From Methanobrevibacter sp. (lineage in GTDB: Archaea > Methanobacteriota > Methanobacteria > Methanobacteriales > Methanobacteriaceae): a stretch of 49,070 nucleotides of DNA. This document shows positions 1-49,070 of the stretch, in pieces. Both the position numbers and the translations under genes were made by a program. The notes below the pieces were generated by a model. That model made no database searches. It had not been told where the DNA came from and worked only from the letters and a program-made list of their open reading frames with translations. Location: positions 1-49,070 of the forward strand of contig JAFZMD010000041.1 in the NCBI GenBank assembly GCA_017553445.1, in the 5' to 3' direction. The stretch's first letter is position 1, and each line of letters starts with the position of its first letter.

Positions 1-189
1 AAAATGAGTGCAATATACGAATACGGAGAACTAAAAAAACAAGACGGAATAGAACAAGGAATAAAAGAAGGTAGAAAAGAAGGCATGAAAGAAATTATCA
101 AAAACTTATACGAAACAGGAATGAACATCAAAGAAATATCCGCAAAAACAAAAATAGACATAAAAGAAGTAGAAAAAATACTAAACTAA
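1..189 (+). CDS. C-terminal tail of an Rpn-family nuclease (partial)
   Basis: The reading frame is open at the window edge, so this is the end of a longer gene. What remains is a charged helical stretch rich in EQGIKEGRKEG-type repeats, followed by a small predicted helix-turn-helix-like end (NIKEISAKTKIDIKEVEKIL). This is the same layout as the C-terminus of the complete Rpn-type protein at 41282-42199. Rpn proteins carry an N-terminal PD-(D/E)XK nuclease domain, which would lie outside this window, so activity cannot be judged. Family assignment rests only on the tail pattern. Confidence 0.6.
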   Translation, partial: KMSAIYEYGELKKQDGIEQGIKEGRKEGMKEIIKNLYETGMNIKEISAKTKIDIKEVEKILN

Positions 190-247
190 AAAACACGAAA
201 AATATTGTGTCCTTAAAAATATATATAACAAGAGTATAGAAAAAATA

Positions 248-847
248 CTACAACAGCAAGTAAATTGCACCTACAATAATCAGCACTGCAAAAATTTTTG
301 GAATGTAATTTGTCTTTTTGATGAATGATTCCAAATTGATTTTAGATATGACAAAGCTTAAAACGAGTATCGTCAGACCAAAACCTAATGAGTACAGCAC
401 AATATTGAATGCAGCATATAATCCATCGCCTGATGTTACCAAAAGTGAGATTAAAGACATTAAATAAGCACTATAGCATGGCACCCATGCAACTGAAGTT
501 AAAAAGCCTAAAGCAAATGATCCTACAATTCCATCATGCTTTCCTGATTTGACGGTTATAAAATTAAACGAATAATCAAATAACATCAAAATTCCAATGA
601 TTAAAAGCAGAATAGCTGAAATATATCTCACATAGACAATATATTCATGAACTGCTTCTGTAAAGAAGCCCGTTAGGAAAATGATTATTGTAAATATTGA
701 AAATAAACCCAAAGCAAATGATATAATTTCTAATGTGCTTTTTGACTTTAAGCTAAATCCTAAAAATATCGGCAAAATAGGCAATATGCATGGAGACAAT
801 ATTGAAATAACACCCATAAAAAAGGAGATTAATGGAAAAAATTCCAT
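248..847 (-). CDS. ccdA: CcdA-family transmembrane thiol-disulfide carrier
   Basis: A 199-residue polytopic membrane protein with about six hydrophobic segments. It has the CcdA/DsbD signature: one cysteine in the first segment (SPC at residue 20, followed by LPILP) and one in the fourth (VPC at residue 124). In this family the two cysteines carry reducing equivalents from cytoplasmic thioredoxin to an extracytoplasmic thioredoxin-like partner. That partner is very likely the gene directly upstream, whose TAG stop abuts this ATG. Last gene of a three-gene operon. Which substrate is finally reduced is not shown. Confidence 0.88.
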   Translation of the reverse strand: MEFFPLISFFMGVISILSPCILPILPIFLGFSLKSKSTLEIISFALGLFSIFTIIIFLTGFFTEAVHEYIVYVRYISAILLLIIGILMLFDYSFNFITVKSGKHDGIVGSFALGFLTSVAWVPCYSAYLMSLISLLVTSGDGLYAAFNIVLYSLGFGLTILVLSFVISKINLESFIKKTNYIPKIFAVLIIVGAIYLLL

Positions 848-1252
848 CTAAATCCCCTTTAGAGCATTTAAGAATTCATTAGCATCAACGTAACCTTCAA
901 TTTTACCCATCTGCTTTTGATTTGAATCCAAAAAGATTGCAGTCGGCGTTCCAAAGACTTTATATTTGCTTGCAACTTTAGGCTGTTCGTTAATGTCTAT
1001 GATAACTGTAATATATCCTTCATTCAATTTGGATATTACATCCGGATTGGAAAGTGTCTTTTCTTTAAGTTCATCACAGTAATAGCATCCCTTTTGATCA
1101 AAAAGTAACATTATGCTTTTGTTTTCTGCATGTGCCTGTTCAACAGCTTTGTTTAAATCCGTGGTGTTATTGACATGTTCACTGGCAAAACTGGCTGATA
1201 TTCCACAGGTCAAAACCGCTAAAATTATTAAAACAAAGAATATCTTTTTCAT
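848..1252 (-). CDS. Exported thioredoxin-like protein
   Basis: 134 residues. An N-terminal signal peptide or anchor (MKKIFFVLIILAVLTCGISA) is followed by a thioredoxin fold with the redox motif Cys56-Tyr-Tyr-Cys59 (GCYYC) and the cis-proline loop GTP (Pro103). The order and spacing match the extracytoplasmic thioredoxin-like (Thioredoxin_7 / DsbD-gamma-like) proteins that work with CcdA. It starts one base after the stop of the CPBP gene and ends directly against the ccdA start, so the pair is probably cotranslated. Likely role: keeping cysteines of envelope proteins reduced. The four cysteine peptidases of this window are obvious but unproven clients. Confidence 0.85.
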   Translation of the reverse strand: MKKIFFVLIILAVLTCGISASFASEHVNNTTDLNKAVEQAHAENKSIMLLFDQKGCYYCDELKEKTLSNPDVISKLNEGYITVIIDINEQPKVASKYKVFGTPTAIFLDSNQKQMGKIEGYVDANEFLNALKGI

Positions 1253-1253
1253 A

Positions 1254-1949
1254 CTAAAACCCCAGAATTATTATAATAAATATAAATACATCAGTACATA
1301 AATGAGTGATGTAAGATATTAATATATTTTTAGTTTTTATGTAACCGTAAAATTCAAAAATCGAACCTGCACCCTGCAATAATAAAGAGCCCACAATTGA
1401 TTCAACATCCATTACATGCAAAAATCCGAAAAATACCATTACAAGAATCATTGATGCGATAATTGACAATTTACGATTGTTAGAGTATTTATAGAACAAT
1501 CTCAAAAAGAATATGAACGGAATGAATTTGATTAACTCTTCACCCATCAATGAAAATACGAGTGGAATCAATGACATGGCCGTTATTGCATTTTCTTCAA
1601 TCGTAGGTGTGGAATTCATGGAAAAATAGTCCAGAGCATTACTCATTAGACCAGCATAAATGATATATCCTACAAAAAGAGCTATTGCCAGTGCAATTTC
1701 TTTTGATTTTGGCTTTTGAAATATTGCTTTGTAATCCCAGTTTAAGAAATACAATAATGGAATAAGTATTATTGCCATAAACATTATCCCGTCTAACAGT
1801 TCAGAACCGGAAAATCCCTGAATTAAAAATCCGAAAATGGATGCGAAAAATAAAACAACCCATCCCAATTTTGAAACATGGGGATTTTTCTTGTATATGG
1901 GAAAGTCCAGACTCTTATTTTCAAACTTAAAATAATCAACATTTGACAT
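1254..1949 (-). CDS. CPBP-family intramembrane protease homologue
   Basis: 231 residues with several membrane segments. It carries the CPBP (CAAX protease / bacteriocin-processing) glutamate pair in GEELIKF, then a GFLH motif and a late THLCTD motif. The usual arginine of EExxxR is absent, as in two paralogues at 42489 and 43447. The frame is open to an ATG at 2003, but 1949 is preferred: its product (MSNVDYFKFENKSLDFP) aligns with the N-termini of both paralogues, and the TATA-like sequence at 2005-2014 lies at a suitable distance. First gene of the operon with the thioredoxin and CcdA. Substrate unknown. Confidence 0.75.
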   Translation of the reverse strand: MSNVDYFKFENKSLDFPIYKKNPHVSKLGWVVLFFASIFGFLIQGFSGSELLDGIMFMAIILIPLLYFLNWDYKAIFQKPKSKEIALAIALFVGYIIYAGLMSNALDYFSMNSTPTIEENAITAMSLIPLVFSLMGEELIKFIPFIFFLRLFYKYSNNRKLSIIASMILVMVFFGFLHVMDVESIVGSLLLQGAGSIFEFYGYIKTKNILISYITHLCTDVFIFIIIILGF

Positions 1950-2004
1950 TATAATAAAATTAAGCCCAATGTTTAATAAAGTTATTGTTGGCAATACAAA
2001 CATA

Positions 2005-2014
2005 TTTATATATT
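2005..2014. promoter_or_regulatory. Shared TATA box between two divergent operons
   Basis: TTTATATATT is nearly self-complementary. It lies about 55 bp before the CPBP start (1949, minus) and about 65 bp before the amidotransferase start (2079, plus). With initiation some 25 bp from the box, both directions give short leaders containing the start. No other good TATA box is visible in the gap. Confidence 0.5.
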
Positions 2015-2078
2015 ATGAAAAATATAACAATTGTTATTGTAATGAAAAGTTACTAATTGAAATTGGGAGGTAAATTAT

Positions 2079-2879
2079 ATGTGCGAAATATTCTGTTTTA
2101 ATTCAAACAAGCCGAAAGAAGTAAATGAATGTTTAAAATGTTTTTATAATCACAGCGAAGATCATCCGCATGGTTGGGGACTTGCAAACATGCACGATGA
2201 TAACTTTGAAATAGAAAAAGAACCGGTAAAAGCATCCTGCAGCGAACATTTAAAAGACATATTGGCAAATCCGGTTATTGGAAATAACATATTTGCACAT
2301 ATAAGGCTCGCAACAATAGGAGAAATCATATCACCGAATTGTCATCCATTTACAAAGATAGATGACAATAACAGGAGTTGGGTATTGATTCACAATGGAA
2401 CAATCTTCGATTATCCTCAACTGGACGAATACAAGGAAATTGAAACCGGAGATACCGACTCCGAGAGAATATTGTTATATCTTATCGATAAGGTAAATGA
2501 ATTTGAATCAGAAAAAGGCTGTAAATCTAATCCATTCGAACGTTTTAGTCTATTAAAGCATTTAATAGAAGACTTGTCATTCAACAACAAATTGAACCTA
2601 ATGATATTTGATGGAGAAGTAATGTACATACATTCAAACATGAAAAATTCCCTATACTATCTTCAAAATGAAGAGGGAATCCTAATTGCAACAACACCGG
2701 TAACAGATGACAAAAATTGGAAGCCTGTGGAAATAAACAAATTATTCTGTCTGCATGATGGTGAGATACTTCTTGAAAGCAAGGAACATTCAAATGAATA
2801 TGTGCAAACTGAAGAGCAACTGGAATACATTAATAAATTCATTGAGTCATTAGGTGAAAGAAATGGAGAAAATAATTAG
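2079..2879 (+). CDS. Class II glutamine amidotransferase (YafJ/EgtC-like)
   Basis: 266 residues starting Met-Cys, which exposes the N-terminal nucleophile cysteine of class II amidotransferases after Met removal. Further motifs fit: HPHGWGLA, the HIRLAT stretch, the HNGTI loop and the GDTDSE motif. The protein is a stand-alone Ntn hydrolase domain like YafJ and EgtC, which hydrolyse gamma-glutamyl amides. A strong ribosome site (GGGAGGT) precedes it. It overlaps the next gene by 17 bp and heads an operon with two glutamate-cysteine ligase-like enzymes, so a gamma-glutamyl compound is a reasonable substrate; the actual one is unknown. Confidence 0.8.
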   Translation: MCEIFCFNSNKPKEVNECLKCFYNHSEDHPHGWGLANMHDDNFEIEKEPVKASCSEHLKDILANPVIGNNIFAHIRLATIGEIISPNCHPFTKIDDNNRSWVLIHNGTIFDYPQLDEYKEIETGDTDSERILLYLIDKVNEFESEKGCKSNPFERFSLLKHLIEDLSFNNKLNLMIFDGEVMYIHSNMKNSLYYLQNEEGILIATTPVTDDKNWKPVEINKLFCLHDGEILLESKEHSNEYVQTEEQLEYINKFIESLGERNGENN

Positions 2880-4245
2880 GGAAAAGTTATATAAGGAATT
2901 TATTGAGCCTACAAAGCAAAGGAAAAATTTTATAGGAATTGAAATAGAAGTTCCGATAATCAACTTAAACAGAGAGCCTGTTGACTTTGATATCGTTCAC
3001 AAAATTACAGATAAATTCCAAAAGGAATTCAGCAGCTTTTCTCCAAATGGAATAGACTATGACGGTAACACATTTTCACTGAAAAATCCGAACAATTCAG
3101 ATATCGTATGTTATGACTGTTCCTATAACAATATAGAATTTGCAATGGGTCGTGAAAAGGACTTGTTTACAATAAATGACCGATTTACTACTTATTATAG
3201 CTATGTTAAAGAGGAATTTGAAAAACATAACTATACTTTAACCGGAATGGGAATCAATCCATACCGCAGATACAACAAAGAAATTCCGATTCCCTCCGAG
3301 AGATATCTGATGCTTTATCATCATTTAAAGTCATTCAACAAATATAACGATATCCCGATGCATTTTCATGACTATCCCGGCTATGGAATGTTTTCATCCG
3401 CTTCACAGGTACAATTGGATGTCCATCATGATGACCTGATAAAGACAATCAACACATTCACAAAAATAGAGCCAATCAAAGCATTGCTCTTTTCAAATTC
3501 CGTTTTAATGGATGAAAATAAGCATTTAACCTGCTTTAGGGATGCATTATGGGAATACAGTACTCACGGTATCAACCCACATAATATCGGAATGTATGAT
3601 GTTGATTTTGAAGACATTGATGATATCCTGAACTATCTTGAAACATTAAACATTTACTGTGTAATGAGAGACGGAGCATATATCAACTTTGAAAGCACCA
3701 ATTTGCTCGAATACTTCAACAAAGATTCAGTAAAAGGGGAGATATATAATAAAAATGGATATGGGGAAATCGAAATTAAGCCAAACATCAATGATATTGA
3801 TTATTTAAGAGCATTTAAATTTATCAATTTAACCTTTAGAGGAACAGTTGAGTTTAGAAGCGTGTGCACACAGCCAATCCGTGACACAATGAGCGTAGCG
3901 GCATTTCATTTAGGCCTTAAGGATAAAATTGATGAATTAAATGAATTCATATCAAAGGACAGAGTAATTTATCATAAAGGCTATACTGCAAGCGAACTTA
4001 GAAAATTATTAATTCAGGACGAAATTCCATCTTTTATCAATAAAAAAGAATTATGTAAATTGACAAATAATATATTGGATATAGCCAAAGAAGGATTAAG
4101 CCAAAGGGGACTTGGAGAAGAAACATTTCTCAAACCATTATATGATCGTGTAAAATGCCACACCAACCCAGGAAAGGAAATGATAAAATCCCTGCATGAC
4201 GGAATTAAAATCGAAAAAATAATAAAAGACTATGGGGGCGTATGA
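2863..4245 (+). CDS. Glutamate-cysteine ligase family protein (GCS2-like)
   Basis: 460 residues. The N-terminal GIEIEVP motif resembles the metal-binding glutamates of the carboxylate-amine ligase family, and GTVEFRSVCTQP near residue 330 matches the conserved second part of GCS2/EgtA-type ligases. An in-frame GTG exists at 2854, but the AGGTG ribosome site (2852-2856) is correctly placed only for the ATG at 2863. Translation is probably coupled to the amidotransferase it overlaps. Expected chemistry is ATP-dependent joining of glutamate to an amine or cysteine; the acceptor is not identifiable. Confidence 0.7.
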   Translation: MEKIIREKLYKEFIEPTKQRKNFIGIEIEVPIINLNREPVDFDIVHKITDKFQKEFSSFSPNGIDYDGNTFSLKNPNNSDIVCYDCSYNNIEFAMGREKDLFTINDRFTTYYSYVKEEFEKHNYTLTGMGINPYRRYNKEIPIPSERYLMLYHHLKSFNKYNDIPMHFHDYPGYGMFSSASQVQLDVHHDDLIKTINTFTKIEPIKALLFSNSVLMDENKHLTCFRDALWEYSTHGINPHNIGMYDVDFEDIDDILNYLETLNIYCVMRDGAYINFESTNLLEYFNKDSVKGEIYNKNGYGEIEIKPNINDIDYLRAFKFINLTFRGTVEFRSVCTQPIRDTMSVAAFHLGLKDKIDELNEFISKDRVIYHKGYTASELRKLLIQDEIPSFINKKELCKLTNNILDIAKEGLSQRGLGEETFLKPLYDRVKCHTNPGKEMIKSLHDGIKIEKIIKDYGGV

Positions 4246-5610
4246 ATGGATCTTTCATCTTTAAAGAAATTAACAAAAGACGAAATATTATGCGGTTCAT
4301 TTGGAATTGAAAGGGAAACACTGCGTGTCCATTCTATGGGAGAGCTATCCCTAACTCCACATCCTAAAATCTTTGGCGACAAATTGGAAAACCCCATTGT
4401 TACAACAGACTTTTCCGAAAGCCAAATCGAAATAATAAGTCCGACATTTAATCATATTGACGAAGCTTTTGTTACATTCTGTTCTCTCTCCGATATGGTT
4501 AATGAAGCCTTGCCCGAAAAGGAATACTTCTGGTTTCATTCGCTTCCAGGAATTCTTCCTGAAGACAGAAAAATACCTATTGCACATTACAGCGATGATG
4601 AGGAAGGTCAAAAATCAGAAGAATATCGCATGAAACTGGCCGAAAAGTATGGTCTTAAAAAACAGATGATTTCAGGCATTCACTTTAATTTTTCATTTGC
4701 TGAAGAAACCCTTAAGAAACTGTACCCTAATGACGGCAAACAGACATTTGAAGAGTTTAAAAATGAAGTTTATTTGAAGATATCCAGAAATTATATCCGA
4801 TATTGCTGGCTGGTTATTTATCTGACAGGAAGCTCCATAAGTTGTCATGAGACATTTACTGACGACTGTATCAGACTAATGGATAAGAAAGACAAATTCG
4901 GAAGTTACTATTCGACAAAAGGAGCCTCACTTAGAAACGGATCCTGCGGCTATAAAAACTTAAAGAAATTATATCCAAGCTACAGCAGTGTTGAGGAATT
5001 TACAAAAGATATTGCGTCATATATTGAATCCGGAGATTTGTCTGAAGCAAAGGAACTCTATACACAGATAAGACTAAAACCTAAAAACCCAAAGGATTTG
5101 CTGAATTCCTTAAATGATACCGGCATTGAATACGTTGAAATCCGGACATTGGACATTAATCCATTTTACAGATGCGGCCTTACAAAAAGAGATATGCAGT
5201 TTCTGCACCTCTTTATAATCTATATGCTGGTTAAAAATGAAAGCGATTATGAAAACTGGCAGGAAGAAGCATTAATTAATGAAGAATTAAGTGCGGAAAG
5301 AGCATTTGACGATGAAATGAGGCTTATCCGAGACGGTGAAGAGGTGACATTAAAGGAATGGGGTTTGGAACTTATAAATGAAATGCATTATATGGTTGAT
5401 GAATTAGGAATCTATTACCATGACATGCTGGATTTAATGACATTGCGCCTTGAAAAACCTCACGTTACATATTCTCAAAGATTAGTCAAATTAATCGAAA
5501 AACAAGGATACATTAACACGATTGTGGATTTGTCTTTAAAAAACAAACAAAAATTTAAAAACACGAAAATAAAAGAAATGAAAGAATATAGAAAACTTGC
5601 TCTAAATTAG
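4246..5610 (+). CDS. gshA: Glutamate-cysteine ligase, GshA/GshAB N-domain type
   Basis: 454 residues. The N-terminus has the signature of bacterial gamma-glutamylcysteine synthetase: FGIERETLRV, then LSLTPHP, TTDFSESQIE, and later RNGSCGY and YVEIRTLDINPF. This is the ligase half of GshAB/GshF; the ATP-grasp glutathione synthetase half is absent. The product would be gamma-glutamylcysteine from Glu, Cys and ATP. It begins immediately after the stop of the GCS2-like gene. GshA is uncommon in methanogens, which suggests acquisition from bacteria, although base composition resembles the neighbours. Confidence 0.82.
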   Translation: MDLSSLKKLTKDEILCGSFGIERETLRVHSMGELSLTPHPKIFGDKLENPIVTTDFSESQIEIISPTFNHIDEAFVTFCSLSDMVNEALPEKEYFWFHSLPGILPEDRKIPIAHYSDDEEGQKSEEYRMKLAEKYGLKKQMISGIHFNFSFAEETLKKLYPNDGKQTFEEFKNEVYLKISRNYIRYCWLVIYLTGSSISCHETFTDDCIRLMDKKDKFGSYYSTKGASLRNGSCGYKNLKKLYPSYSSVEEFTKDIASYIESGDLSEAKELYTQIRLKPKNPKDLLNSLNDTGIEYVEIRTLDINPFYRCGLTKRDMQFLHLFIIYMLVKNESDYENWQEEALINEELSAERAFDDEMRLIRDGEEVTLKEWGLELINEMHYMVDELGIYYHDMLDLMTLRLEKPHVTYSQRLVKLIEKQGYINTIVDLSLKNKQKFKNTKIKEMKEYRKLALN

Positions 5611-5618
5611 CAAGTTTT
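5592..5618. terminator. Hairpin spanning the stop codons of two convergent genes
   Basis: The arms AAAACTTGCT and AGCAAGTTTT pair perfectly over 10 bp around a 7-nt loop. The TAG stop of the gshA-like gene (5608-5610) lies at the loop/arm border, and the TAA of the NifX-like gene (minus, 5617-5619) overlaps the other end. One hairpin therefore serves both converging transcripts. Confidence 0.65.
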
Positions 5619-5940
5619 AATTCTTCATGAAATTGTAATGGTCAATATAACGTTTCAATACTTCGTCGACTGAGCCTTCATCAGTTACCAGTTTGATATT
5701 TAGTTCACCGGCTTTGACTTTAGACTTGAAGCCATATTGTGCTGCAATGATAACATCACAGTCTTCACAGGCCTTTATAACTTTACCACCCTGATGTTGG
5801 CTTTCAAGGTCGATGCCAACTTCCCTGTGTTCTACAAAAGTCAAATCGTCATCTTCATATTCATAAATATATAATGAGTATCCTTTTCCCAAATGCAAAT
5901 CAACATCCTGGCCGTTTGATGATACAACAGCTATTTTCAT
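5617..5940 (-). CDS. NifX/NafY-family (dinitrogenase iron-molybdenum cofactor) domain protein
   Basis: 107 residues beginning MKIAVVSSNGQDVDLHLGKG, the RNase H-like NifX/NifB C-terminal fold (Nitro_FeMo-Co family), with HQGGK and DCDVIIAAQYG in the middle. These domains bind or carry metal clusters or, in methanogens without nitrogen fixation, have unassigned roles. No nif genes are nearby. It starts immediately after the stop of the Fe-S flavoprotein, so a role in handling that protein's cluster is a reasonable but unproven idea. Confidence 0.78.
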   Translation of the reverse strand: MKIAVVSSNGQDVDLHLGKGYSLYIYEYEDDDLTFVEHREVGIDLESQHQGGKVIKACEDCDVIIAAQYGFKSKVKAGELNIKLVTDEGSVDEVLKRYIDHYNFMKN

Positions 5941-6510
5941 TCAATCACCTAATTTTTTTATTATCTTTGCAACATTTTCTGCGAAAAGCTTTATTGTTTG
6001 AATTCCTTCAGTATCTTCAAAAGCGGTTCCTTCCGCTCCTGCAACAACCATATTCCAGTAGTTACTTCCTGCAATAATCATGTTATTGATTGGGAAAAAC
6101 ATGGTCATTTCCTGCAGTGTTAACGTCTGGCCCCCACGTCTTCCAACTGCAATCGGTCCTCCGACCATCCAAGTCAGGAACTTGTCCGTGTCTCTTGATA
6201 CCTTGCCGATTCTTTGAAGCGCTGCCATGATATCTCCCCTTGCAGTTCCGAAATAAACCGGAGCTCCAGGAATAAAACCGTCCGCTTCACGAATTTTATC
6301 AATGATTTCATCCAATCCGTCATTTAAAATGCAGTTTCCTGTATCGCGACAGCTTAAACAGGCCTTACAGGATTGGATATTTTTACCCCTCAGAGATATG
6401 ATTTCAGTTTCAACACCATTCTTTTCAATTTCACGGGCACACACATCCAAAACATCCAACGTATTGCTGTTTTCTCTTGGAGACCCGCACAATAAAATTA
6501 CTTTAGCCAT
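5941..6510 (-). CDS. Flavodoxin-fold iron-sulfur flavoprotein (NADPH-dependent FMN reductase family)
   Basis: 189 residues. LLCGSPRENSNT is the FMN phosphate-binding loop. CKACLSCRDTGNC (around residues 48-60) is the compact cysteine motif that holds a 4Fe-4S cluster in archaeal iron-sulfur flavoproteins. GAPVYFGTARGD follows as the second flavin loop. Expected to be a homodimeric cytoplasmic electron carrier or reductase. It lies 9 bp after the phosphorylase gene and abuts the NifX-like gene. The electron donor and acceptor cannot be read from sequence. Confidence 0.85.
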   Translation of the reverse strand: MAKVILLCGSPRENSNTLDVLDVCAREIEKNGVETEIISLRGKNIQSCKACLSCRDTGNCILNDGLDEIIDKIREADGFIPGAPVYFGTARGDIMAALQRIGKVSRDTDKFLTWMVGGPIAVGRRGGQTLTLQEMTMFFPINNMIIAGSNYWNMVVAGAEGTAFEDTEGIQTIKLFAENVAKIIKKLGD

Positions 6511-6519
6511 AAACTCACC

Positions 6520-7275
6520 TTAAACTTCAGCGCCATCCAATGCATGATGGCAGCTGCAATCCTTGTCTTCAGCATTCTTAATAAAATTATAAATCAATTC
6601 AAGCAAATCCTTTTGAAGAGCATCCACCATTTCAAAAACTTCATCTATTGTTAGTTCATTTTCTGATATTCCTGACGCATAATTGGAAACTATACAGATT
6701 GAATTGTAACACATCTCTCTTTCCCTGGCAAGCGTCACTTCAGGTAGTCCCGTCATGCCGACCAGATCTCCGCCCAGCATTTTAAACATCTTAATCTCGG
6801 CAGGAGTTTCAAATCTGGGTCCCTGTGTGCAGACATAGGTTCCTCCAAGAATTACATCGCCTGATTTATCCAAAATATCCCTCAAATGAGGACAATAAGG
6901 CTGCGTAACATCAATATGGACAACTTTATCTTCATAAAAGGTTTTATCACGGTTTTCAGAGAAATCTAGGAAATCATCAGGAATGACAAATGAACCGGGA
7001 GGCATTTCCAAATTCATTGAACCGACAGAATTTGTTGCAATTATCTGAGTTACGCCAACGTTTTTCAATGCATCGATATTGGCTCTGAAATTGATTTTAT
7101 GCGGAGGAATGCTGTGGCCTGAAGCATGTCTTGGAATAAATGCAACTTTTTTTGAGAAAATATCTAAAATAGATACTTCCACATCCCCGTAATCTGTATT
7201 GACTATCTTTTTTTCCACATTATCTGCTTTGGAGGTTATTTCATAAACTCCGCTTCCACCAATAATTCCAATCAT
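6520..7275 (-). CDS. Purine-nucleoside / S-methyl-5'-thioinosine phosphorylase
   Basis: 251 residues of the PNP/MTAP family: IGIIGGSGVYE at the start, RHASGHSIPPHKINFRAN, GTYVCTQGPRFETPAE, and MTGLPEVTLARE (about 175-186). Where adenosine-type MTAP has TDYD, this protein has SNYASG (Asn198). Asn at this place is typical of enzymes using 6-oxopurines. In methanogens this family salvages methylthioadenosine after deamination to methylthioinosine, so that substrate is favoured over MTA. It follows rtcB by 6 bp. An adenosine deaminase-like partner is not in the window. Confidence 0.85.
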   Translation of the reverse strand: MIGIIGGSGVYEITSKADNVEKKIVNTDYGDVEVSILDIFSKKVAFIPRHASGHSIPPHKINFRANIDALKNVGVTQIIATNSVGSMNLEMPPGSFVIPDDFLDFSENRDKTFYEDKVVHIDVTQPYCPHLRDILDKSGDVILGGTYVCTQGPRFETPAEIKMFKMLGGDLVGMTGLPEVTLAREREMCYNSICIVSNYASGISENELTIDEVFEMVDALQKDLLELIYNFIKNAEDKDCSCHHALDGAEV

Positions 7276-7281
7276 TTTACT

Positions 7282-8730
7282 CTATCCTTTTGTAACTGCC
7301 AATGGTTTTACCTTACAGACAAGTTTTGCAATGCCTGTTGAATCAGATACACGAACTACACTGTCAACATCCTTATATGCGCCAGGTGCTTCTTCAGCAA
7401 TGACGTTTTTGGATGTTGCTTTAATTTTGATTCCGTTGCTTTCCATGCTGTTGACGATGTCTTCAGGTTTGAAATCTTTTTTGGCTTTGGAACGTGACAA
7501 TACCCTTCCTGCACCATGTGCGGTTGAACCGAAGGTTTCTTCCATTGCAGTTTGTGTTCCGTGCAATACATATGATGCTGTTCCCATTGTTCCCGGAATC
7601 AATACAGGCTGACCGACTTCACGATATTTCAATGGAACTTCTTCACGGCCAGGTCCGAATGCACGGGTTGCTCCTTTTCTGTGAACAAGAACCTCAAAAT
7701 CATTTCCTTTAAAGTTATGGGTTTCCTCTTTTGCAATATTGTGAGCCACATCATAGACAATCTGCATATCCATATCACGTGCGGATTTGCCCAATACATC
7801 TTCAAATGATTCGCGAATCCAATGGGTAATCATCTGCCTGTTTGCCCACGCATAGTTGGCTGCAGCATACATTGCTTTTAAGTAGTTCTGTGCTTCTTTG
7901 GAGTCAAGCGGTGCACATGCAAGTTGTCTGTCTGCAATATCAATTTTATAATTTTTATAAGCCTTATCCATTAATCTCAGATAATCGGAACATACCTGGT
8001 GTCCGCATCCACGGGAACCCGTGTGAACCATGATTACAATCATTCCCTTTTCCAAACCGTAAACTTCAGCCACTTCATCATTGTAAACTTCATCAACAAC
8101 TTGGATTTCTAAAAAGTGATTTCCTGAACCAAGAGATCCCAATTGAGGAATTCCTCTTTTTTTAGCCTTATCACTGACTTTTGATGAGTCTGCCTTTTTG
8201 ATTCTTCCGTTTTCTTCCAAAACTTCCAAATCCTCGTCCCATCCGTAGCCGTTTTCAACAGCCCATTCGGCACCATAATCCAAAACGTTATCAATGTCTT
8301 CTCTGGAAAGCTTTACTTTTCCTTTAGATCCGACACCTGATGGAATATTTTTAAATAAAGCATCTACAAGTTCATCCAAGTGGTCTTGAACGTCTTCCAG
8401 GCGCAAATTGGATTTGATTAATCTGACACCACAGTTAATATCAAAACCGACACCTCCAGGAGATACGATACCGTTTCTCATGTTGAATGCTGCAACTCCA
8501 CCGATTGGAAAACCGTACCCGAAATGAATGTCCGGCATTGCAATGGAGTATCTAAATACTCCAGGCAAACATGCCACATTAACTATTTGCTGGACAGCAC
8601 CTTCTTCAAGTGCATCAAAACTTTCATCATCAATGTATAATCTTCCGGAAGCCCTCATTTTCTTATTATAGCTTCCCGGAACTTCATAGACATTGTCTTT
8701 AATCTTTTTAATTTCATCTTTGATAGTCAT
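7282..8730 (-). CDS. rtcB: tRNA-splicing ligase RtcB
   Basis: 482 residues, the usual archaeal length without intein. The family signature is intact: [16 protein letters not shown], the metal ligand region [29 protein letters not shown], and the C-terminal STAHGAGR containing the histidine that becomes guanylylated. It joins 2',3'-cyclic phosphate and 5'-OH RNA ends in tRNA splicing and repair, using GTP and Mn2+. A GTG four codons upstream (8739) is in frame, but the ATG at 8730 fits the family N-terminus better. Its activator archease is at 27337-27759. First gene of a four-gene operon. Confidence 0.95.
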
Positions 8731-8929
8731 AAAAATCACGAGTTTATTATGTTTTAATATTTCAATTTAATTGATTAAATAATTTGTCTAAAAATTGAAA
8801 TGAGAAAACGAATAATGAAAATTTTGAATAATTTATTTTTTGGAAAATCATCACTTGCATGCGAAATTAATAAAAAGAGAATTTAAATTCAAAACTGAAT
8901 AATATTTAACAATACCTACATTAAATGAA

Positions 8930-8950
8930 AACTTTTTTTAAAATCAAAAA
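8930..8950 (+). promoter_or_regulatory. Conserved promoter box of the C1-peptidase adhesin family
   Basis: AACTTTTTTTAAAAT followed by an A-rich run lies about 40-58 bp before the ATG of this gene. Near-identical boxes precede three paralogues (15449, 18782, 22291) at similar distance. It is the only segment conserved in all four leaders apart from the ribosome site, and is probably the BRE/TATA region. The gene at 12778 lacks it. Confidence 0.45.
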
Positions 8951-8987
8951 TAATATTATATAACATAGAATATAGGAGAAAAAAATA

Positions 8988-11900
8988 ATGAAGATAATTA
9001 AAATATTGCTTGTCCTGGCTATTTTATTCATCTCGATTAGTGCAGTTTCGGCCGAAGGAAACTTCACAGCACTGAAAGAAGAAATAGATTTAAGCATGGA
9101 CAGTATAGAAATAACTCAAGACTATGCATATGACAATTCGACTGATTATAAACTTACTGAGGGAATTATAATAAATAAAAGTGATTTTACCATTAACGGT
9201 AACGGATTCACCATTGATGGAGCCAACCAAAACAGAATCTTTGCCCTTATTGGAACAAACATAACAATAAACAATCTGAACTTTATAAATGGAAACGCCA
9301 GTGGTGGTGCTGCTTTATACATCACGACAAATTCCACCGTCACGACAAACAATGTTGTCTTTAAAGACAATAATGCCATCACCACAGGCGGTGCGGTTAG
9401 AAATAACGGAGGATTATACACAAGTATAAATGACATGTTTATCGATAACAATGCTAATAATGGTGGTGCGATTGAATCTGAATCTGGTGCATTGGTTATA
9501 ACGAATGGAACCTTTTCAAGCAAGGACATGCAAAACAGAGGTTTAGTCTACATGGTCAACACTTTAATGTATATTGAAAACTCCACATTTGCAAATACCA
9601 CATCAAAGTATTCCCCCGGGATTTACTCCACCACAAGTAACGGTAGAATCAAAAAATCCACTTTTACCAACCTGACTGCCACAATGACTGCAGGAGCAAT
9701 AGGAATCAGAGACCACCCCGGCGAGATTACAATAGATGACTGTGACTTCATCGACACCCGCTCCGAGAAAAACGGTGGAGCGATTTATGTCGATGTCGGA
9801 GGGGAGCATGGAATCAATGACGGAAACATTACAATCCTCAATTCCCGATTCACTGACTGTATTTCAGAATTTGGAGGAGCTTACCTTCAGCTGGCCGGAC
9901 ATTTAACCATTGACAACACAAACTTCACCTCAAACATTGCATTATTTGACGGAGGAGCAGTATATACTTCCTGGGTAAAGACAGTTAACATTTCCAATTC
10001 AACATTTACTTCAAATATAGGAGTTTATGAAGGTTATTCAAATGGTGGAGCAGCCTACTTCGATATGAGCGAAGTTACTCTGGATTCATGTATTTTCAAA
10101 AACAACAATGCAAGTGAAGGTTCATCAATCTATGCATATGACTGTAATCTATCCCTATTGGATAATTACTTCAACAATCCTACAGAAAACGGCACAAGTA
10201 TCTACGGAGTTTATTGTGAATATTATGGAAGCGGAAACAATTTCACAGATGACGAACTGTCTTTAAACAATACGAATTATGATATGAATGTTGAATCATC
10301 CCAGACCCGCTTTGATTTGATAAACAACACCATAAATGTCCAGACTCTTCCGAAAAAATTTGACTTGCGTGACTGGGGATGGGTTTCACCAGTTAAAAAT
10401 CAAGGAAAGATGGGTTCATGCTGGGCATTCGGTATTACAGCAGCATTGGAATCCGTATTGATTAGAAATGCCAATATCACCTATGACTTTTCTGAAAACA
10501 ACCTGCAGAATACGATGCTAAAATATTCAAAATATGGTAATACACGACTGGCAGAAAGTGGAAACACATATTTTGCCCAATCATATTATTCAAGCTGGCT
10601 TGGCGTATCCCCTGCAGAATATGACACCTACGATGAACTTGGAAAAATATCATCATTGATTGCCACCCCTGAAGATGTCCACATCAAGGACATTGTATTC
10701 ATTCCTGTAAGAAAGAATTCAACTGACAACGACCAGCTCAAAGAGGCATTGCTCAAATATGGTGCTGTTGCCATTGGTTATTACCATGAAGATCTTGAAG
10801 AATGCTATAATGAAACGACTTACAGTTATTACAATAACGTAACCCCAGATATGAACCATATCGTATGTCTCGTCGGCTGGGATGACAATTATCCGAAGGA
10901 AAACTTTGTAGAAACGCCACCCGGTGATGGTGCATTTATCATTAAAAACAGCTGGGGAACCGACTTTGGAGATAAAGGTTATTTCTACATATCCTATTAT
11001 GATGTATCAATAGCTAACATCATGCCTTCCATGACATTCGACATAAAAAACAATAACGATTATGACAAACTTTACCAGCATGAAATCGATTACAGCAATA
11101 CTTTTAATTATACATATGCCATGAACAAATTCGTGGCAGAGGAAAATGCTCTAATTGGGGCTGTAGGATTATTCATTTTGGATATTGACCGTTATGACAT
11201 TTCAATACTCGTAAATGGCGAAAAAGTATATGAAAAAAATGGAACATACGATTATGAAGGATATGTAACCATCCCATTAGATGAGTATATTCCTGTCAAG
11301 AAGGGAGACGAATTTGCAGTCATATCAAAAAGCACAATGCAAAATGCAGGTAACATAAGAACCCATGTGGAACCACATGTCGCATTTGCAAGTAATGATG
11401 GCGTCGAATGGGAGGATTTGACCAATTATAATATTGCAGCTATGATAAAAGTCTATACTTTTAATTTAGACATCTACACCGAGGATTTAGTTAAAATCTA
11501 CAAAAACGATTCCAAATTTGAGGCAAATGTCGGTGCTGCTAATGAAACCGTAACCTTTGAGATAAACGGCAAAAACTACACAAGAATCAGTGATGAAAAC
11601 GGAACCGCTTCAATGGCCATTAACCTAGGACCTGGCGATTACACCATTAAAACTACATTTAACGGCACAACAGTCGAAAATACAATTACAGTATTGCCTA
11701 CCCTATACGCTGATAACTTAGTAAAATACTTCAGAAACGCATCACAGTTCTACATTGACCTGATTGACGGTGAAGGAAACCCTGTAAACGGCACCAACAT
11801 TACAATGAACATCAATGGAGTGTTCTACAACCGCGAAACCAATGAAAACGGTACAGCCAGATTAAACATTAATCTAATTCCTGGCGAATACATATTGACA

Positions 11901-12206
11901 GCTATCGATCCATTGACCGGCCTTATGATGTCCTATAACATTACAGTATTGCCGACCTTAAATGCAACTGATTTGGAAATGACCTATAAAGACGGTTCAA
12001 CATTTAATGTAACTGTACTGGATGGTGAGGGAAATCCATTAGCAAATGCCAAAGTAACATTCAACATCAACGGAGTATTCTACAACAGATACAGCGATTC
12101 TTCAGGAATAGTCAGTTTAAACATTACATTAATGGCCGGCGAATACATCATTACTTCAGAGTATGATGGATTTAAAATTTCAAACACAATTACAATCAAG
12201 GATTAA
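8988..12206 (+). CDS. Secreted beta-helix / papain-like C1 peptidase / Ig-like adhesin, copy 1
   Basis: 1072 residues. Signal peptide 1-23 (LFISISAVSA end), then about 430 residues of right-handed parallel beta-helix repeats with GGA and NNT/NNN turns. Residues about 457-700 are a C1A cysteine peptidase: RFDLRDWGWVSP-like entry, NQGKMGSCWAFG with Cys478, NHIVCLVGWDDN with His624, and IKNSWG with Asn654. The catalytic set, including the oxyanion Gln, is complete. The last 245 residues are three Ig-like domains of roughly 75-85 residues, and many N-x-S/T sites are present. The family appears as 'adhesin-like proteins' in Methanobrevibacter. No pseudomurein-binding repeat or C-terminal membrane anchor is visible. 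GGAG ribosome site before the ATG. Confidence 0.88.
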   Translation: MKIIKILLVLAILFISISAVSAEGNFTALKEEIDLSMDSIEITQDYAYDNSTDYKLTEGIIINKSDFTINGNGFTIDGANQNRIFALIGTNITINNLNFINGNASGGAALYITTNSTVTTNNVVFKDNNAITTGGAVRNNGGLYTSINDMFIDNNANNGGAIESESGALVITNGTFSSKDMQNRGLVYMVNTLMYIENSTFANTTSKYSPGIYSTTSNGRIKKSTFTNLTATMTAGAIGIRDHPGEITIDDCDFIDTRSEKNGGAIYVDVGGEHGINDGNITILNSRFTDCISEFGGAYLQLAGHLTIDNTNFTSNIALFDGGAVYTSWVKTVNISNSTFTSNIGVYEGYSNGGAAYFDMSEVTLDSCIFKNNNASEGSSIYAYDCNLSLLDNYFNNPTENGTSIYGVYCEYYGSGNNFTDDELSLNNTNYDMNVESSQTRFDLINNTINVQTLPKKFDLRDWGWVSPVKNQGKMGSCWAFGITAALESVLIRNANITYDFSENNLQNTMLKYSKYGNTRLAESGNTYFAQSYYSSWLGVSPAEYDTYDELGKISSLIATPEDVHIKDIVFIPVRKNSTDNDQLKEALLKYGAVAIGYYHEDLEECYNETTYSYYNNVTPDMNHIVCLVGWDDNYPKENFVETPPGDGAFIIKNSWGTDFGDKGYFYISYYDVSIANIMPSMTFDIKNNNDYDKLYQHEIDYSNTFNYTYAMNKFVAEENALIGAVGLFILDIDRYDISILVNGEKVYEKNGTYDYEGYVTIPLDEYIPVKKGDEFAVISKSTMQNAGNIRTHVEPHVAFASNDGVEWEDLTNYNIAAMIKVYTFNLDIYTEDLVKIYKNDSKFEANVGAANETVTFEINGKNYTRISDENGTASMAINLGPGDYTIKTTFNGTTVENTITVLPTLYADNLVKYFRNASQFYIDLIDGEGNPVNGTNITMNINGVFYNRETNENGTARLNINLIPGEYILTAIDPLTGLMMSYNITVLPTLNATDLEMTYKDGSTFNVTVLDGEGNPLANAKVTFNINGVFYNRYSDSSGIVSLNITLMAGEYIITSEYDGFKISNTITIKD
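11470..12206 (+). repeat. 737-bp homogenised 3' block shared by five adhesin genes
   Basis: From IYTEDLVKIYKND to the stop codon, this block occurs at the same length and near-identical sequence at 11470-12206, 14648-15384, 17983-18719, 21464-22200 and 25140-25876. It encodes the three terminal Ig-like domains. The upstream parts of the same genes differ much more, and one belongs to a different domain family, which points to gene conversion or cassette exchange of the 3' end. Confidence 0.8.
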
Positions 12207-12220
12207 TTAATTTAATCCTT
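12198..12220 (+). terminator. Terminator hairpin containing the adhesin stop codon
   Basis: Arms AAGGATTAA and TTAATCCTT (9 bp, perfect) with loop TTAAT, followed by a long T-rich tract. The final codons Lys-Asp-stop (AAG GAT TAA) are the 5' arm. Confidence 0.75.
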
Positions 12221-12358
12221 TCCTTTTCTTTTTTTTTGAATTCTTTGCAGGAAATTTTTTAAAAATCATGTTTTTACATAAGAAATCATATAATTTCTAA
12301 GCAATTATTAAATAATATATTCTATAAAGTATAATCAATGATTTAAGGAGGATAAAGT

Positions 12359-12589
12359 ATGGCAAAGAAAAGTATGATACTTGCATTGATTCTTTCATTC
12401 ATATGGTCAGGATTGGGATTAATATATGTCGGTGAAGTGAGAAAAGGAATTCTTTTAGCAATTTTAGCAGTGATATTTGAATATATAACCAATTATTACT
12501 TCCAAATTGTGGGCATCATTGTTTTCCTCATTTGGATTTTCTCATTATATTTAACATATAAAGAAGTTAAAGCTTTTAATGGAGAGTAA
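12359..12589 (+). CDS. Small TM2-domain-like membrane protein
   Basis: 76 residues with two or three hydrophobic helices. The segment SGLGLIYVGEVRKGI resembles the TM2 domain turn (G-x-G-x-x-x-F/Y-L/V-G). A strong AAGGAGGAT ribosome site precedes the ATG, supporting a real gene. It sits between adhesin copies 1 and 2. A weak hairpin (ATCACT/AGTGAT, 12593-12613) follows the stop. Function unknown. Confidence 0.7.
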   Translation: MAKKSMILALILSFIWSGLGLIYVGEVRKGILLAILAVIFEYITNYYFQIVGIIVFLIWIFSLYLTYKEVKAFNGE

Positions 12590-12777
12590 AATCACTTTAC
12601 TATCATTAGTGATGTTTGAAACATAAGTTAATATTTTTAAAAAAATTAATAAAAATAAATCTGTATTTTTATAATCAAGGAATAATTACAAATATAAAAA
12701 GAGAAAATATAAAAAATTAGGGAGAATTTTTATCAAAAAATCAGACCCTTAAATAAATTATTATTATGGAGGTTTTT

Positions 12778-15384
12778 ATGAATAGTAAATTTATAATAGT
12801 TTTAGTTTTTTTAGCATTTATTTCAATAGCTAACGTATCTGCAATTGATGATGCAAATCAAACTGATATTGATTTAAATTTTGATAAATCATATTCAGAA
12901 GGTAGTTTTATTCAAGAAGAAAGTCTAGTTGATGTTGATGATGTAACTCAAACAGATTCTGATTCAAATTTTGATAGATTAGACTCTGAATGTTGTTCAT
13001 TCGTTATACAGGAGGAAAATGAAACAGTATTTGCTTTTAGGCAGGATGCTGCACTCAATGGTCGTGGAGTAGTTATACATAATCAAAGTTTGGGAGACAT
13101 GGAGGTCATTGTACAGGAAATAGACACCCCAACCAATCATTTTATTCATGCAATCATTACTGAGGACGGATGGATTGTCAGTCATGGCGGTGATTCGTCA
13201 AATGTCAGTGACACCATTGCTTTAGAAGATATTGCTTTTGATATGCTTCTCTCCAAGAATATTACACAGGAATCCGTTGGCCAGATTAGAGATATTTTTC
13301 ATAAACCTGTATATGGCGACTACGGTCACTTTTTAATTAAGGCTCCTGATGGGAGATATGGAATAGCTTACGGTCAAATTTGCATACTCGGAACTTTAAA
13401 TCCGGGAGAGTTTTTAGTTATTCCAAATACCTATGATGGTTTTCGTAACGGAAATTATAGTGATTATGCAATAGATCCTATCGATGCAATTATTGAGATT
13501 TGTTCTTATGAGGATTCTGGTTTTAATAGGCGTAGCCTTTATTCCTATGATTATAAGGTACATGATACCCCTAATGGACAAAAATATGGTGTTGACATTT
13601 ATGTGACTAACGATAACGGACATAATGTCGGATTGAACACTTCAAAAATTGTTACCTATTGCTATTTTAATGACGCCAGATATCAGCCATCAGCAATTCC
13701 CCAAAATCCGGACAGGTTACAAATTGCAACCCACATTTTTGAAAAGCAATCCATAAATTCAATCTTTGAGGTCATCCGCAGTCCAAAAATTGTATATGTT
13801 GACAAAGATTATTCAGAAAATGGTTATCCAGTATGTTATCCAGTATGCATTAAAATAAATAATATTGTTGATGAGAGGACTGTTGTATTTGATTTGGATG
13901 GAGAAGATGCGAAATTTATTAATGCAGTAGTTTTCCAAGGAAATTATAGTATTGATTCAGACCAACATAAATTATACTGGGATTTGCCTGCAACTAACAC
14001 CTCTAAAGAAATCATTTTAAGTGTCTTTCCAAAGGCTAAAGGGTATTATAAAATTCGGGCCCATGTTGAAGGCATTGATGAAGAGATAGAGTTATCCACT
14101 TATGCAACAAATAAATCAGTTACTCTAAAATCAGAAAATGTCACAACATACAAAACTTATTTCAAGAGTATGAATGTTTATCTGACAGATGAAGATGGCG
14201 TTCCCCTAATTGGCGAGAAAGTGTCCATCACAATCAACGGAACCACTTATTCCCGTAAAATCACATCTAAAGGCTATGCGGCATTATCTATCATGTTGCA
14301 GCCGGGAGAGTATGATGCCGTAGTAGAATATGGAATAGATGATACTACTTATCAAAACACTTCCAAAATCATTGTCAAAAAAACATTATTTAGCGAGAAT
14401 TTGATTGTTCCATATAGAAATGCTTCCACTTTTGATGTATATGCCACAGATGAAAATGGAAGTGCTCTACTAGAAAGTGAGGTCGATTTCTATATAGATG
14501 GAGTTATGAGATCTCGATGGACCGATGACAGCGGCATCTGTAGTTTAGATCTTACTAAATTTAACCCAGACATTGGAAATCATTCCATAACCACATATAA
14601 TGTCAGGACCAATGAAATTGTAAACAATTGGATTTATATCTTTGACGAAATTTACACCCAGGATTTAGTCAAAATCTATAAAAATGACTCCAATTTTGAG
14701 GCGAATATCGGCATAGCCAACGAAACAGTTACCTTTGAGATAAACGGCAAAAACTATACTCGAATCAGCGATGAAAACGGAATCGCATCAATGGCAATTA
14801 ACCTAGGACCTGGAAACTACAAAATCAAAACAACATTCAATGAAACTACTGTTGAAAATACTATTGCCGTATTGCCAACATTAATAGCTGACAATTTAGT
14901 TAAATACTTCAGAAATGCTTCACAGTTCTACATCGACCTGATTGACGGTGAAGGAAACCCTGTAAACGGCACCAACATTACTATGAACATCAATGGAGTA
15001 TTCTACAACCGTACAACAAATGAGAATGGAACTGCAAGGTTAAACATTAATCTAATTCCTGGCGAGTACATATTAACGGCCATTGATCCGTTGACTGGCC
15101 TTCAGATGTCCTATAACATTATAGTATTGCCGACTTTAGATGCAAGTGATTTGGAAATGACATATAAAGACGGTTCAACATTCGATGTAACCGTTTTGGA
15201 TGGTCAGGGCAATCCATTAGCCGATGCCAAAGTAACATTCAACATCAATGGAGTATTCTATAATAAAACTACAGATTCTTCAGGAATAGCAAAGCTAAAC
15301 ATTAATTTGATTGCCGGCGAATACATCATTACCTCAGAGTATGATGGATTTAAAATTTCAAACACAATAACAATCAAGGATTAA
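12778..15384 (+). CDS. Secreted protein: unrecognised N-terminal domain plus five Ig-like domains
   Basis: 868 residues. The ATG at 12778 follows GGAGG by 5 bases; an earlier in-frame ATG (12766) overlaps that ribosome site. Signal peptide about 1-22 (FISIANVSA). Then comes an acidic stretch with two imperfect repeats (NQTDIDLNFD / TQTDSDSNFD), then about 320 residues I do not recognise, with the landmarks FAFRQDAALNGRGVVIH, HAIITEDGWIVSHGGDSSN and DYGHFLIKAPDGRYGIAYG. There is no beta-helix and no C1 peptidase. The rest is about five Ig-like domains, of which the last three match the neighbouring adhesins almost exactly. The unknown domain could be enzymatic (conserved His, Asp, Cys are present) or binding. 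Confidence 0.8.
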   Translation: MNSKFIIVLVFLAFISIANVSAIDDANQTDIDLNFDKSYSEGSFIQEESLVDVDDVTQTDSDSNFDRLDSECCSFVIQEENETVFAFRQDAALNGRGVVIHNQSLGDMEVIVQEIDTPTNHFIHAIITEDGWIVSHGGDSSNVSDTIALEDIAFDMLLSKNITQESVGQIRDIFHKPVYGDYGHFLIKAPDGRYGIAYGQICILGTLNPGEFLVIPNTYDGFRNGNYSDYAIDPIDAIIEICSYEDSGFNRRSLYSYDYKVHDTPNGQKYGVDIYVTNDNGHNVGLNTSKIVTYCYFNDARYQPSAIPQNPDRLQIATHIFEKQSINSIFEVIRSPKIVYVDKDYSENGYPVCYPVCIKINNIVDERTVVFDLDGEDAKFINAVVFQGNYSIDSDQHKLYWDLPATNTSKEIILSVFPKAKGYYKIRAHVEGIDEEIELSTYATNKSVTLKSENVTTYKTYFKSMNVYLTDEDGVPLIGEKVSITINGTTYSRKITSKGYAALSIMLQPGEYDAVVEYGIDDTTYQNTSKIIVKKTLFSENLIVPYRNASTFDVYATDENGSALLESEVDFYIDGVMRSRWTDDSGICSLDLTKFNPDIGNHSITTYNVRTNEIVNNWIYIFDEIYTQDLVKIYKNDSNFEANIGIANETVTFEINGKNYTRISDENGIASMAINLGPGNYKIKTTFNETTVENTIAVLPTLIADNLVKYFRNASQFYIDLIDGEGNPVNGTNITMNINGVFYNRTTNENGTARLNINLIPGEYILTAIDPLTGLQMSYNIIVLPTLDASDLEMTYKDGSTFDVTVLDGQGNPLADAKVTFNINGVFYNKTTDSSGIAKLNINLIAGEYIITSEYDGFKISNTITIKD

Positions 15385-15398
15385 TTAATTTAATCCTT
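15376..15398 (+). terminator. Terminator hairpin containing the stop codon
   Basis: Same 9-bp arms (AAGGATTAA / TTAATCCTT) and T-tract as at 12198; the stop TAA is 15382-15384. Confidence 0.75.
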
Positions 15399-15448
15399 TA
15401 CTTTTCTTTTTTTTTGAATAGTTTTTAACATTATCTGAACATATAGTT

Positions 15449-15469
15449 AACTTTTTTTAAAATTAAAAA
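15449..15469 (+). promoter_or_regulatory. Conserved adhesin promoter box
   Basis: AACTTTTTTTAAAAT plus A-rich run, 38-58 bp before the ATG at 15507. The preceding ATAGTTAACT is shared with the box at 18782. Confidence 0.45.
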
Positions 15470-15506
15470 CATAATATAAATATCAACTATTTTATTGGAG
15501 GAAAAG

Positions 15507-18500
15507 ATGAAGAGAATAAAAATTTTTCTGGTCTTTCTTGTACTATTCATCTCAATTAGTGCTGTTTCGGCTGATGGAAACTTCACAGCACTTCAATCAG
15601 AAATCGATTCAGGTACAGACACTATGGAAATAACTCAAAACTATGTATATGATAATACGACTGATTATGAACTTAACAGTGGAATTACAATAAATAAAAG
15701 TGATTTTACTATAAATGGTAATGGTTACACTATTGATGGTGCTAATCAAGCCAGAATTTTCAATATTAGTGGAAATAACATAACAATCAATAACCTTAAT
15801 TTTATAAACGGAAAATCTGTTAGCGGCGGTGCTATCGGAATTAACGAAAATTGTTCTCTTACAACAAACAATGTTACATTTAAGGATAATAATGCCACTG
15901 ACACTAAAAAATGCGGTGGTGCTGTTTTTAATCAGGGAAAATATACAAGTACAAATGACAAATTCATAAATAATTATGGCAGATTAGGATGTACGATTTA
16001 TGCTAAAAATAGTGAATTGAACATGATTAATGGAACTTTTATAAGTGATAATAACATTAATTGGAGTTTAATTTATCTGACTAATTCTTCAATGTCTATT
16101 GAAAACACAACTTTTGCAAATATGACCTCCAAATATGCTACAGCAATCTATGTAGAAGACGGCAGGGGAAAAATTAAAAAATGTAATTTCATTAACTTAA
16201 CTGCAACATTGACTGCAGGAGCAGTGGGGATTAAATCCCTCAACGATGAGATTGCAATAGAAGACTGTAATTTCATTAATTGCTCCTCTCAAAAAAACAG
16301 TGGAGCAATATTTGCCGATGTTAGTGGAATGTATGGAACTGGTGATGGAAACATTAGTGTTATTAATTCTCGCTTTACTAACTGTTCTTCTGAGTTTGGA
16401 GGAGCTTATATTCAACTGGGAGGACATTTAACTATTGATAACACAAACTTTACTTCAAATATTGCGTCATTTGATGGGGGAGCTATCTATACATCATGGG
16501 TAAGAGAAGTCAATATTAGCAATTCAAGATTTATTTCAAATAGTGGGCTTTATGATGGCTTTTCAAATGGTGGAGCATGTTATTTTGATGTGGGAAATAT
16601 TATATTATATTCCTGTATCTTTGAGAACAACAATGCAAGTGAAGGTTCATCAATTTATGCCTATGATTGTAGAGTATCATTATTAGAAAACTACTTCAAC
16701 AATCCTACAACTAGTGGCGTGAGCATTTACACAGTTTATGATAACACCCATTCTGAAAGCGGGAACAATTTCACAAATGATGAACTATCACTGAATAATA
16801 CAAATTATAATATGAATATTGAAGCATCCGCAACCCACTTTGATTTGATAAACAACACAATAAGTGTTACCACCCTTCCGAAAAGATTTGATTTACGTGA
16901 CTGGGGATGGGTAAGCCCAGTTAGAAATCAAGGCGAAATGGGATCTTGCTGGACATTCGGTGCTATAGGAGCATTAGAATCTGCATTAATCAGATATGCC
17001 AATATTACCTACGATTTTTCTGAAAATAACCTACGGAACACAATAATAAAATATTCAAAATATGGCATTATAGGTCCGGTAGAAGGCGGAAACACTATTG
17101 CTAGTGAAAGCTATTTTTCCAGCTGGCTTGGTGTATCACCTGGCGAATATGATACTTATGATGAACTTGGAAAAATATCTTCATTAATTGCTACACCTGA
17201 AGATGTCCATGTCAAAGATATTGTATTTATTAAAGCTAATTCAACTAATAATAACCCTCTTAAAGAAGCATTGATTAAATATGGTTGTCTTGTTGGAGGT
17301 TATTTCGATGCCGATGAGTATTATAATGAAAAAACTTATGGATATTACTATAATGAAACTCATGGTGAAAATCATGCAATATGTCTCGTTGGTTGGGACG
17401 ATAATTATCCAAAAGAAAACTTTTTAATTACCCCGCCTGGAGACGGAGCATGGATTATAAAAAACAGTTGGGGAAGTCAATGGGGAGAGAATGGTTTCTT
17501 CTACATATCATATTACGATGAAACTTTCTATAATACTGATGCTATGGGATTTGATTTGCAAAATAACATTGATTATGCTAAAATTTACCAACATGAAACT
17601 AGTTTAGGAGGGACCTTTAATTATACATATTGTATGAACAAATATGTTGCAGAGGAAAATGCTTTAATTGCGGCTATTGGAACATATTCTAGCGATCTTT
17701 ACGATTATGAATTTACAATACATGTAAATGGTGAAAATAAATATAATCAAACAGGTGTAATTGACCATGTAGGATATTCAACTATTAAGTTAGATAAGTA
17801 TATTCCAACCAAAATCGGGGATGAATTTGCAGTTATATTACAGATAAAAAATCAAAGCATAGGTTCAATAAGAGGCCATGCAGAGCCAAATACTTCATTT
17901 AGAAGTAATGATGGTGTTAACTGGACAGATTTATCTGAATTTAATTGTGCGGCCATGATTAAAGTCTATACTTTGGATTTAGATATCTACACCCAGGATT
18001 TAGTTAAAATCTATAAAAACGACTCCAAGTTTGAGGCAAATATCGGTGCAACCAACGAAACCGTTACATTTGAAATAAACGGCAGAAACTACACAAGAAC
18101 CAGTGATGAAAACGGAACAGCTTCCATGGCCATTAACCTAGGGCCAGGAAACTACACAATAAAAACAACATTCAATGGAACAACTGTTGAAAATACTATT
18201 GCCATATTGCCAACATTAATAGCTGACAATTTAGTTAAATACTTCAGAAACGCTTCACAGTTCTACATCGACCTGATTGACGGCGAAGGAAACCCAGTAA
18301 ACGGTACAAACATTACTATGAACATCAACGGAGTATTCTACAACCGTGAAACCAATGAAAACGGAACAGCTCGTCTAAACATTAACTTAATCCCTGGAGA
18401 ATACATCCTAACAGCTATAGATCCGTTAACCGGCCTTATGATGTCCTATAACATCACCGTATTGCCGACATTGGATGCTGCAGATTTGGAAATGACATAT

Positions 18501-18719
18501 AAAGACGGTTCAACATTCAACGTAACTGTACTTGACGGCGAAGGAGACCTATTAGCTGATGCCAAAGTAACATTTAACATCAATGGAGTATTTTACAACA
18601 GATACAGCGATTCAAAAGGAATAGCTAACTTAAACATTACATTAATGGCCGGCGAATACATAATAACCTCAGAGTATGATGGATTTAAAATTTCAAACAC
18701 AATTACTATTAAGGATTAA
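15507..18719 (+). CDS. Secreted beta-helix / papain-like C1 peptidase / Ig-like adhesin, copy 2
   Basis: 1070 residues from the ATG at 15507, which is set by GGAGG at 15497; the frame extends to a TTG at 15495 inside that site. It has the same architecture as the gene at 8988: signal peptide ending ISISAVSA, beta-helix to about residue 455, C1A domain with Cys481 (GSCWTFG), His623 (NHAICLVGWDDN) and Asn653 (IKNSWGSQWG), and three Ig-like domains. All catalytic residues are present. Closest in sequence to copy 1 across the whole length, so the two are probably recent duplicates. Codons are more A/T-ending in the first half than in the 3' block. Confidence 0.88.
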   Translation: MKRIKIFLVFLVLFISISAVSADGNFTALQSEIDSGTDTMEITQNYVYDNTTDYELNSGITINKSDFTINGNGYTIDGANQARIFNISGNNITINNLNFINGKSVSGGAIGINENCSLTTNNVTFKDNNATDTKKCGGAVFNQGKYTSTNDKFINNYGRLGCTIYAKNSELNMINGTFISDNNINWSLIYLTNSSMSIENTTFANMTSKYATAIYVEDGRGKIKKCNFINLTATLTAGAVGIKSLNDEIAIEDCNFINCSSQKNSGAIFADVSGMYGTGDGNISVINSRFTNCSSEFGGAYIQLGGHLTIDNTNFTSNIASFDGGAIYTSWVREVNISNSRFISNSGLYDGFSNGGACYFDVGNIILYSCIFENNNASEGSSIYAYDCRVSLLENYFNNPTTSGVSIYTVYDNTHSESGNNFTNDELSLNNTNYNMNIEASATHFDLINNTISVTTLPKRFDLRDWGWVSPVRNQGEMGSCWTFGAIGALESALIRYANITYDFSENNLRNTIIKYSKYGIIGPVEGGNTIASESYFSSWLGVSPGEYDTYDELGKISSLIATPEDVHVKDIVFIKANSTNNNPLKEALIKYGCLVGGYFDADEYYNEKTYGYYYNETHGENHAICLVGWDDNYPKENFLITPPGDGAWIIKNSWGSQWGENGFFYISYYDETFYNTDAMGFDLQNNIDYAKIYQHETSLGGTFNYTYCMNKYVAEENALIAAIGTYSSDLYDYEFTIHVNGENKYNQTGVIDHVGYSTIKLDKYIPTKIGDEFAVILQIKNQSIGSIRGHAEPNTSFRSNDGVNWTDLSEFNCAAMIKVYTLDLDIYTQDLVKIYKNDSKFEANIGATNETVTFEINGRNYTRTSDENGTASMAINLGPGNYTIKTTFNGTTVENTIAILPTLIADNLVKYFRNASQFYIDLIDGEGNPVNGTNITMNINGVFYNRETNENGTARLNINLIPGEYILTAIDPLTGLMMSYNITVLPTLDAADLEMTYKDGSTFNVTVLDGEGDLLADAKVTFNINGVFYNRYSDSKGIANLNITLMAGEYIITSEYDGFKISNTITIKD

Positions 18720-18733
18720 TTAATTTAATCCTT
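18711..18733 (+). terminator. Terminator hairpin containing the stop codon
   Basis: Arms AAGGATTAA / TTAATCCTT, loop TTAAT, T-rich tail; the stop TAA ends the 5' arm (18717-18719). Confidence 0.75.
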
Positions 18734-18781
18734 TTCCTTTTCTTTTTTTTGAATAATTTTTAATATTATCTCAATATAGTT

Positions 18782-18802
18782 AACTTTTTTTAAAATTAAA
18801 AA
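18782..18802 (+). promoter_or_regulatory. Conserved adhesin promoter box
   Basis: AACTTTTTTTAAAAT plus A-rich run, about 36-56 bp before the ATG at 18838; flanks match those at 15449. Confidence 0.45.
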
Positions 18803-18837
18803 CATAATCATACATACAAATCAATGTTGGAGATAAA

Positions 18838-21800
18838 ATGATGAAGAAAATTTCAATATTTCTAGCGCTGCTTGTATTATTTATCTCGATTGGTGCTGTT
18901 TCGGCTGAAGGAAACTTCACAGCACTGCAGGAAGAGATAGATTCAAGTACAGACAGCATAGAAATAACACAAAATTATGCATATGACAATGGGACTGATT
19001 ATAAATATATTGGTGGAATTTCAATAAATCAAAGTGACTTTACTATAAACGGTAATGGTTACACCATCGACGGGTCAAATCAGGCAAGAATCTTTGATAT
19101 CACTGGAAGTAACATAACAATCAATAACCTTAATTTCATTAATGCGAATAGAACTGGAAGAACTGCCGGAGCAATATTCGCATCAGATTCAATCACATTA
19201 AATAACGTAACATTCACCAACAATATTGCTGCATATGGCGGGGCAATAGTTACATTTGGACAGACCACAATAAACAATGCAGTATTTGCCAACAACCAGG
19301 TAACCGATAGTGGTGGAGCAATAGTTACACAAGGCATAACCACAATAAACAATGCGATATTTACCAACAACACAGCAACAAAATATGGCGGAGCACTTAT
19401 AATACAGGGCATAACCATTATAAACAATGCAACATTCACCAACAACACAGCAACAAAATATGGCGGAGCGCTTTATGTGCAGTACCCTACCGCCATAAGC
19501 AATTCAACATTCACCCAAAATATTGCCAAATTGGGAGGAAGCATTTTATCTGAAAATGAAATGCATATTGATAATACAGTTTTCAGCAACACAACTTCGG
19601 AATATGCAACGGCAATATTCACCGAAAGCAATATGACTATAGAAAATTGTAAATTCATAAACTTAACAGCCGTAAAGACCGCTGGAGCAATAGCCTTTAA
19701 AAGCAGCGAAAATATTTACATTAAAAGCTGTGAATTTATTGATACCATATCCTATAAAAATGGTGGTGCAGTATATGCAGACATTAATGGTGGAAGGGGC
19801 AATTCCAATAGGAATGTCACCATACTGGATACATTATTTGAAAATGCCTATTCGGAATTTGGCGGAGCATATGTTCAATTAGGTGGACAGCTATTGATGA
19901 ATAATTCCTATTTCCTCAATAACCATAATACATACAACGGAGGAGCAGTTTTTATTTCAGATACCAACAGCAAAATAACTAACTGTACTTTTGACTCCAA
20001 CGGAGGCATATCTGATGAATACTCTTCTTATGGAGGAGCCATGTATTGTGACAATTCAACTTTAGTTTTAAGCGATTGTCTATTTGTCAACAATACTGCA
20101 GATTCAGGTAACGCAATATATGCTTATGACGCTGATTATACAATTTCCGGCTCAGAATTTGTCAATAATACCAACGCCATTTATTCAGTATTTGACAGAA
20201 AATCCAATTTGGACAACAATACATACAATAATGATAGCATATCAACCAACAACACATATTACAATTCAATGATGAACAGAACAGGAATGAAACTAAAAAT
20301 AATCAATAACATAAACGTTACCACCATCCCAACCAGATTCGATTTGCGTGACTGGGGATGGGTAAGTCCTATCAAAGACCAGGGATATACCGGCGCTTGT
20401 TGGGCAGTTTCAATGGCCAGCACATTAGAATCCGCACTGCTAAAAGCATGCGGAATAATGACCAATATTTCAACAAACAATATGAAAAATTCAATGTATA
20501 TCTACTCCAAATTCGGTTCAAGAGCCTATGAAGGAGGCGCTAACTATCTTGCCTTTTCCTACCTGCTAAGTTGGCTTGGCGCATTTTCACAGGATTATGA
20601 TTCATATGATCAGCTTGGAAAGCTTTCACCAATAACAACATCAGGAGAGGATATTCACATCCAGGACGCAATATTTATCTGTGACTCTCCAGAGAACAAC
20701 ACCGACTTAATCAAATCCTCAATTCTCAAATACGGCGCATTAAATGCCGGTCTTTTTGGACAATCCACAGTTAGTGATACGAATCCTTTCTTTAACATGC
20801 AAACAAATGCGCAATACTGCAACGAGACTGTCGGCGCAACTCATGCAATAGCAATAGTAGGATGGGATGACAATTTTTCAGCAGACAAATTCACAATAAC
20901 CCCTCCTGGAGATGGAGCATGGATTATCAAAAACAGCTGGGGAACTGATTGGGGTGAAGAAGGATATTTCTATCTTTCATACTATGATAAAACATTGACA
21001 AGCCCTACAGGAATAATAATTGAAAATACTGAAGTCTACAACAAAAACTACCAGCTCGATTATGTGTGGACTAAAGAATTTATACGTGGAGAAAATCTCA
21101 GTTACTGCAATGAATATTGGGCCTTAGACAATGATGCTATTGCTGCTGTTGGAACATACTTTGAAAGTGAAGATATCAATTATACTGTCGAAATATATGT
21201 TAATGAAGATTTAAAATATGTTCAGGAAGGAGTATCTTCATATTATGGATTCCACACAATAAAATTAAACGAATACATCCCAATTAAAACTGGAGATCTC
21301 ATTAGTGCAGTAATGACTTCAAAATCAGTTCCGGTAACTGATTTTAGTGATACTAGAATGCATTATACTGAAGGTTATTCCCACATATATGAAAATGATA
21401 CATGGATTGACCTTTACAATAGAAGCCAAGTTGCCTGTTTGAAAATTTATACCGTTGATTTACCTATATACACCCAAGACTTGGTTAAAATCTATAAAAA
21501 CGATTCTAAATTTGAAGCTGAAATTGGCATTGCAAACGAAGCAGTTACCTTTGAAATAAACGGCAGAAACTATACTAGAGTCAGTGATGAAAACGGAACC
21601 GCTTCAATGGCCATTAACCTAGGGCCGGGAAACTACACAATCAAAACAACATTTAACGGTACAACAGTTGAAAATACTATTGAAGTATTGCCAACATTAT
21701 ACGCTGATAACTTAGTTAAATACTTCAGAAACGCTTCACAGTTCTACATCGATCTGATTGACGGTGAAGGAAACCCTGTAAACAACACCAACATTACCAT

Positions 21801-22200
21801 GAACATCAACGGAGTATTCTATGACCGTACAACCAATGAAAACGGAACAGCCAGGTTAAACATTAACTTAATCCCTGGAGACTATATATTGACAGCTATT
21901 GATCCATTTACTGGCCTTATGATGTCCTATAACATCACAGTATTGCCTACATTAAATGCAACTGATTTGGAAATGACATATAAAGACGGTTCAACATTCA
22001 ACGTAACTGTACTGGACGGTCAAGGAAACCTATTAGCTGATGCCAAAGTAACATTCAACATCAACGGAGTGTTCTACAACAGATACAGCGATTCAAAAGG
22101 AATAGCCAACTTAAACATTACATTAATGGCCGGCGAATACATCATCACTTCCGACTACGATGGAATGAGAATCGCAAACACAATAACAATAAAGGATTAA
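18838..22200 (+). CDS. Secreted beta-helix / papain-like C1 peptidase / Ig-like adhesin, copy 3
   Basis: 1120 residues. ATGATG gives two possible starts (18838 or 18841); GGAG at 18829-18832 suits both. Signal peptide (VLFISIGAVSA), then a beta-helix longer than in copies 1-2 that includes three 75-bp tandem repeats. The C1A domain has Cys521 in GACWAVS, a divergent version of the GSCWAFG seen elsewhere, with His669 (THAIAIVGWDDN) and Asn699 (IKNSWGTDWG). Three C-terminal Ig-like domains follow. Active-site residues are complete, but the altered surroundings (AVS for AFG, KDQGYTGA) suggest different specificity. Confidence 0.88.
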   Translation: MMKKISIFLALLVLFISIGAVSAEGNFTALQEEIDSSTDSIEITQNYAYDNGTDYKYIGGISINQSDFTINGNGYTIDGSNQARIFDITGSNITINNLNFINANRTGRTAGAIFASDSITLNNVTFTNNIAAYGGAIVTFGQTTINNAVFANNQVTDSGGAIVTQGITTINNAIFTNNTATKYGGALIIQGITIINNATFTNNTATKYGGALYVQYPTAISNSTFTQNIAKLGGSILSENEMHIDNTVFSNTTSEYATAIFTESNMTIENCKFINLTAVKTAGAIAFKSSENIYIKSCEFIDTISYKNGGAVYADINGGRGNSNRNVTILDTLFENAYSEFGGAYVQLGGQLLMNNSYFLNNHNTYNGGAVFISDTNSKITNCTFDSNGGISDEYSSYGGAMYCDNSTLVLSDCLFVNNTADSGNAIYAYDADYTISGSEFVNNTNAIYSVFDRKSNLDNNTYNNDSISTNNTYYNSMMNRTGMKLKIINNINVTTIPTRFDLRDWGWVSPIKDQGYTGACWAVSMASTLESALLKACGIMTNISTNNMKNSMYIYSKFGSRAYEGGANYLAFSYLLSWLGAFSQDYDSYDQLGKLSPITTSGEDIHIQDAIFICDSPENNTDLIKSSILKYGALNAGLFGQSTVSDTNPFFNMQTNAQYCNETVGATHAIAIVGWDDNFSADKFTITPPGDGAWIIKNSWGTDWGEEGYFYLSYYDKTLTSPTGIIIENTEVYNKNYQLDYVWTKEFIRGENLSYCNEYWALDNDAIAAVGTYFESEDINYTVEIYVNEDLKYVQEGVSSYYGFHTIKLNEYIPIKTGDLISAVMTSKSVPVTDFSDTRMHYTEGYSHIYENDTWIDLYNRSQVACLKIYTVDLPIYTQDLVKIYKNDSKFEAEIGIANEAVTFEINGRNYTRVSDENGTASMAINLGPGNYTIKTTFNGTTVENTIEVLPTLYADNLVKYFRNASQFYIDLIDGEGNPVNNTNITMNINGVFYDRTTNENGTARLNINLIPGDYILTAIDPFTGLMMSYNITVLPTLNATDLEMTYKDGSTFNVTVLDGQGNLLADAKVTFNINGVFYNRYSDSKGIANLNITLMAGEYIITSDYDGMRIANTITIKD
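19259..19483 (+). repeat. Three 75-bp tandem repeats inside the beta-helix
   Basis: Each unit encodes one 25-residue rung (TINNAxFxNNxxTxxGGA). Period 75 is measured from ACAATAAACAATGC at 19267 and 19342 and its near copy (AC changed to AT) at 19417, and from the identical stretch beginning ACCAACAACACAGC at 19363 and 19438. The last two units are almost the same in DNA, implying recent slippage. Confidence 0.75.
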
Positions 22201-22214
22201 TTAACTTAATCCTT
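22192..22214 (+). terminator. Terminator hairpin containing the stop codon
   Basis: Arms AAGGATTAA / TTAATCCTT with loop TTAAC, followed by TTTCCTTTTTTTATTT. The stop TAA is 22198-22200. Confidence 0.75.
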
Positions 22215-22290
22215 TCCTTTTTTTATTTACAAAAACCTTTAAAAATCCCGCTTTTTGAATAATTTTTAACATCCCCCCCAATTAAATGAA

Positions 22291-22311
22291 AACTTTTTTA
22301 AAAATCAAAAA
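22291..22311 (+). promoter_or_regulatory. Conserved adhesin promoter box
   Basis: AACTTTTTTAAAAATC plus A-rich run, 38-58 bp before the ATG at 22349. The flanks (ATTAAATGAA before, ACTATATAAC after) match those of the gene at 8988 rather than its nearer neighbours. Confidence 0.45.
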
Positions 22312-22348
22312 TATACTATATAACATATTAGATATTTGGAGGAAAATA

Positions 22349-25300
22349 ATGAAGGCAATAAAAATATTGCTTGTCTTGATTGTATTATTCATCTCAATCA
22401 GTGCAGTTTCGGCTGAAGGAAACTATACTGCACTTCAGGATGAGATTGATACAAGCACTGACAGTATAGAAATAACAGATGATTATGTATATGACGATTC
22501 GACCGATTACGAACTAGGTGATGGAATTGTAATAAATAAAACAGATTTTACCATTTACGGTAATGGCCACAGTATTGACGCAAAGAGTCAGGCCAGAATC
22601 TTTGACATTAGAGGAGATAACATCACGATTTTTAACCTCATTTTTATCAACGGATATGCTAATAAAAGCGGAGGGGCAATAATTTCAGATAGAAATGTAA
22701 ACTTAATAGACTGTTTGTTTGAAAACAACACTGCAGAAAATGGGGGTGCAGTCTGTTTCATCAATGAAAAATATGGCGGAGCCCTGAACTTTCAAAAGGG
22801 TGGAGAAACAGATGATGTCATAGTAAGCATAGAAAACTGCAATTTCACAGGCAATATTGGAAAAAAAGGTGGAGCAATATATTCTAATGCAACATTGACA
22901 TTAAACAATACTACATTCATTGGAAACAATGCAACAGGAGGTGGTGGAGCATTATACATCTACAATGAAACGCAAATAACAAATTGTCTTTTCATGAACA
23001 ATTCCGCAATAAGCGGAGGAGTCACCTATTTGAAATCAGAATCCATTATCATTAACTCAACATTTGCCAATTCAATGGGCAAATACGGGTCAGCAGTATA
23101 TGCAGAAGCTACTGTTATCATTTCAGACTCAGTATTTGAAAATTTAGTCGCAGCCGAATACGGTGGCGTTTATTCAGAGAAATATTTTGAAATAATGAAT
23201 TGTATTTTCACAAACAATACGGCCAAATGGGGAGGAAGCATTTACTCCGAAGGCACTCTAAACATCACTAATTCAAGTTTTTCCAATTCAAAATCCAAAT
23301 ATGCGGCTGCAATATATGCTCAAGGAAATATAACTATCAGAGATACTGTTTTTGAAAATATGTCCGCAAATGAGACTGCAGGAGCTATGGGACTGAGAAA
23401 TGCAGAGACTATAGAAATAACCAACTGTACATTCATAAATTCCGAAGCACGTAAAAACGGCGGAGCAATCTATATGGACCTCTGGGAAAACTCCATTATA
23501 ACAACAAAAATATCCAATTCAACATTTATTAATTCAACTGGAGATTTTGGAGGCGCATTGGTTCAGTTAAGAGGTACTTTGATAATAGAAAATTCCACTT
23601 TCACAGGCAATACTGCAATCTATGCCGGATCAGCAGCATTTGTTTCGAATGCAAATTTTGGTATACAAAACTGTTCTTTTGAATCAAACAAAATACTTGA
23701 TAAAGAATTGTATGGTGGAGGAACACTTTACTGTGACTTAACAAACTTCATTTCCATCTCTTCAACTTTCAAAGACAATGATGGAAATGGGATTTACTGC
23801 TATGATGCAGATTTAAACATAAGCCGCAATGAATTTGAAGGAAACTGTGAAGCCATTCACTGCGTATTTTGTCAGCCAATATTATTAGAGGATAATATCT
23901 ATAACGATGACATTCTCATTTTAAATGATACGGATTATGCATCAGTCATGATGTCAAGCGGCATGAAACTGGAACTCATCAACAATACGATAGATGTGAC
24001 TGACCTTCCGGCACGCTTTGATTTGCGCGATTGGGGATGGGTTTCATCAGTTAAAGACCAGGGCGATTTGGGTTCATGCTGGACTTTCGGAGCATGTGGA
24101 GCATTGGAATCCGCACTGCTTAAGGCAACAGGAATTGAATATAACTTTTCAGAAAGCAACCTGCAGAACAACTTATTGGAATTTTCAAAATACGGTATCA
24201 TGGGTGCCCCTGAAGGAGGATGGCAAGAATGGGCTTTAGAATATATGTTAACTTGGTTTGGACCATTACCTGCCGAATATTGCAGCTATGATGAAATGGG
24301 TAAATTATCACCAGTTATCGTTGCAGATGAAAACATACACATCCAGGATGCAATACTTCTAAAACAACGTGCAAATTCAACAGATAACGATGAAATAAAA
24401 AAGGCACTGATTAAATACGGTTCCATACACATCACATATAACGGATGCCAGGAAGCACCTGACTACAATGAAGATACATTCGCCCAGTATCAAAACACCA
24501 GTTCCGAACAGAACCATGCTGTATCACTTGTCGGATGGGATGACAATTTCCCTAAAGAAAAATTCCTGATAACTCCTCCAGGAGACGGTGCATGGATAAT
24601 TAAAAACAGCTGGGGTGACTTTGGAGACAACGGATATCAATACATTTCATATTACGATATAAGTATCATCAATCACACACATAACGAAGGATTTGTTATT
24701 ATAAACACTGAGGATTATACTGTAAATTACCAGACAGACCTTGGAGGATATTTAAAAATTTTGGAATATAATCGCAATGTAAGTTATAAGGTAACCTACA
24801 GCAGCCTTAGAAATGAACTGATTAGCGCAGTCGGAACTTACTTTGCTTATGAAGGTGAAGAGTATCTTCTTGAAATCTATGTAAACGATGAATTGAAACA
24901 CACACAAAACGGAACAGCACCATTCAGAGGATTCCATACGGTCAAGTTAACATCAGAAATTCAAATTAAGGAAGGAGATAATTTCACTGCAGTAATGAAA
25001 AAGCAGAGCATCCCTATAATAGACATGTCAAGACAGCACTACCTTGAAAACATGAGCTTTTACGATTTAGGCGACGGATGGAAAGACATATTCCCCGAAA
25101 ACATTACTTTCTCCTTAAAGGTCTATACCAAGGATTTGGCCATTTATACAGAGGACTTGGTTAAAATCTACAAAAACGATTCTAAATTTGAAGCTGAAAT
25201 TGGCATTGCAAACGAAACAGTAACATTTGAAATCAATGGAGGAAGCTATAACAGAACAAGCGATGCAAACGGAACTGCAAGAATAGCCATTAACTTAGGA

Positions 25301-25876
25301 CCGGGAAACTACACAATCAAAACAACATTCAACGGTACTTCAGTTGAAAACACAATTACAGTATTGCCCACATTAATAGCCGATAATCTTGTTAAATACT
25401 TCAGAAACACTTCACAGTTCTTCATTTCATTAATTGGCGGTGAAGGTAATCCTGTAGCTGGTGTTAACATTACCATGAACATCAACGGAGTATTCTACAA
25501 CCGTGAAACAAATGAAAACGGAACTGCTAAGTTAAACATTAACTTAATCCCTGGCGAATACATCTTAACAGCTATCGATCCGTTAACCGGCCTTATGATG
25601 TCCTATAACATCACAGTATTGCCTACATTGAATGCAACTGATTTGGAAATGACATATAAAGACGGTTCAACATTCAACGTAAGTGTACTTGACGGTCAAG
25701 GAAACCTATTAGCTGATGCCAAAGTAACATTCAACATCAACGGAGTATTCTACAACAGATACAGCGATTCAAAAGGAATAGCTAACTTAAACATTACGTT
25801 AATGGCCGGCGAATACATCATAACTTCCGAGTATGATGGATTTAAAATTGCAAACACGATAATTATTAAGGATTAA
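22349..25876 (+). CDS. Secreted beta-helix / papain-like C1 peptidase / Ig-like adhesin, copy 4
   Basis: 1175 residues from the ATG at 22349 (GGAGG at 22338-22342). An upstream in-frame ATG at 22286 lies in the promoter region and would bury the signal peptide, so it is rejected. Signal peptide ending ISISAVSA, then the longest beta-helix of the set (about 525 residues). The C1A domain has Cys577 (GSCWTFG), His723 (NHAVSLVGWDDN) and Asn753 (IKNSWGDFGDNG, slightly shortened after the Asn). Three Ig-like domains end in IIIKD. The first Ig unit differs more from the others (NGGSYNRTSDANGTARI). Confidence 0.88.
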   Translation: MKAIKILLVLIVLFISISAVSAEGNYTALQDEIDTSTDSIEITDDYVYDDSTDYELGDGIVINKTDFTIYGNGHSIDAKSQARIFDIRGDNITIFNLIFINGYANKSGGAIISDRNVNLIDCLFENNTAENGGAVCFINEKYGGALNFQKGGETDDVIVSIENCNFTGNIGKKGGAIYSNATLTLNNTTFIGNNATGGGGALYIYNETQITNCLFMNNSAISGGVTYLKSESIIINSTFANSMGKYGSAVYAEATVIISDSVFENLVAAEYGGVYSEKYFEIMNCIFTNNTAKWGGSIYSEGTLNITNSSFSNSKSKYAAAIYAQGNITIRDTVFENMSANETAGAMGLRNAETIEITNCTFINSEARKNGGAIYMDLWENSIITTKISNSTFINSTGDFGGALVQLRGTLIIENSTFTGNTAIYAGSAAFVSNANFGIQNCSFESNKILDKELYGGGTLYCDLTNFISISSTFKDNDGNGIYCYDADLNISRNEFEGNCEAIHCVFCQPILLEDNIYNDDILILNDTDYASVMMSSGMKLELINNTIDVTDLPARFDLRDWGWVSSVKDQGDLGSCWTFGACGALESALLKATGIEYNFSESNLQNNLLEFSKYGIMGAPEGGWQEWALEYMLTWFGPLPAEYCSYDEMGKLSPVIVADENIHIQDAILLKQRANSTDNDEIKKALIKYGSIHITYNGCQEAPDYNEDTFAQYQNTSSEQNHAVSLVGWDDNFPKEKFLITPPGDGAWIIKNSWGDFGDNGYQYISYYDISIINHTHNEGFVIINTEDYTVNYQTDLGGYLKILEYNRNVSYKVTYSSLRNELISAVGTYFAYEGEEYLLEIYVNDELKHTQNGTAPFRGFHTVKLTSEIQIKEGDNFTAVMKKQSIPIIDMSRQHYLENMSFYDLGDGWKDIFPENITFSLKVYTKDLAIYTEDLVKIYKNDSKFEAEIGIANETVTFEINGGSYNRTSDANGTARIAINLGPGNYTIKTTFNGTSVENTITVLPTLIADNLVKYFRNTSQFFISLIGGEGNPVAGVNITMNINGVFYNRETNENGTAKLNINLIPGEYILTAIDPLTGLMMSYNITVLPTLNATDLEMTYKDGSTFNVSVLDGQGNLLADAKVTFNINGVFYNRYSDSKGIANLNITLMAGEYIITSEYDGFKIANTIIIKD

Positions 25877-25890
25877 TTAATTTAATCCTT
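25868..25890 (+). terminator. Terminator hairpin containing the stop codon
   Basis: Arms AAGGATTAA / TTAATCCTT, loop TTAAT, then TTCTTTTTCTTTTTT. Last of the five adhesin terminators. Confidence 0.75.
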
Positions 25891-26091
25891 TCTTTTTCTT
25901 TTTTTGAATTAATCGAACATATGATTAACATTGATTGAAATTGAAAATATATGCTCAAACATAATTTTCCCAACATGAATGAAATATTTACATGAAAAAG
26001 TAAAATTGCTTTTAAAAATTCATTTATTAAATGATTTACTATTTATTTTAAAAATCAAGACATATTTTATTATTAAATCAAATATGAAAGT

Positions 26092-26943
26092 ATGAAATTT
26101 AAAAAAAATATGTTCTGTTTAATCATTTTAGTATTGAGTGTGTTGAATAATAATAAGATGTATGAAAAATATAATAAATTAGAGACACATAATTTTCCAT
26201 CCATTAAAAAAGAAAACTTACCTAAAGAATTTAGTAATTCTGCTTTTAAAACAGTAGATACTTTCATTAAAAAAATGTTCAAACTTGACAATGAATGTGT
26301 AATATATTTTGATTATATTACTGGAGAAATTCTTCGATGTTCTATTGGTAACCTGGATAATGTTGAGATAAACTTTAAAAAAGATGAATTTAAAGGTTAT
26401 CATGTGGCTTCACTACATAATCATCCATTAAATGTTTTTTCACCACCTTCTGGAAAAAATTTTGGTATTTTTGCAAGAGAATTTGAAGATTATGAATTAA
26501 TTTCTGGACGCGATAGATTATGGATTTTAGAAGCAAAAGGAGTGCATGAATATTTAGTTAATGAAATGAATATCATTTGTGAAATATTTTTCAATTCATC
26601 TCTTGAAAAATGTGCAAATAGACATCATGACGAAAAAATTATTGATAAAATGGCAAATCTAATCTATGGGAATCAATTGTCAAAATATATTAATGATAAA
26701 AACATAAATGGTATACGATTAACCAAAACGGAGTATGTAAATATGAATGAATCAGATATTGAAACTGCAGAATATACTGCATTAAGGATTGTTGATCCAG
26801 AAATTATTAGATTAGCTCGTGAAAGAGAAAGAGACCCAACATTATTATCCGGAAAGGACAGAATATATGCACTATATCAGATGATGGGTATGGAAATAAA
26901 CTATGATGAAATATTTCCAGAATTAGATATTATTAAGGATTAA
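26092..26943 (+). CDS. JAB/MPN-like domain protein
   Basis: Up to 283 residues. The centre carries ASLHNHPLNVFSPPSGKNF, resembling the JAB/JAMM zinc motif (HxHP-x-S-x2-D) found in MPN proteases and in SPP1 gp7-associated and polymorphic-toxin 'HNHP' domains. The usual final Asp is Asn here. No clear ribosome site marks the start; ATGs at 26110 and 26158 are alternatives, and the short hydrophobic N-terminus (MFCLIILVLSVL) may not be translated. More AT-rich than its neighbours. It shares only its last codons (IIKD-stop) and terminator with the adhesins. Function unknown; peptide or isopeptide hydrolysis is possible. Confidence 0.6.
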   Translation: MKFKKNMFCLIILVLSVLNNNKMYEKYNKLETHNFPSIKKENLPKEFSNSAFKTVDTFIKKMFKLDNECVIYFDYITGEILRCSIGNLDNVEINFKKDEFKGYHVASLHNHPLNVFSPPSGKNFGIFAREFEDYELISGRDRLWILEAKGVHEYLVNEMNIICEIFFNSSLEKCANRHHDEKIIDKMANLIYGNQLSKYINDKNINGIRLTKTEYVNMNESDIETAEYTALRIVDPEIIRLARERERDPTLLSGKDRIYALYQMMGMEINYDEIFPELDIIKD

Positions 26944-26956
26944 CCTATTAATCCTT
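26935..26956 (+). terminator. Adhesin-type terminator hairpin at the end of the JAB-like gene
   Basis: Arms AAGGATTAA and TTAATCCTT are identical to the five adhesin terminators, with the shorter loop CCTA. The stop TAA is the end of the 5' arm. A T-run and then A-run follow; the A-run can serve as T-tract for the opposing minus-strand gene. Confidence 0.7.
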
Positions 26957-26983
26957 CCTTTTTAAAAAAAAATTATTTTAGCA

Positions 26984-27304
26984 TTATTTTCTAAACAGTG
27001 CAGATATTCCTGCGATTAAAAGTAGCATTGAACACAATTTGGCCAAACTTGGCGTTCCAATAAGGACAAGAATCGCTGCAATCATAAAACCTACACCAGA
27101 ACTTTCCAAGTGTCTATTAACATAATATGATGATATGAAACCTAAAAACGCCCCTACAATAGCTAGTATTGCTAAAAATGAATTTCCCTGAGCGCCCCCG
27201 CTTTCAATGAGCAATAGGAATGATCCAGAAATCAAACATAAAAATGAACCTAAAATGCCACATATCTGTTCAAATAATCTGGATGTAGTTTTTATTCTTT
27301 TCAT
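26984..27304 (-). CDS. Small integral membrane protein (DUF4064-like)
   Basis: 106 residues with three to four hydrophobic helices: CGILGSFLCLISGSFLLLIES, FLAILAIVGAFLGFISSYYV and GVGFMIAAILVLIG. The layout and length resemble the DUF4064 family. It converges with the JAB-like gene and lies 32 bp after archease on the same strand, so it may be read from the archease transcript. Function unknown. Confidence 0.65.
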   Translation of the reverse strand: MKRIKTTSRLFEQICGILGSFLCLISGSFLLLIESGGAQGNSFLAILAIVGAFLGFISSYYVNRHLESSGVGFMIAAILVLIGTPSLAKLCSMLLLIAGISALFRK

Positions 27305-27336
27305 GATATTATATTTATTTTCGATTTTATATATAA

Positions 27337-27759
27337 TTATAAGTCAACAATGGCTTTAAGCATTACCGTATCTGATATGTTGACTTCCATCTGATGGAAC
27401 GTTATTGCTTTTATTTCACAGTCACGGTCATGTTTATCCCAATTTATATCTTCACCAGTTATAATGGCTTTGAGATGATAACCACCACCAGTTTTCTTGA
27501 TTTGGACATCAAACTCACAAAACAGCATGAATTCAACTTCATGATAAAACAATAATTCCTCAAGATAGTCGTATAACAATGATACTTTATCTTCAGAAGT
27601 TATTTCAAATTCTATTGATTTTTCAGGACTTATTTTATCAGTGTTGGATATTATGTTGAACATGGCAAGGCCGGCATTTTCAAAAGATTCATTTAAAGTA
27701 TTGCCGAATGCATAAAAGCCTATGTCTGCTGTAACGTCAAAATATTCAAATTTTTTCAT
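27337..27759 (-). CDS. Archease
   Basis: 140 residues: FEYFDVTADIGFYAFG at the N-terminus, YLEELLFYHEVE in the middle, and KAITFHQMEV followed by IVDL at the end are the family hallmarks, including the acidic metal-binding residues. Archease activates RtcB by speeding its guanylylation and widening its turnover and NTP use. RtcB is 18.5 kb away in this window, so the two are unlinked here. A GAGG ribosome site precedes the ATG. Confidence 0.93.
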   Translation of the reverse strand: MKKFEYFDVTADIGFYAFGNTLNESFENAGLAMFNIISNTDKISPEKSIEFEITSEDKVSLLYDYLEELLFYHEVEFMLFCEFDVQIKKTGGGYHLKAIITGEDINWDKHDRDCEIKAITFHQMEVNISDTVMLKAIVDL

Positions 27760-27807
27760 GATTTTGCCTCTGAAATAATACTTGTCAAATGCTCTCTAGC
27801 TCTTTGC

Positions 27808-27817
27808 TTATATATGG
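27808..27817. promoter_or_regulatory. Possible bidirectional TATA box
   Basis: TTATATATGG lies 45-50 bp from both the archease ATG (minus) and the small protein ATG at 27853 (plus). Its near-symmetrical core could serve both directions. Confidence 0.4.
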
Positions 27818-27852
27818 ATACCAAACAACTTAAATATAGTGATGTGATTATT

Positions 27853-28032
27853 ATGTTCAAAAAACCCAATACTAAAAAAAGAGTCGATTTAAGGAAAAAA
27901 ACTTCAATAATTGATGAAATTGCATATTCAAATTTAGACATTAACGCTTGCATGGTAACGCTCACAGTATTTGTAGTGTTACTTTTTTCTGTGCTTTCCG
28001 TTGCGACAGCACAAAACCCATATCTTTTATAA
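27853..28032 (+). CDS. Small basic single-span membrane protein
   Basis: 59 residues: a Lys/Arg-rich N-terminus (MFKKPNTKKRVDLRKK) followed by one hydrophobic helix (MVTLTVFVVLLFSVLSV). A GTGAT Shine-Dalgarno-like sequence precedes the ATG, and a TATA box stands 40 bp upstream. An earlier in-frame ATG (27814) overlaps the TATA box and is unlikely. An opposing frame at 27756-27965 overlaps it; see rejected items. The stop lies in the loop of a weak CCCAT/ATGGG hairpin. No family recognised. Confidence 0.55.
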   Translation: MFKKPNTKKRVDLRKKTSIIDEIAYSNLDINACMVTLTVFVVLLFSVLSVATAQNPYLL

Positions 28033-28050
28033 AAATGGGATTTAAGTATA

Positions 28051-28117
28051 ATTAGATTAAAATACCAAACCCTTAAAGCTATGAGTACAAGGGGCGTTAT
28101 CTTGCAATTAATCTAAT
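28051..28117. other. Nested inverted repeat in a convergent gap
   Basis: The outer arms ATTAGATTAA (28051-28060) and TTAATCTAAT (28108-28117) pair over 10 bp and enclose a second stem CCCTT/AAGGG (28070-28074, 28089-28093). It lies between the ends of the small membrane protein and cdc6 genes. It could be a two-way terminator, a small structured RNA or a protein-binding site. Confidence 0.4.
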
Positions 28118-28155
28118 TTTAAATACAAAACTAACTTCCGTTTAAAATATGCAGG

Positions 28156-29265
28156 TCAGATTTCAAAATCATCAGGGTTGAAACGAAGGATTATTTCACG
28201 TGAATTACCCCTAGACCCTGAACCTGTATATTTTGTATCTATTAACCTTAAAAATTCAAGCTTATCAAGAGTTCTATTATATGCTGAATAACTGACTTTT
28301 TCTTTTTCTTTAAAAGCTTCTCCCAGTTCTCCGGCGAGAATATTTTCCCTGCTTTCGGTTATCAATTTAAGCAGGCTGCGTTCATTATCAGTTAGTGATG
28401 ATAATATCTGGGATACGTTAACTGAAACCAATGAATCAATAGCTTCATCAAAATGCTTCTGAGTTATTTCACGTGATGCGTCAGCCTCTGCAATGTTTCC
28501 GCAGCTTCTTAAAAGATTGATTCCTGTTCTCAAATCTCCATTGTCAAAGGTGTACATTGCAATCTGCTCTAAAATGTCATCACTTAAAACACCAGGGAAA
28601 AATCCTGCATTGACCCTATCCCTCAAGATGTCTTCAATTTCAGAGTATGAATAAGGCGGGAATGTGATTTCCTGTGGAATGAAAACCGTATTGACGTTCT
28701 TATCGAAAGCATATCTGAATTCCAAATCAGACAATATTGCAAAAATAGCTGTTTTTACACCAGAATATTCTTCGTATGCTCTTAATATATCATAAAATAA
28801 TTTGTTTGCATTATTGCTTTGGAAGAGGTAATTGACATCATCCAATGCCAATATCAATGATTGGTTGTTTCTTTGAAGTTCCAGCATGACTTTTTCATAT
28901 ATTCTTGCAAAAGGAACACCTGTTTCGGGAGGTAAAAATCCGAAAATCTTTTTGTGAACCTGTGATATGATGCCGAATCTTGTGGTGTGCAGCTGACAGT
29001 TGATGTAAACGCATACGATTTTTTCGGTGTTTTTTTCAACAAGTTCATATACCTTTTTGATTGCTGTCGTTTTTCCGGTTGCAGGTGATCCAAGCACCAC
29101 TGCATTTGAAGGCTGTCCACCGCGCATTGCAGGCCTTATTGCCATTGCCATTGCTTCCATTTGAGTGTCTCTGTAGTTATAATTCGGAGGCAGGTAATCC
29201 GGATCAAAGGCATTGATATTTTGAAAAAGACTTTCATCATGCATTAAGATATCTTCAATTCCCAT
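28156..29265 (-). CDS. cdc6: Orc1/Cdc6-family replication initiator
   Basis: 369 residues. AAA+ ATPase with Walker A GSPATGKTT (59-67) and Walker B LILALDDV (Asp142-Asp143, where many homologues have Asp-Glu). A sensor-1-like segment is AIFAILSD, and sensor 2 is GDLRTGINLLRSC. A C-terminal winged-helix region (about 290-369, KVSYSAYNRTLDKLEFLRLI) should bind origin DNA. Archaeal Cdc6 recognises ORB elements, opens the origin and recruits MCM. It starts 32 bp after mptE without a ribosome site; a TATA-like TTAAATAC nearby suggests its own leaderless transcript. Such genes often lie near an origin. Confidence 0.93.
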   Translation of the reverse strand: MGIEDILMHDESLFQNINAFDPDYLPPNYNYRDTQMEAMAMAIRPAMRGGQPSNAVVLGSPATGKTTAIKKVYELVEKNTEKIVCVYINCQLHTTRFGIISQVHKKIFGFLPPETGVPFARIYEKVMLELQRNNQSLILALDDVNYLFQSNNANKLFYDILRAYEEYSGVKTAIFAILSDLEFRYAFDKNVNTVFIPQEITFPPYSYSEIEDILRDRVNAGFFPGVLSDDILEQIAMYTFDNGDLRTGINLLRSCGNIAEADASREITQKHFDEAIDSLVSVNVSQILSSLTDNERSLLKLITESRENILAGELGEAFKEKEKVSYSAYNRTLDKLEFLRLIDTKYTGSGSRGNSREIILRFNPDDFEI

Positions 29266-29297
29266 AGTATCTAATTTGTATTTAATTATTAAAAAAA

Positions 29298-30017
29298 TTA
29301 TTCTTTCAGATTAATTATTTCAACATTTTCATTGTCGACTATCCAGGCGGTCAGCTTTTCGGCATACTGGAGCTTTTTGCGCTTGACTTCATCGGCAGGC
29401 CCTACAATATCCGGCAGGTTAGGCCTTGAGTATTTGGTTACAATTTCACCAAAATCCATTCCTGCAAGAGTGATTTCAGATGATTCAAGTGCCACGGCCA
29501 AAAATATTGCCCTGTCACCATCTGTAAATCCTCCAAAGTTATAAACATTGCTTAACGGCTGGGCCTGGGTAGTTCCCAGGACATTTGTAAAGTATGGAGT
29601 TATCTGGACAATCTTGTCTGAATTGTCTCCGTGGGCATGCACGACTATGTTTGCTCCCCTTAAATTGGCCAACAGGATATCATCCAGATTGCCGTCCAAG
29701 TCCGTTACGACTATATCCGGTGCTATTCTTTCTTCAATCAAAGCGGTTGTAGCACCGTCTGCCGCAACCAGAACATAATCTTTTAAGTCATAGCTTTCCT
29801 TAAGCTGTTTGATATGATCCTTAAGTGATGGGCCAGCACCGAATACAATGAACTTATCTGAAAATCCAACGATTTTACTTAAATCGTCGAGTGATAAACA
29901 GCCCTCTTCTGATAAAATCTCATCCAATAATTGGGCACACTTTTCATCATCTTCACGGGAGAATCCAAAGTCATCAAGAATTTCTTTATAGTATATATTC
30001 CACTCACCGAATTCCAT
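29298..30017 (-). CDS. mptE: 6-hydroxymethyl-7,8-dihydropterin pyrophosphokinase (MptE-like, DUF115)
   Basis: 239 residues. FIVFGAGPSLKDHI and VLVAADGATTALIE are the nucleotide-binding signatures of the DUF115 family; IVVTDLDGN and AHGDNSD carry the conserved Asp residues. The M. jannaschii member of this family is the archaeal pyrophosphokinase of tetrahydromethanopterin synthesis, which transfers pyrophosphate from ATP to the pterin. A GAGGT ribosome site precedes the ATG. It lies 9 bp after the YczE-like gene. Confidence 0.88.
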   Translation of the reverse strand: MEFGEWNIYYKEILDDFGFSREDDEKCAQLLDEILSEEGCLSLDDLSKIVGFSDKFIVFGAGPSLKDHIKQLKESYDLKDYVLVAADGATTALIEERIAPDIVVTDLDGNLDDILLANLRGANIVVHAHGDNSDKIVQITPYFTNVLGTTQAQPLSNVYNFGGFTDGDRAIFLAVALESSEITLAGMDFGEIVTKYSRPNLPDIVGPADEVKRKKLQYAEKLTAWIVDNENVEIINLKE

Positions 30018-30026
30018 GTTTTTACC

Positions 30027-30674
30027 TCATTTGTTAACGATATTAATATCTTTGCCAGTTATATGATTATATAATTTTGCAATTTGCCTTAAAGTGAAAC
30101 CGACCATGAATGCGGAAATGACAGTGCCCACATTAACGCTGCCCCAGGGAGTCGTATAGAAGAAATAGCACATGACAATTGATACTATTACCATGGACGT
30201 GTCAAAAGCCATTTTGATTGAAGAAAACCTCCAGCCGGTAACGATTGCTATTGATTCGACACATCCCTCCCCCGGCAAAGGGGCGATGTTGGCCGGCATA
30301 TAGACGAATATTCCCAGAGCTATCAGTAAAATACTTAAAAAAATCATTATGATATTTATAATCATATTATCAGGGATATTCAGGCTATAAACAATGGATA
30401 AAGTCAGATCCGTGAAATAGCTGAATACAAAACAGTTGATGAACTGCAGTAATCTTTTCGGCTTAAACTGTGACCTCAGAATAATCATCTGAAGGAAAAT
30501 CAGAGCCGCATTAAAGACAAAAGTGGTTATGCCAATGTTGATGCCTGTGCACAGATTCAGGGCGTATGAAATTGAACTGATTGGAGTCGTTCCGAAAGTC
30601 GATTTGATTGAAAAGGCAACTCCAAAGGCCATTATGAATAATCCCAAAACAAAAAGGCAAATTCTCTTAATCAT
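30027..30674 (-). CDS. YczE/YitT-like integral membrane protein, copy 1
   Basis: 215 residues with about five to six helices. The N-terminal block FIMAFGVAFSIKSTFGTTPISS and the later LIALGIFVYMPANIAPLPGEG are the COG2364/YczE landmarks. The paralogue at 34927-35595 shares both, plus an ITTFxF segment. A GTG at 30677 directly precedes the ATG and could be used instead. Transport or sensing has been suggested for the family, but no substrate is known. Upstream gene of the mptE-cdc6 cluster. Confidence 0.7.
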   Translation of the reverse strand: MIKRICLFVLGLFIMAFGVAFSIKSTFGTTPISSISYALNLCTGINIGITTFVFNAALIFLQMIILRSQFKPKRLLQFINCFVFSYFTDLTLSIVYSLNIPDNMIINIIMIFLSILLIALGIFVYMPANIAPLPGEGCVESIAIVTGWRFSSIKMAFDTSMVIVSIVMCYFFYTTPWGSVNVGTVISAFMVGFTLRQIAKLYNHITGKDINIVNK

Positions 30675-30677
30675 CAC

Positions 30678-31174
30678 TAATTTTATATTGATTAATCTAT
30701 TTAAATTATTTGACAGCCAATTCCAGAAATATCATCAGAAAAAATAGGTAGTAACTTTTTGTTAGTATATAAAGTTTTCGATTAAATTCACTGAAACTTA
30801 TTAAACCTTAATTTTATTAATTTTTTATTTTCATGTTAATAATAGTCTATTTTATTAAATTCAAGAATTAATTTGTTAATATTAGTGATTGAAGTTATTT
30901 AATAGTTAAATTTAAATAAAATCCTATTTAAATATGTATTGAAAATATTATTGATAGTAAGTAAGTATACGATTTTTTCATTATATTTTTTGTGTAAGCA
31001 CATTTTCACTAAAAATCAATGAAATATTAATTATTCTATTCAATCTTTGTTTTTATTTTTGTTTTGAATAGTAGTCCACACAACATTCGATTTAAACCCA
31101 TTTAGTGAGATTAAGTTTGAAATAACTCTATTAAGCTAAAGTGTTCACTTCAGACAAAGAAGAAATAGAAGTAA
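30678..31174. other. AT-rich intergenic region near cdc6, no gene seen
   Basis: About 500 bp without a credible reading frame. It holds a TATA-like GTATATAAA at 30758-30768, which on the minus strand may serve the YczE-like gene, and long A/T runs (30820-31060) that would melt easily. No clear ORB element was found by eye. It may be only promoter and spacer, or part of an origin region. Confidence 0.4.
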
Positions 31175-31198
31175 CCGGCAGAATTATGCTTCTACCGG
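31175..31198 (-). terminator. Hairpin with the stop codon in its loop
   Basis: CCGGCAGAA and TTCTACCGG pair over 9 positions with one mismatch (a G-U wobble in the minus-strand RNA). The minus-strand TAA (31184-31186) is in the 6-nt loop. Confidence 0.5.
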
Positions 31199-31615
31199 CT
31201 CAAATCCATTCAGATTATTAAACTGCATCATGAAATCATAGGCCTCATTGACATTACCATCGTTAGAATACGCAGTCCAGAACATGACAAAATATTTCTC
31301 GCCATCGATTTCAACAACTTCAAAACTGCCCGCCTTGGCATCAGTGAAAGTGAATGTGTTGTTACCTTTATCAACAATATGCGTTGAACTTGAAGGATGA
31401 TTATAAAAATCGTTTTTTATGGTATCATTTAATTTTTGAATATTCATGAAATAGCCATCGGAACCAATATTCTTAACTACCTGTCTGTAAACTCCATCGT
31501 TTGAATTTTCCCAGCCATTCGGCATGTTCAGTTTGTTTATGTCAGTTGCAACCACAATCCCCATTACCAGGAACAGTATTGAGACTGCGGTTAAAATCAT
31601 TAAACCTTTTTTCAT
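31184..31615 (-). CDS. Small exported protein of unknown function
   Basis: 143 residues from the ATG at 31615, which GGAG (31624-31627) selects over a longer frame to 31645. The N-terminus (MKKGLMILTAVSILFLVMGIVVA) is a signal peptide or membrane anchor. The rest is a soluble domain of about 115 residues with GWENSNDGVYRQV and AGSFEVVEIDGEKYFVMFW; similar small exported proteins are common in Methanobrevibacter. No catalytic motif seen. Confidence 0.7.
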   Translation of the reverse strand: MKKGLMILTAVSILFLVMGIVVATDINKLNMPNGWENSNDGVYRQVVKNIGSDGYFMNIQKLNDTIKNDFYNHPSSSTHIVDKGNNTFTFTDAKAGSFEVVEIDGEKYFVMFWTAYSNDGNVNEAYDFMMQFNNLNGFEPVEA

Positions 31616-31636
31616 ATTGATTACTCCAAAAATTTT

Positions 31637-31667
31637 ATAACCCACAATCCGGAGTGTTGTAGGTTAT
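31637..31667 (-). promoter_or_regulatory. Palindrome at the promoter of the small exported protein
   Basis: ATAACCCACAA and TTGTAGGTTAT form an 11-bp inverted repeat with one mismatch and a 9-nt centre. It lies between a minus-strand TATA-like ATAAATATTAATAA (31668-31681) and the ribosome site. The expected start site falls inside it, as for an operator. Confidence 0.4.
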
Positions 31668-31681
31668 TATTAATATTTATG

Positions 31682-32065
31682 CCTAAATCATATTAAAGTT
31701 ATAGTTTGTATTAAACTAAAACTTTTAAACAGATAATTTAAAGATAAAAATGTATGATTATATGATAGATATTGTATCTAAATATCCCACATATACAGAC
31801 CATAATCAGTTGATATGTTCAAAAACATATAAAGTATTTGAATATAATTGCCTATTTACATCATTAAATATGAAATATATTACCAAGTTAAATATTAAAA
31901 GAGGGCAACTCAAAATTATTTTTTTTAATAAATTTATACTTTTTTAGGTATTAACTCTAATAATAGATTGTACTTCTTAGTATAATTAAGTAAAGGATAA
32001 AAAATAAGAAAAATAATTTAAACACAAAAATTATGAGTCAGCCTCAAAAAATAAAAAGAGATGGT
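31682..32065. other. Intergenic region, no gene supported
   Basis: AT-rich spacer upstream of the exported protein and downstream of the 32066 gene. A 65-codon frame at 31750-31947 (plus) has no ribosome site and protein-unlike composition. The segment near 32025-32050 (TTTAAACACAAAAATTATGA then GCCTCAAAAAA) recurs at 32838-32870, marking a duplicated 3' flank. Confidence 0.45.
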
Positions 32066-32716
32066 TTATGTATTTTGAGTAGTATTGTTCCGAATTGGAT
32101 CAGGGTTGTCATGAAGACTACCAGGTCCATAAAACTCGTACCAATGATAGAAATTCATTCCAATATATTGACTCATTACATCATTCATCGCGTCAACGAT
32201 TATATCATCACTATTTCTGACCCACACTTCGTACTGACCCAGATAACGACATCCTTCGTGAGAGTCAGTATCATTCTTATTATATTTGCTAGTACTTGTA
32301 GTAGCACTGCTAACATTTACTGTAACGGGATTGTCTGCAGTATCATCTGTAATGGTTAGGGTAACTTTAGCAGTACATGCATCATATTTGCCATTACCAG
32401 CATATTTTGCTTCAAGGTCATATTTTCCACTTTCTTCACCAGTAATAATGAAATAACCTTTACCATTGCTATCAGTAACTACAGAATATGTTTCATTGTT
32501 ATTATAAGTAAGATTAACAGTTTCTCCACCAATAGCATTACCATTAGAGTCCTTAAGTTCAAATACTACTTGTTCCCCATTTTGAAAGGTATCATCCTTA
32601 TTTAAAAAATTTATTTGCGTTTCTGTCTTACCAGTCAGTGATTGTCCAAATATTAGAGCAGCACCCGCTGCAATTAACAGAACAACCAAAATGATAATAA
32701 TTGTATTTTTATTCAT
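32066..32716 (-). CDS. Membrane-anchored Ig-like domain protein, paralogue 1
   Basis: 216 residues from the ATG at 32716; the N-terminal helix (TIIIILVVLLIAAGAALIF) follows at once, as in its paralogues. One Ig-like domain covers about residues 30-125 (ETQINFLNKDDTFQNGEQV to KVTLTITDD). Then comes a Ser/Thr/Asn-rich linker and a unique tail of about 70 residues (CRYLGQYEVWVRNSDDIIVD). The related genes at 32893 and 34198 share the helix and Ig domain but not the tail. The T-tract terminator has no hairpin. Confidence 0.75.
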   Translation of the reverse strand: MNKNTIIIILVVLLIAAGAALIFGQSLTGKTETQINFLNKDDTFQNGEQVVFELKDSNGNAIGGETVNLTYNNNETYSVVTDSNGKGYFIITGEESGKYDLEAKYAGNGKYDACTAKVTLTITDDTADNPVTVNVSSATTSTSKYNKNDTDSHEGCRYLGQYEVWVRNSDDIIVDAMNDVMSQYIGMNFYHWYEFYGPGSLHDNPDPIRNNTTQNT

Positions 32717-32873
32717 TATTTCGCCCCAATTTACCATTTTAAATAAATATTATATATCTTTGTTTAATAAATCAATTATTTTGAATGACTTTGTAAAAAT
32801 CATATTATTGAATTTAAGTTGATTGATAGATGTTGATTTAAACACAAAAATTATGATTAGCCTCAAAAAAAAT

Positions 32874-32894
32874 GATGATTTATTATAAATCATC
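32874..32894 (-). terminator. Terminator hairpin overlapping the stop codon
   Basis: GATGATTTAT and ATAAATCATC pair over 10 bp around a single T (the real loop is larger), with an A-run on the plus strand giving a T-tract on the minus strand. The TGA stop (32893-32895) is in the stem. The same arms recur after the gene at 34198. Confidence 0.65.
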
Positions 32895-33495
32895 AATTAT
32901 TGTCATCAGTTATATTCTCTAATTCCTCCATGAACTTACGAGGATTATCTATAAATCTTCTATAGTCATCTATATTCATACCATCATATTGGCCGTCCAT
33001 ATGAACTTTACCATTGTCATCGTAGTATACACCATATTTGCTGTCATAGTGTAAGCCTGAGGTCTTACCGTTACCATTAGTATTTGCAGTTGCCTCATTA
33101 TTAGTTTCTGAAGCAGGATTGTCTGCTTCACCGTCAGTAACAGTTAGAGTAATTTTGCCGGTACATCCGTTATATTTATCATTTCCACCATAATCCACTG
33201 TAACCTCATAGCTTCCAGCTTCTTCACCATCTACAGTAAGATAACCTTTACCGTTTTCATCAGTAGTCACTTGATATTTTTCATCACCAAATGTAATGTT
33301 TACAGTTTGGCCTGCAAGAGCATTGCCTTGTGCGTCCTTTAGTTCAAATTGTATTTGTTCTCCATTTTGCAGAGTCTTTTCACCTATAAAATTGATTTGC
33401 GTATTTAATTTACCACCTGCGAAGTGATGAATTCCATAAGCACCTGCGCCGATGATAACAACAACCAATATTGCAGTAAGTATCTTTTTATTCAT
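32893..33495 (-). CDS. Membrane-anchored Ig-like domain protein, paralogue 2
   Basis: 200 residues. One N-terminal helix (ILTAILVVVIIGAGAYGI), then an Ig-like domain (NTQINFIGEKTLQNGEQIQ to ITLTVTDGEADNP), an Asn/Thr-rich linker, and a short tail with the motif LHYDSKYGVYYDDNGKV. An excellent GAGGTGA ribosome site precedes it. About two thirds of the protein is nearly identical to the gene at 34198, which points the opposite way; the final 30 residues differ. Probably displayed outside the membrane; ligand unknown. Confidence 0.78.
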   Translation of the reverse strand: MNKKILTAILVVVIIGAGAYGIHHFAGGKLNTQINFIGEKTLQNGEQIQFELKDAQGNALAGQTVNITFGDEKYQVTTDENGKGYLTVDGEEAGSYEVTVDYGGNDKYNGCTGKITLTVTDGEADNPASETNNEATANTNGNGKTSGLHYDSKYGVYYDDNGKVHMDGQYDGMNIDDYRRFIDNPRKFMEELENITDDNN

Positions 33496-34197
33496 TTTTT
33501 CACCTCTATCATATTATTTAATAGTATTTTTAATTTTAATTCATTATAATAATCCAAATTCAACAACCAAATACCTAAATCCAAGCATACATATAGTAAA
33601 GAAGATATAACATCACAAACACCCCCAAATTGATCCAAATTCAACAACCAAATACCTAAATCCAAGCATACATATAGTAAAGAAGGTATAACATCACAAA
33701 CACCACCCTATCAATCAAAGTTCAACAGCCAAATACTTAATGAGTAAGATTCATTGACCAACAGTCAACCATATTATCATACCCACATCATTTTTAAGCG
33801 AGAAGATTTTTCTACCTCAAAACACAGTAGAACTCTTCAGACTTATTTATTAGTTTATACAAGGACATATAAATAGTTTTTCGAGTGCAAGTACTCACTT
33901 GCATCGTTAATTAGTAAAAAAATACTGAATAAAAGTTTATTTTAAAAATTAAGGTTTTATTACAGGAATCATCAACATAATGATTTGTTTCGCACCAATC
34001 TTTTGCGTATATACATTAGAGATTAATACATTAAAACACAATATTTATCATTTAACAAAAAATTATTAAATGTAAAATGATTACTGCAATGCAGAATCTT
34101 TTGATTTCTAATTTCACAATACAAAAAAAAAGTTTTTTATACTATCATGAATAAACATGATGAATGTGTTATATGAACACAAATTTTAGGTGAAACT
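33496..34197. other. Intergenic region between two divergent Ig-like genes
   Basis: About 700 bp without a gene. It holds the 81-bp tandem repeat (33552-33745), a TATA-like ACATATAAATA (33865-33875) followed by a perfect hairpin (TGCAAGT/ACTTGCA, 33886-33903), and two small hairpins in the leader of the gene at 34198 (ATCATG/CATGAT 34144-34161; GTGTT/AACAC 34166-34180). The TATA box plus hairpin could mark a short unannotated transcript. Confidence 0.45.
33552..33745. repeat. Tandem repeat, 81-bp period, 2.4 copies
   Basis: Copies begin at 33552, 33633 and 33714 (ATCCAAATTCAACA, ATCCAAATTCAACA, ATCAAAGTTCAACA). The first two differ at only a few places; the third fades after about 30 bp. Each full copy contains ACATATAG. 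No long frame crosses the repeats. Confidence 0.8.
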
Positions 34198-34797
34198 ATG
34201 AATAAAAATATAATTATTGCAATATTGGTTGTTATCATCATTGCCGGTGCTGCATTTTTTATGTTTGGCCAATCAAACGGTAAGACAGATACACAAATCA
34301 ATTTTTTAGGTAATAAGACTCTGCAAAATGGAGAACAAATACAATTTGAACTAAAGGATGCACAAGGTAATGTTCTTGCGGGCCAAACTGTAAACATTAC
34401 ATTCAATAATGAAAAATATCAAGTGACTACTGATGAAAACGGTAAAGGTTATCTGACTGTAGACGGTGAAGAACCTGGAAGCTATGAGGTTACAGTTGAT
34501 TATGGTGGAAATGATAAATATAATGCATGTACCGGCAAAATTACTGTAACTGTTACTGACGGTGAAGCTGACAATCCTGCTTCAGAAACTAATAATAATG
34601 CAACTGCAAATACCAAAGCTAACGGTAATACCGCAGGATTACACTATGACAGCAAATATGGTCTATACTACGATGACAACGGTAAAGTTCAAAATAGTAA
34701 AGGCCAACTGAATGATATGAAAATAGAAGACGCCAGAAAATGGATTGATAATGGTGGAATAGTAGATGAAGGAGAAGTAAATGCTAGTATTTCATAA
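34198..34797 (+). CDS. Membrane-anchored Ig-like domain protein, paralogue 3
   Basis: 199 residues. N-terminal helix (IIIAILVVIIIAGAAFFMF), an Ig-like domain (DTQINFLGNKTLQNGEQIQ to ITVTVTDGEADNP), a linker, and the same LHYDSKYGLYYDDNGKV motif as the gene at 32893. A good AGGTGA ribosome site lies 5 bp before the ATG. It is inverted relative to its paralogues. The tail (IEDARKWIDNGGIV) is a diverged version of IDDYRRFIDN in the neighbour. Confidence 0.78.
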   Translation: MNKNIIIAILVVIIIAGAAFFMFGQSNGKTDTQINFLGNKTLQNGEQIQFELKDAQGNVLAGQTVNITFNNEKYQVTTDENGKGYLTVDGEEPGSYEVTVDYGGNDKYNACTGKITVTVTDGEADNPASETNNNATANTKANGNTAGLHYDSKYGLYYDDNGKVQNSKGQLNDMKIEDARKWIDNGGIVDEGEVNASIS

Positions 34798-34802
34798 CAT
34801 TT

Positions 34803-34824
34803 GATGATTTATAAATAAATCATC
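34803..34824 (+). terminator. Terminator hairpin
   Basis: GATGATTTAT / ATAAATCATC, 10 bp perfect, followed by a long T-tract. It begins 5 bp after the stop of the Ig-like gene and has the same arms as at 32874. Confidence 0.75.
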
Positions 34825-34926
34825 TTTTTTTCTTTTTTTTTTGAATTACCTTCCCGGATTCCGTTCCACCATCAAAGATAATCATCAAAACAATAATTTG
34901 GAAATTGGGCAATGTCCAAACCGGAT

Positions 34927-35595
34927 TCACATCTTTTTTAAATCAACATCATTACCTGTTAACTTAAAGTTGATTTTATGAATCAGCTTGACCGTACTTC
35001 CTATAAATAACGCGCCCAGAATCGTTCCGATGCCGACGCTTCCGAAATTGCCCAGAAAAATATAAGAGAGAATCAATGATGATGAAACAACCGCAACATC
35101 AAAACACACTTTAATTTTTGGAAAAGGCTTTTTTGATACGATAGCCATAGTCTGTGTAGCCCCTTCAACGGAAACCGGAACTATATTGGTCGGAACGTAG
35201 AAAAATATTCCAAGAGCAATCAAAACGATTGATATTGCACTCATCACCAAAGCAATCCCCAGATTATCCGCCATAGGGATGAAGCTTGTTAGTGCCATTG
35301 AAAAGCTTGTTAAAAAGCCGAAAATCACACTTACAATTACTTGAAAAAAGTGTTTTGGCTTGAAATTTCTTCTTAAAAGCGCTAACTGCAGCATCACCAA
35401 AAATATCTGGAACATGAATGTCGTTATTCCCAGATCAATGTTCAATATCAGGTTCAATGCATAGGGTATCGATGCAACAGGCGTTGAGCCGAGACCGGAC
35501 TTGATTGAAAATGCAACACCCAATGTTATTAAAAACAAGCCAAAAATGTAGTTGAATATCCGTTTAAATGTTAATTTTTCACCACTGAATTCCAT
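34927..35595 (-). CDS. YczE/YitT-like integral membrane protein, copy 2
   Basis: 222 residues with about six helices. It shares LITLGVAFSIKSGLGSTPVASIPYA and IVLIALGIFFYVPTNIVPVS with the copy at 30027, so the two are paralogues 4 kb apart. Single gene. A minus-strand TTTAAATA at about 35620-35627 stands near 25-30 bp from the ATG and no ribosome site is visible, suggesting a leaderless transcript. Substrate unknown. Confidence 0.7.
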   Translation of the reverse strand: MEFSGEKLTFKRIFNYIFGLFLITLGVAFSIKSGLGSTPVASIPYALNLILNIDLGITTFMFQIFLVMLQLALLRRNFKPKHFFQVIVSVIFGFLTSFSMALTSFIPMADNLGIALVMSAISIVLIALGIFFYVPTNIVPVSVEGATQTMAIVSKKPFPKIKVCFDVAVVSSSLILSYIFLGNFGSVGIGTILGALFIGSTVKLIHKINFKLTGNDVDLKKM

Positions 35596-35761
35596 ATACT
35601 ATTGATATTGGTTTTCATAGTATTTAAACTAATTTAAACAATAAAATTCAGCCCTAAACGGAAAAATAATTTCCGAGGATAATATATAAAAAGTATGAAA
35701 ATTAAATTATTAATATAGGTTTAGATATGCTAAATCTTTTTTTGATAATGGAGGAAAATCA

Positions 35762-36904
35762 ATGGATGACATTTTATTAATGCTTCCAGGTCCAACAACA
35801 GTAGACCCTAGAGTTTTAGCCGCAATGTCAAAAGCTGTTGTTAATCACAGGGGAGCAAAATATGGAGAAATATTAACTGAAACTACAGAATTAATGAGTA
35901 AAGTTTTCCAAACCCCAAATAAATCTTATTTATTAACCGGATCAGGTACCGCTGCAATGGAAGCAGCTATTGCAAATACCGTTGCACCTGGTGAAAAAAT
36001 GTTGAATGTTGTTGGCGGAAAATTCGGAGAACGTTTCATGAAAATAGCAAAAACCCATGGAATCGATGCTCAGGAATTGGCAGTTGAATGGGGAACTGCA
36101 GTAACACCAAAACAGATTGAAGAAGTGCTTGATGAAAATGAAGACATCAAAGCAATTTCCGTTATACACAACGAAACTTCCACAGGTGTAGCAGCACCAA
36201 TCGAAGAAATCGGTAAAGTCATGAAAAATTACGACACATTATACATCGTAGATACAGTATCCTCCCTCGGAGGAGACTATGTTGATGTCGAAAAGTTCGG
36301 AATTGACGTTTGTGTAACCGGTTCACAGAAATGTTTGGCAGCGCCTCCTGGAATGGCTGCAATCACATTAAGCGATGATGCATGGAAAGCTGTTGACAAT
36401 GTTGAAACCAATACTTTCTATTTGGACTTGAAAGCAGCAAGGAAAAGTGGAGACAAAACTCCGCCTGAAACTCCTTACACCCCATCAGTTTCTCTAACCT
36501 ATGCTATGAATGAAGCATTGAAAATTACTTTAGAAGAAGGACTTGAAAATAGAATTGCACGCCACCACAAAGCAGCAAATGCAAGTGTTGCAGCCGTAAA
36601 AGCATTAGGCTTGGAACTCTTCGCTGATGAAGCAGTTTCATCTGCAACCGTAACTGCAGTCAAAATGCCTGAAGGCGTAACTGATGCAGACTTTAGAGGA
36701 ACAGTCCGTGACAAATATGGCGTAGAACTTGCTGGAGGACAAGACCACTTGAAAGGTAACATCTTCAGAATAGGCCATATGGGATGCATTTCCTACAAAG
36801 AATTAGTCCAAACATTTGCAGCTATCGGAATGACCTTAAAAGGTTTAGGTGCAATTGAAGACGCTGGTGCAGGTGTTGCATCAATTACAGAATCATACTT
36901 ATGA
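35762..36904 (+). CDS. Class V aminotransferase (aspartate/alanine-glyoxylate family)
   Basis: 380 residues. PLP enzyme of fold type I: LLMLPGPTTVDPRVL at the start, LTGSGTAAMEAA (cofactor phosphate loop), DTVSSLGG with the Asp that contacts the pyridine nitrogen, and GSQKCLAAPPG with Lys190 as Schiff-base lysine. Methanogen members of this family include a broad-specificity aspartate aminotransferase (M. jannaschii MJ0959) that can also make phosphoserine; the exact substrate here is inferred. A GGAGG ribosome site and tidy codon use suggest good expression. Single gene with its own terminator. Confidence 0.88.
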   Translation: MDDILLMLPGPTTVDPRVLAAMSKAVVNHRGAKYGEILTETTELMSKVFQTPNKSYLLTGSGTAAMEAAIANTVAPGEKMLNVVGGKFGERFMKIAKTHGIDAQELAVEWGTAVTPKQIEEVLDENEDIKAISVIHNETSTGVAAPIEEIGKVMKNYDTLYIVDTVSSLGGDYVDVEKFGIDVCVTGSQKCLAAPPGMAAITLSDDAWKAVDNVETNTFYLDLKAARKSGDKTPPETPYTPSVSLTYAMNEALKITLEEGLENRIARHHKAANASVAAVKALGLELFADEAVSSATVTAVKMPEGVTDADFRGTVRDKYGVELAGGQDHLKGNIFRIGHMGCISYKELVQTFAAIGMTLKGLGAIEDAGAGVASITESYL

Positions 36905-36908
36905 TTCT
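36889..36908 (+). terminator. Terminator hairpin containing the stop codon
   Basis: AGAATCAT and ATGATTCT pair over 8-9 bp around ACTT; the TGA stop (36902-36904) is in the 3' arm. TATTTTTTATTTTTT follows. Confidence 0.7.
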
Positions 36909-37116
36909 GCTATTTTTTATTTTTTAATAACTTAATTACATATTAACACGCCATATTTGGAGAAATAAATGCTTTTTAACCTGCATTTTAACTTTAAAAC
37001 TTCTTTTATAACTATTTGAAAAAAAAACTTTTAACAAAATTATTTTTAAAATTCACTTAAAAAAGTATTTAAAATACAATATCCATAATTAATATTAATT
37101 TATAGGATGTGAAATA

Positions 37117-37536
37117 ATGTCAGAAAATATAAAAGCAACAGTTGAAGAATTGCGTAAACTCATTAATGTCGACAATGTAATTGGTACACCAATCGAAACT
37201 GAAGATAAAATCCTCATTCCAGTAATAAGAATAGGTGTTGGTTTCGGTGCTGGTGAAAGCGTTTTTGGTAAAGAGGGAAATGCTGCAGGTGCAGGTGCAG
37301 GTGTGGAACCTATTTCAATGGTCATGATTCCTAAAAAAGGAAATGATGCTGAAGGTGTACGCGTACTTGATTTAAGCAAAGGAACTGAAGCCAATAAGGC
37401 ATTGTCCGATTTAGGTTTAATCATTACCGATTTGGTTAAAAACTACATGGGATCAAATAATGATGAATATGTAGATGAAGAGGAATTCATTGAACCTGAA
37501 TTTACAACCTACGACGATGAAGAAACTGAAGAATAG
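37117..37536 (+). CDS. GerW/YtfJ-family protein
   Basis: 139 residues. IGTPIETEDKILIPVIRIGVGFGAG, EGNAAGAGAGVEPISMVMI and the closing ANKALSDLG region match the GerW (YtfJ) family, first known as a Bacillus spore protein but also present in non-sporulating bacteria and archaea. The tail is very acidic (DEYVDEEEFIEPE). The ribosome site GGATGTGA precedes the ATG. It is followed 12 bp later by a DUF2953 membrane protein, the same pairing as ytfJ-ytfI in Bacillus. Molecular function unknown. Confidence 0.82.
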   Translation: MSENIKATVEELRKLINVDNVIGTPIETEDKILIPVIRIGVGFGAGESVFGKEGNAAGAGAGVEPISMVMIPKKGNDAEGVRVLDLSKGTEANKALSDLGLIITDLVKNYMGSNNDEYVDEEEFIEPEFTTYDDEETEE

Positions 37537-37548
37537 GACTTATATTTT

Positions 37549-38121
37549 ATGTTAAACATCCTATTGATGATTATCTTATTAATCATCATTTTCATTTTCA
37601 TTATTCTGCTTTTCGGCATTCGCTTGACTGCCAGATGGGTGAAAGTGGATAGTGACTGTGACGGATGTCTTGAAATACTTATTTTAAAAAAACTTAAGGT
37701 TTATACTTTTGACTTTAAATCAGATGATGATGACGAAGATTCTGATGAAGAAAAAGAACATATGAATCCCAAAAGGCTATATGAATTAGCCAAACCTTGT
37801 TTTGAATATATTAAAAGATTCATAGATGATTTTTTAAATGCAGTCAGCATCAACAAACTGGAAAATTATCTAATCATCGGCTTTTCAAGTTTTGCAAATA
37901 CCGGAATGTATATCGGTTATATCTGGGCAATCTCATCAATTATAAACAGTTCAGTTCCAAATGCCGATCTGAAAGCAGAGCCTTCTTTTTCCGGAGCTGT
38001 TTTAAATGTTAAAGGCTCAATGAATATTGACATCAGCCCATTAAAATTAGTTGTGCCCGCAATAAGACTGATTTCCAAAAAAGAAGTCCGAACATTGATT
38101 AGGGGGGTTAGAAATGGATAG
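37549..38121 (+). CDS. DUF2953 (YtfI-like) membrane protein
   Basis: 190 residues. One strong N-terminal transmembrane helix (LLMIILLIIIFIFIILLFG), an acidic linker (DDDDEDSDEEKE), and a domain ending in INSSVPNADLKAEPSF, GAVLNVKGSMNIDISPL and a late helical segment typical of DUF2953. The start follows the GerW gene by 12 bp; the stop overlaps the next start by 8 bp. Probably a membrane partner of the GerW-like protein. Confidence 0.7.
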   Translation: MLNILLMIILLIIIFIFIILLFGIRLTARWVKVDSDCDGCLEILILKKLKVYTFDFKSDDDDEDSDEEKEHMNPKRLYELAKPCFEYIKRFIDDFLNAVSINKLENYLIIGFSSFANTGMYIGYIWAISSIINSSVPNADLKAEPSFSGAVLNVKGSMNIDISPLKLVVPAIRLISKKEVRTLIRGVRNG

Positions 38122-38383
38122 ACTAGAAGATATGATGAAAGACCTGTTTAAAATGGAAATCATTGATGAAATCCTATTCAAGCCAGTCAGGATAAGCCCG
38201 AATAAAACAATTTACTTTGCATTTAAAGAAAGCCAAAAGATTTTCCAAAACAGACTAACATCAGCCAGCCTTGAGCCGGTTTGCTTTATTTTAAAAATTG
38301 ACGGCGAATACCATTACTGTCCCTTAAACGACAATGAATTTGATGAGAGTATCGTTAGAGAATTTGTAGCAAAATTCAATTAG
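38114..38383 (+). CDS. Conserved small protein in the GerW operon
   Basis: 89 residues, soluble, not recognised. Notable segments are KPVRISPNKTIYFAFKESQ and a C-terminal REFVAKFN. A strong AGGGGGG ribosome site stands before the ATG, inside the previous gene. It overlaps the DUF2953 gene by 8 bp (translational coupling), and its end overlaps the convergent acetolactate-synthase-like gene by 8 bp. Confidence 0.7.
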   Translation: MDRLEDMMKDLFKMEIIDEILFKPVRISPNKTIYFAFKESQKIFQNRLTSASLEPVCFILKIDGEYHYCPLNDNEFDESIVREFVAKFN

Positions 38384-39911
38384 GCAGAGGAATGTTTTCC
38401 TTATCCACTTTAACTTCAACGACTAGCGGACCTTTCAAATCTTTTTTTAAGAGATATTCAAGGTCTTTTAGTGTGTCGATTTGAACTGCATCGATTCCAT
38501 AAGAAGATGCTAACTTTAAAAAGTCAGGATTTGCCAAATCCGTCTGATATGCATCCATATCATAGAAATCTTCCTGCCATTGCCTTATGATTCCATATTC
38601 AGAATTGTTTAAAATGAATACAATCACATCAAGATTATTCTCCTTAAGGGTTGCAAGCTCCTGCAGGTTCATCTGAAAGTCACCGTCACCGTTAATGACT
38701 ATTACCTTATCACCTGTGGCGATTGCAGCTCCGATTCCTGCCGGAAGGCCGTAGCCCATCGGTGCGGTAGCTGCCGGGAACAGGAAGTGATTTGGACTTT
38801 TCGCTTTAAAAAGCAATGTGGAAAATGTAGTGTGTGAGCCTGCATCAATGGCAATTATTTCGTTTTTAAAACGATTCAGGATTCTTTTAATAGCTGCCTG
38901 AGGCTTTAGCTCATCGTCTGACCCTTCGACAATCACTTCATTGTCAATTGCCAATAGCTCGTCAAGCCAGTTAACCTTATTGAATTTCAAAGCCGTTATG
39001 ACCTCTTCAACATCACCCTGTATCTGATATCTGCCTTTAAGGACATCCTTATTAATGTTTACATGAACCAGCCTGTCTTCATCCAGATTGGGAAATGTCC
39101 TTTCACTTGCAATTGAACCCAATGCGATAATGCAGTCGGATTCATCCATTGCCTTTCTGGCTCTTGGAGTTGCCCTTATGCCAATCAATCCAAGGTTAAT
39201 CGGATTGTCTTCAGATATTGCTCCACGCCCATTATAAGTAGTTGTTATTGGAATCTGATACATTTCTGCAAGGGCTTTAATATTTTGAGCATGTGATATT
39301 GCACCTGCCCCTAAAACGAATAAAGGTTTTTTGGATTTTAAAATAAACTCCTGAGCCTCATCAAGGCTTGACAGGTCGCTTTCACACAGATAGCACAAAT
39401 CAATATCCATAAAATCTTCACTTAAAAGAACGTTTCTTGAAAGGTTAATATGAATCGGTCCTTTAGGATTATTCTTAAGCCCATATAATGCTGCCTTAAG
39501 TACAAACACCGCTTCAGAACCATTCAATGGAGAATAGCTTTCATGAGTGATATTTTCAAAAATGTCCCTTAAGGGAAATGACTGAAAGCCTGATCCGCCC
39601 CTTACATCAACGTCATTGTCTCCCGTTAAAATAAGCATAGGAATATTGTCCTTAAATGCGGATGCGACACCCATGACCAGATTCAATGCTCCAGGACCTG
39701 CAGTTGTAATGCAGACCCCAATACTGTCGGAAGTTCTTGTAAATGCATCTGCCGCATGGGCTGCTGCCTGTTCATGCCTAGTTAAGATATGCTTTATGCC
39801 TGATTTTGACAGTGCCTTATACATCGGCATTATCTGTTCGCCGGGAATTCCAAAAATATGAGTTATATCATTTTCTTCAAGGATTTCAACCATCCTTTCA
39901 GCCACGTTCAT
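38376..39911 (-). CDS. Acetolactate synthase large-subunit-like ThDP enzyme
   Basis: 511 residues of the IlvB/POX family. The N-terminal PYR domain carries catalytic Glu47 (TRHEQAAAHAADA) and TTAGPGALN. A central domain contains VLGAGAISHAQNI and GLIGIRAT. The C-terminal PP domain carries ThDP/Mg motif GDGDFQMNLQELATLKENN. It is shorter (511) than typical IlvB (about 560), and no IlvN-like regulatory subunit is adjacent, so it may be a related decarboxylase or synthase rather than the biosynthetic enzyme. Coupled by an ATGA overlap to the upstream dUTPase-like gene. Confidence 0.82.
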   Translation of the reverse strand: MNVAERMVEILEENDITHIFGIPGEQIMPMYKALSKSGIKHILTRHEQAAAHAADAFTRTSDSIGVCITTAGPGALNLVMGVASAFKDNIPMLILTGDNDVDVRGGSGFQSFPLRDIFENITHESYSPLNGSEAVFVLKAALYGLKNNPKGPIHINLSRNVLLSEDFMDIDLCYLCESDLSSLDEAQEFILKSKKPLFVLGAGAISHAQNIKALAEMYQIPITTTYNGRGAISEDNPINLGLIGIRATPRARKAMDESDCIIALGSIASERTFPNLDEDRLVHVNINKDVLKGRYQIQGDVEEVITALKFNKVNWLDELLAIDNEVIVEGSDDELKPQAAIKRILNRFKNEIIAIDAGSHTTFSTLLFKAKSPNHFLFPAATAPMGYGLPAGIGAAIATGDKVIVINGDGDFQMNLQELATLKENNLDVIVFILNNSEYGIIRQWQEDFYDMDAYQTDLANPDFLKLASSYGIDAVQIDTLKDLEYLLKKDLKGPLVVEVKVDKENIPLPN

Positions 39912-40366
39912 TTTTCAACCTCTTGATAGGATCCGTCATATTCGCCTGAGCCTTCAACCGAAAAAACAACAGCCTGAGCGATTCTGTCGCCGGATTTTAT
40001 CTTATATTCAAAGTCCCCATGATTGTAAATCATAAACATCAGCGTTCCATAAAATCCAGGATCTCCCACTGCCGTTTGAACGGAAACAAATGACCGAAGC
40101 AAAGTGGAACGTGGAAGGTAGAGCATAGTATAGCCTTTTGGAATTTTAACCTTCCTTTTAATGCTCGCCAAATAAGCTGTGTGGGGTTTCAACGTGTAAA
40201 CCGGACCTGAAAGCTCTCCCAATTCAGGCAGATTCTTTTCATTGTTAATCAAAGAACCACCGGATGTCTGTCTATAAATTTTATCCAGTTCCAAGTCAAT
40301 TCCTGAAGGCTGAACCAAATCGGCAAAATCAGGAAAAATTTTAACAAGTTCTCTTTCACCAAGCAT
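39908..40366 (-). CDS. dUTPase / dCTP deaminase-family protein
   Basis: 152 residues from the ATG at 40366; GGAG at 40375-40378 has normal spacing only for this start and not for the GTG at 40372. Family motifs: QPSGIDLELDKI, PRSTLLRSF, VGDPGFYGTLMFMIYNHG, and SGDRIAQAVVF. These match the trimeric dUTPase fold shared with archaeal dCTP deaminase/dUTPase. It should hydrolyse dUTP or process dCTP. It is on the short side for the bifunctional archaeal enzyme, so dUTPase activity is favoured. Confidence 0.8.
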   Translation of the reverse strand: MLGERELVKIFPDFADLVQPSGIDLELDKIYRQTSGGSLINNEKNLPELGELSGPVYTLKPHTAYLASIKRKVKIPKGYTMLYLPRSTLLRSFVSVQTAVGDPGFYGTLMFMIYNHGDFEYKIKSGDRIAQAVVFSVEGSGEYDGSYQEVEK

Positions 40367-40433
40367 AAACACATCTCCTTTTAGATTAATTTTTATAATT
40401 GGTTTTTTATATAATTAATTGGAGAGTGAAAAA

Positions 40434-40619
40434 ATGCCTGTAATAACAATTGCCGGAAACGATGGAATTAGTGTTGAGAAAAAAAGAGAAATGGTTAAAA
40501 AGGTATCTGAAGTTGTAGCTGAAGCATACGACTTGCCTGTTGATGCCATAACCGTTTTGGTACAAGCCTACCCTAAAGAAAGCATTGGTGTGGCTGGTGA
40601 ACTGTTAAGTGATCGCTAA
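40434..40619 (+). CDS. 4-oxalocrotonate tautomerase family protein
   Basis: 61 residues starting Met-Pro (MPVITIAG), so Pro1 of the mature protein is the catalytic base. The strand-helix-strand build with KREMVKKVSEVVAEAY is typical. The in-frame ATG-less extension to 40419 is excluded because GGAGAGTGA sits just before 40434. Hexameric isomerase family; physiological substrate unknown. Its 3' half and terminator have been copied three times downstream (41194, 42411, 43294). Confidence 0.85.
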   Translation: MPVITIAGNDGISVEKKREMVKKVSEVVAEAYDLPVDAITVLVQAYPKESIGVAGELLSDR

Positions 40620-40628
40620 TCACTTAAC
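40604..40628 (+). terminator. Palindromic terminator containing the tautomerase stop
   Basis: GTTAAGTGAT and ATCACTTAAC pair perfectly over 10 bp; the TAA (40617-40619) lies at loop and 3' arm. TTCTTATTCTTATTTT follows. Copies at 41230-41254 (one mismatch), 42447-42471 and 43422-43446 also face the ends of minus-strand genes. Confidence 0.75.
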
Positions 40629-40655
40629 TTCTTATTCTTATTTTAAGATAATATT

Positions 40656-40982
40656 TCAGTTTTTAAAAGATTCGATTTCAGAAATTGACAAGCCAGTAAT
40701 CTCGGAAATTTCTTCCAATTTACAGTCAAGACCCAACAGCTTAGTAACCGCACATTCAACAGTGATTACGCCATCATCCACCAAATTTTTAATCATCAAA
40801 ACCTGACCTTGCTCACGTCCTCGCTCAATACTTTCTTCAATACCCTGTTCAATACCTTGCTCACGTCCTCGCTCAAAACCTTCTTCAATAGCTTCGCCAA
40901 TAGCTTCTTGAACACAATCAAGTTTCATTATAAAACATTCATCCCTTTTCTCTCTCACAGAATTATATTTTTCTTGTCCCAT
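40656..40982 (-). pseudogene. Rpn-type protein lacking its nuclease domain (deletion copy)
   Basis: 108 residues: MGQEK, then 13 residues, then the C-terminal coiled/helix region MKLDCVQEAIGEAIEEGFERG through LSISEIESFKN. Compared with the intact copy at 41282-42199, a 627-bp in-frame segment with the PD-(D/E)XK domain is missing, while the EQG/ERG repeat region is 12 residues longer. The frame is open and keeps its TATA box and ribosome site (GGTGGT), so it may still be made as a regulatory or dimerising fragment. Called a pseudogene because the catalytic part is lost. Confidence 0.75.
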
Positions 40983-41014
40983 CTGACCACCAATTACTTT
41001 ATATTGGTTTTAAA

Positions 41015-41023
41015 GTATATAAA
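41015..41023 (-). promoter_or_regulatory. TATA box of the Rpn deletion copy
   Basis: On the minus strand TTTATATAC, about 35 bp before the ATG at 40982. An identical box at 42232-42240 serves the intact copy. In both, the first 19-bp repeat starts 20 bp upstream of the box. Confidence 0.6.
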
Positions 41024-41042
41024 TTAGTCAGTTTCAAGATAT

Positions 41043-41156
41043 AACAATTTTTATCGCTCAAAACAATATTTAAGGGTCAGAACAATATTTATCAGTGGGG
41101 ACAATTTTTATCACTTAAAACAATATTTAAGTCTCAGAGCAATTTTTCATAATGTG
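41043..41156. repeat. Six 19-bp direct repeats upstream of an Rpn promoter
   Basis: Units start at 41043, 41062, 41081, 41100, 41119 and 41138, each exactly 19 bp, with core AACAATATTTA or AACAATTTTTA followed by a variable 8 bp. On the gene strand the core reads TAAATATTGTT. The array lies directly upstream of the TATA box and resembles iterons or a multi-site operator. Confidence 0.8.
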
Positions 41157-41193
41157 CAAAAATATCAGAATCCCCATAAGTCATGAATACATT

Positions 41194-41254
41194 GAAAAAA
41201 AAGTTAAAAGCATTGGTGTGGCTGGAAGTGTTAAGTAATCGCTAATCACTTAAC
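41194..41254 (+). pseudogene. Relic of the tautomerase 3' end, copy B
   Basis: GAAAAAAAAGTTAAAA, then GCATTGGTGTGGCTGG, then the terminator palindrome match the gene at 40434 with its middle deleted. No usable frame. Marks the left edge of the second duplication unit. Confidence 0.7.
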
Positions 41255-41281
41255 TTCTTATTCTTATTTTAAGATAATATT

Positions 41282-42199
41282 TCAGTTTTTAAAAGATTCG
41301 ATTTCAGAAATTGACAATCCAGTAATCTCGGAAATTTCTTCCAATTTACAGTCAAGACCCAACAGCTTAGTAACCGCACATTCAACAGTGATTACGCCAT
41401 CATCCACCAAATTTTTAATCATCAAAACCTGGCCTTGCCCAATACCTTGCTCACGTCCTCGCTCAATACTTTCTTCAATAGCTTCGTCAATAGCTTCTTG
41501 AACACAATCAAGTTTCATCATAAAACCACCTTCTATTTTCTTTCTCATAGGATCATCTTTTTCAAAGTACATATTTGCAAGCATCAACGCTATTCCATAG
41601 ACAGATTCTTTAATCTCATCATTAGGAAAAGTCAAAAGATTCATCAAATCTGAAGTTTCCTTAAATTGGCAAATAATATTTTCTCTACCATTAACCATGA
41701 TGGGAGTTAATGCCAATTCAACCAATTCCTTATTGCTGAAGTCTTCGCGTTTATTAATTTTTTCTTTAATATTACTTATAATTTCTCTTTCATTAATATT
41801 TAGTAATGAAATTAAAGGAAAATTAAAACAATTCCACTCATTAATACAATACTCAGCTATTTTAGAGTTTTGTGCTGTTGAAATTACTGCAAATATGATG
41901 TTTAAGTTATTGACATTTACTTTTAAATCGAAATTTGAAATATATACCTTGAACCTTTTTATATCCATTATTCCAATATATGTACTTTGAAATTCCAACA
42001 TCAATATAAAATCTCCAATCCTTACAATGAAATCCGGGCGATATAATGACGGTTCGATAGAAATCTGTTCACCTGTCAAAACTTCAATTTCGGAATCGTC
42101 AAAAACATCAAATTCAATGCCTATTTCTAGCATATTTAGAAATTCTAACAAGTATTCATTAGATATTAATTTAAATGTTTTATCTTTTTCTTGTCCCAT
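41282..42199 (-). CDS. Rpn-family PD-(D/E)XK nuclease / transposase-like protein
   Basis: 305 residues, a full-length member. The N-terminal half contains RPDFIVRIGDFILMLEFQS, with Asp56 and Glu69-Phe-Gln71 as the PD-(D/E)XK-type metal site; the EXQ variant is usual in Rpn/YhgA-like proteins. The C-terminus has charged repeats (ERGREQGIGQGQ) and a helix-turn-helix-like end (LEEISEITGLSISEIESF). Bacterial Rpn proteins promote RecA-independent recombination. Ribosome site GGTGGT and TATA box (42232-42240) are present, with a six-unit 19-bp array upstream. Confidence 0.82.
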   Translation of the reverse strand: MGQEKDKTFKLISNEYLLEFLNMLEIGIEFDVFDDSEIEVLTGEQISIEPSLYRPDFIVRIGDFILMLEFQSTYIGIMDIKRFKVYISNFDLKVNVNNLNIIFAVISTAQNSKIAEYCINEWNCFNFPLISLLNINEREIISNIKEKINKREDFSNKELVELALTPIMVNGRENIICQFKETSDLMNLLTFPNDEIKESVYGIALMLANMYFEKDDPMRKKIEGGFMMKLDCVQEAIDEAIEESIERGREQGIGQGQVLMIKNLVDDGVITVECAVTKLLGLDCKLEEISEITGLSISEIESFKN

Positions 42200-42259
42200 C
42201 TGACCACCAATTACTTTATATTGGTTTTAAAGTATATAAATTAGTCAGTTTCAATATAT

Positions 42260-42373
42260 AACAATTTTTATCGCTTAAAACAATATTTAAGAGTCAGAAC
42301 AATATTTATCAGTGGGGACAATTTTTATCACTTAAAACAATATTTAAGTCTAAGAGCAATTTTTCATAATGTG
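42260..42373. repeat. Six 19-bp direct repeats, second array
   Basis: Copy of the array at 41043 with the same six units and period and only a few base changes. It begins 20 bp upstream of the TATA box of the intact Rpn gene. Confidence 0.8.
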
Positions 42374-42410
42374 CAAAAATATCAGAATCCCCATAAGTCA
42401 TGAATACCTT

Positions 42411-42471
42411 GAAAAAAAAGTTAAAAGAATTGGTGTGGCTGGAAGTGTTAAGTGATCGCTAATCACTTAAC
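42411..42471 (+). pseudogene. Relic of the tautomerase 3' end, copy C
   Basis: Same structure as at 41194 (GAAAAAAAAGTTAAAA then AATTGGTGTGGCTGG) with a perfect terminator palindrome at 42447-42471. It faces the end of a CPBP gene. Confidence 0.7.
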
Positions 42472-42488
42472 ATAATCCAAAATATAAT

Positions 42489-43214
42489 TCAGTGCGGAAT
42501 CAAAAGCATCATAGCCGTAATAGTTAAATCAATCATTATATGTACAATATAGGAATTGACAACATTTTTTGTTTTTAGATAAGGAAATAAATGAATAATA
42601 CTTGCAAGCCCTATATAGAAAAGACATTGGAAAAGATTATTATTGTATGCAGTCAAATGTATCAGACCAAATAACATCATACATACGAAAGTTCCAAAAA
42701 CAAGAGCGTTTTTCCTGTTTTTTGTAAAATAATAGATTAAACCCATTCCAATTAACAAAACGGATACCTTGAATAACTCTTCACCCACCAATTGAATGAG
42801 TGTGAACACTACATCCAAAATTGAAACTGCACTTTCTGTCATCGCATTCGGGTCTGGTGAGAATCCTAAAGAAGTAGCTATGAAATTTCCCACTATCGAC
42901 CATACCAAATACAGAATAAAACAAATAATAATGACCTTGAAATCCTTAAGTCTAGGCTTTCTAAAAATCAAATCCAGCTTCCCATGACAGACATAAGCAA
43001 CCGGAATGACCGTAACCAGGAAATAACAAATAGGCAGAGTACCTCTAGGAAGCAACTCAACAAATGGAATGCATCTGCCACCAGTTAAAGTAATCAGCCC
43101 CACCAAAAACGGCGCCAATGCCAGAATTACCCATTCCGCCATTGACAGTTTAGGAATGCCATTGTAAAATGGAAAATCTATACCCTCATCTTCAAATTTG
43201 AAAAAATCACTCAT
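42489..43214 (-). CDS. CPBP-family intramembrane protease homologue, tandem copy 1
   Basis: 241 residues, about seven membrane helices. CPBP motifs: VGEELFKVSVLL (Glu-Glu, with Lys where Arg is usual), FGLIHL, and VHIMIDL near the end. N-terminus MSDFFKFEDEGIDFPFYNG is conserved in all three CPBP proteins of the window. The leader has GTGAT before the ATG and a CATTTAAATG palindrome shared with the next copy. Bacterial relatives act in bacteriocin immunity or prenyl-protein processing; no substrate is evident here. Confidence 0.75.
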   Translation of the reverse strand: MSDFFKFEDEGIDFPFYNGIPKLSMAEWVILALAPFLVGLITLTGGRCIPFVELLPRGTLPICYFLVTVIPVAYVCHGKLDLIFRKPRLKDFKVIIICFILYLVWSIVGNFIATSLGFSPDPNAMTESAVSILDVVFTLIQLVGEELFKVSVLLIGMGLIYYFTKNRKNALVFGTFVCMMLFGLIHLTAYNNNLFQCLFYIGLASIIHLFPYLKTKNVVNSYIVHIMIDLTITAMMLLIPH

Positions 43215-43293
43215 AATATCACATTTAAAAGTTTAATGTTCAATGCATTTAAATGTTCAGATTATTGGTAAAATTATTGAAAAAACTAAACAT

Positions 43294-43446
43294 TTGAGAA
43301 AAAAAGAGAAATGGTTAAAAAAGTATCTGAAGTTGTAACTGATTATATGACTTGCCTGTTGATACCCCAACCGTTTTAGTACAATGCCCCCTAAAAAAAG
43401 CATTGGTGTGGGTGGTGAAATGTTAAGTGATTGTTAATCACTTAAC
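43294..43446 (+). pseudogene. Frameshifted tautomerase pseudogene, copy D
   Basis: Aligns from TTGAGAAAAAAAGAG through to the terminator palindrome with 40474-40628. It lacks the start and catalytic Pro region and has two 1-bp deletions (near ACTGATTATATG and TACAATGCCCCC) that break the frame. This is the longest of the three relics. Confidence 0.85.
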
Positions 43447-44190
43447 TTAACCCATAGCATAGTGGTAGTGCTGTGCAAAAGCCATAAATGAAAAAAATGT
43501 CAATTCAATTATTACATGCAGAATATATGTATTGACAACATTTTTTGTTTTGAGATACGGATATAAATGGAAAAAACTTCCAAATCCGATTAAGAAAAGA
43601 CATTGGAAAAGATTATTATTGTATGCATGCAAATGCATCAGACCAAATATTATCATGGATGCAAAAATTCCAAAAACAAGAGCATTTTTCCTGTTTTTTG
43701 TAAAATAATAGATTAGACCCATCCCAATTAAGAAAACAGATACCTTGAATAACTCCTCACCCACCAATTGAATGAGTGCGAATATCGTACTCCAAATTGT
43801 AACTGTGGTTTGCATCACCGCATTTGCGTCTGCTTGGAATCCTAAAGAAGCACCTATGACCTTTACCACATACCCAAATACCAAATACAGAATAAAACAA
43901 ATAATAATGACCTTGAAATCCTTAAGTCTAGGCTTTTTAAAAATCAGACCCAGCTTCCCACGACAGACATAAGCAAATGGAATGATTGTTACCAAGAAAT
44001 AAGTGACCTGCATAACACCGTCAGGAAGCACACTATAATATGGAATGACTTTGCCACTAGTTATAGTAACCAATCCCACCAAAAACGGCGCCAATGCCAA
44101 AACTACCCAATCCACCATTGACAATTTAGGAATCCCATTGTAAAATGGAAAATCTATACCCTCATCTTCAAATTTAAAAAAATCACTCAT
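43447..44190 (-). CDS. CPBP-family intramembrane protease homologue, tandem copy 2
   Basis: 247 residues, closely similar to the gene at 42489 over its full length, including VGEELFKVSVFL, FGLMHL and LHVIIEL. It differs most in the second and third helices (VTITSGKVIPYYSVLPDG) and at the C-terminus. The upstream 45 bp are also shared, so promoter and gene were duplicated together. The stop abuts the last base of the tautomerase-type palindrome, which probably ends this transcript. Confidence 0.75.
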   Translation of the reverse strand: MSDFFKFEDEGIDFPFYNGIPKLSMVDWVVLALAPFLVGLVTITSGKVIPYYSVLPDGVMQVTYFLVTIIPFAYVCRGKLGLIFKKPRLKDFKVIIICFILYLVFGYVVKVIGASLGFQADANAVMQTTVTIWSTIFALIQLVGEELFKVSVFLIGMGLIYYFTKNRKNALVFGIFASMIIFGLMHLHAYNNNLFQCLFLIGFGSFFHLYPYLKTKNVVNTYILHVIIELTFFSFMAFAQHYHYAMG

Positions 44191-44262
44191 AATATCACAT
44201 TTAAATTTATAATGTTCAATGCATTTAAATGTTTAATTTTTTTATGGAAATATTAAAAAAAG

Positions 44263-44862
44263 TTAAGATTTTAAAAATTCTTCAAGTTCTTTCTTTTTTT
44301 GTTCCTTAATTTTTTCTTCATTTAGAACTTCTTCATGAATTTTTTGTTTGTGGGCTTCCTCTTTTTCCCAATTTTCTTGGATTTTTCTAATCAGATATTC
44401 CTTTTGGAAAAGGTCTTTGTATACATTATGAATCAAATTCCTTAAAATTACCTCCAAAGGATTGTTGGAATTTACAATATCATCATATGTAATTTGAATT
44501 GACAATTTAACGGCAAATGGGCCGATACCGTCAATTTTAAAAGGATAATCATGATTTTCAATATTGACATTTATCTTTTCATTGTAGAGATAGAATTTTC
44601 GCTCCCCAGCAACCCTTTTCAATACTGAAGGGTCTTTAGTGCGAGCAGAAATTAAATCATGCAATTGTCTTTCAACAATTCCTAATGATTTGGTGATTTC
44701 AGAATAATTGAAAAATCCTGAAATGGTTAAAGCATTATGTCCAATAGCATCAACAAAAAATTCATATGTTGAAAAACCGCTTTCAAATTTAAATTTCTTT
44801 CTTTCAAGGCGATATTTACTTTCAAATATAACACCTCTTGTTTTAAAAGATTCATATTCCAT
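44263..44862 (-). CDS. Unrecognised protein with possible HTH and C-terminal coiled coil
   Basis: 199 residues. No family recognised. Residues about 54-75 (YSEITKSLGIVERQLHDLISA) could form a helix-turn-helix. The last 40 residues are strongly charged and helical (EKEEAHKQKIHEEVLNEEKIKEQKK), likely a coiled coil. No ribosome site; a TATA box lies about 27 bp before the ATG, so the transcript is probably leaderless. Two direct repeats flank that TATA box, which fits an autoregulated DNA-binding protein, but this is speculation. Confidence 0.6.
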   Translation of the reverse strand: MEYESFKTRGVIFESKYRLERKKFKFESGFSTYEFFVDAIGHNALTISGFFNYSEITKSLGIVERQLHDLISARTKDPSVLKRVAGERKFYLYNEKINVNIENHDYPFKIDGIGPFAVKLSIQITYDDIVNSNNPLEVILRNLIHNVYKDLFQKEYLIRKIQENWEKEEAHKQKIHEEVLNEEKIKEQKKKELEEFLKS

Positions 44863-44871
44863 GTTAAATTA

Positions 44872-44907
44872 TTGTGTTTAAATAGTATATATAAGTTGTG
44901 TTTAAAT
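44872..44907 (-). promoter_or_regulatory. TATA box flanked by two direct repeats
   Basis: TTGTGTTTAAAT occurs at 44872-44883 and 44896-44907, exactly 24 bp apart, with TATATATA between them (about 44886-44893). The start codon at 44862 is about 27 bp from the box. This arrangement would let a regulator block both TFB/TBP binding and the start site. Confidence 0.5.
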
Positions 44908-45099
44908 TATTTTAACAAATATCATTTATTCATTATTGGATGTAGATATTGCAATTAAATTATTCTAAATAAATTGGTTGGATTTAAAATATTAGTTTAT
45001 CGCGCCAATATTGATTAGGTTATTGGCCAAGCCATTAAAATTATCAAGTGTAAAATCAATTAAATGGCGGTTTGAAATCGTGGTAAAAATAAAAAAAAG

Positions 45100-45125
45100 A
45101 AGTTAAAGAAATTAATCTTTAACTT
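45100..45125 (-). terminator. Terminator hairpin containing the adhesin stop codon
   Basis: Plus-strand AAGTTAAAG and CTTTAACTT pair over 9 bp with an 8-nt loop. The minus-strand TAA (45119-45121) is in the 5' arm of the transcript, and a T-tract follows (A-run at 45086-45099). Confidence 0.75.
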
Positions 45126-48100
45126 GAAATGGTAATTTTGTTTGAAGTGCTGTATCCGTTGTATGCTGAAGTGATGATGTATTGGCCAGCCATCAAATTA
45201 ATTGCGAGCTTAGCAATACCGTCATTTCCGCTTACACGGTCATACAACACACCATTGATGTTGAACTGCACAGTTTGGTTTGCCAATGCATTGCCCTGAC
45301 CGTCCAACACTTTAGCTTCAAACTTAGATCCGTCCTTATATTTCATGGACATGTCCTTTGTTTCCAAAGTTGTTAGGACAGTGATGTTGTTTGCAACAGA
45401 ACATCCGTTATAGCTTGCAGTAATCACATATTCACCAGGTCTTAAATTAATGTTTAATTTGGCAGTACCGTTTTCATCAGTTGTACGGTTGTAGAACACA
45501 CCGTTGATGTTGAATGTGACAACTTCGCCTGCTTTAACAGGATTGCCGTCAGAGCCTAAAATCTTGACCACATATTGTGAATCGTTTTTGTAATATTTAG
45601 TCAAGTCGGTATTGTTTGCAATTGTTGCTAAAACAGTGATGTTATTTGCATGCATTTCACCGTTTACAGGGTTGATTGCGGTAATGACATATTCACCTTG
45701 CGGCAAGTTAATAGTTAACCTGGCAGTACCGTTTTCATCAGTTGTACGTTTATACATTACACCATTGATATTGAATTGAACTTCAGTTTTATTCAAAACG
45801 TTTCCGTCAACGTCAACGAATGTAGCTTCATATTGTGTTGCGTTTTTAAACATTTTAGTAATGTCGTTTCCTTCAATGGTCGTTAAAATGGTCACAGGAG
45901 CGTCATATGAATTGTTTTCATAAGTTGCTGTTACTGTGTAATTGCCAGAATTCAGATTAATGCCTATTCTTGCAGTACCATTTTCATCAGTTGTTCTGTT
46001 GTATGATTTACCGTTGATTACAATGGAAACAGTTTCGTTTGAAACAGGTTTGCCTATAGCGTCAAGCAATGTGAACTCCAATTGTTTTGCATTACCGAAG
46101 TATTTTTCCAGGCCCTCACTTGTAATGAAATACTTGTCCATCTTTGGAGTGTTGTTGTAGACGGATGAAGTTGCAGGATCATAGCTAACGGATGCATCAC
46201 CGGTCAATTCATCGCCAATCAAGTAATTGTCTTTTACCAAAGCTGTGATTTTTGATACGTCAACAGTGTATTCGCCATCAACGGCGACTTCATTATCTGT
46301 TATTATTGCATTGCCTGATTTACCCATAAATGCAGTAGATTCCGTTGAATTTGAAAGGATTTCAAAAGCATTTCCTATTACAGAAACGTTACCTGATGAT
46401 GAATAGATACCAACAGCACTTTCACCAACAACCAAGAAATCGTTTCCGACGACATTTTCTTCCAATCCGGTTAATTCCATACCATAAGCTAAAGGTGCCA
46501 TGGACTCTATTTTGTTACCCAAATAATCAACGGAAACGTTACCATTTGACATTGCGGAATAAATCGCATAGGTTACTCCAGGTGCGTTTACTCCAATAAT
46601 GTTGTTTTCAATGACACCGCTGGCTTCACCCTCAATATCAATACCATTGGCATAGATTGAATCGGAACTTGCTGCAATTGTATTGTTTTTAACAGCAAAG
46701 TCACTGCCGGATACTTCAAGGCCGTAGATGTATGAATGGCCGTTTGCTAGAATATTGTTTGAAGTTATTGTAGCATTGTCTGAGATTACATGTACGGCAT
46801 AGATTGTATCATATGCGCCAACAATTCCATCGTAACCTACAGCAATGATGTTATTTTCTACGTTTGCTTTTGGTGAATCAATAAGAATACCTTCTGATAT
46901 TGGGTTTGCAACCCAATTTCCGCTTCCAGCAGGTTCCTCTTTCCAGCTGACATAACATGATGGGAGAAGTACGTCAATACTGTTGGCGACCACTTCGGTT
47001 TCAGTACAGTTCTTTATGTTGACAGCATTGTTTACGGTTGATCCTGTAGTGTTTCCTATGTATAATATTTCGTTTTCGGAAATGGCAATGTCTGAATTTT
47101 CAGCAATTATTGCATAAGAATCATCCAAACCATTATCTTTGACATTAATTAAGTTTTTATCTATTAATACAGCATCACCATTGGCAACAATACCTCTGGA
47201 AGTGGAGTTGATTATATTTTTCTCAACAATAGCAGCGGAATTTTGCAAGTTGATTCCAGCAGTCATTGCAGCGAATGAATCGAGTGATGAGGAATTTCCC
47301 AAATTAGCACCCAAAGCATCAATAGCATTCTTAGCTATGTTAGCTTCTTGGGATTTGACAGCCAAAGCAGTGGTTTTATTACCTTCAACAACGATTATGT
47401 TTTCATAAACATTTTCCTTGCTTCCGCATAATTCCATACCATACACAATGTCGGATATTGCATAAATGCTATTTCCAACATATTCAACTTCCAAGTCTCC
47501 GCCATTCATACCTGAGTATACCGGATAAGCGAAAGCCGGAGCTGAAACTTCTATTTTATTGTTGCTGATAGTAGTATCAGTTGATGCTTCGATTTCAATA
47601 CCATTAGCGTAATTGGTATCTGATGCTATAGTGAAGTTGTTTGAATCCACAAATGCATTATCGGATTCGATATATAATCCGTAAATGTAGTCATGACCTA
47701 AAGCAAAAACACCATTGTTAGTTACATTCACATTATCAGAATCAGTAATGTCAATAACGTAAACGGTGTCATAAGCACCAACGACGGAAGCAGCTTCTAG
47801 TGCAATACCATTAGAATCTAATTCTAAATCAGTACAGTTGTCAAATACCAAACCTTGAGTAACAGGAATTTTAACCCAATTCCAACTTCCAGCAGGAATT
47901 TCTTCCCATTTAACAGGAGCGGATGGCATACTTATATGAAAAATATTGCTAATTACATCTGCTTCAGTGCAATCTTTTAAATTAAGAGCATTGTTTACGG
48001 TTGAGCCATTGGTGTTTCCAACATATTCAATGACGTTTGACTTGATTAAAATGTCTGAAGCATCAGCAATGATTGCATATGAATCGTCCATTCCATTATC

Positions 48101-49070
48101 ATTGACATTTATTTCATTGTTTTCAACAGTGACTACACCACCATTAGCAAAAATGCCTCTGGAAGTGGAGTTGATTGTATTTTCCTCAACAATAGTGTTT
48201 GTATTTTGCAGGTTGATGCCGGCAGTCATTGCAGCGAATGAATCGACTGATGAGGAATTTCCTAAATTGTCACCTAAAGCATTGATTGTGTTTTTGTATA
48301 CATAGGCTTCTTTGGATTTTATTGCTAAAGCAGTGGTTTTATTACCTTCAGCAGTAATTGTGTTTTCAAAGACATTTTCCTTGCTGCCGCATAATTCCAT
48401 AGCGTAAACAATATCGGAAACAGCATGAATATTATTTTTAATGTAGTCAACTTCCAGGGCTCCGCCATTCATACCTGAGTATATTGGATATGCAAAAGCT
48501 GGAGCTGCAACTTCAATATTATTGTTGCTGATAGTAGTATCTACGGATGCTTCAATTTCAATACCATTGGCGTAATAGGTATCTGATTCTATAGTGAAGT
48601 TGTTGGAATCCACAAAAGCACCATCGGATTCAATATATAATCCATAAATGTATTCATGGCCTAAAGCATAAACATTATTGTTAGTTACATTCACATTATC
48701 AGAATCAGTAATGTCGATAACGTAAACGGTGTCATAAAAACCAACATCATAAGTAGCTTCCAGTTCAATATTGTTAGAATCCAATTCTAAACCAGTACAG
48801 TTGTCAAATACCAGACCTTGGGTAACAAGAGTATTAACCCAATTCCCGCTTCCAGGAGGAATTTCTTCCCAGTAAACAGGAGCGGATGGAATGCTGATAT
48901 CAAAACTATTGTTAATTACAACTGCTTCAGCGCAATCTTTTAAATTAACCGCATTGTTTACGGTTGAGCCGTCGGTATTGCCTGTGAAAACTATTTCGTT
49001 ATCGGAAATTTCAATATCTGAATCTTCAGCCATAATTGCGTAAGAATCATCCAAAGCATTATCTTTAACA
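45119..49070 (-). CDS. Giant beta-helix / Ig-like adhesin (5' end outside window)
   Basis: At least 1316 residues. The frame remains open to the window edge: codons before 49054 continue the repeat (VKDNA), so no start or signal peptide is visible. The visible part has parallel beta-helix repeats (NNxI, SNNxF) organised in units of 321 residues, each containing DDSYAI, STVNNA, SGNWV-like and YANGIEIE-like landmarks. Two units are very similar and a third is diverged. Four Ig-like domains follow (from about KMDKYFITSEGLEKYFGN to TISS), related to those of the 8.9-25.9 kb array. No peptidase domain. Expected to be exported and cell-surface associated. Confidence 0.85.
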   Translation of the reverse strand, partial: VKDNALDDSYAIMAEDSDIEISDNEIVFTGNTDGSTVNNAVNLKDCAEAVVINNSFDISIPSAPVYWEEIPPGSGNWVNTLVTQGLVFDNCTGLELDSNNIELEATYDVGFYDTVYVIDITDSDNVNVTNNNVYALGHEYIYGLYIESDGAFVDSNNFTIESDTYYANGIEIEASVDTTISNNNIEVAAPAFAYPIYSGMNGGALEVDYIKNNIHAVSDIVYAMELCGSKENVFENTITAEGNKTTALAIKSKEAYVYKNTINALGDNLGNSSSVDSFAAMTAGINLQNTNTIVEENTINSTSRGIFANGGVVTVENNEINVNDNGMDDSYAIIADASDILIKSNVIEYVGNTNGSTVNNALNLKDCTEADVISNIFHISMPSAPVKWEEIPAGSWNWVKIPVTQGLVFDNCTDLELDSNGIALEAASVVGAYDTVYVIDITDSDNVNVTNNGVFALGHDYIYGLYIESDNAFVDSNNFTIASDTNYANGIEIEASTDTTISNNKIEVSAPAFAYPVYSGMNGGDLEVEYVGNSIYAISDIVYGMELCGSKENVYENIIVVEGNKTTALAVKSQEANIAKNAIDALGANLGNSSSLDSFAAMTAGINLQNSAAIVEKNIINSTSRGIVANGDAVLIDKNLINVKDNGLDDSYAIIAENSDIAISENEILYIGNTTGSTVNNAVNIKNCTETEVVANSIDVLLPSCYVSWKEEPAGSGNWVANPISEGILIDSPKANVENNIIAVGYDGIVGAYDTIYAVHVISDNATITSNNILANGHSYIYGLEVSGSDFAVKNNTIAASSDSIYANGIDIEGEASGVIENNIIGVNAPGVTYAIYSAMSNGNVSVDYLGNKIESMAPLAYGMELTGLEENVVGNDFLVVGESAVGIYSSSGNVSVIGNAFEILSNSTESTAFMGKSGNAIITDNEVAVDGEYTVDVSKITALVKDNYLIGDELTGDASVSYDPATSSVYNNTPKMDKYFITSEGLEKYFGNAKQLEFTLLDAIGKPVSNETVSIVINGKSYNRTTDENGTARIGINLNSGNYTVTATYENNSYDAPVTILTTIEGNDITKMFKNATQYEATFVDVDGNVLNKTEVQFNINGVMYKRTTDENGTARLTINLPQGEYVITAINPVNGEMHANNITVLATIANNTDLTKYYKNDSQYVVKILGSDGNPVKAGEVVTFNINGVFYNRTTDENGTAKLNINLRPGEYVITASYNGCSVANNITVLTTLETKDMSMKYKDGSKFEAKVLDGQGNALANQTVQFNINGVLYDRVSGNDGIAKLAINLMAGQYIITSAYNGYSTSNKITISS

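Follow-up and report, generated by a model that had tools for sequence, protein, structure and literature searches.

Tandem 19-bp repeat arrays upstream of TATA boxes as probable operators of a genome-wide Methanobrevibacter regulon rich in defence-like genes

The ribbon-helix-helix regulators MetJ, omega, and ParR bind cooperatively to operator arrays in bacteria. Similar to these, the element described here consists of tandem short direct repeats near a promoter, for which we propose cooperative binding, but its unit measures 19 bp and comprises two sub-elements, and no regulator of this kind was found in the analysis. In archaea, recruiting activators with upstream sites are known from TFB-RF1 of Pyrococcus furiosus (PMC5937170) and Tar/TK0271 of Thermococcus kodakarensis (PMC6737238). 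As in the case of these activators, the array is situated just upstream of the BRE/TATA region and would act on TBP/TFB recruitment; it differs by the sequence of its unit and by a large, lineage-restricted regulon. To our knowledge, direct repeats in arrays of up to seven are not a feature of the TFB-RF1 and Tar/TK0271 sites. The SOS (LexA) regulon resembles the one proposed here in that members of a similar type (DinD-like Bro-N, polymerase, nucleases) share one kind of operator, whereas the operator itself, its occurrence in tandem arrays, and the archaeal promoter are different. As far as we know, no SOS-like regulon is established in archaea, and little is known about the control of archaeal defence genes.

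In the window, i.e., the whole stretch of 49,070 nt that was analysed, two plus-strand arrays of six 19-bp units each are located at 41043..41156 (array 1) and 42260..42373 (array 2, a duplicate of array 1). Tandem Repeats Finder reported a period of 19 at both arrays (scores 77 and 83). The consensus of array 1 is RRCAATWTTTATSASTSAR; read gene-ward on the minus strand, the unit is YTSASTSATAAAWATTGYY. A two-unit search pattern (RRCAATWTTTA-N8-RRCAATWTTTA, at most two mismatches) matched ten times in the window, exclusively within the two arrays, compared to an expectation of 0.03 from dinucleotide shuffles, and at least ten matches were reached in none of 100 such shuffles. This confirms the six 19-bp direct repeats that a first-pass annotation had proposed for both sites. 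On the minus strand, a TATA box TTTATATA is found at 41016..41023 for a short Rpn-like gene and at 42233..42240 for a full-length Rpn gene. The annotation was right in placing a TATA box next to each array, but the gap is 19 bp and not 20 bp as had been stated. Likewise, the array is indeed present at both sites, but since both copies are situated inside one duplicated block of 292 bp (40963..41254 and 42180..42471, 97% identical), which comprises the promoter, the array, and a fragment of a tautomerase 3' end, they represent a single, non-independent observation. Fragments of the tautomerase 3' end recur along the region (40579-40628, 41213-41254, 42430-42471, and 43396-43454), as if units of Rpn and CAAX-protease genes were added stepwise through tandem duplication. 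Rfam gave no match within the window at the gathering score.

The two arrays precede a full-length Rpn-family gene of 305 aa (41282..42199, minus strand) and a short ORF of 108 aa (40656..40982, minus strand), which consists of the Rpn start and the C-terminal region only and resembles RpnS. Residues of the PD-(D/E)XK catalytic type are present in the 305-aa protein, with D56, E69, and Q71 (D...ExQ signature, E69-x-Q71) being invariant in the alignment of its 25-member family of relatives. TIGR01784 matches 12 of these 25 relatives at E<=1e-3, and the 305-aa protein itself with 23.0 bits in the C-terminal part only, below the curated cut-off of 52.1. The predicted structure has a pLDDT of 78, and its best PDB matches, which include the nucleases McrC, Hjc, and NucS, are weak (none at E<=1e-3). 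Similar to the Rpn toxin-antitoxin/anti-phage systems (PMC10327210), the protein of the Rpn-like gene has a C-terminal region of four-residue repeats, and this C-terminal part also occurs as a short version. The DNA contains a 12-bp repeat region; the repeats vary in number, and the short copy has 12 more residues of them than its full-length neighbour. Unlike in those systems, the short version does not arise from an internal translation start but has a gene, a promoter, and an array to itself; no 19-bp array appears in the passages of PMC10327210 considered. By comparison with the same systems, the 108-aa gene may encode a stand-alone antitoxin that does not match its neighbour in repeat number.

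Beyond the window, the host genome (1.96 Mb) contains approximately 13 array loci, nearly all intergenic and mostly just upstream of a TATA box, compared to 0-2 matches of a reversed control pattern. They include three Rpn loci, aroA, a RhuM gene, the gene of the PolB C-terminal subunit, an adhesin gene, and a DUF2264/ADP-ribosyltransferase-like pair, the ADP-ribosyltransferase-like member of which scores below the Pfam cut-off. With the sequence-only model R1 (57 positions) and a second model, R2, derived from the alternative motif type described below, arrays were detected in almost every one of the 67 genomes that represent the genus (g1), with a maximum of 39 per genome at E<=0.001. A second genus (g9) carries arrays too, with weaker matches overall (42 in its genome G085), and for the other genera of the family few or zero matches were obtained. 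Viral contigs contained an exact match to neither motif type.

Enrichment before particular gene families was assessed with a matrix whose training set excluded Rpn and RhuM. Upstream regions of Rpn genes were positive in 15 out of 28 cases (Fisher p=4e-9) and those of RhuM clade A in 15 out of 21 (p=2e-11), all 30 in canonical orientation, compared to 3 out of 93 control genes; none of eight members of RhuM clade B is preceded by an array. An earlier count of 18 out of 29 Rpn regions above the threshold and 27 out of 29 in canonical orientation, obtained with a matrix for which Rpn loci had formed part of the training set, is superseded by the held-out result. In approximately half of the Rpn genes the arrays are degenerate or undetected. 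For RhuM clade A, the distances between array and start codon mostly proceed in steps of 19 (85, 104, 123, and 161). Bro-N genes, which were outside the training set because the matrix predates the retrieval of their loci, gave 12 positives out of 23 (11 canonical; p=1e-8), concentrated in one DinD-like clade; like RhuM, this family was selected for testing after members had been seen beside arrays. RhuM corresponds to the PADLOC candidate defence family PDC-S05. Further array neighbours are Cas4-like proteins, an AAA_15 ATPase, an ADP-ribosylglycohydrolase, HerA, and a protein that looks RNA-ligase-like on visual inspection but has no Pfam match. As a class, cas1 operons are not enriched (2 out of 28 with an array, p=0.23). 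A few cas2-cas1 operons (L068, L303, and L305) have an array just upstream. Due to the housekeeping genes among the targets, i.e., aroA, the PolB subunit gene, and neighbours of valS, the label of a defence regulon is incomplete.

Viewed from the promoter, the order is (YTSASTSATAAAWATTGYY)n, a partial unit, and the TATA box. Within each unit, the highly conserved element AACAATWTTTA is joined to TSASTSA, a degenerate palindrome. In 14 out of 60 non-redundant flanks, 18-19 bp separate the array edge from the start of the TATA box, compared to a maximum of 7 under the null model (0 out of 500 randomisations). On the opposite side of the arrays a weaker TATA peak occurs at 9-10 bp (7 out of 60 flanks; 3 out of 500 randomisations), and hence two divergent promoters may share a single array in some cases. 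Two unit types are distinguished by ATS or CRA at positions 11-13. Although the typing is partly biased by locus discovery, for which a type-biased model had been used in some cases, the genome explains 77% of the variance in motif type (R2 0.77; permuted mean 0.25; 0 out of 2000 permutations) and the gene family 6% (R2 0.06). Rpn and RhuM loci, found without a type-biased model, show the same trend. The two species-bound motif types, tracking the genome and not the gene family, point to a single genome-wide trans-acting factor of diverging specificity rather than to a gene-specific autoregulator. Exceptions to this trend are compatible with gene transfer in the recent past. In the type-1 genome G004, for instance, a RhuM array (C1:606061-606114; L254, L314) is of the foreign motif type, which suggests a recent horizontal gain along with its promoter.

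The location of many arrays of gut methanogens just upstream of gene start signals, above all those of genes resembling antiviral defence genes, makes them most likely docking sites of a regulator and not a signal for replication or transposition. We therefore consider it very probable that the array is a multi-copy operator or upstream activating sequence (UAS) of one cooperative trans-acting regulator, which in Methanobrevibacter would act genome-wide on a regulon rich in defence-like genes. The distance to the TATA box is fixed, the tested Rpn and RhuM promoters share one orientation, and the same motif recurs at several promoters per genome and co-varies between species. Cooperative regulation from a site that lies upstream of the TATA box had also been considered in the first-pass annotation, a proposal in agreement with the fixed position and orientation at many promoters. 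Judged from sequence, the element appears to work like a UAS or operator array; no earlier description was found in the literature searched, most subscription journals lying outside that search. We infer binding by a protein, its cooperativity, and the sign of control from this arrangement. Several protomers of the regulator would bind successive 19-bp units cooperatively, and with the array edge one unit (19 bp) away from the BRE/TATA region the bound complex would control TBP/TFB recruitment. The putative targets are enriched in defence-like genes, namely Rpn and Cas4-like genes and one clade each of RhuM and of Bro-N/DinD-like genes, and include some repair and housekeeping genes. Since the array is situated wholly upstream of the BRE/TATA region without overlapping it, activation is slightly favoured over repression.

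A self-recognising Rpn unit, as envisaged in the first-pass annotation, would imply autoregulation, with the C-terminal (RpnS-like) domain binding the array as an antitoxin-type repressor. It draws on the arrays at many Rpn loci in a single orientation, on the separate short Rpn in the window, and on RpnS, a three-helix dimer with predicted similarity to helix-turn-helix (HTH) proteins (PMC10327210), HTH motifs being present in many antitoxins. The annotation had further asked for arrays beside other Rpn genes, and they were found there in fixed orientation and position (the 15 out of 28 held-out regions). Yet the same arrays precede many unrelated genes, among them RhuM, Bro-N, Cas4-like, PolB, and aroA, and the motif type follows the genome rather than the family. 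Furthermore, the array-rich genome G018 has 25 R1 and 29 R2 matches, yet zero matches to the Rpn of the window. Arrays are confined neither to Rpn loci nor to genomes with a detected relative of this Rpn, and as self-binding of Rpn cannot explain those at other promoters and in genomes where such a relative was not detected, autoregulation is unlikely.

The genome-wide distribution also speaks against the other two roles suggested in that annotation. An iteron, i.e., an array for the control of replication or plasmid copy number, would fit the tandem repeats and their length, but at least ten dispersed chromosomal loci per genome are tied to TATA boxes. No replication gene is prominent in, or was noted beside, the inspected flanks, and the arrays do not mark an origin next to a replication initiator gene but occupy dispersed chromosomal promoters, so that we assign hardly any probability to this function. 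For a transposase-like unit, or generally a recombination site bound by a transposase or integrase, one may refer to near-identical arrays that in many species follow a gene for a tyrosine recombinase (L059, L069, L072, L132, L135, and L137) and to the former label of Rpn as a putative transposase. However, a recombinase is absent near most arrays, and arrays keep to orthologous promoters at a fixed distance to the TATA box despite diverged units, which makes a mobile element a very unlikely explanation. Neutral tandem duplication of AT-rich spacer could be invoked for the window, where the two copies trace back to one duplication. Recurrence, fixed spacing and orientation, and a 19-bp register across species with diverged flanks are in conflict with it and reduce its probability to practically nil.

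A more specific version of the preferred operator/UAS reading is possible but tentative, namely a DNA-damage- or infection-inducible archaeal regulon with an SOS-like or immune-like stress regulator as the factor. Rpn, RhuM, Bro-N proteins resembling DinD, Cas4-like nucleases, the AAA_15 ATPase, the C-terminal subunit of DNA polymerase B, and the HerA neighbour are in agreement with it, but several targets have no role in repair or defence and cas1 shows no enrichment. One could thus be dealing with an undescribed, lineage-specific stress or immune regulon of Methanobrevibacter, an assumption that we hold with some reserve, in which a single cooperative regulator would use the tandem 19-bp arrays to co-control Rpn, RhuM, Bro-N/DinD-like, Cas4-like, and repair genes together with a small RNA. 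If true, such a regulon would be what SOS or infection-response control is in other organisms. The arrays provide a precisely defined cis-element, the genes it is likely to target, and a bait sequence for fishing out the regulator, and would place families whose role in these archaea is unproven (RhuM, Bro-N, and SseB-like and HATPase neighbours) in a shared regulatory context.

As candidates for the factor, three proteins were rejected. For Rpn no relative was found in the array-bearing G018 and RhuM was not found in the array-bearing G005, so that neither qualifies as the universal factor, and a multi-HTH repeat protein encoded next to one array is absent from the host genome G000. The latter protein (L198/L231, G003:C4:115455-117371) comprises approximately 1000 aa (open frame of 1027 aa) with apparent tandem HTH-like repeats and occurs in 29 out of 67 genomes of the genus and in one other genus.

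At L059, L069, L072, L132, L135, L137, and L356, a short array with near-identical flanks is located between a tyrosine-recombinase gene and a gene for a small conserved protein, and this arrangement may represent a mobile or invertible unit.

Between array and valS, non-coding DNA is conserved over a stretch that has a separate TATA box and several helices (L041:1495-1754, L070:1234-1493, L075:1539-1798, L086:1539-1798, L089:2003-2262, L091:2090-2349, and L196:1747-2006). An Rfam search of this stretch gave no match. The helices are formed by GACATC/GATGTC, CTAATG/CATTAG, and AGGGTGAGAT/ATCTCACCCT with modest covariation, and the stretch is a candidate for a small RNA controlled by the array.
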